From: Archaeoglobaceae archaeon
GTDB taxonomy: Archaea > Halobacteriota > Archaeoglobi > Archaeoglobales > Archaeoglobaceae
NCBI GenBank assembly: GCA_026988525.1
Contig: JALSLC010000016.1
Location: 1 to 53,405 of the forward strand
Direction of reading: 5' to 3'
DNA: 53,405 bases
The notes under the pieces are model-generated. The model was not told the DNA's origin and searched no databases. It saw nothing but the letters and a program-made list of their open reading frames with translations. The translations under genes and the position numbers were made by a program. Positions 1-53,405 of the stretch are shown here, piece by piece. Each line of letters starts with the position of its first letter. The first letter of the stretch is position 1.

Positions 1-547
1 TTAGAGCTTCTTTTAAATCTTCCGGTAAATTCTCAAAATTTAATTTGATATTTACGTTATTGTTATTTGACTTATCCAATTGCCTTTTTAAGTATGAACG
101 TCTTTTTAAGTACAAAAAAACTACGGAAAAAGATGTGGCAAATACAATGAAAAAGACTAAGAAGGTATTGTTGCTACCTGAATTTTGAGAAGGTATATCA
201 AACTCAACTTTTGGTTGGGAGGTATTAAAGTTTAGAGTTGGAAAAAGAATTAAGTCAACAACGTAACTACCGTTTCGTTTTATAGTAACGTTATCTTCAG
301 CATACAAAACCACTTTACCATTTTTATAGTAGTACGCTTTTATAACATAATTTCCCGGAGGCAAGTTAAAAGAGTAACTTCCATCCTGAGTAACTATTCT
401 CTGTTCAGGTGTAGAATTTACAACAATAACAGCCTTTGGCAATGGTTTCAAATCCTCCCAATTATAAACGATACCATGAACTATAGCACCATTACAAAGG
501 GGTATCAAAATTAATAGTAAGATTAAAGCTAATCCTGTTCTTAGCAT
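1..547 (-). CDS. Membrane-anchored protein with extracytoplasmic domain (partial, cut by left edge)
   Basis: The minus strand is open from an ATG at 547 to the window edge, about 182 codons. The N-terminus reads as a signal peptide (MLRTGLALILLLILIPLCNG). A segment follows that resembles a carboxypeptidase-regulatory-like/beta-sandwich domain (pattern GSYSFNLPPGNYVIKAYY). A single membrane helix lies near residues 140-160, then a basic stop-transfer stretch. The visible end (NLPEDLKEAL) would suit the first helix of a winged-helix domain, as in archaeal membrane-anchored regulators, but that part lies outside the window and this is inference. The ATG overlaps the stop codon of the PP-loop gene by 7 bases, so it is the last visible gene of a three-gene operon. 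Function unknown. Confidence 0.6.
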   Translation of the reverse strand, partial: MLRTGLALILLLILIPLCNGAIVHGIVYNWEDLKPLPKAVIVVNSTPEQRIVTQDGSYSFNLPPGNYVIKAYYYKNGKVVLYAEDNVTIKRNGSYVVDLILFPTLNFNTSQPKVEFDIPSQNSGSNNTFLVFFIVFATSFSVVFLYLKRRSYLKRQLDKSNNNNVNIKLNFENLPEDLKEAL

Positions 548-1791
548 CGCACTAACTTATTTTTGGAAGTATAAATTACTTTTCTCAAAATTTTATGCTC
601 CCACTCACTCATAGATGGACAAATTAAACAACCTATCCTATAAAATCCTGAATAGTAAAGTGGGTGAAGAGATAGGCCTTCCATTATACAGTATAGCTGA
701 ACCATTGCTCCACTCCAGTACTTGATAGGATATACTTCTACACCTATTCTATTCATTACTTCTGGTCTTAACCTTCTTGTTCTACTCTCAGCTTCTCTAT
801 CTCCGACTACAAGCATATCAGCATTTATTTCGTTTACAACTTCCTCCAAAGCTTTCATTTTTAATTTAGTACACCATCTATCCTCTAAGGTTGGATAGCC
901 TGAGGAAATATCAAACTCGACGTTAGCAATCTTTAATTCTACATCAAGTTTATCACAAACACATTCTACATATTCTTCGGTAAATGGTGGATCAAAATTT
1001 GTTTTAATAAAAACGGCAGTAACATCGTCAAAAACTTTCTTAGATAATATTAGAGATGCTAAACTATCTTTCCCACCACTAAATGGAACAGCAATTCTCT
1101 TAGCATCTAAGGAATTAGCTATTTCTTTTAGGAAGTGGGCTGAAATTTTTTCTATACATTTAAGAAAATACTCGTTTCTTTCTACCATTTTTTTAATTTC
1201 GATTTTCAAAACTTCAGAATCATATTCGGCTAAAACCCTACATTTTTCTCCAATTTTTTTACTGATTATAGCTTTTAATTTTGGAGAATATATCCACTCT
1301 TCGTTCATAAGTTTCCTTACAATAAGGTTGCCTTCAGCAAATTTGATTCCAAAAAAATTTTCCATATTTTCTGCAAATTCCTCTGACAAAATAAAGTAGG
1401 CATCATAATCTGGGTGAATTGTTATTCCAAGTCCATTTACGTTAGAAAACATAAAAACGTCATTAAATTCAAATGATAATCTCAATTTTGCCTTTTCAAG
1501 CTCAAATTTTTCCCTTATCTCTTCTAATCTTGTATTTCTAACTGCTTTTTTGCTCAAGTTAATTACTCTAACAAAGGGGGTTACTTTTAATGCCTCTTCC
1601 AAAAATTTTTCTGCAATTTTTTCATCGTTTTTTCCAGCAAAAAATAAAACAATCTTGTTTTTTAGTTTTTCAAAAATTTGATAGTTTATATCTTTGAAAT
1701 CTCTTATACCTCCAAGACTTAAAGTTTCGCAGTTCAAAGCATGTGAAAGTGTCTTAGCATCTTTTCTCGCTCTCGCTACAGCAACAATCAT
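541..1791 (-). CDS. PP-loop ATPase domain protein, PAPS reductase-like family
   Basis: This 416-residue protein carries the PP-loop SGGKDS at residues 238-243. Near the C-terminus it has a GCLICPSMSEWE segment with the paired cysteines typical of archaeal phosphoadenylylsulfate-reductase-like proteins. The family adenylates or reduces a substrate using ATP. Archaeal members of this architecture are mostly uncharacterised and need not be true sulfate-assimilation enzymes. Residues 1-200 match nothing I recognise and may be a substrate- or RNA-binding module. The start ATG overlaps the stop of the upstream TPR gene (ATGA) and the stop overlaps the next start, indicating translational coupling. 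The annotation as a PP-loop protein is secure; the substrate is unknown. Confidence 0.8.
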   Translation of the reverse strand: MIVAVARARKDAKTLSHALNCETLSLGGIRDFKDINYQIFEKLKNKIVLFFAGKNDEKIAEKFLEEALKVTPFVRVINLSKKAVRNTRLEEIREKFELEKAKLRLSFEFNDVFMFSNVNGLGITIHPDYDAYFILSEEFAENMENFFGIKFAEGNLIVRKLMNEEWIYSPKLKAIISKKIGEKCRVLAEYDSEVLKIEIKKMVERNEYFLKCIEKISAHFLKEIANSLDAKRIAVPFSGGKDSLASLILSKKVFDDVTAVFIKTNFDPPFTEEYVECVCDKLDVELKIANVEFDISSGYPTLEDRWCTKLKMKALEEVVNEINADMLVVGDREAESRTRRLRPEVMNRIGVEVYPIKYWSGAMVQLYCIMEGLSLHPLYYSGFYRIGCLICPSMSEWEHKILRKVIYTSKNKLVRC

Positions 1792-2741
1792 TTTAACATC
1801 TTTCTTTCTAACTCACCATACATCTGCTTTGCCATTTCGTAGTACTTTGTAGCTTCATCAAACATCATCATATCATTGTACATTGTACCAATGTAACCAA
1901 AAGTATCAGCCACATATTTCTTCCAACTATCGTCGTCTTTTGATAGTCTATCAAATATTTCAAGAGCTTCTCTATGGTATTTTTCAGATTCTTCAAACTT
2001 GGCCATCTTTCTATACAAAACACCCATGTTGTTCAACAACATTCCAAGCTTAGGTAAATTGTCTTTGTCATCTTCACACAACTCCCACAAAATTTCCTCA
2101 CATTCTTTGTAATAACTTTCCGCAATTTCAAGTCTCTTAGACCTCATATAGTAAGTTCCTGCATTGTAGAGGGATTCAGCAATATCTTCCTTATCTCCAA
2201 TTTCTTTTCTAAGATTTAATGCTTCTATAAGGTATTTTTCAGCCTCCTCCTTTCTATCCATGTCCATATACAATACAGATAGTTCGTTTAAAACTCTAGC
2301 TAACATTGATTTAAGCTCTACGGATTCTTTTTCCTTTAACAATTCTCTTAATATTTTTTCAGCTTCTTTAAATATTTTTTCTGCTTTATCTTTCATTCTC
2401 ATCTTGTATATTGCTCTACCACCGCTTATGAGAAATCTTGCCTCTAAATCTGCTACATTCAATCTCCTACACAATTTTGCAGCTGTTAGAGAGGCTACAG
2501 CTGAATTAGATATGCTATCCTCATCATTTTTCCCTTCTGATAAGTAGGAGTAGTGTGAGAAGTAGATAAGTAGTAGAAGATTTCTCCACTGATCATCCAG
2601 TTCTGAAACACAGTTTGGATCTGAGAATAAGTTTTCAACAACTTTTTTTACATCGTCTGGCCCTTTTTCCGAAAGTATAGATATGGCTTTTATTGGGGTT
2701 CCATTCCTTATTTGATCCAGCACTTCGCTTACAACATCCAT
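1788..2741 (-). CDS. Tetratricopeptide repeat protein
   Basis: This 317-residue soluble protein has no signal peptide or membrane helix. From about residue 105 it consists of helical repeats with TPR spacing. Repeats at roughly 150-180, 190-220, 235-265 and 280-310 show the pattern of a small residue, Y and A/E followed by a basic ending, for example EEAEKYLIEALNLRKEIGD and EESEKYHREALEIFDRL. TPR arrays mediate protein-protein contacts, so a scaffold or regulatory role is likely but no partner can be named. It is first in an operon with the PP-loop and membrane-anchored genes, overlapping the PP-loop gene by 4 bases (ATGA). It is divergent from queE across 75 bases. Confidence 0.8.
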   Translation of the reverse strand: MDVVSEVLDQIRNGTPIKAISILSEKGPDDVKKVVENLFSDPNCVSELDDQWRNLLLLIYFSHYSYLSEGKNDEDSISNSAVASLTAAKLCRRLNVADLEARFLISGGRAIYKMRMKDKAEKIFKEAEKILRELLKEKESVELKSMLARVLNELSVLYMDMDRKEEAEKYLIEALNLRKEIGDKEDIAESLYNAGTYYMRSKRLEIAESYYKECEEILWELCEDDKDNLPKLGMLLNNMGVLYRKMAKFEESEKYHREALEIFDRLSKDDDSWKKYVADTFGYIGTMYNDMMMFDEATKYYEMAKQMYGELERKMLK

Positions 2742-2785
2742 AAAAAGAAGTAGCAGGAATGCTATTTAAAATTTCTTAGGAAAAA

Positions 2786-2793
2786 GATATATT
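2786..2793 (+). promoter_or_regulatory. Probable TATA box of queE, leaderless
   Basis: GATATATT is centred about 27 bases before the queE ATG at 2817, with an A-rich BRE-like stretch just upstream and no Shine-Dalgarno motif before the ATG. The spacing implies a transcript starting at or next to the start codon. Inferred from archaeal promoter rules only. Confidence 0.4.
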
Positions 2794-2816
2794 GATTAAA
2801 GTTAAAATTTAATTAG

Positions 2817-3464
2817 ATGCCAAATATAGCAGAAATCTTTTCAAGTATCTCTGGTGAAGGCAGTTGGATGGGAAGGGCAGCTATTTTTGTAAGATTTAGT
2901 GGATGCAATTTATCATGTGAATGGTGCGATGAAAAACATGCGGGTAAATACATTGAATTAGATAAAGTTATTGAGTGTGTATTAAGTATGTCTAAAAAGA
3001 TAAAAAGAGTTGTAATAACTGGAGGTGAACCTCTACTCCAGAAAGAAGACTGTATATCTCTAATAGAAAAACTAAGTAATAATGGATTTAAGATAATGAT
3101 TGAAACAAATGGGACTCTAATAAACAAACTTAACTCAAAAGATACTCAAATTTTAAAAAGATGTGAATTAACTGTTAGCCCAAAAAAAGGACATGTTTCT
3201 GGAAATTCGATAAGAGTTGCTAAAAATTTATTCTCCAATTTCAAGTTTGTTGTTGGAAGCAAATCTTGGAAGTTAGAAGAAGTCAAAAGTATTGTAGATA
3301 AGTATGATATCTCAGGAGAATACGTGTGGTTAATGCCTTTAACAATTAATGGAGAAATTGATGATGAGCTCACTAAGGAAATCTGGGAATTTTGTGTGGA
3401 GAACGGGTATAACTATTCAGATAGATTGCACGTTAGAGTTTGGAAAGGTGAAAAAGGTAGATAA
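2817..3464 (+). CDS. queE: 7-carboxy-7-deazaguanine synthase (radical SAM)
   Basis: QueE converts 6-carboxytetrahydropterin to 7-carboxy-7-deazaguanine on the route to preQ0 and archaeosine in tRNA. The 215-residue protein has the CxxxCxxC cluster motif of radical SAM enzymes at Cys30, Cys34 and Cys37. Before it comes the family's N-terminal SISGEGSWMGR (substrate-binding loop), and after it the GGEP SAM-binding motif near residue 70. Length fits archaeal QueE. It is the first gene after a divergent promoter region. Its pathway partner queC lies at 29219-29935 on the other strand. Assignment is firm. Confidence 0.93.
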   Translation: MPNIAEIFSSISGEGSWMGRAAIFVRFSGCNLSCEWCDEKHAGKYIELDKVIECVLSMSKKIKRVVITGGEPLLQKEDCISLIEKLSNNGFKIMIETNGTLINKLNSKDTQILKRCELTVSPKKGHVSGNSIRVAKNLFSNFKFVVGSKSWKLEEVKSIVDKYDISGEYVWLMPLTINGEIDDELTKEIWEFCVENGYNYSDRLHVRVWKGEKGR

Positions 3465-3466
3465 AG

Positions 3467-3474
3467 TTATATAG
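3467..3474 (+). promoter_or_regulatory. Probable TATA box of purE, leaderless
   Basis: TTATATAG lies directly after the queE stop codon and is centred 27-28 bases before the purE ATG at 3498. No Shine-Dalgarno sequence precedes that ATG, so purE probably has its own leaderless transcript. Confidence 0.4.
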
Positions 3475-3497
3475 TATACAAAAATATGTAAAAACTT

Positions 3498-3956
3498 ATG
3501 AAAGTGGTAATAATCATGGGTTCTAAATCTGATTTAGAATTTTCTAAGAAGATTGCTGCTACCCTTGAAGAGTTTGGAATTGACTATGTTATAAGGATAG
3601 CTTCAGCACACAAAACACCAGAAAAAGTGCTGGAAATAATAAGAGAATATAAAAACTCTATTTTTATAACTGTAGCCGGAAGAAGTAATGCTTTAAGTGG
3701 TTTTGTTGATGCTAATACTACTAATCCAGTAATAGCATGCCCACCTTACAGCAGTAAGTTTTCTGGATTAGATGTGCTATCATCTTTAAGAATGCCATCT
3801 GGAGTAGCACCAATGGTAGTTTTAGAGCCTGAAAACGCTGCACTCGCTGTGGCAAAGATTATTGCTACAAAAGATGAAAAAATAAGAAAAAAAGTAGAAG
3901 AATACCAAAAGATGAAAAAAGAGGAAATCCTAAAAGCTGACAAGGAATTAAACTAA
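3498..3956 (+). CDS. purE: Phosphoribosylaminoimidazole carboxylase PurE, class II type
   Basis: This 152-residue protein has the PurE fold signature: MGSKSDLEF at the N-terminus and the SAHKTPE loop near residue 37. The later motifs VAGRSNALSG, NPVIACPP and LSSLRMPSG match the class II (animal-type AIR carboxylase) pattern. Class I bacterial enzymes would show AGGAAHLPG at the first of these positions. Class II enzymes carboxylate AIR directly with CO2 and do not need PurK or N5-CAIR. The gene end overlaps the convergent small-subunit dehydratase gene by 9 bases. PurE identity is firm; the class call rests on motif recall. Confidence 0.92.
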   Translation: MKVVIIMGSKSDLEFSKKIAATLEEFGIDYVIRIASAHKTPEKVLEIIREYKNSIFITVAGRSNALSGFVDANTTNPVIACPPYSSKFSGLDVLSSLRMPSGVAPMVVLEPENAALAVAKIIATKDEKIRKKVEEYQKMKKEEILKADKELN

Positions 3957-4445
3957 TACATCACTGTGCTCTTTAACGTATTCAACAAGACCTCCAGCCT
4001 CAAGTATCTTAATCATTACATCTGGTATAGGTTTTGCTTTTATTTCTAAATTTTTCGTTAAATTTCGAATAATTCCACTAGATAGATCTACTTCAAGGAT
4101 GTCGCCCTCATCTATCTTATCTGTATCTGCAATCAATACTGGAAGACCTACGTTAATAGCATTTCTATAAAAAATTCTAGCAAAAGACTTAGCTATTACA
4201 GCTGACACTCCCGCAAGTTTTATCACAATTGGGGCGTGTTCTCTACTACTCCCGCATCCAAAGTTGTTTCCAGCAACAATAAAATCTCCAGCTCTAACTT
4301 TTTTTGCAAATTCCGGATTTGCATCTTCCATTACGTGTTTTGCTAATTCAGGGAGATTGCTTCTCAGATGATAATACCTACCGGGAGTTATATGGTCAGT
4401 CGATATGTTATCACCAAACTTCCAAGCTCTTCCTTTCAATTTCAT
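3948..4445 (-). CDS. leuD: 3-isopropylmalate/citramalate-type dehydratase small subunit
   Basis: This is a swivel-domain (aconitase C-terminal-like) small subunit of about 165 residues. Key motifs are GDNISTDHITPGRY near the N-terminus, which binds substrate, and NNFGCGSSREHAP around residue 60-75, the family hallmark. It would pair with an unlinked LeuC-type Fe-S large subunit to isomerise isopropylmalate or citramalate-derived intermediates. The STDHITPG wording looks more aconitase-like than the usual LeuD 'DTDAIIP', so another hydroxy-acid substrate such as homoaconitate is possible. I prefer the ATG at 4445, preceded by GAGTGAG; a GTG at 4454 is an alternative. It follows the histidine kinase gene by about 30 bases. 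Confidence 0.85.
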   Translation of the reverse strand: MKLKGRAWKFGDNISTDHITPGRYYHLRSNLPELAKHVMEDANPEFAKKVRAGDFIVAGNNFGCGSSREHAPIVIKLAGVSAVIAKSFARIFYRNAINVGLPVLIADTDKIDEGDILEVDLSSGIIRNLTKNLEIKAKPIPDVMIKILEAGGLVEYVKEHSDVLV

Positions 4446-4476
4446 GCTACTCACTCAACACTACGCTTTATTTGTT

Positions 4477-5814
4477 TTACTTCCTTTTAAGTTTCACAAC
4501 AAAAATAGAACCCTTAGGCTTATTATCCTCAACCCACACATCTCCACCAAACATATTTACTGCAGATTTAACAATGTAAAGCCCTATGCCTCTACCTTTG
4601 CCATATCCAAGCTCGAAAATTTTTTCTTTCTCTTCATCAGGTATTCCCGGCCCATTATCGCATACTTTTAAATAAACCCAATCATTGCACAAATCTGCTT
4701 TAACATAAACGTTATTTCCACCATACTTAATAGCATTTTCAATTAAATTTCTAATAACGGAATAGATTAGTTCATCTGCAACAACTTCAACGTCAGGTAC
4801 ATCAACCTTAACTTTAAAATTATACATATCAACAACTCTCTTTACGACTTCTCTTAAATTTATTTTACCAAGTTTATCTCTTCTTTCAACAGATCTGAGA
4901 AGATTGATTTGAGAAACTATGTTCTCCAATTTTTTCAACACTTTTTCAACATAATCAAACCTTTTATCTTCAATAGCCATTTCAAGAAAGAGAATTGCAC
5001 TTGTTATTTCATTAAGCAAATCATGTCTTATTATTTTGTTAAGTAAAGCATACAACTCCTTTTCTTTAATAATATGTTCCATATCAACAATTTTTAGTCT
5101 CTTTTTGTAAATTATGTACATTGTAAAGAATAAAATTGAATAACTTAAGTTGTAAAAAACATCGGGTAAGGAACCAGTATAGTAGTAGCCCATCGATTCA
5201 TAGTAGTTAAATAGTACATCTCCAATAAAAGTTAGTAAAACAGATGCAGATACTCCTAAGCATAGAATATCGCCTAAGGAAAGCAGAATTATAGGTATCG
5301 ATAATGCCAAAGATAGTATATCCAAAAAAATGTATAAAAGAGAAAGTACAGCAGAAAGTAGATCCATTTTTAAAGCTACTAAGATAGAAGGATAGAAAAT
5401 CTGAACGGCTATGTAAGTACATATAGCTGAAATAGATATTATTTTAATATTTGAATATTTCATTCTTTTTCTAAAAATATAAATTAAAATATACATTAAA
5501 GGTATGTATGACGAAATATAAAATAAGTCTGCAATAGATGGGAAGGGCGTATATCCTGCTATTTCATAACAATTCCAAGTAATTTCAGCAAGCCAACATA
5601 AAAAGGAAAATAAAGCTATGGATAAGGATATCTTTCTTAAATCTCCCTCCGAATTACTATAAATAAGATATGAGATGTAGGCTGAGAGTAATGGAAAAAT
5701 ACTTGTGAAAATATAGTTATGAAGTTTAGCGATATCTGGTGGTAATACAGCTGTAATTATGCTAAATATCAAAAGTAAAGTTGCAAGTATTAAGTATTCC
5801 TTTTCAATTCTCAT
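4477..5814 (-). CDS. Membrane-bound sensor histidine kinase
   Basis: The first ~230 residues are strongly hydrophobic with about eight predicted membrane helices and no recognised sensor domain. A cytoplasmic kinase core follows. The phosphoacceptor H-box is RHDLLNEI (His near residue 264). Next come the N-box NLIENAIKYGG (near 360) and the G boxes DNGPGIPDEE and GRGIGLYIVK. The protein would autophosphorylate in response to a membrane or ligand signal. No response regulator gene is visible in the window, so its partner is unlinked. I chose the ATG at 5814 (AGGTGA ten bases upstream, start of the first membrane helix). The frame stays open to an ATG at 5910, which would add 32 residues. Confidence 0.85.
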   Translation of the reverse strand: MRIEKEYLILATLLLIFSIITAVLPPDIAKLHNYIFTSIFPLLSAYISYLIYSNSEGDLRKISLSIALFSFLCWLAEITWNCYEIAGYTPFPSIADLFYISSYIPLMYILIYIFRKRMKYSNIKIISISAICTYIAVQIFYPSILVALKMDLLSAVLSLLYIFLDILSLALSIPIILLSLGDILCLGVSASVLLTFIGDVLFNYYESMGYYYTGSLPDVFYNLSYSILFFTMYIIYKKRLKIVDMEHIIKEKELYALLNKIIRHDLLNEITSAILFLEMAIEDKRFDYVEKVLKKLENIVSQINLLRSVERRDKLGKINLREVVKRVVDMYNFKVKVDVPDVEVVADELIYSVIRNLIENAIKYGGNNVYVKADLCNDWVYLKVCDNGPGIPDEEKEKIFELGYGKGRGIGLYIVKSAVNMFGGDVWVEDNKPKGSIFVVKLKRK

Positions 5815-5859
5815 TACTGCAAAATCACCTAAGGAAGTACTTAAACAAATCTCTTTATG

Positions 5860-5948
5860 GTGTTCCATTAACACTCCATCTAATCTCCATTCAGACAACA
5901 CCATAGTCAAAACAAATAACTAAATCATCTCCTATTCTAATGGAACAC
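5860..5948. repeat. Inverted repeat upstream of the histidine kinase
   Basis: GTGTTCCATTA at 5860-5870 is exactly complementary to TAATGGAACAC at 5938-5948. A second pair, ATGGTGTT at 5857-5864 and AACACCAT at 5897-5904, overlaps the first arm. They lie 5' of the preferred kinase start at 5814. Their role is unknown: regulator sites, alternative leader hairpins or chance are all possible. Confidence 0.4.
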
Positions 5949-6035
5949 AACCATATCACCCTGAATCAAAAATAAATCGACTATAAACCGTAAAGTTAAT
6001 AAATATCAGCTATAATACATTTTTTTGTGATTAAA

Positions 6036-7070
6036 ATGAAATTGCTAGTTATTCCGGTTAAAGGGGACGAAAAATGGGAGTTTCTATCAAAAATCATAGA
6101 TAAGTTAGAAACGAAGAAAGCTCTGGCAAGATACAAGATAACACCCGTAAATAACGAAATAAAATTTCTTAAAATTATTATTCTGGCAATGTTCTTTGAA
6201 TTGTAGGTTTCTTATATTGTTAGATAGGTAAACAAGCGTTATGAACTCAGAAAGTTCTTGAAGATAAATGAAGAGGTTAAATTAAGATCGGTCTACAACT
6301 TTACGTCAAAATTCGAAGCGAAGCAATTTATAAAATTTGTTTTCTCAATTCTTAACGTTAATTCAAAGAAAATGAGAAAAAACCATCTATTTTAATATTA
6401 AACTGGACAGATTTAAACCTTGACTTAAATCCCTTCAGAGGGGGATTTGAAAGATAAACCATACAAGCAGGGTTATTCAACGAAGGGATTCTTTCTGGGT
6501 ATGAAGATAATGATTTTAATCGACTACAAGACTCTGACACCTCTATTCTTCCACGTCTATCCTGCTAACGTTCACGAGAGCAGGATATACCCTTTAATTC
6601 TTGAAATGCTTAAGAGAATAGGTTTAATAAGGTTCGGATATGTAATAATCATGGACATAGGATTCTACGCCTACAAGAACTACTTAATCGGAGTAAGGTA
6701 CGATGTAGTATCCTTTAATAATTCCAAGAGGAAAATTCAGGTTTAATAAGCTTGAGGGGTTAATGAGTTATCCCCTCTTCATATTTAACTCTAAGAACGT
6801 TGAGAAGGAGAAGAAGAGGTACAGAAAGATCGTAAAGAGGTTGTTTGAAGGGTTAAAGCTAAATCTAAAGAAATTGAGGAGCATAATAGAGGACGTGATA
6901 AAGCTGGGGAAGGAGCCTAAAGTTTGAAGCGATTACACTGCTACGATTTCGAATCTGTTAAAAAGTAGTGTTCTGTATCTGTCCTCTTAACGGGGATGAC
7001 TTTTAAGTTCGGTTTTAGAGAAAAGAAGGTAATTCAGAAATTATCGAAGTTGTGAAATGGATGAAATGGA
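6036..7070 (+). pseudogene. Decayed DDE transposase (insertion sequence remnant)
   Basis: The stretch reads as one transposase only if several stops and frame changes are crossed. A first piece (MKLLVIPVKGDEKW onward) stops at TAG 6204. A second reads KRYELRKFLKINEE to about 6392. A third carries LNWTDLNLDLNPF, a likely first catalytic Asp region. A fourth, 6447-6746, has KPYKQGYSTKGFFLGMK, YPANVHESR and IIMDIGFYAYKNYL, where I would expect MDRGFY in an active relative. A fifth continues FNSKNVEKEKKRY and LRSIIEDVIKLGKE to about 6926, then decays further. Terminal inverted repeats could not be defined, so the ends are approximate. It is a dead copy of an archaeal DDE-type insertion sequence. 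Start codons inside it are not genes. Confidence 0.8.
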
Positions 7071-7114
7071 GAAGACCCAAAATCTATTTAATTCCCATAT
7101 TTTGTTGGCAAAGA

Positions 7115-7122
7115 TTTTTAAT
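7115..7122 (+). promoter_or_regulatory. Probable TATA box of the sms operon
   Basis: TTTTTAAT is centred about 25 bases before the smsC ATG at 7144, consistent with a leaderless transcript. It lies just after the decayed transposase. Confidence 0.3.
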
Positions 7123-7143
7123 TTCTAAGCTTAGCTATGTTTC

Positions 7144-7911
7144 ATGGAATCCTTAAGAGTAATAAACTTGGGTGTTGAAGCAGGAGGAAAGAGAATACTT
7201 GAAAATGTAAATCTCTACATAAAAAACGGTCAAACTTTCGTTCTCTTTGGGCCTAATGGTAGTGGAAAATCGTCCTTATTATCAGCTATAATAGGTCATC
7301 CAAACTACAAAATAGTTAAAGGAAGAATAACATTTAGGAGTGAAGATATAACTAATCTCAGCCCAAATGAAAGAGTTAAAAAAGGGATAGGCATTGCTTT
7401 TCAAAATCCACCAAAAGTAAGTGGTGTCAAATTAATAGATATACTAAGGTATTGTGCTAAAACAGCCGGTTTAAAAGGAGAAGATATTGAATCTAAAATA
7501 GAGGAATACGCTAAGATGATGGAAATGGAAGATATGCTGGAGAGAAACTTAAATGATGGATTTAGTGGTGGAGAAGTTAAAAGATCAGAATTGTTACAAC
7601 TTATGTTATTGAATCCAGATTTTGTTATGCTTGATGAACCGGATAGTGGGGTAGATCTTGAAAACATATCTATTGTGGGTAATGCGATAAAAAAATTGTT
7701 GGAAAGAGATAAAAGTGAAAAAGAAAGAAGAAAATCTGGATTAATTATAACACACACAGGCCATATACTCGATTATGTGGATGCAGACTATGGCGTTGTA
7801 CTGTTTAACGGTAGAATATCTTGCATAGGAGATCCCTATGAAATACTTGAACACATCAGAAAGTATGGTTACGAAGCTTGTATAAGAAAATGCTTGGAGG
7901 ATAGGGGGTGA
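7144..7911 (+). CDS. sufC: Fe-S cluster assembly ATPase SufC/SmsC
   Basis: This 255-residue cytoplasmic ABC ATPase has Walker A GPNGSGKSS near residue 38, a Q-loop FQNPP, the family-specific signature FSGGEVKRSE near residue 140 and Walker B VMLDEPDSGVD. These are SufC hallmarks rather than those of a transporter ATPase. It drives cluster building on the SufB-like scaffold encoded next, whose GTG start overlaps this stop (GTGA). No sufD, sufS or sufU is present here, so this is the minimal two-gene archaeal arrangement (SmsCB). It would supply Fe-S clusters to proteins such as Fqo and QueE. Confidence 0.93.
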   Translation: MESLRVINLGVEAGGKRILENVNLYIKNGQTFVLFGPNGSGKSSLLSAIIGHPNYKIVKGRITFRSEDITNLSPNERVKKGIGIAFQNPPKVSGVKLIDILRYCAKTAGLKGEDIESKIEEYAKMMEMEDMLERNLNDGFSGGEVKRSELLQLMLLNPDFVMLDEPDSGVDLENISIVGNAIKKLLERDKSEKERRKSGLIITHTGHILDYVDADYGVVLFNGRISCIGDPYEILEHIRKYGYEACIRKCLEDRG

Positions 7912-8993
7912 TAATTTTGAAATTACCAGAAGAAATCAGCGAAAGAGCTAAAAGTGTAGGTATCGAATTTGATCCAAATAAAAGAGCTGCAAGTTTTTTA
8001 CAAATAGATCAAGAATCAAACGTTTACAGTTGGATAAACGGTGTAGAAGTTATGAGTATTAAGGAGGCTATCAAAAAGTATGAGTGGGTTAAAGATTATA
8101 TGTGGAAAATAGTTAAAAGTGAAAAAGATAAATATACGAAAATGGCAGCTGAAGATTTTAACGGTTACTTCATAAGAGCCCTACCAAACTCCAAAGTTGA
8201 TGTTCCTGTAGAGGCTTGCCTATATTTAAAAAGGGTTAAAACCCAAAAAGTTTACAACTTAGTAATTGCTGAAGAAGGGTCAGAAATAAACATAATATCC
8301 GGATGTACCTCTCATCCAAGTTCTGTAGGTATGCACATTGGAGTTTCAGAGTTTTTTGTTAAAAAAGGTGCCAAACTAACTTTTACAATGATACACAACT
8401 GGGAACCAAACGTAGAAGTTAGGCCAAGAAGTGGTGTAGTAGTAGATGAAGGAGGAGTTTTTGTTAGTAATTACGTTTTACTAAGTCCAGTAAAATATGT
8501 AGAAAGTTATCCAGTTGCCTATCTAAATAAAAAGGCAAGAGCTTCATTTACAAGTATTATAGTTGCTCACGAAGGCTCCACCATAGACTTAGGCAACCAT
8601 GTAATTCTAAAAGAGGAAAGTAGCGCAGATATAGTATCAAGAGCTATTAGTAGAGGTGGAAATGTTATTTCAAGAGGTCGCATTACTGGAGAAGGAAAAA
8701 GATGTAAGGGGCATTTAGAGTGTAGAGGGCTTATGCTTTCAGATGAAGGATCCATACTTGCAATTCCTGAGCTCGAAGCTAAACATCCAGATGTAGATTT
8801 GAGTCACGAAGCAGCCGTAGGAAAAATAGCTGAAGAGGAGATATTCTACCTTATGACGAGAGGTTTAACGAGAGATGAAGCTACTTCAGCTATAATAAGA
8901 GGTTTCTTGGATGTGGAGATTAAGGGACTTCCAGAATTCCTGAAAAAAGAAATTGACAAAGCAATAGAGATGGTGGGAGAAGATCTTATGTAA
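7908..8993 (+). CDS. sufB: Fe-S cluster scaffold SufB/SmsB
   Basis: This 361-residue SufBD-family protein has the beta-helix core and the conserved C-terminal block. That block includes DVDLSHEAAVGKIAEEE, FYLMTRGL and AIIRGFL, and the upstream LECRGLML cysteine. It is shorter than bacterial SufB, as expected of the ancestral archaeal single scaffold that pairs with SufC. The GTG at 7908 overlaps the SufC stop and has GGAGGATAGGG just upstream; a TTG at 7917 is an alternative start. The gene ends 2 bases from the convergent end of the fqo operon, so the two transcription units meet tail to tail. Confidence 0.92.
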   Translation: MIILKLPEEISERAKSVGIEFDPNKRAASFLQIDQESNVYSWINGVEVMSIKEAIKKYEWVKDYMWKIVKSEKDKYTKMAAEDFNGYFIRALPNSKVDVPVEACLYLKRVKTQKVYNLVIAEEGSEINIISGCTSHPSSVGMHIGVSEFFVKKGAKLTFTMIHNWEPNVEVRPRSGVVVDEGGVFVSNYVLLSPVKYVESYPVAYLNKKARASFTSIIVAHEGSTIDLGNHVILKEESSADIVSRAISRGGNVISRGRITGEGKRCKGHLECRGLMLSDEGSILAIPELEAKHPDVDLSHEAAVGKIAEEEIFYLMTRGLTRDEATSAIIRGFLDVEIKGLPEFLKKEIDKAIEMVGEDLM

Positions 8994-8995
8994 AT

Positions 8996-9538
8996 TTAAT
9001 CTTCCACCTCTACAAGTTTTTCTGGAGAGTATTCCTTCTTCAATTCAAGTTTACTACCTCTAATCTCATACTCGACCATGTATTCATCTTCTCTCTCTTC
9101 CTCAGGAACTTCTGGCCCGTTAATTAGTTTCTCCGTTGTTAACAACATCTCCTCCACTCTGCTAAATGCAACATCCATGAAATTTGTAGATTTCCACGCA
9201 CCTTTTGTGCACGTTTCCTCACAGTAGTGGCAAAATATACATTTGGCATAATCTACACAGGGATAGTACTTTCCATTTGGAGCTTTTTTCATGTGAATGG
9301 CGTTAGCAGGACAAACGAAGGTACACTGAAAACAGCTTATACATTTATTAACATCAAGAACAAGCATACCTCTGAAACCCTTAGGTCTCTTTCTTAGCTC
9401 TCTTGGATATTGAATTGTCATCCTACTCGGCTTTATAGCTTCTTTTAAAGCAACACCAAAAGCTTCTAAATGATACTTCACACTTTCAACGAAGTCTGGT
9501 GATGGAGGTTTTATTCTTTTAATTCTCTTATTAACCAT
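8996..9538 (-). CDS. fqoI: F420H2:quinone oxidoreductase subunit I (2x[4Fe-4S] ferredoxin-like)
   Basis: This is a NuoI homologue of about 180 residues. Two [4Fe-4S] motifs are visible: Cys66, Cys69, Cys72, Cys76 followed by Pro, and Cys100, Cys103, Cys106, Cys110 followed by Thr. It carries electrons from the input module to the N2 cluster of subunit B at the membrane. The ATG at 9538 is preferred because it overlaps the fqoH stop as TAATG and has GGGGTGG at proper distance; a GTG at 9547 is in frame. In A. fulgidus (from memory) fqoF, the F420H2-oxidising subunit, follows this gene. Here the operon ends and smsB converges. Confidence 0.93.
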   Translation of the reverse strand: MVNKRIKRIKPPSPDFVESVKYHLEAFGVALKEAIKPSRMTIQYPRELRKRPKGFRGMLVLDVNKCISCFQCTFVCPANAIHMKKAPNGKYYPCVDYAKCIFCHYCEETCTKGAWKSTNFMDVAFSRVEEMLLTTEKLINGPEVPEEEREDEYMVEYEIRGSKLELKKEYSPEKLVEVED

Positions 9539-10686
9539 TATAACCACCCCATCACATTTACAGCTCCAAGACCAAGTCCAGTTATCAATGCTACCATAGC
9601 CAAAGCCATCAATTTACTCCACCCTATTTTTAGTGCTTGATCAAGCCTATATCTGGCATAAAATGTTCTAAAGAACACAAATATCATCATAAGCCCTATT
9701 GTTTTGAGGAATAACCATAAAGCCGGAGATAGATCACCAAGCGGAGGTATAAATGGCCCATTCCAACCTCCAAGAAACAGTATGCTAAAAAGCATACAGA
9801 GTAAGTACAGTTTCTCGTATGCGAGAGTCATAACTACTCCAAATATTATACCTGTATATTCTATGAATGGTCCAAACACAACTTCTTGGTCAGCTTCAGG
9901 TATTTCAAATGGAAAACGAGATGTAGCCATTGCTATTGCTACAAAGAATGCAAGAGCTGCAAATGGATTTAACAGTATTCCCGGAATTGTACTTTGCTCT
10001 TTTACGATTTCTATTGCATTTGCACTACCATATATAATCACCATTGACATTGCAGCTATCATCAGAACGATTTCATACGAAAAGTACATCATAGCTTCTC
10101 TAAGAGAACCTACGTAGGCATATTTACTGTTAGATGCCCATCCTATTGCCACTATAATCATTGGAATTAAAGAAATTAGAGCTATAGCCACTAATATGGA
10201 ATAGGGTGTGTTTATTGCATAGATAGTTCCAGCTGGTATCACAAGTATGGGTAATAGCACAGGCAGAAAAGTTATCAGTGGAAATTGCAAGAAGTAGGGC
10301 TTATGAGCCTCTCTATGAACTATTACTTCTTGGAAGAAGTACCTCATACCATCAGCCATAGGCTGAATTATACCGCCAACATTCCTCGAAACTTCAAGAG
10401 GTCCGTAACGCCACTGAACTCTTGCAGTAACCTTTCTTTCGAACCAAATTATAAACAAAATTGCTATCAATATACAAACTAATCCGGGAGCAAATAAAAC
10501 GGCAAAGAATGGTTTCCAGAATATTAAAGCCACAATCAAGTTTAAAATAGGTATTTTTGCAAATAAGCTCGTTAAAGGTGGTATGTACGCTATTTTGTTT
10601 GCAGTATGATATAACACTACTTTCCTTGTTATTAGAGGTATTCCAACTGAATTTTGTCTGAACATTTCAAGCAAATAAGATAGCAT
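9538..10686 (-). CDS. fqoH: F420H2:quinone oxidoreductase subunit H
   Basis: This NuoH-type membrane subunit has about eight helices and forms the quinone cavity at the junction with the peripheral arm. Conserved loops include WFERKVTARVQWRYGP near residue 80 and FPFEIPEADQEVVFGPFIEYTG, whose acidic residues belong to the proton/quinone coupling path. The frame is open to 10737, but the ATG at 10686 is preceded by GGTGAGGTG six bases away and lies just after the fqoD stop, so I take it as the start (about 382 residues). Confidence 0.93.
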   Translation of the reverse strand: MLSYLLEMFRQNSVGIPLITRKVVLYHTANKIAYIPPLTSLFAKIPILNLIVALIFWKPFFAVLFAPGLVCILIAILFIIWFERKVTARVQWRYGPLEVSRNVGGIIQPMADGMRYFFQEVIVHREAHKPYFLQFPLITFLPVLLPILVIPAGTIYAINTPYSILVAIALISLIPMIIVAIGWASNSKYAYVGSLREAMMYFSYEIVLMIAAMSMVIIYGSANAIEIVKEQSTIPGILLNPFAALAFFVAIAMATSRFPFEIPEADQEVVFGPFIEYTGIIFGVVMTLAYEKLYLLCMLFSILFLGGWNGPFIPPLGDLSPALWLFLKTIGLMMIFVFFRTFYARYRLDQALKIGWSKLMALAMVALITGLGLGAVNVMGWL

Positions 10687-10696
10687 ACTCAACACC

Positions 10697-11938
10697 TCAC
10701 CTATCCGCTTCTGGAGGGAAGTATCCAAAACTACCATATACAGCCTGTAAATCGGCTAATCTACAACCTTTAAGAGACTCCATAAAGCCTTTAAGATAGT
10801 ACCATCCGGGAGTTACAACCCTAAGTCTGTAGGGAGCATTAGATTTGCCATCACTAACAATTGTATAAAGAAGCGTACCTCTTGAAGCCTCAGTAAGAGT
10901 CGTGAACTCTCCAGCTGGCAGAGTTAACCTTCCAAACGTTCTAAAGAATGTACCTTTGACTGAATCGAGCATTTTTCCCTTAGTATCTACAGCTATTTTT
11001 CCTTCTGGCATATCTTTAAGTGCTTTTACACACTGCCTAACTATTCCTATGCTCTGCTGAATTTCATTAACTCTAACGAGGAATCGTGAATATGAATCTC
11101 CATCATCTGCAACTATTACATCCCACGTAAGTTCATCGTAAGCATCATACGGTTCAACCGCTCTAACATCGTATTCAACACCACTTGCTCTCAAAAAAGG
11201 ACCTACAACACCATACTTTATAGCTTCCTTCCTACTCAAAACACCCACATCTTTCATTCTTGCTATAGTAACAGGGTTTCTTATGAAAACTTTTTCAAAA
11301 TCCTTACTTTTTTGTTGTATGTACGTCATGGCATCTGAAATAAAGTTTAAAGTTCCCCTATCTACATCCCTTCTAACACCACCTGGGACTACATAAGATG
11401 CTGTTATCCTAGCCCCACTAACTCTCATTAAAATCTCGCATGTCAGTTCTCTAAGGGCAAACGGCCACATAAATCCAGTAGTGTGTCCAAGAAAGACAGA
11501 GAGAATTCCAGCATCGTAAAGATGTGTACCAATTCTGCACACTTCTGCAAGCATAGTCCTTATGTACTTCGCCCTTTCAGGCACTTCAATATCCAAAGCT
11601 TTTTCTATAGCCCTTACATACCCCAAGCTCATGTTTATACAATCCATTATTGCAGGTCTCTCCACTAAGGGTATGTTTTGAATGTATAGTTTATTTTCAG
11701 CAAGCTTTTCAACCCCTCTATGAACAAAGCCCGGATCCGGTATAACTTCTCTAATTACATCTCCATGAACTCTAACTATTAATCTCATGTGACCGCTTCC
11801 ACCATGTTGCGGTCCTACGAACAAAACGAGTTCATCACCTTCTTTCGATTTTTCTTCAAGCCAAGGTGGTACAGGTAAGTATAAACTTTCTATTTCTGCA
11901 GGAGGTTTAACTGGAACCGGAATAGAATATTCATCCAT
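10697..11938 (-). CDS. fqoD: F420H2:quinone oxidoreductase subunit D (49-kDa type)
   Basis: This 413-residue NuoD homologue is related to the [NiFe]-hydrogenase large subunit but lacks the Ni-ligating cysteines. It has the N-terminal GPQHGGSGHMRL motif, DPGFVHRGVEKL near residue 75 and the C-terminal YGSFGYFPPEADR. It lines the quinone-binding site next to subunit B. The ATG at 11938 follows the fqoBC stop by a few bases with GAGAGGTGA upstream; the codon before it is a GTG that could also serve. Confidence 0.93.
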   Translation of the reverse strand: MDEYSIPVPVKPPAEIESLYLPVPPWLEEKSKEGDELVLFVGPQHGGSGHMRLIVRVHGDVIREVIPDPGFVHRGVEKLAENKLYIQNIPLVERPAIMDCINMSLGYVRAIEKALDIEVPERAKYIRTMLAEVCRIGTHLYDAGILSVFLGHTTGFMWPFALRELTCEILMRVSGARITASYVVPGGVRRDVDRGTLNFISDAMTYIQQKSKDFEKVFIRNPVTIARMKDVGVLSRKEAIKYGVVGPFLRASGVEYDVRAVEPYDAYDELTWDVIVADDGDSYSRFLVRVNEIQQSIGIVRQCVKALKDMPEGKIAVDTKGKMLDSVKGTFFRTFGRLTLPAGEFTTLTEASRGTLLYTIVSDGKSNAPYRLRVVTPGWYYLKGFMESLKGCRLADLQAVYGSFGYFPPEADR

Positions 11939-11944
11939 CACAAC

Positions 11945-13027
11945 TCACCTCTCAAGAACGTAACTCGGCTCTTCAAGTTTGAAATCCTTTCTTAAAGGTG
12001 TTTCAACTTCAGGAGCTAACAAAAACTTATTACCCATCCAGGGATTTCCTTCAAACCACACTCCAAAGAAGTCGTGCATTTCTCTCTCCTGATAATCGAT
12101 TGAGGGCCAAAATCTAATTAAACTCGGTATTCTTGGTTTATCTCTCGGAATTTCAACTGAAAAAGTGACTATTACAGGCATAAGTTCTTCAACACTGTAA
12201 CTTGAAACGGAACATTCAACTACAAACTTGTTTTCATGTGGTAAGTCTATAACATTCAGAGATTTGACATGGTCGAATCCTTCACTTTCAAGCAACTCAG
12301 CTACTTTTTCATAGAATTTCGATTCCGTTTTGATGTATATTCTATTGATGTCAATTGCAAAAATTTCTGCAAAAGGCATTTTATTCTTTAATTCTTCAAT
12401 TAGCTTTTTACCAAACTCCCATTCGACCTCCTTAGGCTCTATTTTTATTTCTGGTTTTTCGGCTATCTTCAAAGGTGGCTTAGGTGGTTTTCTCTCCTTA
12501 CCTACTTCAGTTCCAAGCAATTTTGCAAGATCAGTTTCTCTAAACTTAGCTGTAGTTTTTGCTTCTCCACTTTCTATTTTCTTTTGAAGTGCTCTTATAG
12601 CAGAAATTAATCCTTCAGGTGTTGGAGGACATCCGGGAACAAAGTAATCTATTGGTATTATTTTCCAAGGCCTAGTTATATGATAGCTATTCCAGAATAG
12701 GCCGCCCTCAATACCACAAGCTCCAATTAATATAACAAACTTTGGATCGGGCATTTGTTCCCACGTTATACGAAGTGCTCTTGCCATCTTTTTTGTGATT
12801 GTTCCTTCAACGATTATCAAGTTCGTTTGTCTCATCATTCCAAAGTTTAAACTACCCCACCTCTCCGCATCATATCCACTTGCATAAGCGTGAGCTAATT
12901 CCACACCACAGCAAGACGTGACCAGGTGAACAGCCCACAAGCTCCATTTAGCCCCCCACTTTTTTATTGGGGCTATTAAACCACTACTGAGAAACTCAAT
13001 ATTTTCAGCGTTTACATCTTTTTTCAC
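11945..13027 (-). CDS. fqoBC: F420H2:quinone oxidoreductase fused subunits B and C
   Basis: The 360-residue protein joins NuoB and NuoC in one chain. Residues 1-165 are NuoB-like, with the N2 [4Fe-4S] ligands Cys39, Cys40, Cys104 and Cys133 (TSCCG, GACG, PGCPP). A charged linker of about 40 residues (Lys/Pro/Glu-rich) leads to a NuoC (30-kDa type) domain with PSIDYQEREMHDFFGVWFEG and a C-terminal LRKDF. The GTG start overlaps the fqoA stop by 4 bases (GTGA). Fusion of B and C is, from memory, also seen in Archaeoglobus Fqo, whereas Methanosarcina Fpo keeps them separate. The whole chain is open with no frameshift. Confidence 0.93.
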   Translation of the reverse strand: MKKDVNAENIEFLSSGLIAPIKKWGAKWSLWAVHLVTSCCGVELAHAYASGYDAERWGSLNFGMMRQTNLIIVEGTITKKMARALRITWEQMPDPKFVILIGACGIEGGLFWNSYHITRPWKIIPIDYFVPGCPPTPEGLISAIRALQKKIESGEAKTTAKFRETDLAKLLGTEVGKERKPPKPPLKIAEKPEIKIEPKEVEWEFGKKLIEELKNKMPFAEIFAIDINRIYIKTESKFYEKVAELLESEGFDHVKSLNVIDLPHENKFVVECSVSSYSVEELMPVIVTFSVEIPRDKPRIPSLIRFWPSIDYQEREMHDFFGVWFEGNPWMGNKFLLAPEVETPLRKDFKLEEPSYVLER

Positions 13028-13389
13028 TCTACCACCTCCAGATAGGCGGATTCACAAGCCATCTTGTAACCAATATAAATAGCTGGAATTAACATAACAA
13101 ATGAAACAGCTATTAGTGGAATAGCTACCCTAAGCGATGAAAAAATGAATAGGAGAACTACAATAGGTTCTATACCGAGGAATAAAAGTAAATATCCAGT
13201 ATATTGCATAGGCAACGTATATTTTGGAGAAAGGTATGGTAAGTTTCCGGACTCAAATCTTTCAGTTTTAACAACAGAGGATTCTCTGCTTGGAGTTAGA
13301 ACCTTAGCGAGTATAACTATAACTGCATCAATGAATATACACAACCCAATTACAATCGCTACAATAACAATGTTACTAAAAACGTCCAT
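13024..13389 (-). CDS. fqoA: F420H2:quinone oxidoreductase subunit A
   Basis: This NuoA-type three-helix membrane subunit has about 121 residues, with the loop ERFESGNLPYLSPKY between helices one and two that marks this family. It lies between fqoN and fqoBC. The ATG at 13389 has GGAGGTG six bases upstream and follows the fqoN stop immediately; an in-frame GTG at 13398 is less likely. Confidence 0.92.
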   Translation of the reverse strand: MDVFSNIVIVAIVIGLCIFIDAVIVILAKVLTPSRESSVVKTERFESGNLPYLSPKYTLPMQYTGYLLLFLGIEPIVVLLFIFSSLRVAIPLIAVSFVMLIPAIYIGYKMACESAYLEVVE

Positions 13390-13390
13390 T

Positions 13391-14635
13391 TCAAACACCT
13401 CCGAAAAATGCTTTTGCTAAACTAACAAACCAGTTTGGAGGTAGTACTGTTATAAGCATGGCTACGCTGGAAATTAATGCAATAGCAGTAACTTTTCCCG
13501 GAAATGTTTCTCCAGCAAGATTTCTGGCGATTCTAAGGTAATAAGGTATAGATATAGCAGAATTTACGATTAGTAAAAATGCCAACCAGATTAAACCAGC
13601 TCCTACAAGAGACGTTAAAATAAAGAATTTTGACCAGAAGCCCATTAAAGGTGGAAGACCTATGAAAGATAGAGCCAAAAGATACATTAAAGGCCTAGAA
13701 CATCCATTGGTTTTTATTGATGCAAAAAATGATGCTTTTCCGAAAGCATTTACAATTAGCTGAAGCAATGCACCAGCAAAAGCCAAGTATAGGTAATTTT
13801 TGGATGTAACTATTGCAAGTGTTGCAATTACATAACCCATGTTAGCAACAGTAGAGTAAGCGAGAATTCTTCCAGTTTCTTTTGCTGTTAATGCACCTAT
13901 GTTACCTGTAAACATTGAGATTACTGCTATAAAAGCAACAAATATTGTCAGCTTACTGAGTTGAGGTAAAGCTGTTAGTAGTATGATTTTGTAAGCTGCT
14001 ACAAATGGGACTATCTTTGTTATTGAGGCTACAACTGATAGGGGTAGTGGATCCGCTGCTGAGAAAACATCGGGGACCCATTCATGCATAGGAGCACATC
14101 CAACTTCCATTCCAAGCCCAAGAATCAGCATTACAAAGCCAAGAGTATAAAGCATAGTATTTCCACTTGAGTTAGAGTATGCAAGGAACAAAGTGCCAAT
14201 TATAAATAGAACTGTTGCCAATACCATGAAGACTATGTACTTCAAAGCTACATCGACGTGTGGTTTTGCCCCATCTGTACTAACAAATACTAAGGCGTAA
14301 GTTGGAACAGATGCTATGACAAAAGCTGCAAGTATAAATGATATATCATTTGTATATGCTATGTATGCAGTTATTAAAGCAATTAAAGCCACTAAGGAGT
14401 AATCTACACCGCTTATTTGGTTCTCTCTAATACTCATGCTAAACACAGTCAAAATACCTATTGCAACTACGAGTAAAACGTACGGAAATAGCTGAGTAGT
14501 AATAGATGACACAAGAACGATAATCAAAGCTAAAATACTCGCTGCTAAGGATAATCTAAGATCTTTTAAAGAGCACACTGCCCCAAATACTATCAAAATT
14601 AAAGACACCAATGCAGATAGCAACAATACCATCAT
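13391..14635 (-). CDS. fqoN: F420H2:quinone oxidoreductase subunit N (antiporter-like)
   Basis: This 414-residue, highly hydrophobic Mrp/NuoN-type subunit has about 13-14 membrane helices. The proton-antiporter core is recognisable in MHEWVPDVFSAADPLPLSVVASITKIVPF (about residues 178-205) and in the GNIGAL and STVANMGYVIATLA stretches. It is one of three proton-pumping antiporter-like subunits with M and L. Its ATG follows the fqoL stop directly (TAA-ATG) with GGGGTGG upstream. Confidence 0.93.
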   Translation of the reverse strand: MMVLLLSALVSLILIVFGAVCSLKDLRLSLAASILALIIVLVSSITTQLFPYVLLVVAIGILTVFSMSIRENQISGVDYSLVALIALITAYIAYTNDISFILAAFVIASVPTYALVFVSTDGAKPHVDVALKYIVFMVLATVLFIIGTLFLAYSNSSGNTMLYTLGFVMLILGLGMEVGCAPMHEWVPDVFSAADPLPLSVVASITKIVPFVAAYKIILLTALPQLSKLTIFVAFIAVISMFTGNIGALTAKETGRILAYSTVANMGYVIATLAIVTSKNYLYLAFAGALLQLIVNAFGKASFFASIKTNGCSRPLMYLLALSFIGLPPLMGFWSKFFILTSLVGAGLIWLAFLLIVNSAISIPYYLRIARNLAGETFPGKVTAIALISSVAMLITVLPPNWFVSLAKAFFGGV

Positions 14636-16546
14636 TTACAACCACCCCATCATTGAAACGAATATTGTAAGCATAACAAACGCAAGAGCTATTTTCATGT
14701 AAACTCTTAAGTATCCTACTTGTATAGATCTAATACGCCTTGAGATCGATAGCATGAAGTCTGGTAGTCCAAAGTGACAGAACCAGTCTATTGCTTTGTG
14801 GGTGTATTCAATCAACTTAGATATTGCCCAGCCAATTGAAGGAACTATAAAATCATTTAGGGCGGGTAAATACATTCTATCCCCGAGAAACGTTCCGATT
14901 GGAGATAAAACACTTATTCTTGGAACTACTAAGGCAAAGAGGTACGTTGCGGTAACACCAAGTCCAACCATAAGGGAATCTTTTTCTAAACCGAATTCGA
15001 GTAAATGTTTTTCAACTAAGGGATCAGTTCCACTTAGTATTTTGTACAAAAGCAGAAAGACCATGGAAACTACACATGCATATGCAAAAGGCATTAATCT
15101 TTCCTCATGTAAATGCAAACTTGAACATTTGCATCCTTTCCAGAAGTTTAGGCTAAGGAATTTGGCTAAGAATGCTGAGTAGAGTAAGGAAGTCAGTATC
15201 AACAGATATAGAGGCGTACTACCAACCATTTCAACAAGATGATGCATAACTCCATCCATTCCAGCTTTAACCCAGTATGCTGTTAGAGGTGGCAATCCAC
15301 CAAGAGCAACTGTCGCAATTATTGTGGCCACAAGACCTGTCTTCATTTTCTTGGCTAAGCTTAAATCACCACAACAAAATCTGGTGTGAGTTGCATGTAT
15401 AAGATGTCCTGCTACAAGGAAGAGTGTAGCTTTTGCAAATGCATGAGTTAGTAGATACCAGAAAGCAATTACTAAAGCTAACTTTCCAAACCAATAAGAC
15501 GCTGCAGCACAACCAAACATTAAACCTAAGCTAGACATAGTGGAAGCTGCTAATAGAACTTTTCTCTCTAAGCAACCTATCGCAACCAATGCTCCGTAGA
15601 ATGCTGAAATTAGTCCAAGAAGCATAACAAAGAAGTACAAAACAGCTACTCCCGGAACTGAGTGTAAAGCCCACGGATGAATATACCAACTCATCCTTAT
15701 GAATAGGTAAGTTCCAGCAGCTACCATGGTAGCTGAGTGAAGGAGAGCACTAACAGTTGTTGGACCAGTCATAGCAGTCATAAGCCACTCACTAAATGGC
15801 AGTTGAGCCGATTTCGTAAAGGGACCCATTAAGAAGCAAAGCATTAAAAACACTGTTCCAGCAGCACCAATCTTAGAGAAAAGCATACCCCAGTGAATCT
15901 GAGATATGTTAAGATTGCCAGTTAAAGCATATATAGCTGCTACTGCAAAAAACATTGGCATATCTCCCACTCTTATCGTTGATATGGCTCTCCATCCACC
16001 ATAGCTTGGCGGCCAATACATCTTTAAAGGACCTATTTTTCTCCCAATTATACCTACGTATGCTAACTCATCGTCATCTCTAAACCAGTGACCTATCAGT
16101 CCCCAAGATGCTAAACCGAGACCTTCCCATCCAATTAAGAGCATCAAAAGGTTGTCACTATATACGACAAGTAACATTGAAGCGGTAAACATGTTAAAAA
16201 AGAACCAGTACCATCCAAGCCTATAATCGTGTTTCATGTACTCTAAACCGTAAATACCGATCATAAAAGCTATAAAAGCAGTTAAAGCACCCATGTATTT
16301 ACTAAGATAGTCAAATATGAAGACGAAGTTTATGTTGTATTCAGGCAACCAAGGTATTGTATATGTTCCATCGGGATATTTTAGAAGGATATGAATTGCA
16401 ATTACAAATGAGATGAACAACCCAAACACAGATAGTAAAGGTAATTTTCTTGCTCTTTCACTGCCCGGTTCTTTTACCCAGAAGAACGCTATTGGTAAAC
16501 TACAAAGTACGGGAGAAATAAATAGAAAAATTAGCTCCCAATTCAT
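14636..16546 (-). CDS. fqoL: F420H2:quinone oxidoreductase subunit L (antiporter-like)
   Basis: This 636-residue NuoL homologue has about 16 membrane helices. Antiporter-core motifs include MLLIGWEGLGLASWGLIGHWF near residue 135, AQLPFSEWLMTAMTGPTTVSALLHSATMVAAG around 250-280 and LTHAFAKATLFL near 375. It is the distal proton-pumping subunit, whose C-terminal lateral helix spans the membrane arm. The ATG overlaps the fqoM stop (ATGA). Confidence 0.94.
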   Translation of the reverse strand: MNWELIFLFISPVLCSLPIAFFWVKEPGSERARKLPLLSVFGLFISFVIAIHILLKYPDGTYTIPWLPEYNINFVFIFDYLSKYMGALTAFIAFMIGIYGLEYMKHDYRLGWYWFFFNMFTASMLLVVYSDNLLMLLIGWEGLGLASWGLIGHWFRDDDELAYVGIIGRKIGPLKMYWPPSYGGWRAISTIRVGDMPMFFAVAAIYALTGNLNISQIHWGMLFSKIGAAGTVFLMLCFLMGPFTKSAQLPFSEWLMTAMTGPTTVSALLHSATMVAAGTYLFIRMSWYIHPWALHSVPGVAVLYFFVMLLGLISAFYGALVAIGCLERKVLLAASTMSSLGLMFGCAAASYWFGKLALVIAFWYLLTHAFAKATLFLVAGHLIHATHTRFCCGDLSLAKKMKTGLVATIIATVALGGLPPLTAYWVKAGMDGVMHHLVEMVGSTPLYLLILTSLLYSAFLAKFLSLNFWKGCKCSSLHLHEERLMPFAYACVVSMVFLLLYKILSGTDPLVEKHLLEFGLEKDSLMVGLGVTATYLFALVVPRISVLSPIGTFLGDRMYLPALNDFIVPSIGWAISKLIEYTHKAIDWFCHFGLPDFMLSISRRIRSIQVGYLRVYMKIALAFVMLTIFVSMMGWL

Positions 16547-17994
16547 GGTGCAACACCCCCAATTGTCAAAATTGCAGCTTTAATTACACCTGTCTTTACA
16601 GCATTGAGTAGTATATTAGCAAGAGGTGGAAATATAAACAGTATTGATATTACCCCTATAACGAACAGAGGTGTGTCAAGCAGTCTGTTTACCTTCACTT
16701 TTTCATAACCAGCAGGTTTTCCGCAGTAAATCCTCTTAAACGTGTAAAAACTGTAAAGACCTGATATTATAAACACAAAGACTACTGCTAAGATTGTAGA
16801 TATATCAAAGCCAAAAGTATCTACTAAGCCTTTAAGTATAAAGAACTCTCCAAACATTCCAACAGTCAGTATTCCACCAAGATTCATGAATCCAATTAAA
16901 GCGGCGTTGGATATTGTTGGTACATATTCATGCATACCACCCATCTTAGTAATATCTCTCAAACCATGATAGTTTGCTATAATTCCTCCAGCAGTCATGA
17001 AAAGAATCGCTTTACCAAAAGCATGAGATATGTATTGAATTATAACAGCCATTATTCCATAAGTTCCTAAGCAGAAAGCAATTAAACAGTAGCCCATCTG
17101 AGATATCGTAGAGAAGGCAAGTAATCTCTTATAGTCGTTTTGTCTGAAAACCATAAATCCAGCATATACACTTGAAATTACTCCATAGATAAATATTGGC
17201 ATCATGTACTTCTTTATAAACCACGGACTGATCAAGTAAGCTCTCAATATAACGTAAGCACCAAGACCAACAGTCAGGGGGCTTAGCAAAGCACTAACAG
17301 GTGTTGGAGCTTCAGCATGTGCCCATGGCAACCAAACGTGAGGCCCAAGCCCGGGAAGCTTAACTATCATGCCAAGGAATATTAGTAACCACGCTGTAAA
17401 ACCAATCTTAGCTATACTGTTAAAAGCTAAACTTCCATTATTGGATGCTACAAGTAAAAATCCTATTAAAGCAAGCATTCCGGCTATGTGTGTCCAGATA
17501 AAATACAAAGTTGCTACTTTTCTTCTATCACCATAACCATACATGTAAATTAGCAGGAATGATGCTAAAAGTGATATTTCCAAGAAAATGTAGAGCATTA
17601 TAAAGTTTCCGCTAAAAACAAGCCATAACATGGAAGTTGCATATAGGTCATAGAAAAATATGTACTTCCTGTATTCACTTTCAAATTCTCTACCCATCTC
17701 ATCAAAACGATGTGCCATGTAAGGTAAAGAATACAGAGCAACCATAGCCGAAACTAAACAAATTGCTAATGCGAAAGAGAAAGATATCTGATCTCCAAGA
17801 ATATAGAATTCTCCAATTGGTTTTACAAGAGATATTACGTGCTGTTTTACTACAATGTTCTCAGCAAGTCCATAGATTACATAAAAGAAAGGTATTAAGA
17901 AGGAGATAGCCGAAACTACAGTAGAGAGTTTCGGTCTCATTAGGGGGGCCAAAAACGTCACTATTAATGGAATTAGTAAAAATTCGAGTATCAA
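16543..17994 (-). CDS. fqoM: F420H2:quinone oxidoreductase subunit M (antiporter-like)
   Basis: This 483-residue NuoM homologue has about 14 membrane helices. Recognisable motifs are FSGNFIMLYIFLEISLLASF near residue 130, GLGPHVWLPWAHAEAPTPVSALLSP near 220 and AFSTISQMGYC near 300, the antiporter-type proton channel. Translation probably begins at a TTG (17994) that overlaps the fqoK stop (TTGA) and has a strong GGAGGTGAT upstream, so a rare start codon is likely here. Confidence 0.93.
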   Translation of the reverse strand: MILEFLLIPLIVTFLAPLMRPKLSTVVSAISFLIPFFYVIYGLAENIVVKQHVISLVKPIGEFYILGDQISFSFALAICLVSAMVALYSLPYMAHRFDEMGREFESEYRKYIFFYDLYATSMLWLVFSGNFIMLYIFLEISLLASFLLIYMYGYGDRRKVATLYFIWTHIAGMLALIGFLLVASNNGSLAFNSIAKIGFTAWLLIFLGMIVKLPGLGPHVWLPWAHAEAPTPVSALLSPLTVGLGAYVILRAYLISPWFIKKYMMPIFIYGVISSVYAGFMVFRQNDYKRLLAFSTISQMGYCLIAFCLGTYGIMAVIIQYISHAFGKAILFMTAGGIIANYHGLRDITKMGGMHEYVPTISNAALIGFMNLGGILTVGMFGEFFILKGLVDTFGFDISTILAVVFVFIISGLYSFYTFKRIYCGKPAGYEKVKVNRLLDTPLFVIGVISILFIFPPLANILLNAVKTGVIKAAILTIGGVAP

Positions 17995-18299
17995 ATTCTA
18001 TCACCTCCAACCAAAATATCGTCAGTTGAAATACTGCGGAACTTCTTGCTGAAAGTTACCATCGCAGCAATCAAAATCATAAGCTCACCACCACTTGTAA
18101 AAACTGTTAAAACAGCAATCCCGAAAGCAGAAGTCGTTAAATTTGGTACAGTAAAAAGTGGCATAAGTGCAAGAAATACAGCTCCAAACATTAATTCGAG
18201 AGAAATCAGTAATCTGATCAATTCTTTACTTGACATAGCCATGATATATCCAATTAAAAGTATTGCTATGGATGTTACAATAACAACATAGACCATCAT
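17991..18299 (-). CDS. fqoK: F420H2:quinone oxidoreductase subunit K
   Basis: This 102-residue NuoK homologue has three membrane helices. Acidic residues within helices, such as Glu in LISLELMFGAV, belong to the conserved coupling path. The ATG overlaps the fqoJ stop (ATGA) and is preceded by GGAGGGAAGG. Confidence 0.92.
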   Translation of the reverse strand: MMVYVVIVTSIAILLIGYIMAMSSKELIRLLISLELMFGAVFLALMPLFTVPNLTTSAFGIAVLTVFTSGGELMILIAAMVTFSKKFRSISTDDILVGGDRI

Positions 18300-18760
18300 A
18301 CGCCTTCCCTCCTAACAAATTTCACAACTGCCAGCATTAGCAAAATTGCAAGAGAAAAGAAGAACAAAACAAAGACTACGTATTCTTCGACAAATACTGA
18401 AATCTCTGAATTGGTGAATGCTGATGGAATGTTATTAAACCCAAAAATCGAATTAAAGATGACAGCAAACGTTATTATTGCTGGAATGAACCAAACAAAG
18501 TCTATCTGTAGTTTTGGTCTCGGGTCTCTGTACATTGCTGCTAAGGCTACTGTAACGGCACCTATCGCACCAACAAAAATGAATGTTATAAGTACAAAAA
18601 CAGGCTGTATATTGTTTAAAGCATACATTCCTGCAATCGTTATTAGCGTTATAGACATGTACAATGCGGAATAGAAAGTATCTTTTGTGAAAAGTGTTGC
18701 AAACGCCATTATAACTGAAAAGCAGCATATTGCTATTAAAGTCAAGGATATTGTATCCAT
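18296..18760 (-). CDS. fqoJ: F420H2:quinone oxidoreductase subunit J
   Basis: This 154-residue NuoJ homologue has five membrane helices and the motif TFIFVGAIGAVTVALAAMYRD. It is encoded as a single full-length gene, not split into J1/J2. It is the first gene of the fqo operon. A TATA-like TTTATTAA lies 26 bases upstream and there is no Shine-Dalgarno motif, so its transcript appears leaderless. A 14-base palindrome lies further upstream. Confidence 0.92.
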   Translation of the reverse strand: MDTISLTLIAICCFSVIMAFATLFTKDTFYSALYMSITLITIAGMYALNNIQPVFVLITFIFVGAIGAVTVALAAMYRDPRPKLQIDFVWFIPAIITFAVIFNSIFGFNNIPSAFTNSEISVFVEEYVVFVLFFFSLAILLMLAVVKFVRREGV

Positions 18761-18782
18761 ATTTGCGAGCTAAATATTTAAA

Positions 18783-18790
18783 TTAATAAA
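18783..18790 (-). promoter_or_regulatory. Probable fqo operon TATA box
   Basis: On the minus strand this reads TTTATTAA and is centred 26 bases before the fqoJ ATG at 18760, the expected distance for a leaderless archaeal transcript. A second AT-rich block nearer the ATG is too close to serve. Confidence 0.4.
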
Positions 18791-18816
18791 TCTTACTATT
18801 TTTGTTGTTTTCAAAA

Positions 18817-18830
18817 TTTCGATATCGAAA
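18817..18830. promoter_or_regulatory. Perfect 14-base palindrome upstream of fqo promoter
   Basis: TTTCGATATCGAAA is a perfect palindrome centred about 64 bases upstream of the fqoJ start and 27-40 bases upstream of its TATA box. That is a typical place for an archaeal activator or other dimeric regulator. The regulator is unknown. Confidence 0.45.
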
Positions 18831-19048
18831 AAAAGGAAAAAGTTGCGAGTATTCATTTTGATAAGACCTAAGACGATTGAATTAACAATTTAAATTTTCC
18901 AAAATCTGAATCTAAGTGATATATTTCTAAACTACAGAGTATCAAGATGTTATACAATCTAATTAGATAATATAAAATAATGATAATTCATTTGAACGAA
19001 ATCCCTTTCAAAAAAAGTAGAAAAAGGTAAATGTCGAAATACTTCAAT
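18831..19048. other. AT-rich intergenic region, nothing further recognised
   Basis: This lies between the fqo promoter region and the end of egsA, the previous minus-strand gene cluster. It is AT-rich with short A and T tracts. I see no ORF, tRNA or strong hairpin. It could hold the egsA terminator, but no decisive oligo-T signal stands out. Confidence 0.4.
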
Positions 19049-20059
19049 TTAGATACCTGTAACATCTATAGCTTTTTCAAAATCATTTTTATCTGGGTTT
19101 AGTTCGTCAAGAATCGTATAACGCGAAGGTCTTATACTCTTAGCCTTAATTAATGCTTTAATGGCATCTTCTTTTGATATTCCTATATCTTTAAGCTTAA
19201 CAACACAGCCAAATCTACTTAAGGATTCTTTTACTTTAAACCAATCACCTTCGTAAGCTATTTCATGAAAATACTCCATAATTATAGTTCCAATTCCAAC
19301 TTGTTCACCATGTAAAGCATTACCAATACCCAGCATATCTATTGCGTGACTAAACTTGTGCTCAGCCCCACTTGCAGGTCTGCTACTACCAGCTATGCTC
19401 ATAGCAACTCCACTCATTATAAGTCCTCTTACTAATTCCTCAATCTCAGGAGTTTTTTCTAATAACATTTCTGCTGGCATGTATGCAATACTTGCTGCAA
19501 TCTCAGAGTAATCTATCTGTTCTACATCCTTAGCGAGTTTCCAATCTTTTACAGCAGTAATATTTGATATTAAATCTCCAAATCCCGCCCTTATTAACCT
19601 AATAGGGCAGAGAGAAATTACATTTATATCTGCAACAACAGCAGAAGGTGGCTTGGTAAATATAGAGAAAACTTCCTCATTTCTAAAACTTGCTACGGGA
19701 GAAGCTATGCCATCATGAGATGCTGTAGTTGGAACAGTAATTAGAGGTACATTAAGTTCAGAAGCAAGAAGTTTTCCTGAATCTATAATTCTACCGCCGC
19801 CAACTGCCAAAATACAATCAACATCACCGTAACTCAGCTTGGCCACCAATTTAGATACTTCACTCCTCGGATTACTGAGGGAATAAACCTCAGATGGATG
19901 GACAATTAACTCTATTTCCTTCCCTGCAAGCTTATAACTCGTTTTACCGCAAAGCATTACAATTTTTTCAACTTTTAAATTTTCAATCAGAACTTGCACT
20001 TTATTTAAAACATTTTTTCCAATTTCAACAAAAATTGGGAGTTCAACGTGTCTGTGCAT
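19049..20059 (-). CDS. egsA: sn-glycerol-1-phosphate dehydrogenase
   Basis: EgsA reduces dihydroxyacetone phosphate to sn-glycerol-1-phosphate, the stereospecific backbone of archaeal ether lipids. The protein of about 336 residues shows the NAD(P)-binding GGGRIIDSGK near residue 85, PTTASHDGIASP near 113 (substrate and metal Asp) and the metal-binding His residues in EHKFSHAIDML and ALHGEQVGIG. I prefer the ATG at 20059: a TTATAATT box sits 25 bases upstream. A GTG at 20068 is also in frame. It follows htpX by about 23 bases on the same strand. Confidence 0.94.
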   Translation of the reverse strand: MHRHVELPIFVEIGKNVLNKVQVLIENLKVEKIVMLCGKTSYKLAGKEIELIVHPSEVYSLSNPRSEVSKLVAKLSYGDVDCILAVGGGRIIDSGKLLASELNVPLITVPTTASHDGIASPVASFRNEEVFSIFTKPPSAVVADINVISLCPIRLIRAGFGDLISNITAVKDWKLAKDVEQIDYSEIAASIAYMPAEMLLEKTPEIEELVRGLIMSGVAMSIAGSSRPASGAEHKFSHAIDMLGIGNALHGEQVGIGTIIMEYFHEIAYEGDWFKVKESLSRFGCVVKLKDIGISKEDAIKALIKAKSIRPSRYTILDELNPDKNDFEKAIDVTGI

Positions 20060-20082
20060 ATTTTTCACTAAAAAATTTTAAA

Positions 20083-20973
20083 TTATAATTCACCCATTCT
20101 AATTTTTTCAGCTATTTCTTCAAGTTTTTCTATTCTCTTTTCTATTGGCGGATGTGTAGAAAACAAAGACATTATTGTTTCTCCACTTATAGCAGGAATT
20201 ATAAAGAAAGCATTCATTCCTTCTACTCTCTTCTTTTCTTCTGGTGGAATATAATCCATCTTTCCACTTATTTTTAGTAAAGCAGATATTAGTTTTTCAG
20301 GTTTCCTCGTTAGTATAGCGCTTCCCATGTCCGCTGCAAATTCTCTATATCTACTAAGAGCTCTAATTAACAGAAAACTAATTAGCCAAATTAAAGAAGA
20401 TATTGCAAACAGAACCAAGGGTGCTAAGTTATCGTTATCTCTGTCATAGCTTCCCCACATTCCCATGAACATTGCCCATCTCATGACAAACCAAGCAAGA
20501 GTAGCTATAAAGCTTGCAATTGTTATCACTGCTACATCTCTATGCTTTATATGACTAATTTCATGACCTAAAACAGCCTCTATTTCGTCCCAATTTAAAG
20601 TTTTAAGCAAGCCAGTAGTAACAGCAACAGTGGAATGGCTCGGACTTCTACCAGTTGCAAAAGCGTTTGGAATTGGTGTTTCTATTATCGCAACCTTAGG
20701 TTTAGGAATTTTAGCTTTACTTGCTAAATTTGACACAATTTCATGTAATTCTGGCATTTCTTCTTCGCTGACAATTTTAGCTCCGGAAGCAAGAAGGGCT
20801 ATTTTATCTGAGAAGAAATACTGTACAAATAACATAAATCCTGCAAAAAGTATTAGAAATGGTGTACTAACACCAAACATCCAAAGTATTGTAAGAAATA
20901 CTATTGTGAGTAAGAATATAGCGCTAAGTGTAAACCACATTCTAATCTTAAGTCCCCAATCAGCTACTTCCAT
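20083..20973 (-). CDS. htpX: HtpX-type membrane zinc metalloprotease
   Basis: This 296-residue M48-family protease has two N-terminal helices (about 12-55), the zinc motif HEISH at residues 137-141, a further membrane pair near 145-205 and the third ligand in REFAADMGSA. It degrades misfolded membrane proteins from the cytoplasmic side. A TATA-like box (20996-21003) is 26 bases before the ATG, so the transcript is probably leaderless. It is divergent from proC. Confidence 0.94.
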   Translation of the reverse strand: MEVADWGLKIRMWFTLSAIFLLTIVFLTILWMFGVSTPFLILFAGFMLFVQYFFSDKIALLASGAKIVSEEEMPELHEIVSNLASKAKIPKPKVAIIETPIPNAFATGRSPSHSTVAVTTGLLKTLNWDEIEAVLGHEISHIKHRDVAVITIASFIATLAWFVMRWAMFMGMWGSYDRDNDNLAPLVLFAISSLIWLISFLLIRALSRYREFAADMGSAILTRKPEKLISALLKISGKMDYIPPEEKKRVEGMNAFFIIPAISGETIMSLFSTHPPIEKRIEKLEEIAEKIRMGEL

Positions 20974-20995
20974 AGTTAAAAATAGTGAAAGGTGA

Positions 20996-21003
20996 GATAT
21001 ATT
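20996..21003 (-). promoter_or_regulatory. Probable htpX TATA box
   Basis: The minus strand reads AATATATC, centred 26 bases before the htpX ATG at 20973 in the 53-base gap shared with proC. Confidence 0.4.
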
Positions 21004-21026
21004 AATTTTGAGTTGGAGTAAAAGCT

Positions 21027-21758
21027 ATGAAAATCGCAATTGTAGGATGTGGTAAGCTTGGTTCTGCTATAGCAAAAATATTAACGAAAGAATATGAGAT
21101 ACTGGCAATAAGGAGAGATCCATCCAAAATAGAGTTCGAATGCGAAAAAAGTTCAGATGTGAGCGATGCAAAAAAATGTGATTTTATAATTTTAACTTTA
21201 AAACCGCAAGACTTCAGAAAAATAATAAAAAAAGATGAATTCAAAGACAAAATAGTAATAAGTTTTATGGCAGGTGTTAGTGTTGAAGAATTGAAAAAAG
21301 TAAGCAAAAAAGTAGTTAGAGCGATGACGACTTTAGCTGTTGAGTATGGAGAAAGTTTTGTTACTTTTTACTGTGACGGTCTTAGCCCAGATGAGGAAGA
21401 GTTAATTATAAAAATTCTAAAAAAGCTTGGAGAACCTATAAGGGCAGAGGAAGAGATTGTAGATGTTTCAACAGCATTTGCAAGCTCGATTGCTTTCATT
21501 TCTGAGTTGATAGAAGCATTGATTTTTGCAGGAGTTAGGCAGGGAATTAAAAGAGATATAGCTGAGAAACTCTCAATTTTAACGTTTCACAGTTGTTTAA
21601 AGCTTGTTGAAAAGTATGGTTGCAAAGAAGTTGTAGATAAAGTTGCTACTCCTGCTGGAGCCACAGTTGAAGGACTAGCAAAGTTAATGGAGTGTAAAGC
21701 TGCATGGTGCTTGCAAGAAGCTTTTTGTTCAGCTGCTAAAAAATTTAAAAAATCTTGA
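21027..21758 (+). CDS. proC: Pyrroline-5-carboxylate reductase family protein
   Basis: This 243-residue protein starts with the NAD(P)-binding IVGCGKLGSAIA. It has the ILTLKPQDF segment near residue 52 and the family's C-terminal signature VATPAGATVEGLAKLME around 210-225, corresponding to the usual V.SPGGTT..GL. It would reduce pyrroline-5-carboxylate to proline. GGAG lies upstream of the ATG. It is slightly shorter than typical ProC (about 265), and the Ala-for-Gly change in the signature leaves some room for a related imine substrate. Confidence 0.85.
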   Translation: MKIAIVGCGKLGSAIAKILTKEYEILAIRRDPSKIEFECEKSSDVSDAKKCDFIILTLKPQDFRKIIKKDEFKDKIVISFMAGVSVEELKKVSKKVVRAMTTLAVEYGESFVTFYCDGLSPDEEELIIKILKKLGEPIRAEEEIVDVSTAFASSIAFISELIEALIFAGVRQGIKRDIAEKLSILTFHSCLKLVEKYGCKEVVDKVATPAGATVEGLAKLMECKAAWCLQEAFCSAAKKFKKS

Positions 21759-21759
21759 T

Positions 21760-23640
21760 TTACCAGCCTCCAGCTCCACCTCCTCCAAATCCACCTCCTC
21801 CTCCAAATCCACCGCCAAATCCACCTCCAAAGCTACTGCCTGTATCTTTGGATGACAAAACTGTGGAATGGAAAGTATGGAATCCTAAGAATATATCACT
21901 GTAGTTTGTGTCAAATTTAATGTCAAAAGCCTTCATAGCCTTTACAACTTTTTCACCAACACCCAAGGCTGTTCCATAGACTAACCATTCCTGCCACATT
22001 ACTAAATCTTCCGGGGCATATTTCTTTATCATAGCCATATCCGATAGAAATCTTGTAAAAGCTCTCCACTGCAACCTTTCCTCATATTCTCTATCCTTCC
22101 ACCTCCCAAAAAGCTGAGCAGGAACCATAAAACAAGCTAAACTCTCGTAAAAAGCAGATAATCCCATTAATGCAGTAATTTGCTGAGAATAAATAAAGCC
22201 TAAAACAGCACCAGATGTAGCAACTAACAGACTGAATGCTAAAAGCTTGTATAGAGCTTTTTTACCAGAAGTATCTATAAATTCTCTTTCTACGCTTTTT
22301 CTGAGTTTTATCAAATCACGATCAACCATAAGCATTAAGTTATTAAGTTCAATCGCTTCTTTCAAACCAACTATCTTAGATGCTAGATCTTTTGTTTTTT
22401 TAAGATTTGCTGTATCAAAGACTCCATCCTCAGAGTTCTTTTTAATGTAATTGAATACTCTTCTCTCATACTCATCATCCAGTTCTTTTTCTTTGATAAC
22501 TTTAATTCTCAAGTCTTTTTTAGAATTGCCGTACGTCTCTAACTTAATAAGACTCATCCTCTCCAAATTGAGTAAAGTAGCAAAGAAACCATCAGGATCG
22601 AAATTGAATGCATCACCTTTAAAAACCAAGTTAACAATCCAAGGTTTTCTTTCTTTATTTGGTACGTAGCTCAAAAATTTAGGAACTGTTACGCTTATTT
22701 CCGAACCGTACTTCATATAAATGTAGTAAATTATTCCGGGAATTACAAGAACCAATAGTACGTAAACGTAACTAATATCTTTAATAATTTCCATTTTCAG
22801 TTTATAAAATTTGTTAGCAGATATAGTTTTAGCTTGAACATCACTTACCTTTTCTGTGTAACCATAAACTGGTTTAGTTAGAACCATCTCAACTTCTATC
22901 AATCCGTTTTCAGGACTTTTACCGGTTATTTCCCATCCGTAATTTGTTCTCACAACTTTTGAATTTGGAAAGTGTACAAACAACTCTTTTATACTTCTTT
23001 GGGGATCCAATATCTTTAAAAATACGTTGTTATATGGAACGTGTTTGCTCGCTAACTTTATGTTTACATGGTATAGCTTACCATCAGTTTGAACTGGAGG
23101 GAATATTTCAAAGCTATACTTGACTTCGTAATTACCCGGACTGAAATGGTACGAATTTACTATACCAATTTCGTTTTTACTTGCATGATCTCTTATAAGC
23201 GTTCTTAGGTGATTTACATCGTAGGCATTCCACAGATATATGTGTCCAAAGTTGTCCACTGCATATTCAGGATAATTACTACTAATCCTAAGCAAAGTGT
23301 AATGTGGTTTACTATAACTACTCTGAACAAAGAGTGGGGCATTAAACCTTCTGTAAAGAGCCCTATACTTAGAAGTGTGTACATGGTAAACGTAGTCCTC
23401 CGTCAAGTAAAGATGAGGGCCAACTTTTAGAGTAGCAGAATAATCAGCCGTTAAAGGATTTAAATGTTCGCTAATTAAATTTATATGAAAATAAGAAAAC
23501 AAAAAAGCAAGTAAAATAATAGCTGATATACATAAAAAAAGAGATACCAGCTGTCCCTTTTCCTCAAGTTTTCTTGAAATTGCAAATAGACTTATTAATG
23601 GTACTACAGCGAATAAAGAAAATATAAACAAAGAAGACAT
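21760..23640 (-). CDS. DUF2207-type membrane protein with glycine-rich tail
   Basis: This is a 626-residue protein. Two N-terminal hydrophobic segments (about 3-20 and 32-50) are followed by an extracytoplasmic beta-rich domain to about 290, a membrane helix near 292-312 and a cytoplasmic region of charged helices. A helix pair lies near 462-500, and the C-terminal tail is built of GGGFGGG units. This layout matches the DUF2207 family. In many genomes such genes sit beside LemA, as here, where lemA precedes it by 10 bases. Biochemical function is unknown; a role in envelope maintenance is inferred from the partnership. The gene ends 2 bases from the convergent end of proC. Confidence 0.85.
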   Translation of the reverse strand: MSSLFIFSLFAVVPLISLFAISRKLEEKGQLVSLFLCISAIILLAFLFSYFHINLISEHLNPLTADYSATLKVGPHLYLTEDYVYHVHTSKYRALYRRFNAPLFVQSSYSKPHYTLLRISSNYPEYAVDNFGHIYLWNAYDVNHLRTLIRDHASKNEIGIVNSYHFSPGNYEVKYSFEIFPPVQTDGKLYHVNIKLASKHVPYNNVFLKILDPQRSIKELFVHFPNSKVVRTNYGWEITGKSPENGLIEVEMVLTKPVYGYTEKVSDVQAKTISANKFYKLKMEIIKDISYVYVLLVLVIPGIIYYIYMKYGSEISVTVPKFLSYVPNKERKPWIVNLVFKGDAFNFDPDGFFATLLNLERMSLIKLETYGNSKKDLRIKVIKEKELDDEYERRVFNYIKKNSEDGVFDTANLKKTKDLASKIVGLKEAIELNNLMLMVDRDLIKLRKSVEREFIDTSGKKALYKLLAFSLLVATSGAVLGFIYSQQITALMGLSAFYESLACFMVPAQLFGRWKDREYEERLQWRAFTRFLSDMAMIKKYAPEDLVMWQEWLVYGTALGVGEKVVKAMKAFDIKFDTNYSDIFLGFHTFHSTVLSSKDTGSSFGGGFGGGFGGGGGFGGGGAGGW

Positions 23641-23650
23641 AATTTATCAC

Positions 23651-24232
23651 CTAAATGTTCCAATTAAGTTCAGGTCTCCTCTCTACTGCCTCCTCGAAGT
23701 GCAAGTATTCAAGCTTTTTTAATCCCATAAGTCTGGCAATTATGCTGTCCGGAATTATGTCCATTCTTGTATTGTATTCTTGAACTACGTTGTTGTAGGT
23801 ATATCTCAAGCGAGCAATTTCATCTTCAACAGACTTAGCAGAACTCATAAGTTCTTGTACAACACTTGAAGTTTTAAGCTCAGGATAGTTTTCAACGCTA
23901 ACTATTATGTTTCCAAGTATTCCTCTTGTTTCTGCATCTATTTTTTGTAGATCTTGAGGAGTTGACGCTTTCATAACTTCAGTTCTCATCTTAGTCACTC
24001 TTTCAAAAGTGTCTCTCTCGTATCTCGCGTAACTCTTAACAGATTCAAGCAATTCACTTAGCAAATCAAGTCTTTTCTTCATAGCTACTTTTATTTGGTT
24101 AAAAGTTGCTTCAGCCCCGTTTTTAAGTTGCTGAAACCTGTTGTATATTCCAGCGACTATAAAAGCAATTATTATAATAAATACTGCTACTAAAGCTAAA
24201 AGAGCCAAAGTAATTATACTACTTAAGCCCAT
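23651..24232 (-). CDS. lemA: LemA family protein
   Basis: This 193-residue protein has one N-terminal membrane helix (about 5-30) and a long coiled helical bundle. LemA signatures are present: IYNRFQQLKNGAEATFNQIKV, YARYERDTFERVTKMR and the YNNVVQEYNTRMDIIPDSIIA block near residue 145-165. The family's molecular role is unresolved but it is often linked with HtpX or DUF2207 proteins; htpX lies about 3 kb away. It is probably co-transcribed with the DUF2207 gene. Confidence 0.92.
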   Translation of the reverse strand: MGLSSIITLALLALVAVFIIIIAFIVAGIYNRFQQLKNGAEATFNQIKVAMKKRLDLLSELLESVKSYARYERDTFERVTKMRTEVMKASTPQDLQKIDAETRGILGNIIVSVENYPELKTSSVVQELMSSAKSVEDEIARLRYTYNNVVQEYNTRMDIIPDSIIARLMGLKKLEYLHFEEAVERRPELNWNI

Positions 24233-24299
24233 ACACCAAAAGCAAAATTAAAAATTTATAAAATTTTCGTTTTAAATATTCAATGTGATATCCAGATAA

Positions 24300-25742
24300 T
24301 CAATCTTTATATATTCCAAAATTTAAATCTTCATCTTGAATATAACTTTTTTCAAGCTTAGCTGCAATTTCTGCCTTTTTTAGCTCTCTACCCAAGTAAG
24401 CTGCATGATCTAACCTTGATATTAATTTTCTCCTTATAATTTCTTTAACAACGCTTTCTGAGTCGCCAATAATACCAAGACCAGAATCGTGAACTGCAAC
24501 TACATCTTTACCATGAACGTATATCCTAAAATCTCCTTTTGGATCTCTAACGAATTCACGAGACTTCTTAGCATATGTCAATTTTGAAGCTTTTACCTTC
24601 TCTCTTTGGATAATTTTCTCTTTTAAAACTAACAAATTTACTCCAAAATCTTTTGGTGGCGATTTTCTTAATTTGGCTGCTCTCGCCATGTAGCTTGCAG
24701 TTCTTAATTCTTTTATACACCCCTTAGTTTTGTAACTTGCCTCAGTAGTAAAAAGTGCATTAACTCCAATTTCTTCCGCGATAAAAGATAATACAGCATT
24801 GATACCTACAGAATCCACATCACACAACTCAGTTACATTTCCAACACCCATGAGAATTGGTGTACTCTTATCCTTACTCCTATATTCAGCATACCTTGAA
24901 AGAGAAGAAAACAAATTTGGGAAAGGATCAAGTATGCAATCTGCAATTAAATTATTCTTACCTTTCTTTCTTGCAAATTTAATTATATTCATTAGTTCAC
25001 TTACATCTCTACTAACAACTACTACTGCCTGAGAAGTTATAAAATCTAAAACTTCAATGTTTTCTGAGCTTACGCTCATAATCATGTGTACTCCTTGCTC
25101 TACAGCTTTTTTTATTATTTTGCTATCGAAAGTATCAATACTTACAGCATTACAACAATCTAAAGCTACTTTTAGAGACTTTATAGCTTTTTCAACTTCA
25201 CAATCTATTGGTATTCCTATATCAATTATGTCAGCACCACTTTTAAGATAATATTCTATTTTACTTATCAATTCTTCTTTTTCTAATTCGGGCGCATCTA
25301 CTATTTCAGCAATAACTTTCATTCTTCCTTCTCCAATTACAACATCCCCAACGTAAGCTGGATAAAGAATCCTCTCTTTATCTGAGTTTACTAAATCGAT
25401 AGTTTCTTTTGCAATTATAGAATATAACAATCTGCATGCTGGAATTGAATGAGACAACTCTATTTTATCTATGTTTTTCAACACCTTAGGTAAGTCTGCA
25501 GCATGAATGCTACCAAGCCTTATTTTAACACCTGTCTCTTCTTCAAGTTTTTTCCAATTCCCTTTTGCATTACCCGGAAGTAAAACTAAATCATAGTTTG
25601 AAAGATTGATTTTTTTAATTATTTCCGGAGTTACAAACGCTGCTATATCTACATCTGCAACAAAAACGTCAACATCAAATCCACTTACAGCTTTTTTTAC
25701 ATCTTCAGCTGCAAGTTTACCAGTAACAACTAAAATTTTCAT
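24300..25742 (-). CDS. Dihydropteroate synthase-like protein (MJ0107-type)
   Basis: This 480-residue protein has three parts. The N-terminal ~135 residues form a Rossmann-like domain of unknown role. Residues ~140-370 form a TIM barrel resembling pterin-binding enzymes (GADIIDIGIP, AVSIDTFDS). The C-terminal ~110 residues resemble a domain often annotated as DUF4346. It belongs to the archaeal family represented by M. jannaschii MJ0107, proposed to act in tetrahydromethanopterin or folate-like cofactor synthesis; this is not proven here. It is last in a five-gene overlapping operon, its ATG overlapping the pyrH stop (ATGA). Confidence 0.82.
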   Translation of the reverse strand: MKILVVTGKLAAEDVKKAVSGFDVDVFVADVDIAAFVTPEIIKKINLSNYDLVLLPGNAKGNWKKLEEETGVKIRLGSIHAADLPKVLKNIDKIELSHSIPACRLLYSIIAKETIDLVNSDKERILYPAYVGDVVIGEGRMKVIAEIVDAPELEKEELISKIEYYLKSGADIIDIGIPIDCEVEKAIKSLKVALDCCNAVSIDTFDSKIIKKAVEQGVHMIMSVSSENIEVLDFITSQAVVVVSRDVSELMNIIKFARKKGKNNLIADCILDPFPNLFSSLSRYAEYRSKDKSTPILMGVGNVTELCDVDSVGINAVLSFIAEEIGVNALFTTEASYKTKGCIKELRTASYMARAAKLRKSPPKDFGVNLLVLKEKIIQREKVKASKLTYAKKSREFVRDPKGDFRIYVHGKDVVAVHDSGLGIIGDSESVVKEIIRRKLISRLDHAAYLGRELKKAEIAAKLEKSYIQDEDLNFGIYKD

Positions 25743-26407
25743 GGCTCTACTACCGTACCAATTTCACCATAAATTGCTTTTTCTATGTTTTTTGGTTCAC
25801 CTTTAAAAATTATAGTTTTTATACCACTCCTCTCTACTATTTTTGCGGCAAGAATATCTAAAACATTGCTACTTCCAGCTTTTACTTCCCCCTTAGACAC
25901 GATCTCCACTAATTCCTTAGCTTTAATTCTCCTATAAAATATAGCATTTGGATTTTTTTTCGGATCTTCAGAATAAACACCATCAACAGCCGTTGCATTA
26001 AGTAATAAATCTGCTCCTACGTATTCAGCTAAGAGGGCTGCTGTAGCATCAGTAGTATGTCCGGGAAATGTGCCCCCCATTACAACAATATTCCAAAGCT
26101 TAGATAATTCTAAGGCTCTTTCAAATGTATCTGGGACTTCCTTAGGAGATGAGTTGAGCATAGATGAGAACAAAAGAGCGTTGAGCTTAGTAACTCTAAT
26201 CCCAATTAAATCGCATAGAACATCATTAGCCCCAGAATTTTTTGCAATTTTTATGTAGTCTCTTGCAACTTTTCCCCCTCCAACAACAACAAATATCTTT
26301 TTATTTTTGGCTATTTTTTCTAATTCTACTGCAAAATCCTTCATCATTCTGCATTCTGGGAAATCTTTCATTAGCACAGATCCGCCAAGAGAGATTACTA
26401 TTTTCAT
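25739..26407 (-). CDS. pyrH: UMP kinase (archaeal PyrH)
   Basis: This 222-residue amino-acid-kinase-fold enzyme phosphorylates UMP to UDP. It has ISLGGSV at the N-terminus, VVGGGKVARDYI near residue 41, GGTFPGHTTDATAALLAE near 113, a nucleotide-binding region DGVYSEDPKKNP and a C-terminal GTVV. The short archaeal form matches in length. It overlaps the transporter gene before it and the DHPS-like gene after it by 4 bases each. Confidence 0.94.
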   Translation of the reverse strand: MKIVISLGGSVLMKDFPECRMMKDFAVELEKIAKNKKIFVVVGGGKVARDYIKIAKNSGANDVLCDLIGIRVTKLNALLFSSMLNSSPKEVPDTFERALELSKLWNIVVMGGTFPGHTTDATAALLAEYVGADLLLNATAVDGVYSEDPKKNPNAIFYRRIKAKELVEIVSKGEVKAGSSNVLDILAAKIVERSGIKTIIFKGEPKNIEKAIYGEIGTVVEP

Positions 26408-27411
26408 GTTTTTTGCTTAACCTTCGCAGCTAAATTTTTACCGGTGTAGTGAGTATAAACAGCTGTTAATACCGCAACTAAGGTAGGCGCTATAAAAAAA
26501 CCTGCAGCACCTCCAGCCATGGCTCCTCCAATAAAAGACAAAAGAATTAAAAGAGGATGTATTTTGCTCGCATAACCCAAGAAGTGAGGTCTTAAAAACA
26601 ATTCAGGTAATATATACAGCAGTATAATTCCGGTTAACAAAAACCATGCTGAAAGTATTATACTTTTTGTTGCAAGAAAAGCCGCAACAGGAAGTATGAC
26701 CATCCATTCTGCAAAAATTGGGATTAAAGCAGCAAGAAACATAAGACCGCTAAGAATAGGAATGTACGGCACATCAAATACCATAAAGTATGGTATACTC
26801 AACAGACCAACAAAAATTGCAAATGCAAAATTTCCAAACCAAAGAGAAATTAAAGTTTCGTCTATCTCCTTCAAAAGTTTTTCTAAATCTTCTGTATATT
26901 CCTCCGGCAAAACTGAAAGTATTGCTTTAACTAACCTATCACCATCACACAAAGCATAAAAACAAACTATTGCAGATATTAAAAAGTTCATAAAAAATGT
27001 TACAGTTTTAATAGTCACATCTAAAGCAGAAACTTTCAGATAGTTTCTTATATAAGTTTCAAAATAAGGAATGGATGAAATTATATAGTTACTGTAATTT
27101 TCAGGTATGTTTGCACTTTTCATAACGCGGATAAGTGAAGAAATTAGCTCTTTTTGATGAGTTAAAATATAGATTAGCTGATTCAATCCCTGAAAAATAC
27201 CGTAAAACATCAGAAAAGAAATTGGAAGCAATATTGTCATTGTAGATATAGCACTTGAAACTAAATTACCCAATCTCAACCTATTTTTTATTGGTTTTGC
27301 AACATAAGCAAAAACTATACCCATAACTATTCCATTTATCAAAGGTGAAAAGTAGTAAAATACAAACAACACAAGTAAAAATAAAATTACTAAAAAAAGT
27401 TTTTTCTTCAT
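26404..27411 (-). CDS. AI-2E/UPF0118 family membrane transporter
   Basis: This 335-residue protein has about eight membrane helices arranged as in the AI-2E exporter family: two N-terminal helices, a soluble segment around 85-140 and a conserved C-terminal block with PILSGLMFLAALIPIFAEW, LRPHFLG and HPLLILLSFIGG. Substrates of archaeal members are unknown; ion or small-metabolite efflux is possible. Its ATG overlaps the stop of the actin-like gene (TAATG), so the two are translationally coupled. Confidence 0.87.
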   Translation of the reverse strand: MKKKLFLVILFLLVLFVFYYFSPLINGIVMGIVFAYVAKPIKNRLRLGNLVSSAISTMTILLPISFLMFYGIFQGLNQLIYILTHQKELISSLIRVMKSANIPENYSNYIISSIPYFETYIRNYLKVSALDVTIKTVTFFMNFLISAIVCFYALCDGDRLVKAILSVLPEEYTEDLEKLLKEIDETLISLWFGNFAFAIFVGLLSIPYFMVFDVPYIPILSGLMFLAALIPIFAEWMVILPVAAFLATKSIILSAWFLLTGIILLYILPELFLRPHFLGYASKIHPLLILLSFIGGAMAGGAAGFFIAPTLVAVLTAVYTHYTGKNLAAKVKQKT

Positions 27412-28388
27412 TAACTTTCTCTTGTTTTAGCAGCTATAAGACAACCTCTCGCAACACTAAAGAGGGGGTCTCTTGCAACTCTTATCTCGGATACGTTTAC
27501 AGGAAGTCCAATTTCACTTAATCTTTCTTCAAACAAAGACTTGAATCCCTTTGGTTTTGACGTTCCTCCTGCCAACACAACTGGAAATTCTACTGCTGGG
27601 GGAGTTACCTCAGCTAATTTCCTTGCAAGAGTTTCAACTATATTGGAGATTAGTTGATCATAGTATATTGCCAAAGCTCCTTCAACACTTCCAAGCTCTA
27701 CTTCTTTTTTCAATTCAAAACCACTTTCTTTTATTGCACAAACTTGCTCCCTGGACATACCAGTAGCTTTGGCAACATTTTCATCAATCCAATCACCGCC
27801 CTTGGCTATGCTAAAGGACACTATAGGTGCAGCAAAGTATGCTGCAGTAACGTTTGTCATTCCAGCCCCAAAACTAACGCCTATCCCAGTAAAGCTTGTA
27901 TCAGCAAGTTCAGAATAAACTACAGCTAAACCTTCATCTATTACGTAAGGTGTATAACCTATTTTCTTTATTAAAGCCTCCATTGTTTTTCTATGATACA
28001 ATACTTCAATATCGGAATCTATTGGTTTTGCGGGAGAAGATATACACACTATCTCTCCTGCATATTCTGGAGAACCTACTACTTTTTCTATTAGCAACTT
28101 TATTATTGGAATAGCTTCTTTTTCCTCAGGACTTAGAACACCAGATTTCATTGGCCTCCTTGTACTTTTCTTAAAAACGGTAGCAAACCTGAGAGCGTCA
28201 TCTCCAAGCACATATATTTTGTTTCCTTTTATAACATAAGCAACTCTTGCATTATCAAGCATCATTTTTGTCATGTCGTTATAATCGAGCTCAAGAAATG
28301 CATTTCTCTGCTGGACAAAAACGATTTCATCTCCTTCCATTTCAGAACATATTATGTTCATAGTACCTACATCTAACCCCTTAGACAC
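27411..28388 (-). CDS. Actin/MreB-like ATPase (archaeal actin homologue)
   Basis: This protein of about 325 residues has the actin/Hsp70-fold signature: phosphate-1 loop GLDVGTMN near residue 5, a connect region GYTPYVIDEGLAVVYSEL near 145, phosphate-2 GVSFGAGMTNVTAAYF near 168 and adenosine motif VVLAGGTSKPKGF near 278. It lacks Hsp70's substrate-binding domain, so it resembles a filament-forming actin homologue or ParM/MreB-like protein. I chose GTG at 28388 because GGAGGTG lies six bases upstream; GTG at 28397 is an alternative. The adjacent membrane protein gene 13 bases upstream may be an anchor. Whether it polymerises is unknown. Confidence 0.8.
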   Translation of the reverse strand: MSKGLDVGTMNIICSEMEGDEIVFVQQRNAFLELDYNDMTKMMLDNARVAYVIKGNKIYVLGDDALRFATVFKKSTRRPMKSGVLSPEEKEAIPIIKLLIEKVVGSPEYAGEIVCISSPAKPIDSDIEVLYHRKTMEALIKKIGYTPYVIDEGLAVVYSELADTSFTGIGVSFGAGMTNVTAAYFAAPIVSFSIAKGGDWIDENVAKATGMSREQVCAIKESGFELKKEVELGSVEGALAIYYDQLISNIVETLARKLAEVTPPAVEFPVVLAGGTSKPKGFKSLFEERLSEIGLPVNVSEIRVARDPLFSVARGCLIAAKTRES

Positions 28389-28400
28389 GAAAACCACCTC

Positions 28401-29165
28401 CTAAGATAAGCCTTCACCCGGACTTTTACCTTTTATCTTACTTTCTTCTATCATTTTAAGCACTCTTGCCGCATTATCTACTTCACAAACCTCCTTTTTA
28501 GCAACTCTTCTCCCACCATTTCTCAACATTCTAAGTTTTTCCGCTTCTGGTACAGAATCTTTTACTCTAACTACATTTCCTCTATACTCCCCATCTTTAA
28601 GGGCCGAACCCACTAAGAAATCTCCTTTTGGTTCAATAATCTCTATATCGAGAACTTTGTCAAAATCAGGTTCTATTAGCTTAGCTTCTTCAATTTCTAT
28701 ATTTTCCTCAATCTTCTTTTTCAGTTTTTTCTTCTCAACATAACTTGTTTCTCTTTTTATTTCAATACCCGGTGCTTTTTCAAGTAACCTTAAAACAGCC
28801 TCAGCAAAAGAACTGCTAAAAAATAAAACTAAGCCCAATGCATAAAGCAATGCAACATAGACAATTTGTGGATAGTACCAGTATTCAGGATACATAAGAA
28901 CAAATAAAACTACTGCGAGAGTAGTAAGTGCAAAAGCAGCAATAGTAGCTGGTTTATACCTCTTAAAACCATACATAGCATTTACTCCGTAGAGTGCCAT
29001 TGGAATAGCCAAACCAATTATTACACCTACTATCTCTATTTCGGTAGGGTTGGAGTACCTATTTATCTGAAAAATTGCTATTAGAGATAATCCAATGACT
29101 ATTAAGAAAACGCCAGCTGCAAAAATTAGTGAAGGTAGATAGTACTCTCTGTCCCGCCGTCCCAT
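28401..29165 (-). CDS. Membrane protein with charged cytoplasmic tail, partner of actin-like gene
   Basis: The first ~130 residues hold four to six hydrophobic helices. The last ~115 are soluble and charged, beginning with a coiled-coil-prone KKKLKKKIEENIEIEEAK stretch and ending in a helix DNAARVLKMIEESK. There is no enzymatic motif. It is first in the operon with the actin-like ATPase and ends 13 bases before it. I recall haloarchaeal actin-homologue genes having a similar membrane-protein neighbour (annotated DUF7139), but cannot verify it here. A membrane anchor or nucleator for filaments is an inference from position and architecture. Confidence 0.65.
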   Translation of the reverse strand: MGRRDREYYLPSLIFAAGVFLIVIGLSLIAIFQINRYSNPTEIEIVGVIIGLAIPMALYGVNAMYGFKRYKPATIAAFALTTLAVVLFVLMYPEYWYYPQIVYVALLYALGLVLFFSSSFAEAVLRLLEKAPGIEIKRETSYVEKKKLKKKIEENIEIEEAKLIEPDFDKVLDIEIIEPKGDFLVGSALKDGEYRGNVVRVKDSVPEAEKLRMLRNGGRRVAKKEVCEVDNAARVLKMIEESKIKGKSPGEGLS

Positions 29166-29218
29166 TGAGTATGCCTTAACTTAGCTAAAATATAAAACTA
29201 TCGCTTTAGGGTTCAACA

Positions 29219-29935
29219 TTAAAATTGACGTTCATATTTTTTATATTCATCCACAGCTATTTTCCACTCTTCATCAGTAAGCATGGGATCTTTAACGTTG
29301 TTAAGCATAAAAGCCTCTGTCCTTTCCAAACAAGTTCCACACTTTAAACATGGTCTATCTCCACCCTCATAACAGCTCCACGTAAGTTCGTAAGGTACTC
29401 CAATTTTGAGCCCAAGAGCTACAACTTCAGCCTTAGTCATATCGACAAACGGTGCTCTTAGTTCTACGGGAGTAAAAATTGTTGCAAGATATATTGCTGA
29501 ATCCAATGCTTTAACAAATTCCTTCCTACAATCAGGATAAATTGCATAATCAGATTTGTGAGCTGCATAGTAAACTTCTTTTTCACCTTTTTTCACGGCA
29601 AAACCAACTGCTATGGAAAGCATAATCATATTTCTGTTAGGTACTACTGTTATCTTTTGTTTTTCATCCGTATAAAATCCGTGTGGTACTTCGCTATCAC
29701 CAGTTAAAGCTCCAGAAGAAATTAAAGGAGATATAGACGAAATATCCACAATTTCGTGTTTTACCTTGAATCCTTCCTCCAAAGCCTTTTTCACAACTTT
29801 TTTTGCATGCTCAATCTCTTTTTTGTGTCTCTGTCCATAGTTAAACGTTAGTGCATAAACTTTTTCACCCTCATAACACAGTTTCCAGAGTAAAGTTGTT
29901 GAATCTAATCCCCCACTCAATATCATAACAGCCAT
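29219..29935 (-). CDS. queC: 7-cyano-7-deazaguanine synthase
   Basis: QueC converts 7-carboxy-7-deazaguanine to preQ0 with ATP and ammonia. The 238-residue protein has the PP-loop SGGLDS at residues 7-12, the NYGQRHKKE motif near 34, VVPNRNM near 98 and the zinc site in CYEGGDRPCLKCGTC near 188-202. It starts one base after the metG stop and is probably co-transcribed with it. The previous step, queE, lies at 2817. Confidence 0.95.
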   Translation of the reverse strand: MAVMILSGGLDSTTLLWKLCYEGEKVYALTFNYGQRHKKEIEHAKKVVKKALEEGFKVKHEIVDISSISPLISSGALTGDSEVPHGFYTDEKQKITVVPNRNMIMLSIAVGFAVKKGEKEVYYAAHKSDYAIYPDCRKEFVKALDSAIYLATIFTPVELRAPFVDMTKAEVVALGLKIGVPYELTWSCYEGGDRPCLKCGTCLERTEAFMLNNVKDPMLTDEEWKIAVDEYKKYERQF

Positions 29936-29936
29936 A

Positions 29937-31934
29937 CTACCTCACCTTGCTACCAATTGGTACTTCTTTTTCTGGAGTTAACAACACGGCTTTACCTTCA
30001 ACATCAGCAGCAAGAATCATACCTCTGCTTTCTACACCCATTAGCTTAGCTGGTTTCATATTAGCAACAACTACAACTTGCTTTCCAACCAGCTCTTCAG
30101 GCTTATAAGTTTCTGCAATTCCCGCTACTATTTGTCTGACTTCATTACCTATATCAACTTCAAGTTTTATAAGTTTCCTACTCTTCTTCACTTTTTCAGC
30201 CCTAAGAATTTTGCCCACTCTTAAATCCAATTTTGATAGATCATCTATGGTGACGTATTTCACAGTTTTTTCATCAGCTTTTCTTATCCTATCAATCATC
30301 AGTTTTTCCATCTCCTCTATTTTTTCTTCTTCAACCTTTTTAAAGGGTGGTTTTGGTTTTTTGAGAACTTTAATCTTTTCAAATTCATTCACTTTGTTCA
30401 TTCTAAATTCATCAACACCAATTATTTTTGCTACCTCTTTCATTGAAAAAGGTAAAACTGGATACGCCAGTATAGTTAAAGCTTTTACAATATGCAAGCA
30501 ATTTGCTATTACTTCTGCACATTTTTCTTTATCGCTCTTTATCAATTCCCAAGGTTCTTTGCTCTGGAAATAGTTATTACCGAAACTTGCCAGTTCCATA
30601 AAAGCGTCACTCGCTATTTTGAATTCCCAATTTTTGATTGCTTTTACTATTTCATTTCTCGCTTTTTCCACAGCTTTTATTACGCTATCATCAGCTTTAA
30701 CGTTAAAGCTCCATACGTCTCCTTCAAAATTCTTCCAAGCAAAGTATGTTACTCTATATATGAAGTTTCCAAGATTTGCTATAAGTTCATTATTGACTTT
30801 ATCCATAAATACTTTCCATGAAAAATTCAAATCTTTTTGATGGGATGTATAGTTTACTATGTAATATCTTAAATAGTCAGGATTAAACCCAGATTTAAGA
30901 TAGTCGTCTTCAACCCAAACTACGTAACCCCTTGTTTTAGAAAAAGTTTTACCCTCAACTTTAACCATACCACTTGCAACAATTGCGGAAGGTAGTGCAA
31001 ATTCTACCCCCTTAAGCATTGCAGGCCAAAATATGCAGTGATGGTAAACTATATCCAAACCTATGAAATGTATTATATCTCCCCACTTTATATCTCCCTC
31101 TTTTTTCACACCCTCTACCCATATTTTCTCCCAATCACAGCCTAAATTTTTACAAGCTTCGCGAGTATAAGATATATAGCCTATTGGAGCATCGACCCAA
31201 ACATAAACAACCAAATCTTCTCCCGGAAATTTAACTCCCCACTCCAGATTTCTTGTTATACACCAATCTTTTAATTCCTGTTTAACCCATTTTCTCGCAT
31301 AGTTTAAAGCGTTTTCAGTCCCCCCAACTTTATCAAGATACTCAAGTAGAAAGTCTCTAAAAGCAGTTAACTTAAAAAAGTAGTGTTTTTGTTTTCTGAA
31401 TTCTGCTTTAGTTCCACATATTTTACATCTTGGCTCTTTTATTTCTCCCGGCTCAAGATACCTACCACAACCCTGATCGCATTCGTCACCCCTTGCTACA
31501 GCACCGCAATACGGGCATATACCTTCTACATATCTATCTGGTAAAAATCTCTTACATTTTGGACAGTAAGCTAATTCTATTTCCTTAGAATAAACGTAAC
31601 TTTTTTCTATTAACTTTTTTACAAAATTCTTGGTCATTTCGTGATGGTATTCACTATCTGTTCTTCCAAAGTAATCAAATTCTATACCCACTGATGCAAA
31701 AACTTTCTTAAAATGCTCGTGATATCTATCAACAAGTTCTCTTGGAGAGATACCCTCCTTTTCTGCGTTTACGACTATGGGTGTTCCATGGCAATCACTA
31801 CCACAAATAAAAAGTACTTTTTCACCCATCATTCTAAGGTATTTAACGTAAACGTCTGCTGGTATGTACGTTCTCAAATGCCCTATGTGAGCTTTACCAT
31901 TAGCGTAGGGCAAACCACACGTAACGAGTTTCAT
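29937..31934 (-). CDS. metG: Methionyl-tRNA synthetase
   Basis: This 665-residue class I synthetase has HIGH at residues 16-19 and zinc-knuckle cysteine pairs in CPKCKRF, CPYCG and CKICG. The KMSKS-equivalent is KTFSKTRG. An anticodon-binding helical domain follows, then a C-terminal EMAPII/Trbp111-like tRNA-binding domain from about residue 555 ([13 protein letters not shown]). The catalytic and tRNA-binding domains are in one chain, unlike archaea that split them. A TATATA box (31957-31962) lies 25-26 bases before the ATG. Confidence 0.96.
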
Positions 31935-31956
31935 GTTAATTCAAAACTACTTTAAG

Positions 31957-32005
31957 TATATAGATTTGACCACAAACCAAGCCAACTGCAAGAAAACTCT
32001 ATATC
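31957..32005. promoter_or_regulatory. Divergent promoters of metG and nnrDE
   Basis: Two TATA-like boxes sit back to back in the 93-base gap. TATATA at 31957-31962 serves metG, 25-26 bases from its ATG. TATATC at 32000-32005 serves nnrDE, about 26 bases from its ATG at 32028. Both spacings imply leaderless transcripts. Confidence 0.45.
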
Positions 32006-32027
32006 CTTAAAAAGTTAATAAAGGAAT

Positions 32028-33443
32028 ATGAATGAATACGAAAAATTAGCTGTGAAGTTTAGCACCCAAACAATCACTTCAAAAGAGATGGGGGCTGTAG
32101 ATTTAAATTGTGAATATTACGGATTATCAAGATTACAGTTAATGGAGAATGCTGGAAAAGCTATAGCTGAAGAAGTGCTAAAGTTAAATCCTTCTGAAGT
32201 TATTGTTTTTGCAGGAACTGGCAATAATGGAGGAGATTCCTTTGTGGCTTCAAGATTTTTAATAAAAAAAGTAAACGTTAAAATTTACCTGATGGGCAAT
32301 GTAAAAACTGAAATTGCAAAGAAGAACTTAGAATTGGCTAAGCTATCTGGAGTAGAAGTGCTAAATGGAGTGCCTGATGAAGTAAAAGCAGATTGTGTGT
32401 TAGATGCTATGCTTGGAACGGGGGTTAAAGGAGAACTAAGAGAACCTTACAGTTCCGCTGTAGATTTAATAAATAATTGCAAAGCAAAAATTATAGCTGT
32501 TGATGTACCCACTGGTATTAACCCAGATACGGGTGAATTCAAGAAAGCTGTAAAAGCAGATATCACTGTAACGTTTCATAAAGTAAAACCGGGTCTAATA
32601 AAGCCAGAAGTAAAAGATTACGTTGGAAAGTTGATAGTTAAAGATATAGGTATTCCTCCTTTGATAGAAGCTTTATCCGGTCCGGGAGATGTAAAACTCA
32701 CTTTCAAAAGAAATGAATACAGTCACAAAGGAGAAAATGGGAAGATACTTGTTGTTGGAGGGGGGCCATATACTGGCGCTCCATTTCTTTCTGCAATAGC
32801 CTCACTAAAAGCTGGAGCTGATCTTGTTTTTCTGGCCGTACCTTCGGAAATTAAAAGCATTGTTTCATCTTACTCACCTGAAATAATCGTAAGGGGGTTT
32901 GAAAGTCCAGAAGAACTTAAAAACTTAAGTAAAATAGATGTTGCAGTAGTTGGTATGGGTATGGAGGATAGCTTAGCTGAAGATGTACTAAAAGTCATTA
33001 GATGCAAAAAGTTCGTTCTCGACGCAAGTGCCATTCCATACATCGACTTAGTTGAAGGTGATGTGATAATTACGCCCCACACAGGTGAAATTAAAAAATA
33101 CTTTGGAATAGAAAATTTAGAAGAAGTAATAACTCTCGCAAGAAAAGAAAAAATAACGATATTACTAAAAGGTAAAATTGACTTTATAACAAATGGTGAA
33201 AAAGTTAAGCTAAATAAAAGCGGAAACGCTGGAATGACGGTTGGAGGTACTGGAGATGTATTAGCTGGAGTTTGTGGTGCTATTCTATCAAATTCAAATG
33301 CATTTGATGCAGCAACAGCATCCGCATTTATTTGCGGATTGGCTGGAGACATAAGTTTTGAGGAAAAAGGATATTGTTTAACTGCAATGGATGTTGTAGA
33401 AAATATTCCTTTCGCAGTTAAAAAGTGTCTTGAGTTTAGTTAG
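32028..33443 (+). CDS. nnrDE: Bifunctional NAD(P)H-hydrate epimerase / ADP-dependent dehydratase
   Basis: This 471-residue repair enzyme has two domains. The N-terminal epimerase (about 15-210) includes LMENAGKAIAEE, FAGTGNNGGDSFVASR and VDVPTGINPDTG. The C-terminal ribokinase-like dehydratase (about 225-465) includes KILVVGGGPYTGAP, ITPHTGEI and the GNAGMTVGGTGDVLAG motif with the catalytic Asp. Together they restore damaged NAD(P)H hydrates. It starts a transcription unit with the downstream lipoprotein gene 11 bases away. Confidence 0.95.
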   Translation: MNEYEKLAVKFSTQTITSKEMGAVDLNCEYYGLSRLQLMENAGKAIAEEVLKLNPSEVIVFAGTGNNGGDSFVASRFLIKKVNVKIYLMGNVKTEIAKKNLELAKLSGVEVLNGVPDEVKADCVLDAMLGTGVKGELREPYSSAVDLINNCKAKIIAVDVPTGINPDTGEFKKAVKADITVTFHKVKPGLIKPEVKDYVGKLIVKDIGIPPLIEALSGPGDVKLTFKRNEYSHKGENGKILVVGGGPYTGAPFLSAIASLKAGADLVFLAVPSEIKSIVSSYSPEIIVRGFESPEELKNLSKIDVAVVGMGMEDSLAEDVLKVIRCKKFVLDASAIPYIDLVEGDVIITPHTGEIKKYFGIENLEEVITLARKEKITILLKGKIDFITNGEKVKLNKSGNAGMTVGGTGDVLAGVCGAILSNSNAFDAATASAFICGLAGDISFEEKGYCLTAMDVVENIPFAVKKCLEFS

Positions 33444-33454
33444 GAGGTATTGAG

Positions 33455-33982
33455 ATGAAATTTAAAAAATTGTTGATCTTAGTTGCACTAACAATAGTTA
33501 TTGCTGGATGTGCCCAAAAAAATGTAGAAAAAAATTTAAATCTAAATAAACCTCAGGTGTTCTTCTATTATGAAACTGGATGCCCAAACTGTAAAATGAT
33601 AGAACCTTATATAAAACTTTTAAAAAAGGAATACAGAGATAAAATTGATTTTCACCTGTGCAACTGGGATAACCACACTAACTGGAGTGCCTTAGAGAAA
33701 AAAGTTTACTCAGAAACTAACCCTTACGGATTCCCAGCACTCGTATTTATAAATAAAAATGAAAAGAAAGTGTTCATAGGCTGGTATGCCATTGGAGAGA
33801 ACTTCACATCCTACTTAAGAAAAATGGGGTACAATCCACCAAAAGCATTTTACAATAAAACATCATACAACGCTGCAGAGTGTCTAAACTGTCATGCGAA
33901 AAGACATATACCTCCACCATCTAAGTACAACTGTACATACTGCTGCCATATGGGTAATAAAACTAACAATAAAACTTATTAG
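33455..33982 (+). CDS. Thioredoxin-fold lipoprotein with C-terminal heme-c-type motifs
   Basis: This 175-residue protein has a lipoprotein signal peptide with lipobox IAGC (Cys19). A thioredoxin-like domain carries CPNC at residues 43-46 and the cis-Pro segment YGFPALVF near 91-98. A short tail then holds CLNCH (residues 143-147, a CxxCH heme-attachment motif) and CTYCCH (160-165, readable as CxxxCH). Joining a redox-active thioredoxin fold to possible c-type heme sites suggests an extracytoplasmic electron-transfer or thiol-reduction role, for example in cytochrome maturation. A zinc site is an alternative use of the Cys/His tail. AGGAGGT precedes the ATG. I do not recognise a named family. 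Confidence 0.75.
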   Translation: MKFKKLLILVALTIVIAGCAQKNVEKNLNLNKPQVFFYYETGCPNCKMIEPYIKLLKKEYRDKIDFHLCNWDNHTNWSALEKKVYSETNPYGFPALVFINKNEKKVFIGWYAIGENFTSYLRKMGYNPPKAFYNKTSYNAAECLNCHAKRHIPPPSKYNCTYCCHMGNKTNNKTY

Positions 33983-34004
33983 CAAAAAACGTTAAAAAAA
34001 AGTA

Positions 34005-34076
34005 GGGCTCGTAGCTCAGGGGTAGAGCGCCGCCTTCGCAAGGCGGAGGCCGCGGGTTCAAATCCCGCCGAGTCCA
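34005..34076 (+). tRNA. tRNA-Ala (anticodon CGC)
   Basis: All four stems fold. The acceptor GGGCTCG pairs with CGAGTCC and contains the G3:U70 wobble that marks alanine. The D-arm stem is GCTC/GAGC. The anticodon stem CCGCC/GGCGG carries a TTCGCAA loop with anticodon CGC at 34037-34039. The T-arm is GCGGG/CCCGC with loop TTCAAAT. The discriminator is A; CCA is not encoded and no intron is present. It is far more GC-rich than its surroundings, as expected in a thermophile. It ends 2 bases before the convergent protease gene. Confidence 0.97.
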
Positions 34077-34078
34077 CT

Positions 34079-35572
34079 TTAAAATGTTTTTATATAGGAA
34101 ATATTGGGAATTATAACGGATAAAGCGAGAGACACAAAGATTAGATAAGCCAAGTATTTAACAATGTATCCTGCAATTTTTTCACCTGAAAAACCAAATT
34201 TGCTTGCAAGCCATACAATAAATTCGTACAACACTCTACCCCCATCAAGCGGTATTGCTGGTAAACAGTTGAATAAACCTACGTAGAAGTTTACCCAACA
34301 TATCCAATATAGGGAAGTTAAAACGATAAAGAGGTTGTTTCCCAGTATTTTCGGCTTAAAATACTTTGTTAAATTTCCAGTAAAACCTTTAAAACCCATT
34401 AGTGGCATAGCCACAAAGAATAACCATCCCCTAACAGTTTTTAAATTGTTGGGCATGTTCTTTAATTCTTCAAGCAATACACTACTATATCCAAATTCAA
34501 GTCCAGAAATATATCCATAAACTTCCACTCCAAGAAATCCAGAGTTAGAATATGGGGATTTCGTAAGTTTAACGTATATTATCTTTCTTACGCCCTTATA
34601 GTAAACGTGTATCTTAAGCACTTCTCCCGGCTTAGTCTTAGACATGTATTTTTCAAAAGCGTATAGATTGGGGGTGGGTGTGTTGTTTATCATGTATATT
34701 ATCATTCCAGTTTTTATACCCGACTTCTCAGCCGGATAATTTTTGTATAAGCCTACAACTTTAACACCACAAACTCCTGAAAGCCTATAAACTCCTTTAT
34801 CTGTTTTTAGAACTATTATTTTATTTAACTCCAAAGCTTTTGCAACGTCGGCAGGGGTTGACACGTTAATACCGTTTATGCTATAAACTATCTCACCAGC
34901 TTGTATGGACTTGTTGTTTGAGTAAGCCACAAACACAACAGGCTGCAAAAAGTTAAGCAAAAACAGAAAAAGGACAAAAGAAATCAAAGCTACTGAAAAA
35001 TTACTAATAACTCCTGCAGAGAAAATTCTAACTTTTTGTATTCTACTTGCTTTTTTCTCAAGTTCCTCTTCATCCGGTTCTGCAAATCCACCTATGGGTA
35101 CGAGAAGCATTAAAAGACCCAAAGCTTTAACCCTTATACCCTCAACTCTACACAGTATTGCATGACTAAATTCATGAACAATTAGAGTAACTACTAAACC
35201 CAATAAAAGGTATAACGGTGGGAAAAGTGTGTTTATCCAAGGAATTAGTAAGACATTTCTTGGTGAAGTTACCGGAGAGGGTGGAGGAGGAGATTTAATC
35301 ATCATAACATCCATTAAAATTATTAGGGCAAACATGAATGCCATTCCGGCAAAAACAAAAGGTATTCCAATAGTTGAGAGTACTCTCCAAAATTTCTTTG
35401 GTTTAGAGAGCTTTTCAAGTAAACCCAATCCTTTTTTGGATCTTACTATCAAAACAGGACCATAATTACTAATTCCATGTTTCTCCAGAATACCTTTGCT
35501 TCTTAGGTATTCAATAGACATCCAGTAAACTACAAAGACTACTATAGCTATACCTTCTAATGAAAAACTCAT
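34079..35572 (-). CDS. Site-2 protease family membrane metalloprotease with PDZ domains
   Basis: This 497-residue M50 intramembrane protease has zinc motif HEFSH at residues 133-137 in a membrane helix, and the second ligand in the C-terminal CLPAIPLDGGRVLYE. Two PDZ-like segments lie between them, around 215-265 (AGEIVYSINGINVSTPADVAKAL) and 270-340 (YPAEKSGIKTGMIIYMINN). A Pro-rich stretch lies near 94-104. Such proteases cut membrane-bound substrates in signalling or quality control. Its 3' end abuts the tRNA. Confidence 0.92.
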   Translation of the reverse strand: MSFSLEGIAIVVFVVYWMSIEYLRSKGILEKHGISNYGPVLIVRSKKGLGLLEKLSKPKKFWRVLSTIGIPFVFAGMAFMFALIILMDVMMIKSPPPPSPVTSPRNVLLIPWINTLFPPLYLLLGLVVTLIVHEFSHAILCRVEGIRVKALGLLMLLVPIGGFAEPDEEELEKKASRIQKVRIFSAGVISNFSVALISFVLFLFLLNFLQPVVFVAYSNNKSIQAGEIVYSINGINVSTPADVAKALELNKIIVLKTDKGVYRLSGVCGVKVVGLYKNYPAEKSGIKTGMIIYMINNTPTPNLYAFEKYMSKTKPGEVLKIHVYYKGVRKIIYVKLTKSPYSNSGFLGVEVYGYISGLEFGYSSVLLEELKNMPNNLKTVRGWLFFVAMPLMGFKGFTGNLTKYFKPKILGNNLFIVLTSLYWICWVNFYVGLFNCLPAIPLDGGRVLYEFIVWLASKFGFSGEKIAGYIVKYLAYLIFVSLALSVIIPNISYIKTF

Positions 35573-35650
35573 CGATTATTTACTGAGGTTATTGTTAATT
35601 AAATTTGCTGAGAGGACGAATTTTTAAAGCGAGACCTAAGTGAAATAACT

Positions 35651-35959
35651 ATGATGTCATTTATTTATGTAACGTGCTCAAGCTTAGATGAGGCCAGAAA
35701 CATAGGTAGAACACTTGTAGAGGAAAAATTAGCTGCATGTGTTAACATTTTTCCAGTAAACTCAATATATATGTGGGAGGGTGAATTAAAAGGTGCTTTA
35801 GAGTTTGCACTAATAATAAAAACAACAGAGTCTAAATTTAAAGAGATTGAAAAAAAGATAAAAGAAATGCACAGCTACGAGAACCCGTGCATAGTAATGC
35901 TAAAAATTGGAGATTGCTCAAAAGAGTTTGAAAACTGGATTAAAAGTATAGTAAAATGA
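35651..35959 (+). CDS. cutA: CutA-type divalent cation tolerance protein
   Basis: This small (102-residue) trimeric PII-like protein has the family hallmarks YVTCSSLDEARNIGRTLVEEKLAACVNI, MWEGEL and the C-terminal YENPCIVMLKI. CutA proteins bind divalent metals, but their cellular role in archaea is unclear. Two adjacent ATG codons (35651, 35654) make the exact start ambiguous by one residue. It overlaps the following nucleotidyltransferase gene by 4 bases. Confidence 0.93.
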   Translation: MMSFIYVTCSSLDEARNIGRTLVEEKLAACVNIFPVNSIYMWEGELKGALEFALIIKTTESKFKEIEKKIKEMHSYENPCIVMLKIGDCSKEFENWIKSIVK

Positions 35960-36663
35960 GACCAAAAACAGCCACTTTTGGACAAAGAAAGAAAATAAGG
36001 TACAGTAACAGACACTGGAAATTACTAAAAGAGAAGAGAGATGTTGCAAAAAAAATAATGTCACAACTTGAAAAAGCAGGGTTACCTTCAATAGTTTACG
36101 GAAGTGTAGCTCGAGGAGATGTTAAAGAAAAAAGTGATGTAGATATATTTATTCCAATAAATGTTCCCTCATACAAATTAGATTTAATTATCGAAAGTTG
36201 GATTGAGAGAAGAGTTGTTCAAGCCACACCAAACTATGCAATCAAGGGAGAATTTGTTATAGATAATGGAGTTACAGTAAGTTTTCCCCTTGTAAGAATG
36301 AAGGATAGAGAATTAGACTTCTACAAATTTGGAGGTTGTTTAAACTTAGAACAGCTAAAAAACAATGAAAGATGTGCTGGTGTAGATAAAAGGCTTGTTT
36401 TAATAAACCCAACAAAAGAAGGACATGAAGAAATTCCAATAAACGAAATGTCCCCTAAGGAGGTTGCAAAAAAGTTAAATGTTTGCGTTGATATAGTTTT
36501 AGAGAGAATAAGAGTTTTGGAAAGGAGGAGAAATGTAGGTAGAACGGGTGTTTTTCTCTTGCACCAAGTACCACCCTACGAGAGTTTTGAATCAACGTTA
36601 AAAGAGATAGCAAAGAGAAAACCAGCTGTAAGAAAACTAATAGAGGAAAGAGGTAAAATCTAG
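35956..36663 (+). CDS. Predicted nucleotidyltransferase (minimal Pol beta fold)
   Basis: This 235-residue protein has the Pol-beta-type active-site pattern YGSVARGDVKEKSDVDIFI around residues 45-63, with the GS motif and two catalytic Asp residues. It is preceded by a basic N-terminus and followed by a conserved archaeal C-terminal part (LERRRNVGRTGVFLLHQVPPYESFE). The family is archaea-specific (COG2413 in my recall) and its substrate is unknown. It overlaps cutA (ATGA), so the two are coupled. Confidence 0.85.
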   Translation: MRPKTATFGQRKKIRYSNRHWKLLKEKRDVAKKIMSQLEKAGLPSIVYGSVARGDVKEKSDVDIFIPINVPSYKLDLIIESWIERRVVQATPNYAIKGEFVIDNGVTVSFPLVRMKDRELDFYKFGGCLNLEQLKNNERCAGVDKRLVLINPTKEGHEEIPINEMSPKEVAKKLNVCVDIVLERIRVLERRRNVGRTGVFLLHQVPPYESFESTLKEIAKRKPAVRKLIEERGKI

Positions 36664-36671
36664 AAAAAAAA

Positions 36672-36679
36672 TTTATATC
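36672..36679 (+). promoter_or_regulatory. Probable TATA box of cimA/leuA
   Basis: TTTATATC is centred 23-24 bases before the ATG at 36699, preceded by an A-rich BRE-like run. It implies a leaderless or nearly leaderless transcript. Confidence 0.4.
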
Positions 36680-36698
36680 TCGGTAAGTACTTGCAACC

Positions 36699-38177
36699 AT
36701 GGATAAAGTTGTGAAAGTTCTTGACACAACATTGAGAGATGGAGAACAAACACCCGGACTTAGTTTAAGTATTGAGCAAAAAAAGATGATTGCCGAAGCC
36801 TTAGATAAATTGGGTGTAGATATTATAGAGGCTGGAACTGCTATTGCATCTAAGGGTGAGTTTAATGCAATAAAAGAGATATCATCCTTAGATTTGAATG
36901 CTGAAATTTGTAGTTTTTGTAGAATTAAAGAAATAGATATAGATGCTGCAGCTGATGCCGGAGCTGATTCCGTATTTATGGTCGCTCCTTCATCACCTAT
37001 TCACATATCAACTAAGTTTCCGGGAAAAAAAGAGGAGGATATAATAGAAATGTCTGTAAAAGCTGTTGAATATGCTAAGGATAGGGGGCTTATTGTTGAA
37101 TTTGGAGGAGAAGATGCATCAAGAGCTAATCTTGAATTCATAAAAAAGCTATACAAAGAAGTTCTTGATGCCGGAGCTGATAGATTAACTTATACTGATA
37201 CTGTTGGAGTGCTAACTCCTGAAAAATGCGAAGAAATAATGAAAAAACTAAAAAGTGAATTTAAAAACGTAGACATTGCAATACACTGTCACGATGATTT
37301 TGGACTGGCTGTTGCAAACACTATTTTTGCTGTAAAAGGAGGAGCTGATGAAGTACACGTTACCATTAATGGAATTGGAGAAAGAGCGGGTAATGCAGCA
37401 TTAGAGGAAGTTGTTGCAACCTTAGAATTACTATATGGAATAAAAACTGGAATAGAGCTCAAGAAAATTTACAGAACATCTAAGTTAGTAGAAAAACTAA
37501 CAGGTATTGCAATACCACCAAACAAAGCAATAGTTGGGGAAAATGCATTTACTCACGAGAGTGGAATACACACATCAGCAATATTAAGAAATGCATCATC
37601 TTACGAACCTATAAGCCCAGAAGTAGTTGGAAGAGAGAGACATATAGTCCTTGGAAAACATGCTGGTAGAGCTAGTGTAGAAGCAGTGATGAGGGAGCTT
37701 GGCTATAAAGCAACAGAAGAACAGATGAAAGAAATTCTAAAAAGGATAAAGGAGATAGGAGATTTAGGTAAAACAGTTACTGATGCAGATGTAAGAACGA
37801 TAATCGAAACGGTCCTTCAAGTAAAGAGAGAAAAGAAGGTTATATTAGAAGATCTATCAATAGTTAGTGGCAAAAACGTTATGCCAACTGCAAGTGTCAA
37901 GCTAAGAATAAATGGAAAAGAGATAATAGAGGCTGCAGTAGGTACTGGACCAGTAGATGCTGCTATAAACGCAATAAAGAAGGGTGTAAAAGACTTTGCA
38001 GATATAGAGCTGATAAGTTACAGAGTTGATGCAATAACTGGGGGGACAAATGCGTTAGTAGACGTTATCGTCCAATTAAAGAGAGGAAATAAAGTCGTTA
38101 CAGCAAGAGGGGCTAGGACAGATATTGTAATGGCATCAGTAGAGGCGATGATGGAAGGTCTGAATATGCTAATTTGA
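36699..38177 (+). CDS. cimA: 2-isopropylmalate/(R)-citramalate synthase family
   Basis: This 492-residue acyl-transfer aldolase has the TIM barrel motif DTTLRDGEQTPGLSLS at residues 9-24, the metal ligand motif HCHDDFGLAVANT near 200, NGIGERAGNAALEE near 227 and a C-terminal LeuA regulatory (dimer) domain from about 375 to 490 (SIVSGKNVMPTASVKL, GTGPVDAAINAIKKG, ARGARTDIVMASVEA). The length and domain order fit both citramalate synthase (isoleucine from pyruvate) and isopropylmalate synthase (leucine). I cannot decide which without alignment. The regulatory domain suggests feedback inhibition by an end-product amino acid. Confidence 0.88.
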   Translation: MDKVVKVLDTTLRDGEQTPGLSLSIEQKKMIAEALDKLGVDIIEAGTAIASKGEFNAIKEISSLDLNAEICSFCRIKEIDIDAAADAGADSVFMVAPSSPIHISTKFPGKKEEDIIEMSVKAVEYAKDRGLIVEFGGEDASRANLEFIKKLYKEVLDAGADRLTYTDTVGVLTPEKCEEIMKKLKSEFKNVDIAIHCHDDFGLAVANTIFAVKGGADEVHVTINGIGERAGNAALEEVVATLELLYGIKTGIELKKIYRTSKLVEKLTGIAIPPNKAIVGENAFTHESGIHTSAILRNASSYEPISPEVVGRERHIVLGKHAGRASVEAVMRELGYKATEEQMKEILKRIKEIGDLGKTVTDADVRTIIETVLQVKREKKVILEDLSIVSGKNVMPTASVKLRINGKEIIEAAVGTGPVDAAINAIKKGVKDFADIELISYRVDAITGGTNALVDVIVQLKRGNKVVTARGARTDIVMASVEAMMEGLNMLI

Positions 38178-38189
38178 TATGCTAATTTG
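38164..38189 (+). repeat. 13-base tandem duplication at the end of cimA
   Basis: The unit ATATGCTAATTTG occurs twice in a row, the first copy containing the last codons and part of the stop of the synthase gene. It looks like replication slippage and duplicates the stop region without changing the protein. Confidence 0.8.
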
Positions 38190-38227
38190 AAACGAAAAAA
38201 ATAAATTTACTAAGGTTTACTTTCAAC

Positions 38228-39805
38228 GTGCATAGATTAATTTTATTTCTTAAAAAAGGTGAAGGAGAGAATGTAGAATTTAAAGAATTTTTAACATTAA
38301 ACCATCTAAGAGAAGGAAGATTTCAATCTCTTGCTTGTCAGATGAGTCATAGGCTTATAATGGGCAAAGGCAAGGCTATATATGTAATTGGAGTTTCAGA
38401 TAGTGGGGAACTTAAGGGAATTAGTGAAAAATCATTTAAAGAAACAATTCAAATCTTAGAAAAAATAGCTATTGAGGTGGATTCCCACATAAGTTCAGTA
38501 GAAAAGTATGAAGTGAAAAAAAATAGTTTTGTTGGTATTGTTGAAATACAGAAAAACAACAGTAAAAAAGAGAGAGTTTTAATTGGTACTGCAGGACATG
38601 TTGATCATGGAAAAAGTACGCTCGTTGGGTGTTTGATAACTGGAAAAGCTGATGATGGAGATGGAGCGACCAGAATATACCTTGATGTACTAAAACATGA
38701 AATAGAAAGGGGATTAAGTGCAGACTTAAGTTTTGCAGTTTTAGGATTTAAAGATGGAAAACCAATAAGAATGAAAAATCCACTCAACAAAAGAGAGAAG
38801 GCAGAAGTCGTTGAAAAGGCTGAAAAACTTATATCATTCGTAGATACAGTTGGTCACGAACCATGGCTTAGAACGACAATAAGAGGCTTACTTGGTCAAA
38901 AAATAGATTACGGCTTGCTTGTAGTTGCAGCTAACGATGGTATAACAAGAACTACTAAGGAACATCTTGGAATTTTATTGGCAATGGATTTACCTGTAAT
39001 AATAGTTGTTACAAAAGCGGATATGGTTGATAAAGAGAGGTTGAAAGAGGTTGTATCTTCAATTTCATCACTATTAAGAAGTGTTGGAAGAGTTCCATAC
39101 TGCGTTAAAAATCTTGATTCAGCCAAGAATGCATCAGATTTAGTTTTTTCAAAACCAGTTGTACCCATTGTAGTAACATCAGCTATAAATCTTATGGGCT
39201 ACGATATACTTGAAAGCTTGCTTTACAACTTAAAATCCAGAAAATTTATAAAGGATGATTTTCTTATGTACATAGACAGAATATACAAAGTTAGTGGAGT
39301 AGGTACTGTTGTGAGTGGATGCATAAGGTCGGGAGAAATAAGAGAAGGAGAAGAAGTATTTGTTGGTCCTTTCCACGATTGCTCTTACAAGAAGGCAAAA
39401 GTCCAAAGCATAGAAATGCACTATTACAAAGTAGAAAAAGCAGAATCTGGAGATATAGTAGGTATTGCACTAAAAGGGATTAAATTTGATGATTTAAGGA
39501 GAGGAATGGTTTTATCTAAAAAAGAGCCTAAAGCTTTTTGGAGATTTGATGCAAATGTAATAGTTTTTACACATCCCACAAGAATTAGAGTTGGTTACGA
39601 ACCAGTTGTACATATAGATACTATAGCTGAAACAGTAATATTTGAAGAAATTGATAAAAAATACTTAAAAGCTGGAGATAAAGGTTTAGTAAAAATGAAG
39701 TTTAAGTATCACCCATACTACATTTTTGAGGGACAAAAATTTATATTTAGAGAAGGCAGAAGCAAGGGTGTTGGAGAGATAATTAAAACTTACGATGCTG
39801 TATGA
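38228..39805 (+). CDS. GTPBP1-like translational GTPase
   Basis: This 525-residue protein has an N-terminal domain of about 115 residues, then an EF-Tu-like GTPase. G1 is GTAGHVDHGKST at residues 120-131, G3 is DTVGHE and G4 is TKAD. Beta-barrel domains with SGVGTVVSGCIRSG follow. The architecture matches the archaeal/eukaryotic GTPBP1 group rather than SelB or EF-1A; family members link to mRNA surveillance and translation rescue. Translation begins at GTG (38228). The stop overlaps the next ATG (ATGA). Confidence 0.9.
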   Translation: MHRLILFLKKGEGENVEFKEFLTLNHLREGRFQSLACQMSHRLIMGKGKAIYVIGVSDSGELKGISEKSFKETIQILEKIAIEVDSHISSVEKYEVKKNSFVGIVEIQKNNSKKERVLIGTAGHVDHGKSTLVGCLITGKADDGDGATRIYLDVLKHEIERGLSADLSFAVLGFKDGKPIRMKNPLNKREKAEVVEKAEKLISFVDTVGHEPWLRTTIRGLLGQKIDYGLLVVAANDGITRTTKEHLGILLAMDLPVIIVVTKADMVDKERLKEVVSSISSLLRSVGRVPYCVKNLDSAKNASDLVFSKPVVPIVVTSAINLMGYDILESLLYNLKSRKFIKDDFLMYIDRIYKVSGVGTVVSGCIRSGEIREGEEVFVGPFHDCSYKKAKVQSIEMHYYKVEKAESGDIVGIALKGIKFDDLRRGMVLSKKEPKAFWRFDANVIVFTHPTRIRVGYEPVVHIDTIAETVIFEEIDKKYLKAGDKGLVKMKFKYHPYYIFEGQKFIFREGRSKGVGEIIKTYDAV

Positions 39806-40545
39806 CAGAAATTGTAGTTGGTTGTTGTGGATTTTGTACATCAATGAATAAATACTTTAGAGAGTACATGTCAATAGAAATACAAAAAACATTTTATAAG
39901 CCTCCAAGAGTTGAAACAGCAAAAAAATGGAGAAATGAGGCAGACAAAGTTAATAAAAATTTTGAGTTTACACTAAAAGCTTGGCAAGTTATAACACATC
40001 CTCCATCTAGTCCCACCTACAATAAAGTTGGACTTAAACTTTCAAATTGTGGTTATTTTAAGTTGAATAGCATAGTTATAAAAGCTTGGGAAAAAACAAG
40101 AGAAATTGCTAAGGTTTTAAAAGCTAAGGTAATTGTCTTTCAAACACCTTTTTCCTTTAAGGATAACGATACAAACATTAAAAGGATAGTTGATTTTTTC
40201 TCCACGATAGAGGATAAATTCACATTTGTGTGGGAAGCGAGAGGCTGGAATAGAGAAAAAGTTAAAGAAGTTTGTAAAAAAGTAAATTTAATACACTGCG
40301 TTGATCCAATGGTAGAAGATCCCGTATTAACTGGAGAAATATCGTACTTTAGACTTCACGGACACAGTCCTAAGTGTAGAGATAAACCAATTGAAAAATT
40401 AAACTATAGACACGTTTATACTAAGGAAGAGTTAAAATGGCTAAAGAAATATATAATGAAGTACAAAAACAGAGTATATGTTATGTTTAACAACACAAAC
40501 ATGTGTGCAGATGCTAAAAAGTTTGAAAGTCTTCTTAAGATATAA
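39802..40545 (+). CDS. DUF72 family protein
   Basis: This 247-residue TIM-barrel-like DUF72 protein shows family motifs VGCCGFC at the N-terminus, YFREYMSIEIQKTFYKPP, FTLKAWQVITHP, KVIVFQTPFSF and SYFRLHGHS. The family's function is unknown, though conserved acidic and aromatic residues suggest an enzyme. It is translationally coupled to the GTPBP1-like gene. Its 3' end overlaps the convergent ACT-domain gene by 11 bases. Confidence 0.9.
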   Translation: MTEIVVGCCGFCTSMNKYFREYMSIEIQKTFYKPPRVETAKKWRNEADKVNKNFEFTLKAWQVITHPPSSPTYNKVGLKLSNCGYFKLNSIVIKAWEKTREIAKVLKAKVIVFQTPFSFKDNDTNIKRIVDFFSTIEDKFTFVWEARGWNREKVKEVCKKVNLIHCVDPMVEDPVLTGEISYFRLHGHSPKCRDKPIEKLNYRHVYTKEELKWLKKYIMKYKNRVYVMFNNTNMCADAKKFESLLKI

Positions 40546-41035
40546 GAATTTTTTCTACTCCATCCACCTTCAAAAATTCATCAACTAACTTTCCGGGAAT
40601 CTTGGAGTCTGTAACTACTGTCAATTTTGATTCGACACTTATTTCTGGATCTTCTCCTAAAATATATCGTATAGATATTCCTTCTCTTGCCAGTATCCCT
40701 GCTATTGCAGCTACAATTCCAACTTTCTGGCTTTCTGCATAAACTTCTAATACACCACATCCCATTATTCTTGCAACTTCTGCTATATTAGCAACGGGCT
40801 TTAAAGCCGAAAACACTCTTCTCAATTCTTCATCACTTTCTATATTCTGTATTGCGGAGATTACAACTTTCCTGTCAACACCTATAGCCTCAGCTATTTT
40901 GGCTGGAACCAATTCTATATCTCCACAATAAGCTTTACCATTTTTAACGCTAATACCGAGCTTTAAAAATTCCTTGGCTACTGCTATCTGGGAGGGATAT
41001 CTCTCAAATTTTTCTACTATCTTACCCCACATCAC
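40535..41035 (-). CDS. ACT-domain regulator of amino acid metabolism
   Basis: This 166-residue protein has an N-terminal helical DNA-binding-like domain (AVAKEFLKLGISVKNGK, then AEAIGVDRKVVISAIQNI as a likely helix-turn-helix) and a C-terminal ACT domain (about 90-166, VGIVAAIAGILAREGISIRYIL). This architecture corresponds to the archaeal COG2150-type predicted regulator, so it would sense an amino acid and control transcription. Targets are not visible; the nearby cimA/leuA gene is a candidate by proximity only. Confidence 0.85.
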   Translation of the reverse strand: MMWGKIVEKFERYPSQIAVAKEFLKLGISVKNGKAYCGDIELVPAKIAEAIGVDRKVVISAIQNIESDEELRRVFSALKPVANIAEVARIMGCGVLEVYAESQKVGIVAAIAGILAREGISIRYILGEDPEISVESKLTVVTDSKIPGKLVDEFLKVDGVEKILIS

Positions 41036-41077
41036 TCAACCGTTAAACTGAAAAAATAAATTGTTTTCTAAGAGTGT

Positions 41078-41614
41078 GTGGAGAGGAAAATAAGCAAGTT
41101 TTTAAGTGGATTGTTAAGGCACTTCCCACAAAGTTTTGGAATCGAACTCAATAGTTATGGTTGGGCAAACTTTGAAAGAGTGGTAGAAATTGTAGCAAAA
41201 AGGTATGGAATGGATAAAGAGGATGCAAAAAGAACAATAGAAAAAATTGTAAAAGAAGACCCAAAGGGAAGATTTGAATTAAAAAACGGAAAAATTCGTG
41301 CTAAATATGGACATAGTGTGGACGTTGAAATTAAGTGGAGTGAAAGCAAAGAAATTCCACCAATACTTTATCATGGAACAAGCAGAAAAGCTATTAATTC
41401 AATTGTAAAAGAGGGTTTATTGCCTATGAAAAGAAAAGAAGTGCATCTAAGCAAGAGTTTTGTGGAAGCTTTAGAAGTTGGTAGAAGATACGACAATAAA
41501 CCAGTCGTCTTAAAAATTGACGCAAAGAAAATGATTGAAGATGGATATGAAATCAGAAAAAAGGGAAAAGTTTACACAACAGATTACGTTCCTCCCAAGT
41601 ACATAAAATTTTAA
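41078..41614 (+). CDS. kptA: RNA 2'-phosphotransferase
   Basis: This 178-residue KptA/Tpt1 homologue transfers a 2'-phosphate from RNA to NAD+. Motifs are the N-terminal KFLSGLLRHFPQSFG, YGWANFERVV and the ART-like core LYHGTSRKAINSIVKEGL with the downstream VHLSKSFVEALEVGRR and YTTDYVPPKYI. The start is a GTG at 41078, as no ATG occurs before the first conserved block. The stop overlaps the convergent Lrp-type gene by 4 bases. Confidence 0.93.
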   Translation: MERKISKFLSGLLRHFPQSFGIELNSYGWANFERVVEIVAKRYGMDKEDAKRTIEKIVKEDPKGRFELKNGKIRAKYGHSVDVEIKWSESKEIPPILYHGTSRKAINSIVKEGLLPMKRKEVHLSKSFVEALEVGRRYDNKPVVLKIDAKKMIEDGYEIRKKGKVYTTDYVPPKYIKF

Positions 41615-42177
41615 AGAATGCCTCTATAATGAATTGTTGCTGGACAACCAAGACATCTTTCAGCTAAATATCTATTACAACTTGCGCAGTGAACTCCACA
41701 CGGTGCTTTTTCCAATGTTTTCTCTGGTATCACATTTATATCAAAGTAAGGACTATAGTAGATATCCTGAACTGGATATATTTCAAACCTCTTTATTCCC
41801 TTCTGATTTCTAAGAGAGCATTTTTCGAGACTCATACTTTCAAGAGTATTGTAATCTTCAGCAATTACAAGTGCAAATAAATTGTAAGATCCTGTTGTAA
41901 CGAAAAACCTTAAAACTCTTGGGCAATTTCTAAATCTTTCTATAGTATTTTCTATAGCCTCAGAGTTTTCCATTTCAACAGCAAGAATTGCCAATTTTAT
42001 TCCAAGTTTTTCCACATTTAATAGTGATCTAATTTTTAATATTCCACTTTTTTCTAGTTTCTCAGTTCTTTTTTTAACACCCATAACTGAAAAATTAACT
42101 ACTTCAGCTATCTGGGATAGGGGTGTTCTTCCATTTTTCTGCAACATGGATATTATTTTCCTATCTTTCTCGTCCAT
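41611..42177 (-). CDS. Lrp/AsnC-type regulator with C-terminal cysteine cluster
   Basis: Residues 1-60 are an Lrp-type winged helix (DRKIISMLQKNGRTPLSQIAE) and about 62-140 an AsnC-type ligand/oligomerisation domain. The extra C-terminus holds five cysteines at 160, 164, 167, 175 and 178 (pattern CxxxCxxC...CLGCP), which look like a zinc or Fe-S site. The extension could make the regulator sense metal, redox state or oxygen. Its targets are unknown. It stands alone, transcribed away from pus10. Confidence 0.85.
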   Translation of the reverse strand: MDEKDRKIISMLQKNGRTPLSQIAEVVNFSVMGVKKRTEKLEKSGILKIRSLLNVEKLGIKLAILAVEMENSEAIENTIERFRNCPRVLRFFVTTGSYNLFALVIAEDYNTLESMSLEKCSLRNQKGIKRFEIYPVQDIYYSPYFDINVIPEKTLEKAPCGVHCASCNRYLAERCLGCPATIHYRGIL

Positions 42178-42407
42178 TGGTTTATTTCGTAAACGATAGT
42201 AAAATAAATTTTTCTAAATTTTTCGATTTATGCCGTAATATAACATAATTAGTTAAATTTATTCAGCCAATTAATTAGATGTTCAACGTTTTTAAATTAA
42301 AAAATTAAAAATCATATTTCTAATTTATGATAAATCTAAACTTTGTAATTATAATTAATTATATTTCGACTAAATATTAAATTTTTAAAATTAGACATCA
42401 AAAAATA
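42178..42407. other. Very AT-rich divergent intergenic region
   Basis: These ~230 bases separate the Lrp-type gene and pus10. They are almost entirely A/T, with no ORF, tRNA or long perfect palindrome. A short TCGT-AA-ACGA element near 42188 could be an autoregulatory site but is too weak to call. Confidence 0.4.
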
Positions 42408-42415
42408 ATTATATC
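42408..42415 (+). promoter_or_regulatory. Probable pus10 TATA box, decides the start codon
   Basis: ATTATATC is centred 24-25 bases before the GTG at 42436 but only 18-19 before the TTG at 42430. The usual 24-28 base spacing therefore favours the GTG start. Confidence 0.4.
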
Positions 42416-42435
42416 CAAAATAAAAAATATTGGGT

Positions 42436-43578
42436 GTGTCAAATTTAACCAGTGAAAAAGAAGTAATAGAGTTGTGCGAAAGATGTAGTGCAAGAGTTAA
42501 TTTACAATATAAATTAGTAGAAGAGAAAAATTGTATTTACTGCTGTGGAATTTTTTCAAAAATAAAAGATATTGCAAAAGAGATGGTACCCAAGCTAAGA
42601 GAGTATAACATCAAAACAATAGAAGTTGGCTGTGAACTGAAAGGCAGTCTTAGAGAGTTTGAAGATTATTTAAATCCACAAGTAAGTATAAAGAACGAAA
42701 TCAAAAATGAGATTTCAAAAATTTTGGAAGAATTTGGATTTTCAGATGTTAGAAGAAGAAAAGTTATTCCTGATGCTGTAATAAACATAAATGCAGAAAA
42801 TTTAAACTATAATATAAGAATTACACCAATATATCTTTATGGAAGATATATAAAAAGGATAAGAAACATACCTCAGACAAGATGGGTTTGTTCAGCTTGT
42901 AAAGGCAAGGGTTGTCAGATTTGTGGATTTACAGGGAAAAAATATCAGATGTCCGTAGAAGAGTACATAGGCATTCCTATAATGAATGTAACCAAGTGTG
43001 AAAACTTTATACTGCATGGTGCTGGAAGAGAAGATGTTGACACAAGGATGCTTGGAAAAGGAAGACCATTTATACTTGAAATCGTGAATCCAAAAATTAG
43101 AAATCTAAATTTGAAAGAATTAGAAAAAGCTGTAAACGAGTTTTCAAAAGGTAAAGTCTATATTAAACTTTTTGGATTTGCGGAACCGAAGCACGTTTCA
43201 GAATTAAAGACCGGCAAATACAAAAAAATATATAGGGCTGTTGTTGAATTTGAAAGACCCGTCAAAAAAGAGGAACTTGAAGAAGCTCTAAAAAACTTAA
43301 GCTACAAAGAAATAAACCAGTTCACACCAGAAAGAGTTGAACATAGAAGGGCAAAACTCCTAAGAAAGAGAAGAACTTACAAAATAGAATTGCTGCTTTA
43401 CAGAGAAAGAAAAGCGGTTATAAAAATCGAAGCTGATAGCGGTTTGTACATAAAGGAGCTTGTAAGCGGAGATAAAGGTAGAACAAAACCAAGTCTGTCG
43501 GAAATTTTAAATAACCCTTCACGAGTTGTCAAACTTGACGTAGTAGATGTATTAGGTGGACTAAAAGAGTTTGAATAA
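42436..43578 (+). CDS. pus10: tRNA pseudouridine synthase Pus10
   Basis: Pus10 makes pseudouridine 54 and/or 55 in archaeal tRNA. The protein of about 380 residues has an N-terminal zinc site (CERC near 14-17, CIYCC near 33-37) and a THUMP-like region. A second Cys cluster CSACKGKGCQICG lies near 152-164. The catalytic block is GREDVDTRMLGKGRPF near 198, with the active-site Asp, and a C-terminal KIEADSGLYIKELVSGD motif completes it. GTG at 42436 is preferred over TTG at 42430 from promoter spacing. It leads the cluster with L21e and RpoF. Confidence 0.93.
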   Translation: MSNLTSEKEVIELCERCSARVNLQYKLVEEKNCIYCCGIFSKIKDIAKEMVPKLREYNIKTIEVGCELKGSLREFEDYLNPQVSIKNEIKNEISKILEEFGFSDVRRRKVIPDAVININAENLNYNIRITPIYLYGRYIKRIRNIPQTRWVCSACKGKGCQICGFTGKKYQMSVEEYIGIPIMNVTKCENFILHGAGREDVDTRMLGKGRPFILEIVNPKIRNLNLKELEKAVNEFSKGKVYIKLFGFAEPKHVSELKTGKYKKIYRAVVEFERPVKKEELEEALKNLSYKEINQFTPERVEHRRAKLLRKRRTYKIELLLYRERKAVIKIEADSGLYIKELVSGDKGRTKPSLSEILNNPSRVVKLDVVDVLGGLKEFE

Positions 43579-43593
43579 TGGAGGTTGAAAGTT

Positions 43594-43890
43594 ATGGGCT
43601 GGAAATCTCACGGATTCAGGTTCAAATCTGGTAGAAAGTTGAAAAAAGGTGTTAGAGAAAAAGGTGTAAAAATAAGAAAAGTTCTTCAAACGTTTGAGGT
43701 TGGTCAATACGTTCACATCGACATCGAACCAGCTGTTCACAAAGGGATGCCACATCCAAGGTTTCAGGGTAGGACGGGAGTGGTAGTCGGGCAGAGAGGC
43801 AGAGCATACTTAGTTCAAGTAAGAGATGGAGGAAAAATGAAAACCCTGATAGTGAGACCTGAGCACCTCAAACCTCAGAAAGGGGATTAA
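43594..43890 (+). CDS. rpl21e: 50S ribosomal protein L21e
   Basis: This 98-residue basic ribosomal protein starts [19 protein letters not shown] and contains [29 protein letters not shown], the L21e signature. The ATG at 43594 has GGAGGTTG just upstream and follows the pus10 stop. It precedes rpoF by one base, an arrangement common in euryarchaea. Confidence 0.97.
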
Positions 43891-43891
43891 A

Positions 43892-44242
43892 ATGGGTTTT
43901 AAAGAGGTGCTTGAGTTCGAATATATAACTATTTCAGAAGCAAAAGAAGTTATGGATAAAATAGTTGAAGAGAGAAAAGCTATTTCCGAACTAACTTTTG
44001 AAACAAGAAGGGCTTTAAAACATCTTATGCTTTTTTCAAAGTTACCTGCGGATAAAGCAAAAGAGCTCGTATCTGAGCTTGAAAAATTACCCCAAGTAGG
44101 AAGAAGAGATCTTGCGGTTAAACTTGTAGATATATTGCCGAGAGTTAGAGATGAAGTGAGAATTATATATGCTAAGGAGAGAACTACTCTAAGCCCCGAG
44201 CAAATCGACGAAATTTTGGAGGTTATCAATAAATATAGGTAA
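43892..44242 (+). CDS. rpoF: DNA-directed RNA polymerase subunit F (Rpb4)
   Basis: This 116-residue archaeal Rpb4 homologue forms the RNA polymerase stalk with RpoE. The all-helical sequence with ITISEAKEVM, FETRRALKHLMLFSKLPADKA and the C-terminal HRDC-like LSPEQIDEILEVINKY matches the family. Its position just after L21e supports the call. Confidence 0.94.
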   Translation: MGFKEVLEFEYITISEAKEVMDKIVEERKAISELTFETRRALKHLMLFSKLPADKAKELVSELEKLPQVGRRDLAVKLVDILPRVRDEVRIIYAKERTTLSPEQIDEILEVINKYR

Positions 44243-44243
44243 C

Positions 44244-45161
44244 ATGTACACTTTTTTTTCCAGATTAATTTATTTATTCACACATATAATTCCGATTTTG
44301 GTTATTGCTATAACAATCGCCAATATTCTAAGCGAACTTGGGCTAATAAATAGAATATCTTGGATAGTAAATCCAATTGTAAAAATAGCTAACCTTTCTC
44401 CAGAAAGTGGAGTAGTTATTATAACATACATTGCAAGTGGAAATGCTGGAAGTGCTATGCTTTCTAATTTTTACGAGCAAGGAATTATCAGTGAAAGAGA
44501 AACAATAATTACATCTTTTGTCAGTAGTTTTTTTAGTTTTCTGAATCATGTTTTCATATATTTTATACCAGTAGTAATTCCCCTTTTAGGACTAAAAGCT
44601 GGATTACTATACATATTAGCTAGAATGTTTGTAAGTTTATGCATAACAATAACCGCCATTGTAGCTGGGCATTTTCTACTAGAAAAAAAGAGTTGGGAAA
44701 ACAAAAACATTAAAAAAAAGAATGAAACAAAAAGAAAAACTATAAAAAAAGGTATAAAAAAGGCTTTAAAAGTTTTGAGGAAAATTCTGCCGAGGTTAAT
44801 ACTTGTATATTCAATAGTAATTTTAATGATGAGCTATGGAGTTTTTAAACCACTTGAAAGTTTTAGAATTTTAGGGCTTCCCGGCCAAGTTTCAGCTATA
44901 GTAGCTGCTGGAGTGGCGGATACAACATCTGGTTTTGCTGCAGCAGGTTCACTACTTTCTTCAGGAGTTATAACACCTACTCAGGCTGTTGCAGCTTTAC
45001 TCCTGACAAGTATAATTTCAATGTCTGTTGTTTTTGTGAGACATTCACTCCCCGGTAGAATTGCATACTTTGGTTTTAGGTTGGGTGTAAAAATAGCAAT
45101 TATAAGCTCTCTATTAAATATATTCTATACAGCAATAGCCCTTGCAATATTACTATGGTGA
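44244..45161 (+). CDS. Nucleoside-recognition (Gate) domain membrane protein
   Basis: This 305-residue protein has about eight helices in two halves, each with a Gate-type motif: SGVVIITYIASGNAGSAML in the first and AGVADTTSGFAAAGSLLSSGVI in the second. A basic cytoplasmic loop lies near 150-178. Gate proteins include nucleoside- and ion-linked transporters; the substrate is unknown. It starts one base after rpoF and precedes an MFS gene by 4 bases, so it is embedded in the transcription/translation operon. Confidence 0.82.
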   Translation: MYTFFSRLIYLFTHIIPILVIAITIANILSELGLINRISWIVNPIVKIANLSPESGVVIITYIASGNAGSAMLSNFYEQGIISERETIITSFVSSFFSFLNHVFIYFIPVVIPLLGLKAGLLYILARMFVSLCITITAIVAGHFLLEKKSWENKNIKKKNETKRKTIKKGIKKALKVLRKILPRLILVYSIVILMMSYGVFKPLESFRILGLPGQVSAIVAAGVADTTSGFAAAGSLLSSGVITPTQAVAALLLTSIISMSVVFVRHSLPGRIAYFGFRLGVKIAIISSLLNIFYTAIALAILLW

Positions 45162-45165
45162 AAAA

Positions 45166-46293
45166 ATGCCAAAACCAAAGTACGTTGCATACTCGATAAC
45201 ATTAATAGGCGTTATGGGTGTTTCAGCAATAACACCCGGATTGCCAGAAATAGCGAGAGCTTTTAATATAAATTCTGTTAAAGCAAGCTTACTCATAACA
45301 GCTTTTACTTTGCCCGGGATATTCTTTTCTCCAGTAACAGGGTTTATGGCTGATAAATTTGGTAGAAAACTTGTTATATCTACATCTATCTTTATTTTTG
45401 GATTCTCTGGCATTATTTGTGCTTTCTCAAATTTTGAGACTATGGTACTGCTAAGGATCATTCAAGGTATTTCCGCCTCAGCTCTTGTAGCTCTATCAAC
45501 AACAATAATAGGTGATGCTTACACTGGATTGGAAAGACAAAAAATCATAGGCTACAATGCAAGCATTTTAACTGTAGGTATTGCATTTTATCAGTTGTTT
45601 GGTGGTTTTCTTTCTCATTTTGGCTGGAATTACCCATTTTACATATTTCTTTTAGCATTCCCAGTTGGATTTTTTGTCCTTTTCTCTAAGCTCCCAGATG
45701 TAAAAGAGTCATTTAATTTTTTAGACGTTATCAATTATTTAAATAGAGATATGCTAACGTTATTTTTCTTTGGTTTTATAGCCTACTCACTTCTCTACGG
45801 AACATTTTTAGCGTATTTACCCTTTGTAATATACAAAATAGGCGGATCAAGCATTATTGTGGGGATAATCCAAGCAATTATGTCGTTATCCACAGCTTTT
45901 TTTGCTGCAAATTTAACAAGAATATCAAAAAAATTAAAAGAAAAAATAATTTCAGTCGGATACATTGCATACACTACATCTCTAATTATTATTTTCTTTT
46001 CACTTTTAATGAAGTGTGAGCTCTGCTTGGTTTTAAGCTCGATAGTATTTGGCTATGCACAAGGAACAGTTTTACCGACTTTACAACACAGCATAGTTTC
46101 TATGACGGAAAAAGATGGGAGAGCGACCATTATGTCAATTTATGGATCTATTTCAAAACTTGGGCAAACTTTTGGCCCAATATTTTATGGTATGTTTAAC
46201 CTTGACATTGTTTACATTGTTGGAGCTACAATAGCCATCACTTCTGCAGTCACAAGCAAACAAGTTTTAAAGATGAAGCATTACTTCCAATAA
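45166..46293 (+). CDS. Major facilitator superfamily transporter
   Basis: This protein of about 375 residues has 12 predicted helices and MFS motif A between helices 2 and 3 (GFMADKFGRKLVIS, near residue 55-68). It resembles drug/metabolite proton antiporters (DHA type), but the substrate cannot be read from sequence. The ATG at 45166 follows the upstream stop by 4 bases with GGTGA in range; an in-frame TTG at 45142 is unlikely. Its stop overlaps the cbf5 ATG (TAATG). Confidence 0.9.
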   Translation: MPKPKYVAYSITLIGVMGVSAITPGLPEIARAFNINSVKASLLITAFTLPGIFFSPVTGFMADKFGRKLVISTSIFIFGFSGIICAFSNFETMVLLRIIQGISASALVALSTTIIGDAYTGLERQKIIGYNASILTVGIAFYQLFGGFLSHFGWNYPFYIFLLAFPVGFFVLFSKLPDVKESFNFLDVINYLNRDMLTLFFFGFIAYSLLYGTFLAYLPFVIYKIGGSSIIVGIIQAIMSLSTAFFAANLTRISKKLKEKIISVGYIAYTTSLIIIFFSLLMKCELCLVLSSIVFGYAQGTVLPTLQHSIVSMTEKDGRATIMSIYGSISKLGQTFGPIFYGMFNLDIVYIVGATIAITSAVTSKQVLKMKHYFQ

Positions 46294-47297
46294 TGGGAAA
46301 ATCAAAGAAGATTATGGAGCTAAAAGATTTTTACGTAAAAGAAGAAGTTGATACTAATGAAGATTACGGATGTTTCCCATACAAAAGACCTGTAGAAGAG
46401 TACATAAAGAAAGGTTTCGTTTGCATTGACAAACCAATGGGACCGAGTAGTCATGAAGTGGTAGTTTGGGTCAGAAGGATACTTAACGTAAAAAAGACAG
46501 GACATGCTGGAACCCTCGATCCAAGAGTTACAGGAGTACTACCAATCTTTATAGAGGAAGCCACAAAGCTTGTAAGATTTTTACAGGGATCTGAAAAGGA
46601 GTATGTAACTTTAATGAGATTGCATTCAAACGTGTCTAAGAAAGAGTTGGAGAATGTATTAAAGATGTTTGTTGGAAAAATTTACCAAAGACCTCCGCTT
46701 AAATCAGCTGTAAAAAAGAGATTAAGAATTAGAGAGATATATGGGATTGAATTGTTAGAAATAGATGGAAGAGATGTTCTTTTTAAAGTGAGGTGTGAAG
46801 CCGGAACATACATAAGGAAACTGTGTACAGATGTTGGAGAAGTTTTAGGTAGTGGTGCACATATGCAAGAACTTAGAAGGATTAAAACGGGACATTTCGA
46901 TGAAAAAATGTGTTACACTTTACACGATCTTTTAGATGCGTACATAATGTGGAAAGAAGAAGGGGAAGACAAATACATTAAAGAGATTATAAAACCAATG
47001 GAACTGGCTGTTATCAATATGCCAAAAATAGTAATAAAGGATACAGCTGTAGATGCAATTTGTCATGGAGCAAACCTTATGGCTAAGGGTGTTGCATACG
47101 TAGAAAAGAGCGTTAAACCTAATAAAGAAGTGGCAATTTTCACACTTAAACACGAATTAGTTGCGATAGGGAAAGCAAAAAAAAGTGCAGAAGACATAGT
47201 AAAAATGAGAAGTGGGGAAGTTGTTAATGTGGAAAGAGTTTTAATGGAAAGAGGAGTTTACCCTTCAACTTGGAAAAAGAGCGCATCTCAAAGCTAA
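46293..47297 (+). CDS. cbf5: rRNA/tRNA pseudouridine synthase Cbf5
   Basis: This 334-residue TruB-family enzyme is the catalytic subunit of archaeal box H/ACA ribonucleoproteins. It has KPMGPSSHEVV, the catalytic block HAGTLDPRVTG with Asp76, the RCEAGTYIRKLC motif near 166 and a C-terminal PUA domain (about 250-330). It is the last gene of the pus10-rpl21e-rpoF cluster; a short AT-rich gap separates it from modA. Confidence 0.96.
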   Translation: MGKSKKIMELKDFYVKEEVDTNEDYGCFPYKRPVEEYIKKGFVCIDKPMGPSSHEVVVWVRRILNVKKTGHAGTLDPRVTGVLPIFIEEATKLVRFLQGSEKEYVTLMRLHSNVSKKELENVLKMFVGKIYQRPPLKSAVKKRLRIREIYGIELLEIDGRDVLFKVRCEAGTYIRKLCTDVGEVLGSGAHMQELRRIKTGHFDEKMCYTLHDLLDAYIMWKEEGEDKYIKEIIKPMELAVINMPKIVIKDTAVDAICHGANLMAKGVAYVEKSVKPNKEVAIFTLKHELVAIGKAKKSAEDIVKMRSGEVVNVERVLMERGVYPSTWKKSASQS

Positions 47298-47399
47298 TTA
47301 TTTTAATTGTAGAATATTTGATTGCAGAATAAATACAAATTAAATTCACAAATATATCAAAATAAATTTTTGTTATTTAGGTAATTGTCGTAGAAAAAA

Positions 47400-47432
47400 T
47401 TAAATATCGTTATTACTTTTCAAACATAACGA
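47400..47432 (+). promoter_or_regulatory. modA promoter with ModE-like operator
   Basis: A TATA-like TTAAATAT at 47400-47407 runs straight into an inverted repeat: TCGTTAT (47407-47413), 12 bases, then ATAACGA (47426-47432). The predicted transcription start (about 47430) falls in the right arm, so a bound repressor would cover TATA box and start. The outer arms agree with the ModE consensus as I remember it (ATCG.TAT... and ...ATA..CGAT). The gene controlled encodes molybdate/tungstate uptake, which fits. No modE gene is in the window. Confidence 0.6.
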
Positions 47433-47447
47433 CTTATAGGTGAGATT

Positions 47448-48225
47448 ATGAAAAAGGTGCTAATAGCACTAATGATAATGGCAGTTCTTTTAGCTGGATG
47501 TACTTCAAAAAAAGAGGAGAACAAAAAGTTAGTTGTGTGTTGTGGAGCTGGTCTAATGAAGCCTATGAATGGAATTGATAAAGAATTTCGAAAAAAGAAC
47601 AGGTGCAAAAATTGAAGTACATTATGGGGGTAGTGCTGAAATCTATGGAATACTAAGCACAACTGGTTGTGATGTATTTATACCGGGATCATACTACTAT
47701 ACAAAAATTGCAATGGAAAAAGGATACATTATAAACAGCACTGTCAAAAATGTAACACTGCACATACCTGTTATAGCTGTTCCAAAAGGTAATCCAAAAA
47801 ATATAACTAATTTGAGTGATTTGGCTAAGTCAAACATAAAAATTGTTTTAGGCGATCCAAAAGCTTGTGCAATAGGTAAAGTAGCAGAAAAAATACTAAA
47901 GAAAAATCATCTTTGGAAAAACGTTAGCAAAAACGTTATCGTTTATGCACCTACTGTGAATCAACTGTTGATATACATAGCAACAAAACAAGCTGATGCT
48001 GCAATAATATGGAAAGACATGGCTACTTGGGCTGAAGCTAAGGGGAAAATACAGATCATAAACATACCAAGAAAACAAAATATAATAAAAACTATACCCA
48101 CAGCTGTTACAACTTATGCCAAAAAGGATGGCAGTTTAAAACTTGCAGAGGCTTTTAACAATTATATAGCAAGTAAAGAGGGTCTAAAAATCTGGAAGAA
48201 GTGGGGGTTCATCCCATGCAAATAA
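47448..48225 (+). pseudogene. modA: Molybdate/tungstate-binding lipoprotein ModA, frameshifted
   Basis: Reading from the ATG at 47448 (AGGTGA upstream) gives a lipoprotein signal peptide with lipobox LLAGC, then LVVCCGAGLMKPMNGIDKEF, and stops at TGA 47613. The rest of a ModA-type binding protein continues in the +1 frame from about 47588 (FEKRTGAKIEVHYGGSAEIYG) to 48225 without further damage. The junction lies at GAATTTCGAAAAAAG; removing one T or one A restores a single reading frame of about 258 codons. This is either a real frameshift, slippage at the A6 run or a sequence error. The protein would capture oxyanions for ModBC. The intact downstream genes argue against long-standing decay. 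Confidence 0.85.
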
Positions 48226-49004
48226 CTTTTAGAAATTTTTGTATTTTTATAACACTTCTATTTGCAACTATATTTTTTGGATTAATAATTTCATTATTTA
48301 TAATTCCAAGTTTTACAGCAATATTAAATTCACTTCAAGCAAAAGAGATGATGTATTCACTTGAATTATCTTTAATAACTTCGGCAGTATCTACGATAGC
48401 AGTATTAACATTAGCAATACCTATTGGATACGCTCTCTCAAGATTTTCATTTTTTGGAAAAAATTTTCTAAAGTCTATTTTAGATTTGCCAATAGCATTC
48501 CCAGAATTAGTTTTAGGTTTATGTTTGTTAGTATTTTTTGGACAAACTTTTGTAGGAAAAGTACTGAATGTCTTAGGGATTAAAATTGTTTTTACAAAAC
48601 TTGGTATAATAGTAGCACAGGTGTTTACTGCATTGCCTTATTCTACAAGAATACTGTGCTCTACATTCGAATCAATAAATCCAAGAATTGAGCTTGTATC
48701 AAGAAGTTTAGGATACACAGAATTTGAAACTTTTAGGAATATAACTTTGCCTATTGCAAAAGAGGGGATACTTGCAACAACTATAATATCTTTTGCTAGA
48801 TGTATGGGTGCTTTTGGAGCTGTATTAGTGCTGGCAGGCGGTTCGTATATGTATACCGAAACATTACCAATTACAATATACCTGAGTCTATCATATGGCA
48901 ATATGGATATGGCAATTACAAGTGGTATAGTTCTTGTAATTATATCATTCGCAGCCATATATATGTTCGAAAAAGTAGATAGAGGGAGAACATGGCATTT
49001 TTAG
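48216..49004 (+). CDS. modB: Molybdate/tungstate ABC transporter permease
   Basis: This permease of about 262 residues has six membrane helices and the ABC-permease EAA-like loop ISRSLGYTEFETFRNITLPIAKEG-type segment (seen as SRSLGYTEFETFRNITLP near 165-185) that docks with the ATPase. It fits ModB/WtpB. I chose the ATG at 48216, which overlaps the modA stop by 10 bases and has GTGGGGG upstream, over a GTG at 48201. It overlaps modC by 13 bases. Confidence 0.92.
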   Translation: MQITFRNFCIFITLLFATIFFGLIISLFIIPSFTAILNSLQAKEMMYSLELSLITSAVSTIAVLTLAIPIGYALSRFSFFGKNFLKSILDLPIAFPELVLGLCLLVFFGQTFVGKVLNVLGIKIVFTKLGIIVAQVFTALPYSTRILCSTFESINPRIELVSRSLGYTEFETFRNITLPIAKEGILATTIISFARCMGAFGAVLVLAGGSYMYTETLPITIYLSLSYGNMDMAITSGIVLVIISFAAIYMFEKVDRGRTWHF

Positions 49005-50047
49005 AAATAAAAAATTTATTCGTTGATTTGAAAAATTTCAAGTTAAAGAATATAAATCTAAAAATTGACAAAAAAGATTACGTTACAATTATTGGTCCTA
49101 CTGGAAGTGGTAAGTCAATACTACTTGAAACGATTGCCGGTTTCTATAAACCCACTAAAGGTAAAATTCTAATTGAACAATTGGATATTTCGAATTTGCC
49201 ACCAGAAAAACGCTGTATTAGTATAGTTTATCAAGATTTTGCCTTGTTCCCAAATATGAATGTTTACGAAAATATAGCCTACGGGCTAAAGAAAAAAGAG
49301 AAAAATTCCAGAATTATAAAAGAGGAAGTTGAAAAAATAGCAGAAGATGTTGGAATTACCAATCTTTTGAATAGGATACCTAACACACTTAGCGGTGGAG
49401 AGAAACAGAGAGTTGCCATAGCAAGGGCTTTAGTTACAAAACCCAAGATTTTGCTAATGGATGAACCGTTTAGTGCCTTAGATGTGAGAACAAAAGATTC
49501 TCTTAGAGATCTAATAGAGAATATCGTTAAAAAATATGAAACTACAGTTATTCATGTAACACATGACTTAGATGATGTTTTTAGGCTTGCAAACAAAACT
49601 ATAATTATGAAAGATGGAGAAATAGTACAAAATGGTTATGTAAACGAAGTTTTCAGTAAACCATTGAATGATTTTGTAGCAAATTTTGTTGGAGCCAATG
49701 TATTGAAAGGAGAGATAATTGGTAAAAAAGATGGTTACACTCTAATAAAAATTGGACGTTTTGTAATTCGCTCAATCGATAATGCTAATGTTGGAAGTAA
49801 AGTCAAAGTATATATTAGGCCTGAGGAAATTATTCTCTCTAACGATTTAGAGGATTCCATTGTTTGCTCAGTTGAAAAGATAAAGAGATTTAACAATATA
49901 CTTTGGATAAAATTAAGCAATGATTGTTTTACTTTGAATGCTATTGTAACACCCAATATTACAGAAAAAAGAATATCAATTGGAAATAAAATTTTTATAA
50001 AATTTGATCCAAGTAAGGTAAGAATTTTGGAGGGAAATGGATGTTAG
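48992..50047 (+). CDS. modC: Molybdate/tungstate ABC transporter ATP-binding protein
   Basis: This 351-residue ABC ATPase has Walker A GPTGSGKS near residue 34, Q-loop VYQDFALFPNM, signature LSGGEKQRVAIARAL near 132 and Walker B ILLMDEPFSALD. A C-terminal TOBE-like domain from about 235 (LKGEIIGKKDGYTLIKIG, VYIRPEEIILS) can bind oxyanion and regulate transport. The start ATG is inside the end of modB, with GGGAG before it. Confidence 0.94.
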   Translation: MAFLEIKNLFVDLKNFKLKNINLKIDKKDYVTIIGPTGSGKSILLETIAGFYKPTKGKILIEQLDISNLPPEKRCISIVYQDFALFPNMNVYENIAYGLKKKEKNSRIIKEEVEKIAEDVGITNLLNRIPNTLSGGEKQRVAIARALVTKPKILLMDEPFSALDVRTKDSLRDLIENIVKKYETTVIHVTHDLDDVFRLANKTIIMKDGEIVQNGYVNEVFSKPLNDFVANFVGANVLKGEIIGKKDGYTLIKIGRFVIRSIDNANVGSKVKVYIRPEEIILSNDLEDSIVCSVEKIKRFNNILWIKLSNDCFTLNAIVTPNITEKRISIGNKIFIKFDPSKVRILEGNGC

Positions 50048-50838
50048 ATCTGATGGAACTATATCTTTTGGAAGATTGTCCATACGAAGATGAAACAGTA
50101 GAACTACTTAAAATAGATGGAAACGCTCGTTTAGAAATTTTAACAAGAGAAAAAGGTATTACAGCATGTACTGAAGAACTGGCAGAATTTTATAAGAAAA
50201 AGAATATATGTACACTCAAATATAAAAGAAGTGGACAAGAATTTAAAGCGGGAGAAGTAGTTTTTTGTGCTGAAGGTGATGCAAAAACATTGTTTAAGCT
50301 ATGGAGAGTTTCACAAACGTTTTTATCTATAACATGTGCAATAGCAACAGCAACAAAAAAATTAGTAGATTTAGCAAAATCTGTAAACCCAAATATTTTA
50401 GTCGCCACAACAAGAAAAACTCACCCCGGATTTAGAAAATACGAAATAAAAGCAGTAATATCTGGATCTGGTTGCATTCACAGAAACTCATTGAGTGATT
50501 CAATACTAATAACACCCAACCATTTAAACTTTGTTAAAATTGAAAGTAAACCAAATATTCTAAGAAAAGTAGAGATCGAACCCAGAACCTTAGAAGAAGC
50601 TTTAGAGTTTGCTGATAAGGCTGATGTTCTATTGTTAGATCACTATTCAATTGAAGAGTTAAAAGAAGTTATTCCCAGACTAAAATCGATCAATCCGAAT
50701 TTAAAAATAGCTGTTGCTGGAAATATAAACGAGAAAAACATAAAAGATTATGCAGTATTTGCAGATATTATAGTTACTTCTTCACCATACTATGCAAAAC
50801 CCTTGGACTTAACAACAAAAATAATTAAATCTCAATAA
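50041..50838 (+). CDS. modD: ModD, NadC-like phosphoribosyltransferase-fold protein
   Basis: This 265-residue protein has the type II phosphoribosyltransferase fold of quinolinate phosphoribosyltransferase. It shows EDCPYEDETVELLKI, a central LWRVSQTFLSITCAIAT, the VATTRKTHPGFRKYEIKAV motif near 120-140 and the barrel end KIAVAGNINEKNI. In ModD proteins this family is linked to molybdate transporter operons, and its reaction is unknown. True NadC cannot be excluded, but the position directly after modC, overlapping it by 7 bases, favours ModD. Confidence 0.87.
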   Translation: MLDLMELYLLEDCPYEDETVELLKIDGNARLEILTREKGITACTEELAEFYKKKNICTLKYKRSGQEFKAGEVVFCAEGDAKTLFKLWRVSQTFLSITCAIATATKKLVDLAKSVNPNILVATTRKTHPGFRKYEIKAVISGSGCIHRNSLSDSILITPNHLNFVKIESKPNILRKVEIEPRTLEEALEFADKADVLLLDHYSIEELKEVIPRLKSINPNLKIAVAGNINEKNIKDYAVFADIIVTSSPYYAKPLDLTTKIIKSQ

Positions 50839-50848
50839 ATTTTTAATT

Positions 50849-51727
50849 ATGTTCACTCCATCCGAATTAGCTGTGTTGTCCTTACTTTTAGAAGTTTCAT
50901 CATCTCCAAAATCTGGAAATGTAGATAGATGTCACGACACAACTCTAAGTTTTCATCAATTTATAATCTCAGCCTTATCTGCATTTGAAGGTTTCAGAAT
51001 GGCCGAAAGAGGAGAAAGCGTGGGAAAATGCATTTATGAAGCTGTAAAAAAAAGCGTACATTTTTGTGGAACAAATGTACATTTTGGAGCTTTTTTACTA
51101 TTAATACCCTTAGTAACAGCTAAAGCTAAAAGTAAAAAGAATAAAGCAGAAATTATCGCAAAAAAAGCGAGTAAGTTAATTAAAAACAGTAGTGTGGAGG
51201 ACAGTATCTTTCTTTTAAAAGCATATAGAATTTCCAAACCAAGAACGTCAAAAGCAAAGAAGTACAGTTTAGATGAAATTAAAGAAGAAGATTTAACAAT
51301 AAATAACTTAAATTTGTATAGATGGATGCTTTATTCTGAAGACAATTTTATAGCAAAAGAACTTATCTCAGAATACCCCATATCAATGGAGGGATGTAAA
51401 ATGATAAAGGAATTTTCAAAAGAGTACAATTTAAATGATTCTATCGTTTTAACATACCATCATTTGCTCTCCAAACTAATAGATCCTTTGATAGTTTCAA
51501 AATTTGGTAAAAATACGGCAGAAAAAGTTAGAGCTATGGCAAAAAAATCGTTAGATAAAAAAACTTTTAAAGAGTTAGATGAGAAGCTAATTTCTCTTGG
51601 AATAAATCCCGGAAGTATAGCTGATGTCGTATCTTCATCCATCTTTCTATATCTATCAGAAAATATAGAAACACTCAAAGAGGTGTTGGTATGGAAGTCA
51701 AAAATTTTGGACTTACAGAGGGAATAA
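50849..51727 (+). CDS. CitG/MdcB-like triphosphoribosyl-dephospho-CoA synthase family protein
   Basis: This 292-residue all-helical protein has the family motifs SSPKSGNVDRCHDT near residue 18-31, CGTNVHFGAFLLLIPL near 73-88 and the C-terminal GINPGSIADVVSSSIFLYL. CitG makes a citrate lyase prosthetic-group precursor in bacteria, but archaea without citrate lyase encode homologues of unknown role. The neighbours modD (phosphoribosyl fold) and a DUF447 gene overlapping by 37 bases suggest a cofactor-related function (inference). Confidence 0.85.
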   Translation: MFTPSELAVLSLLLEVSSSPKSGNVDRCHDTTLSFHQFIISALSAFEGFRMAERGESVGKCIYEAVKKSVHFCGTNVHFGAFLLLIPLVTAKAKSKKNKAEIIAKKASKLIKNSSVEDSIFLLKAYRISKPRTSKAKKYSLDEIKEEDLTINNLNLYRWMLYSEDNFIAKELISEYPISMEGCKMIKEFSKEYNLNDSIVLTYHHLLSKLIDPLIVSKFGKNTAEKVRAMAKKSLDKKTFKELDEKLISLGINPGSIADVVSSSIFLYLSENIETLKEVLVWKSKILDLQRE

Positions 51728-52287
51728 ACGAAGTTATATGTGTTACTGAGGGAAAAAGCGATGTAGGTAATATTAATACTGCCCCCATTGGAATAATTGT
51801 GGGAGAAAATATTTACATTAGACTGTTTGGTAAAACTCATACTCTTGAAAATTTGAAAAATGGTTCAAAATTGTACGCTAACGTTTGTTTCGACCCCCTA
51901 ATCTTTGTAATTTCAGCTTTCAAAGATTTGAGCAAGGAATATTTTTTAGATAAATTTACTTTGAAATGTGCATACTCCGTATTAATTTTTGAGCCGATTA
52001 GCTTCGAGAAAAAAGAAAATCACATTGTATGCACTCTAAAATTTATAGATGGGCGTATAATAAACCCCTTAAATGCAAGAGCTTTCAGTAGAGGTTTCTC
52101 AGCAGTAATAGAAGCTACAATAATAGCTACTAGGTTAAAAATGATAAACATTAACCAAATTTCTAAAAAAATTGAAGAATTAGGAGAAATAGTGAAAAAA
52201 TGTGGGGGAAAGAGAGATAAAGAAGCTTTCTCCTATATTCTTTCAGTGTTGAGAAAAAACTCTATAAACTTAGACTTTCAATCTTGA
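51691..52287 (+). CDS. DUF447 family protein (split-barrel flavin-binding-like)
   Basis: This 198-residue archaeal protein fits DUF447, which resembles FMN-binding split-barrel folds. It has EGINEVICVTEG, NTAPIGIIVGENIYIRLFGKTHTLEN near residue 27-52, FDPLIFVISAF and NPLNARAFSRGFSAVIEATI. Function is unknown. I recall DUF447 genes travelling with CitG-like genes in methanopterin-linked clusters, but this needs checking. Its first 37 bases lie inside the CitG-like gene and its stop overlaps the start region of speE, so translation is tightly coupled. Confidence 0.85.
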   Translation: MEVKNFGLTEGINEVICVTEGKSDVGNINTAPIGIIVGENIYIRLFGKTHTLENLKNGSKLYANVCFDPLIFVISAFKDLSKEYFLDKFTLKCAYSVLIFEPISFEKKENHIVCTLKFIDGRIINPLNARAFSRGFSAVIEATIIATRLKMININQISKKIEELGEIVKKCGGKRDKEAFSYILSVLRKNSINLDFQS

Positions 52288-52289
52288 GC

Positions 52290-53105
52290 ATGGTCTGGGC
52301 TGGAGAAATTGGCGATGGATACAAAATGCTATTTGAAGTATATGAAAAAATTTATGAATCAAAAAATCTTCAGAAAATAGAAATTTTTAGGACAAAATTT
52401 GGGAAAATGCTGTTAATAGATGGATGCATACAGCTGATAGAAAAATTCGAAAAAACGTATCATGAAATGCTCGTTCACGTTCCAATGTTTACTCACAGTA
52501 ACCCAAGAAAAGTTTTAATCATAGGTGGAGGTGATGGCTGTACATTGAGAGAAGTTTTAAAACACAATCCAGAGAAAGTTGTAATGGTTGAAATAGATAA
52601 AGAAGTTATAGAAGCGTGTAAAAAATACCTAAAACTTGATAATGGCTCTTTTGAGAATGAAAAAGTTGAAATAATAATAAAAGATGGAATAAGTTATGTC
52701 GAAAACTGTAAAGAAAAGTTTGACGTTCTAATAGTCGATGGAACTGATCCAAATCCAACAAGCATGTCTCTTTTTTCGCGTGAGTTCTTCCTTAGCTGTT
52801 CCAACATAACAGATATATTTTGTATGCAAAGCCAATCTCCAGCTTTTCAAGAAAAACTTATAAAAACAATAGTCAAAAATACATCGTTTTTTAAAAATAG
52901 AGCATTTTATATATCATGTATCCCAATGTATCCGTTTGGAATTTGGAGTTTCCTTATAGCATCCAATAAACTAGAAGTCCGTCCAAATTACAATGAACTG
53001 AGAACTAAGTTTGCAAACAAAAGAATTGAAACCGAACACTATACTCCAGAATTACACGTTTCCGCATTTAACCTTCCAAAATGGATTGCAAAATTATTAA
53101 CTTGA
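52290..53105 (+). CDS. speE: Spermidine synthase family aminopropyltransferase
   Basis: This protein of about 271 residues has an N-terminal beta domain (KIEIFRTKFGKMLLIDGCIQL), then a methyltransferase-like fold with IIGGGDGCTLREVLKH near residue 80. Further motifs are MVEIDKEVIEACKKYL and DVLIVDGTDPNP with the catalytic Asp region near 150. It transfers an aminopropyl group from decarboxylated SAM to a polyamine; thermophilic archaea often use agmatine or longer amines. ATG at 52290 is chosen over the TTG two codons earlier. It is the last gene of the mod operon. Confidence 0.93.
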   Translation: MVWAGEIGDGYKMLFEVYEKIYESKNLQKIEIFRTKFGKMLLIDGCIQLIEKFEKTYHEMLVHVPMFTHSNPRKVLIIGGGDGCTLREVLKHNPEKVVMVEIDKEVIEACKKYLKLDNGSFENEKVEIIIKDGISYVENCKEKFDVLIVDGTDPNPTSMSLFSREFFLSCSNITDIFCMQSQSPAFQEKLIKTIVKNTSFFKNRAFYISCIPMYPFGIWSFLIASNKLEVRPNYNELRTKFANKRIETEHYTPELHVSAFNLPKWIAKLLT

Positions 53106-53405
53106 ATTTTATTACGTTTCCTTAGGTATGCTAACAAATAAATAAAAATATTGTCAAGATCCCATATCCACACCTAACTAAGCTTCTACTCTAAAAGCAT
53201 TGAAAATTTAAATAAAAACCATTCTTAGCAACGTTGTTAAAGATTATTACTTTAACTTTTCTAATTAATTAGAGAGAGCTTGAAGAAAGAAGGGTGGTTA
53301 GGTTGTTGGGTATAACTGTGCTTAAGCTCTGATATATATTTATATTTAGAAAAACTGCTAAAAAATAATATATAAGACAATTAATACTAATTCTTTAAAG
53401 CAATA
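53106..53405. other. Intergenic region at right edge, no gene recognised
   Basis: These 300 bases are AT-rich and lack an ORF or tRNA. Two structures stand out: a near-perfect 16-base palindrome TTAGCAACGTTGTTAA at 53225-53240 and a G-rich segment at 53275-53330 closed by AGAGCTT/AAGCTCT. An ATATATTTATAT element near 53332 could be a TATA box for a gene beyond the edge. Confidence 0.45.
53275..53330. other. Possible structured RNA or G-rich regulatory element
   Basis: AGAGCTT at 53275-53281 pairs with AAGCTCT at 53324-53330. The enclosed 42 bases hold the purine-rich run GGGTGGTTAGGTTGTTGGG, which could form a two-tetrad quadruplex. This stretch is clearly more GC-rich than its flanks, a known hint of noncoding RNA in AT-rich thermophiles. 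No box C/D or H/ACA motif was found, so the call is tentative. Confidence 0.25.

Follow-up and report, generated by a model that had tools for sequence, protein, structure and literature searches.

Our study identified volactin in an archaeon of a thermophile lineage, encoded directly beside a membrane protein of the DUF7139 family. We propose, with a probability of about 70%, that the two constitute a two-gene archaeal module in which DUF7139 provides the membrane anchor for volactin filaments and may also nucleate or cap them. DUF7139 accompanies volactin in nearly every archaeal volactin genome, which makes it the leading candidate for the membrane tie of volactin. The window, that is, the whole 53,405-nucleotide stretch of Archaeoglobaceae DNA analyzed here, carries both genes on the minus strand: the volactin gene at 27411..28388 and the partner gene at 28401..29165. 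A membrane-anchored filament system had been offered as a hypothesis by an earlier sequence-only reading of this locus, and the volactin fold and the co-conserved membrane partner described below support it.

Conservation of the volactin-DUF7139 pair

The co-occurrence of the two genes was determined in 393 genomes across the phylum Halobacteriota, where a volactin was counted when full-length. Partners were identified with a profile (A2) made from volactin neighbours, with the window sequence as one of its rows, which favours the partner subtype by design and was then run on whole genomes. Volactin is present in 88 of the 393 genomes and the partner-type DUF7139 in 87 of those 88 (counts uncorrected for shared ancestry), while the A2 profile found no partner-type DUF7139 in any of the 305 volactin-free genomes. 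A Fisher value calculated for this association likewise takes no account of ancestry and is not to be read as a probability. The partner matches lie between E 1e-95 and 1e-48, and no other match, whatever the genome, is better than 3e-26. The sole volactin genome without a partner is G308, which is 59% complete and in which the contig starts 263 bases before the volactin gene. Seven genera (g6, g11, g47, g49, g60, g64, and g94) are mixed for volactin presence, and the partner is concordant in all of them.

The partner lies directly upstream of volactin on the same strand in 76 of the 88 genomes, with a gap between matches of -1 to 307 bases. The 12 non-adjacent genomes comprise nine of one haloarchaeal genus, in which the two genes are separated, together with G284, G377 (in which volactin sits at the end of one contig and the partner on a different one), and G308; 11 of the 12 encode the partner elsewhere. 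In a survey of 80 named loci, 72 had DUF7139 close to volactin, and the runner-up neighbour family occurred in 14, all of them haloarchaeal.

We also analyzed 194 genomes from the phylum of a Thermoplasmatota metagenome-assembled genome (MAG). Volactin is present in 17 of them, 15 of which have a DUF7139 partner at E 1e-20 or better, a threshold reached in none of the 177 volactin-free genomes; a sixteenth pair occurs in G463, where the partner is directly downstream with E 2.8e-20. The partner thus adjoins volactin in 16 of the 17 genomes, the exception being G412, which has a divergent volactin copy only. The order of the pair is mostly partner upstream, changing to downstream in G463, G548, and G422 and to a divergent arrangement in G431 and G447. 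The adjacency has been kept despite rearrangement, which therefore favours function over passive inheritance. Divergent volactins without a partner were also observed in this phylum (G393:C47:6813-7778 (L273) and G412:C18:159-1121 (L266)), with neighbours that include NUDIX and glycosyltransferase genes. Altogether the pair is kept across Archaeoglobi, Methanosarcinales, ANME-1, Thermoplasmatota, and Haloarchaea, which bears out the expectation that it would be co-conserved in relatives.

Two other associations were considered and rejected. The Pfam DUF7139 model alone matches many volactin-free genomes, as if DUF7139 were simply a common haloarchaeal gene with no connection to volactin; those matches that we examined, and the second copies carried by volactin genomes, belong to other subtypes with different architectures and without the partner tail. 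Salactin was evaluated as the true partner of DUF7139 and discarded, since it occurs in volactin-free genomes too and is missing from several volactin genomes; its distribution differs, and therefore DUF7139 tracks volactin and not actins generally. The genome of the window itself encodes a salactin on another contig (G000:C38:14474-15451, E 1.4e-99), so that two distinct actin-fold families are present in one genome.

Topology and tail of the DUF7139 partner

The partner (254 aa) matches the DUF7139 model PF23600 with 48.1 bits (cut-off 30; E 1.2e-12) over residues 3-128, and it matches the A2 profile full-length, including the tail blocks (positions 13-264 of 274, E 4.8e-77). Its AlphaFold2 model contains four transmembrane helices in residues 3-130 (28776..29159, minus strand; pLDDT mostly above 90), in line with the hydropathy segments 13-31, 43-61, 73-91, and 101-119. 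Positive charges are found in the N-terminus and in the 62-72 loop, and the remaining two loops are almost uncharged; because of this charge pattern, an N-in/C-in topology fits the protein. A Foldseek search with the model returned nothing below E 0.1.

The remaining residues 131-254 (28404..28775, minus strand) form a predicted cytoplasmic tail of about 124 residues, with 28 K/R and 27 D/E. The sequence-only reading had described this tail as charged and coiled-coil-like: the charge is confirmed, and the model shows instead a mostly disordered chain (pLDDT about 42-69) with short helices at low confidence and no continuous coiled coil. An amphipathic-helix test on these low-confidence helices was not significant. 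Across 62 DUF7139 homologues the conservation profile contains three conserved blocks on the minus strand: block 1, with consensus YTDEEIERDIEE, at residues about 147-158 (28692..28727); block 2 (28515..28571), in which Leu211 is kept in 98% of the sequences; and block 3, VDxxxxxL (28440..28481), which includes the invariant Leu236. Such a pattern would suit a disordered tether that carries binding motifs. The window partner shares only about 20% identity overall with haloarchaeal partners, whereas the volactins share 54%; such fast evolution of the partner would be unsurprising in a tether.

Outside the pair, the four-helix module (L222-L233 and L238-L241) is joined to CHAD in Methanosarcinaceae, to a type II/IV secretion ATPase (T2SSE) in one Archaeoglobaceae genome, and to DUF1508 repeats or DUF7140 in haloarchaea. 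Its fusion to CHAD, to a secretion ATPase, and to DUF1508 suggests, at the level of domain architecture, that it may be a generic membrane-tethering module.

We therefore propose the following mechanism. Volactin would act as an ATP-dependent actin-fold filament protein, filament formation being presumed to extend to Archaeoglobi, and the long charged tail of DUF7139 would extend from the four-helix membrane part into the cytoplasm. The tail would bind volactin, probably through an acidic block close to residue 150 together with two short helices, one around Leu211 and one around Leu236, and this binding would leave the filaments anchored, perhaps nucleated or capped, at the membrane. The family, fold, topology, co-occurrence, and adjacency come from the computation, and we infer that binding is direct, that attachment is at the tip of the filament and not at its side, and that the role extends to Archaeoglobi. 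Weighing against the proposal are the low-confidence, not significantly amphipathic tail helices, the lack of a structural match for the DUF7139 fold, viral volactins that have no partner, and the haloarchaeal genus in which the two genes are apart. A broader version of this proposal, to which we give slightly better than even odds, is that DUF7139 is a universal anchor and nucleator of archaeal volactin, and that the pair is an actin-membrane system of two components, ancient in Halobacteriota and Thermoplasmatota, whose four-helix module archaea also use to tether CHAD, the secretion ATPase, and DUF1508 repeats.

It is important to consider that DUF7139 could instead be a membrane sensor or regulator that controls volactin polymerization by signalling, for example, the tension of the membrane or the osmotic state, without being a mechanical anchor. 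Conserved aromatics of the four-helix core (W96, Y108, and F88) and a conserved loop predicted to lie outside (YPxxWxYP) hint at recognition in the membrane or beyond it, and this module also occurs in fusions with further effectors, including CHAD and the secretion ATPase. The protein is, however, without a known sensor domain, and such diverse fusions fit a plain tether equally well, so we consider a sensor unlikely.

Identification of volactin and its fold

The sequence-only reading had called the neighbouring protein an actin-like ATPase and a candidate for the cytoskeleton. The actin fold is borne out, and the label proved too weak: the protein is volactin outright, matching Pfam Volactin (PF25216) with 444 bits (cut-off 35; E 4.4e-133) over residues 5-323 of the 328 in its longest open reading frame. 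It is 54% identical to the volactin of Haloferax gibbonsii over 325 aa with one single-residue gap, and its closest named relatives, at 96-99% identity, belong to Archaeoglobaceae and Archaeoglobus MAGs. The family models of salactin (PF25229; 14.5 bits, cut-off 27.1), crenactin (14.3 bits, cut-off 630), and FtsA (19.2 bits, cut-off 31.8) all scored this protein under their cut-offs; that of MreB_Mbl was passed with 44 bits, as is expected of a related family.

All three actin-fold nucleotide motifs recognized by the sequence-only reading are intact and sit in invariant columns among archaeal and viral relatives. These are, on the minus strand, the phosphate-1 motif GLDVGTMNI (28353..28379), kept across 41 volactins including viral ones; the phosphate-2 motif TGIGVSFGAGMTNV (27849..27890), with invariant T, G, S, G, G, and N; and the adenosine motif around LAGGTSKPKGF (27543..27584), with two invariant Gly.

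An AlphaFold2 model built from 41 aligned relatives (pLDDT 92.0, pTM 0.89) has a MamK/MreB-like topology along its whole length and is not Hsp70-like. Its best matches in the PDB are BeeR (TM 0.74), MamK (TM 0.73), and MreB (0.62-0.71, mostly 0.65-0.71), and FtsA scores lower (TM 0.56-0.59); therefore, the structural objection that the protein might turn out to be Hsp70- or FtsA-like falls away. These matches also bear on whether volactin in Archaeoglobi might be a non-filamentous, ATP-switch subunit of a membrane complex, comparable to PilM or FtsA-like proteins. PilM and EutJ do match the model at lower scores, but the filament formers MamK, MreB, and BeeR have the higher TM-scores and the Haloferax orthologue makes filaments in cells (PMC10869688), which leaves a non-filamentous role highly improbable.

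Some haloarchaea (L210-L216, e.g. L212:4378-7938) encode a further protein with a volactin domain (775-1187 aa), in which this domain is followed by a coiled coil of several hundred residues and C-terminal transmembrane helices. The L212 paralogue, the copy that we read, has a degenerate phosphate-2 motif, which suggests a putative non-catalytic actin joined to its own anchor; a fusion of this kind is in keeping with the anchoring proposed above. More than 20 viral contigs (L083-L089, L242-L264 from IMG/VR; uncultured huge phages LR745208.1 and LR756511.1) likewise encode volactin-family proteins, with 35-38% identity to the window volactin; in the viral contigs examined, the DUF7139 partner is absent beside them. 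In one viral group the genes just before volactin encode a head protease resembling ClpP and a soluble protein of coiled-coil-like character. The volactin tree is unrooted with long branches, which limits it as a guide to the origin of the viral copies.

Gene layout and probable translational coupling

Three minus-strand genes follow one another in a near gapless series: the DUF7139 gene (28401-29165), volactin (27411-28388), and a gene for an AI-2E family membrane protein (26404..27411; PF01594, E 2.1e-54). The first two open reading frames had been delimited correctly by the sequence-only reading, including the length of 325 residues for volactin. The longest volactin open reading frame would start at GTG 28397 (328 aa), but this codon lies within a perfect Shine-Dalgarno sequence, AGGAGGTGG (28394..28402, minus strand), and translation from GTG 28388 gives the N-terminus MSKGLDVGTMN, with which relatives align as MAKGLDVGTMN; for these two reasons, GTG 28388 is the best start, and the gene ends with TAA. 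Direct reading shows that AGGAGGTGG also overlaps the membrane-protein gene and takes in its TAG stop, and therefore translational coupling of the two genes is very likely, as judged from the sequence arrangement.

The volactin stop and the AI-2E start share one base in the overlap TAATG (27409-27413), so the earlier description of a coupled AI-2E-type gene in the same operon holds as regards family and overlap; its membership in the module was rejected, since every genome examined from the window's genus has AI-2E downstream of volactin, whereas it was absent from that position in the family's other genera and in each further lineage that we examined. That all three genes form one functional unit is accordingly scarcely credible, despite the TAATG overlap and the retention of the cluster throughout the examined genomes of the genus. 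Elsewhere in the window (21760-24232, minus strand), a LemA family protein is encoded beside a membrane protein of 626 aa whose tail is rich in GGGFGG, which makes the two another candidate membrane pair.

Comparison with known systems

Volactin of Haloferax volcanii has been reported to form dynamic filaments that span the cytoplasm, are membrane-bound at their tips, and contribute to cell shape, and its authors propose volactin-binding factors without naming them (PMC10869688). Anchoring by DUF7139 would explain these tip-anchored filaments. That paper also counts hvo_2013-hvo_2020 among three regions of suspected shape genes, and the DUF7139 neighbour may already be noted in its supplement (PMC10869688). 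Our open-literature search found no paper that describes DUF7139 and none that names the Haloferax locus tags flanking HVO_2015. DUF7139 thus provides one named candidate gene for the membrane grip of volactin, being present in 87 of 88 volactin genomes of one phylum and beside volactin even after reordering in a second.

Volactin was known so far from salt-loving archaea; its gene is present in Archaeoglobi (here in a heat-loving archaeon), ANME-1, Methanosarcinaceae, and Thermoplasmatota, which shows that this cytoskeleton is not a halophile speciality. The window protein and that of H. volcanii (VolA, HVO_2015, PF25216) share full-length homology and the same nucleotide motifs, the haloarchaeal members being 50-54% identical to it. 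The comparable pairing near haloarchaeal volactin mentioned in the sequence-only reading proved real, since the same DUF7139 gene lies immediately upstream of volactin in Haloferax loci. The haloarchaeal proteins have an acidic C-terminal extension, whereas the Archaeoglobi protein does not. The downstream gene also differs, being AI-2E in the window and a small open reading frame followed by CetZ in Haloferax. This tubulin-like CetZ gene is two genes downstream of volactin (L135:7616-8923 and other loci), and a CetZ homologue occurs within about 5 kb of volactin in the ANME-1 loci L109 and L110.

Among other archaeal actins, salactin (PF25229) is likewise an actin-fold filament protein, but it is a separate family with another distribution and is unpaired with DUF7139. 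Crenactin and the arcadins are also an archaeal actin with gene-neighbourhood partners; the window protein has no significant match to the crenactin family, and no arcadin-like partner was seen. In bacteria, MreB is bound by the membrane protein RodZ, and MreB/RodZ and MamK offer the closest solved folds to volactin (the matches to the model include PDB 2wus), yet they represent a different family, and no sequence relation was found between RodZ and DUF7139. Volactin also differs from bacterial MreB and MamK in its predicted lack of an N-terminal membrane helix, since the modelled chain begins at its first strand (residue 5).
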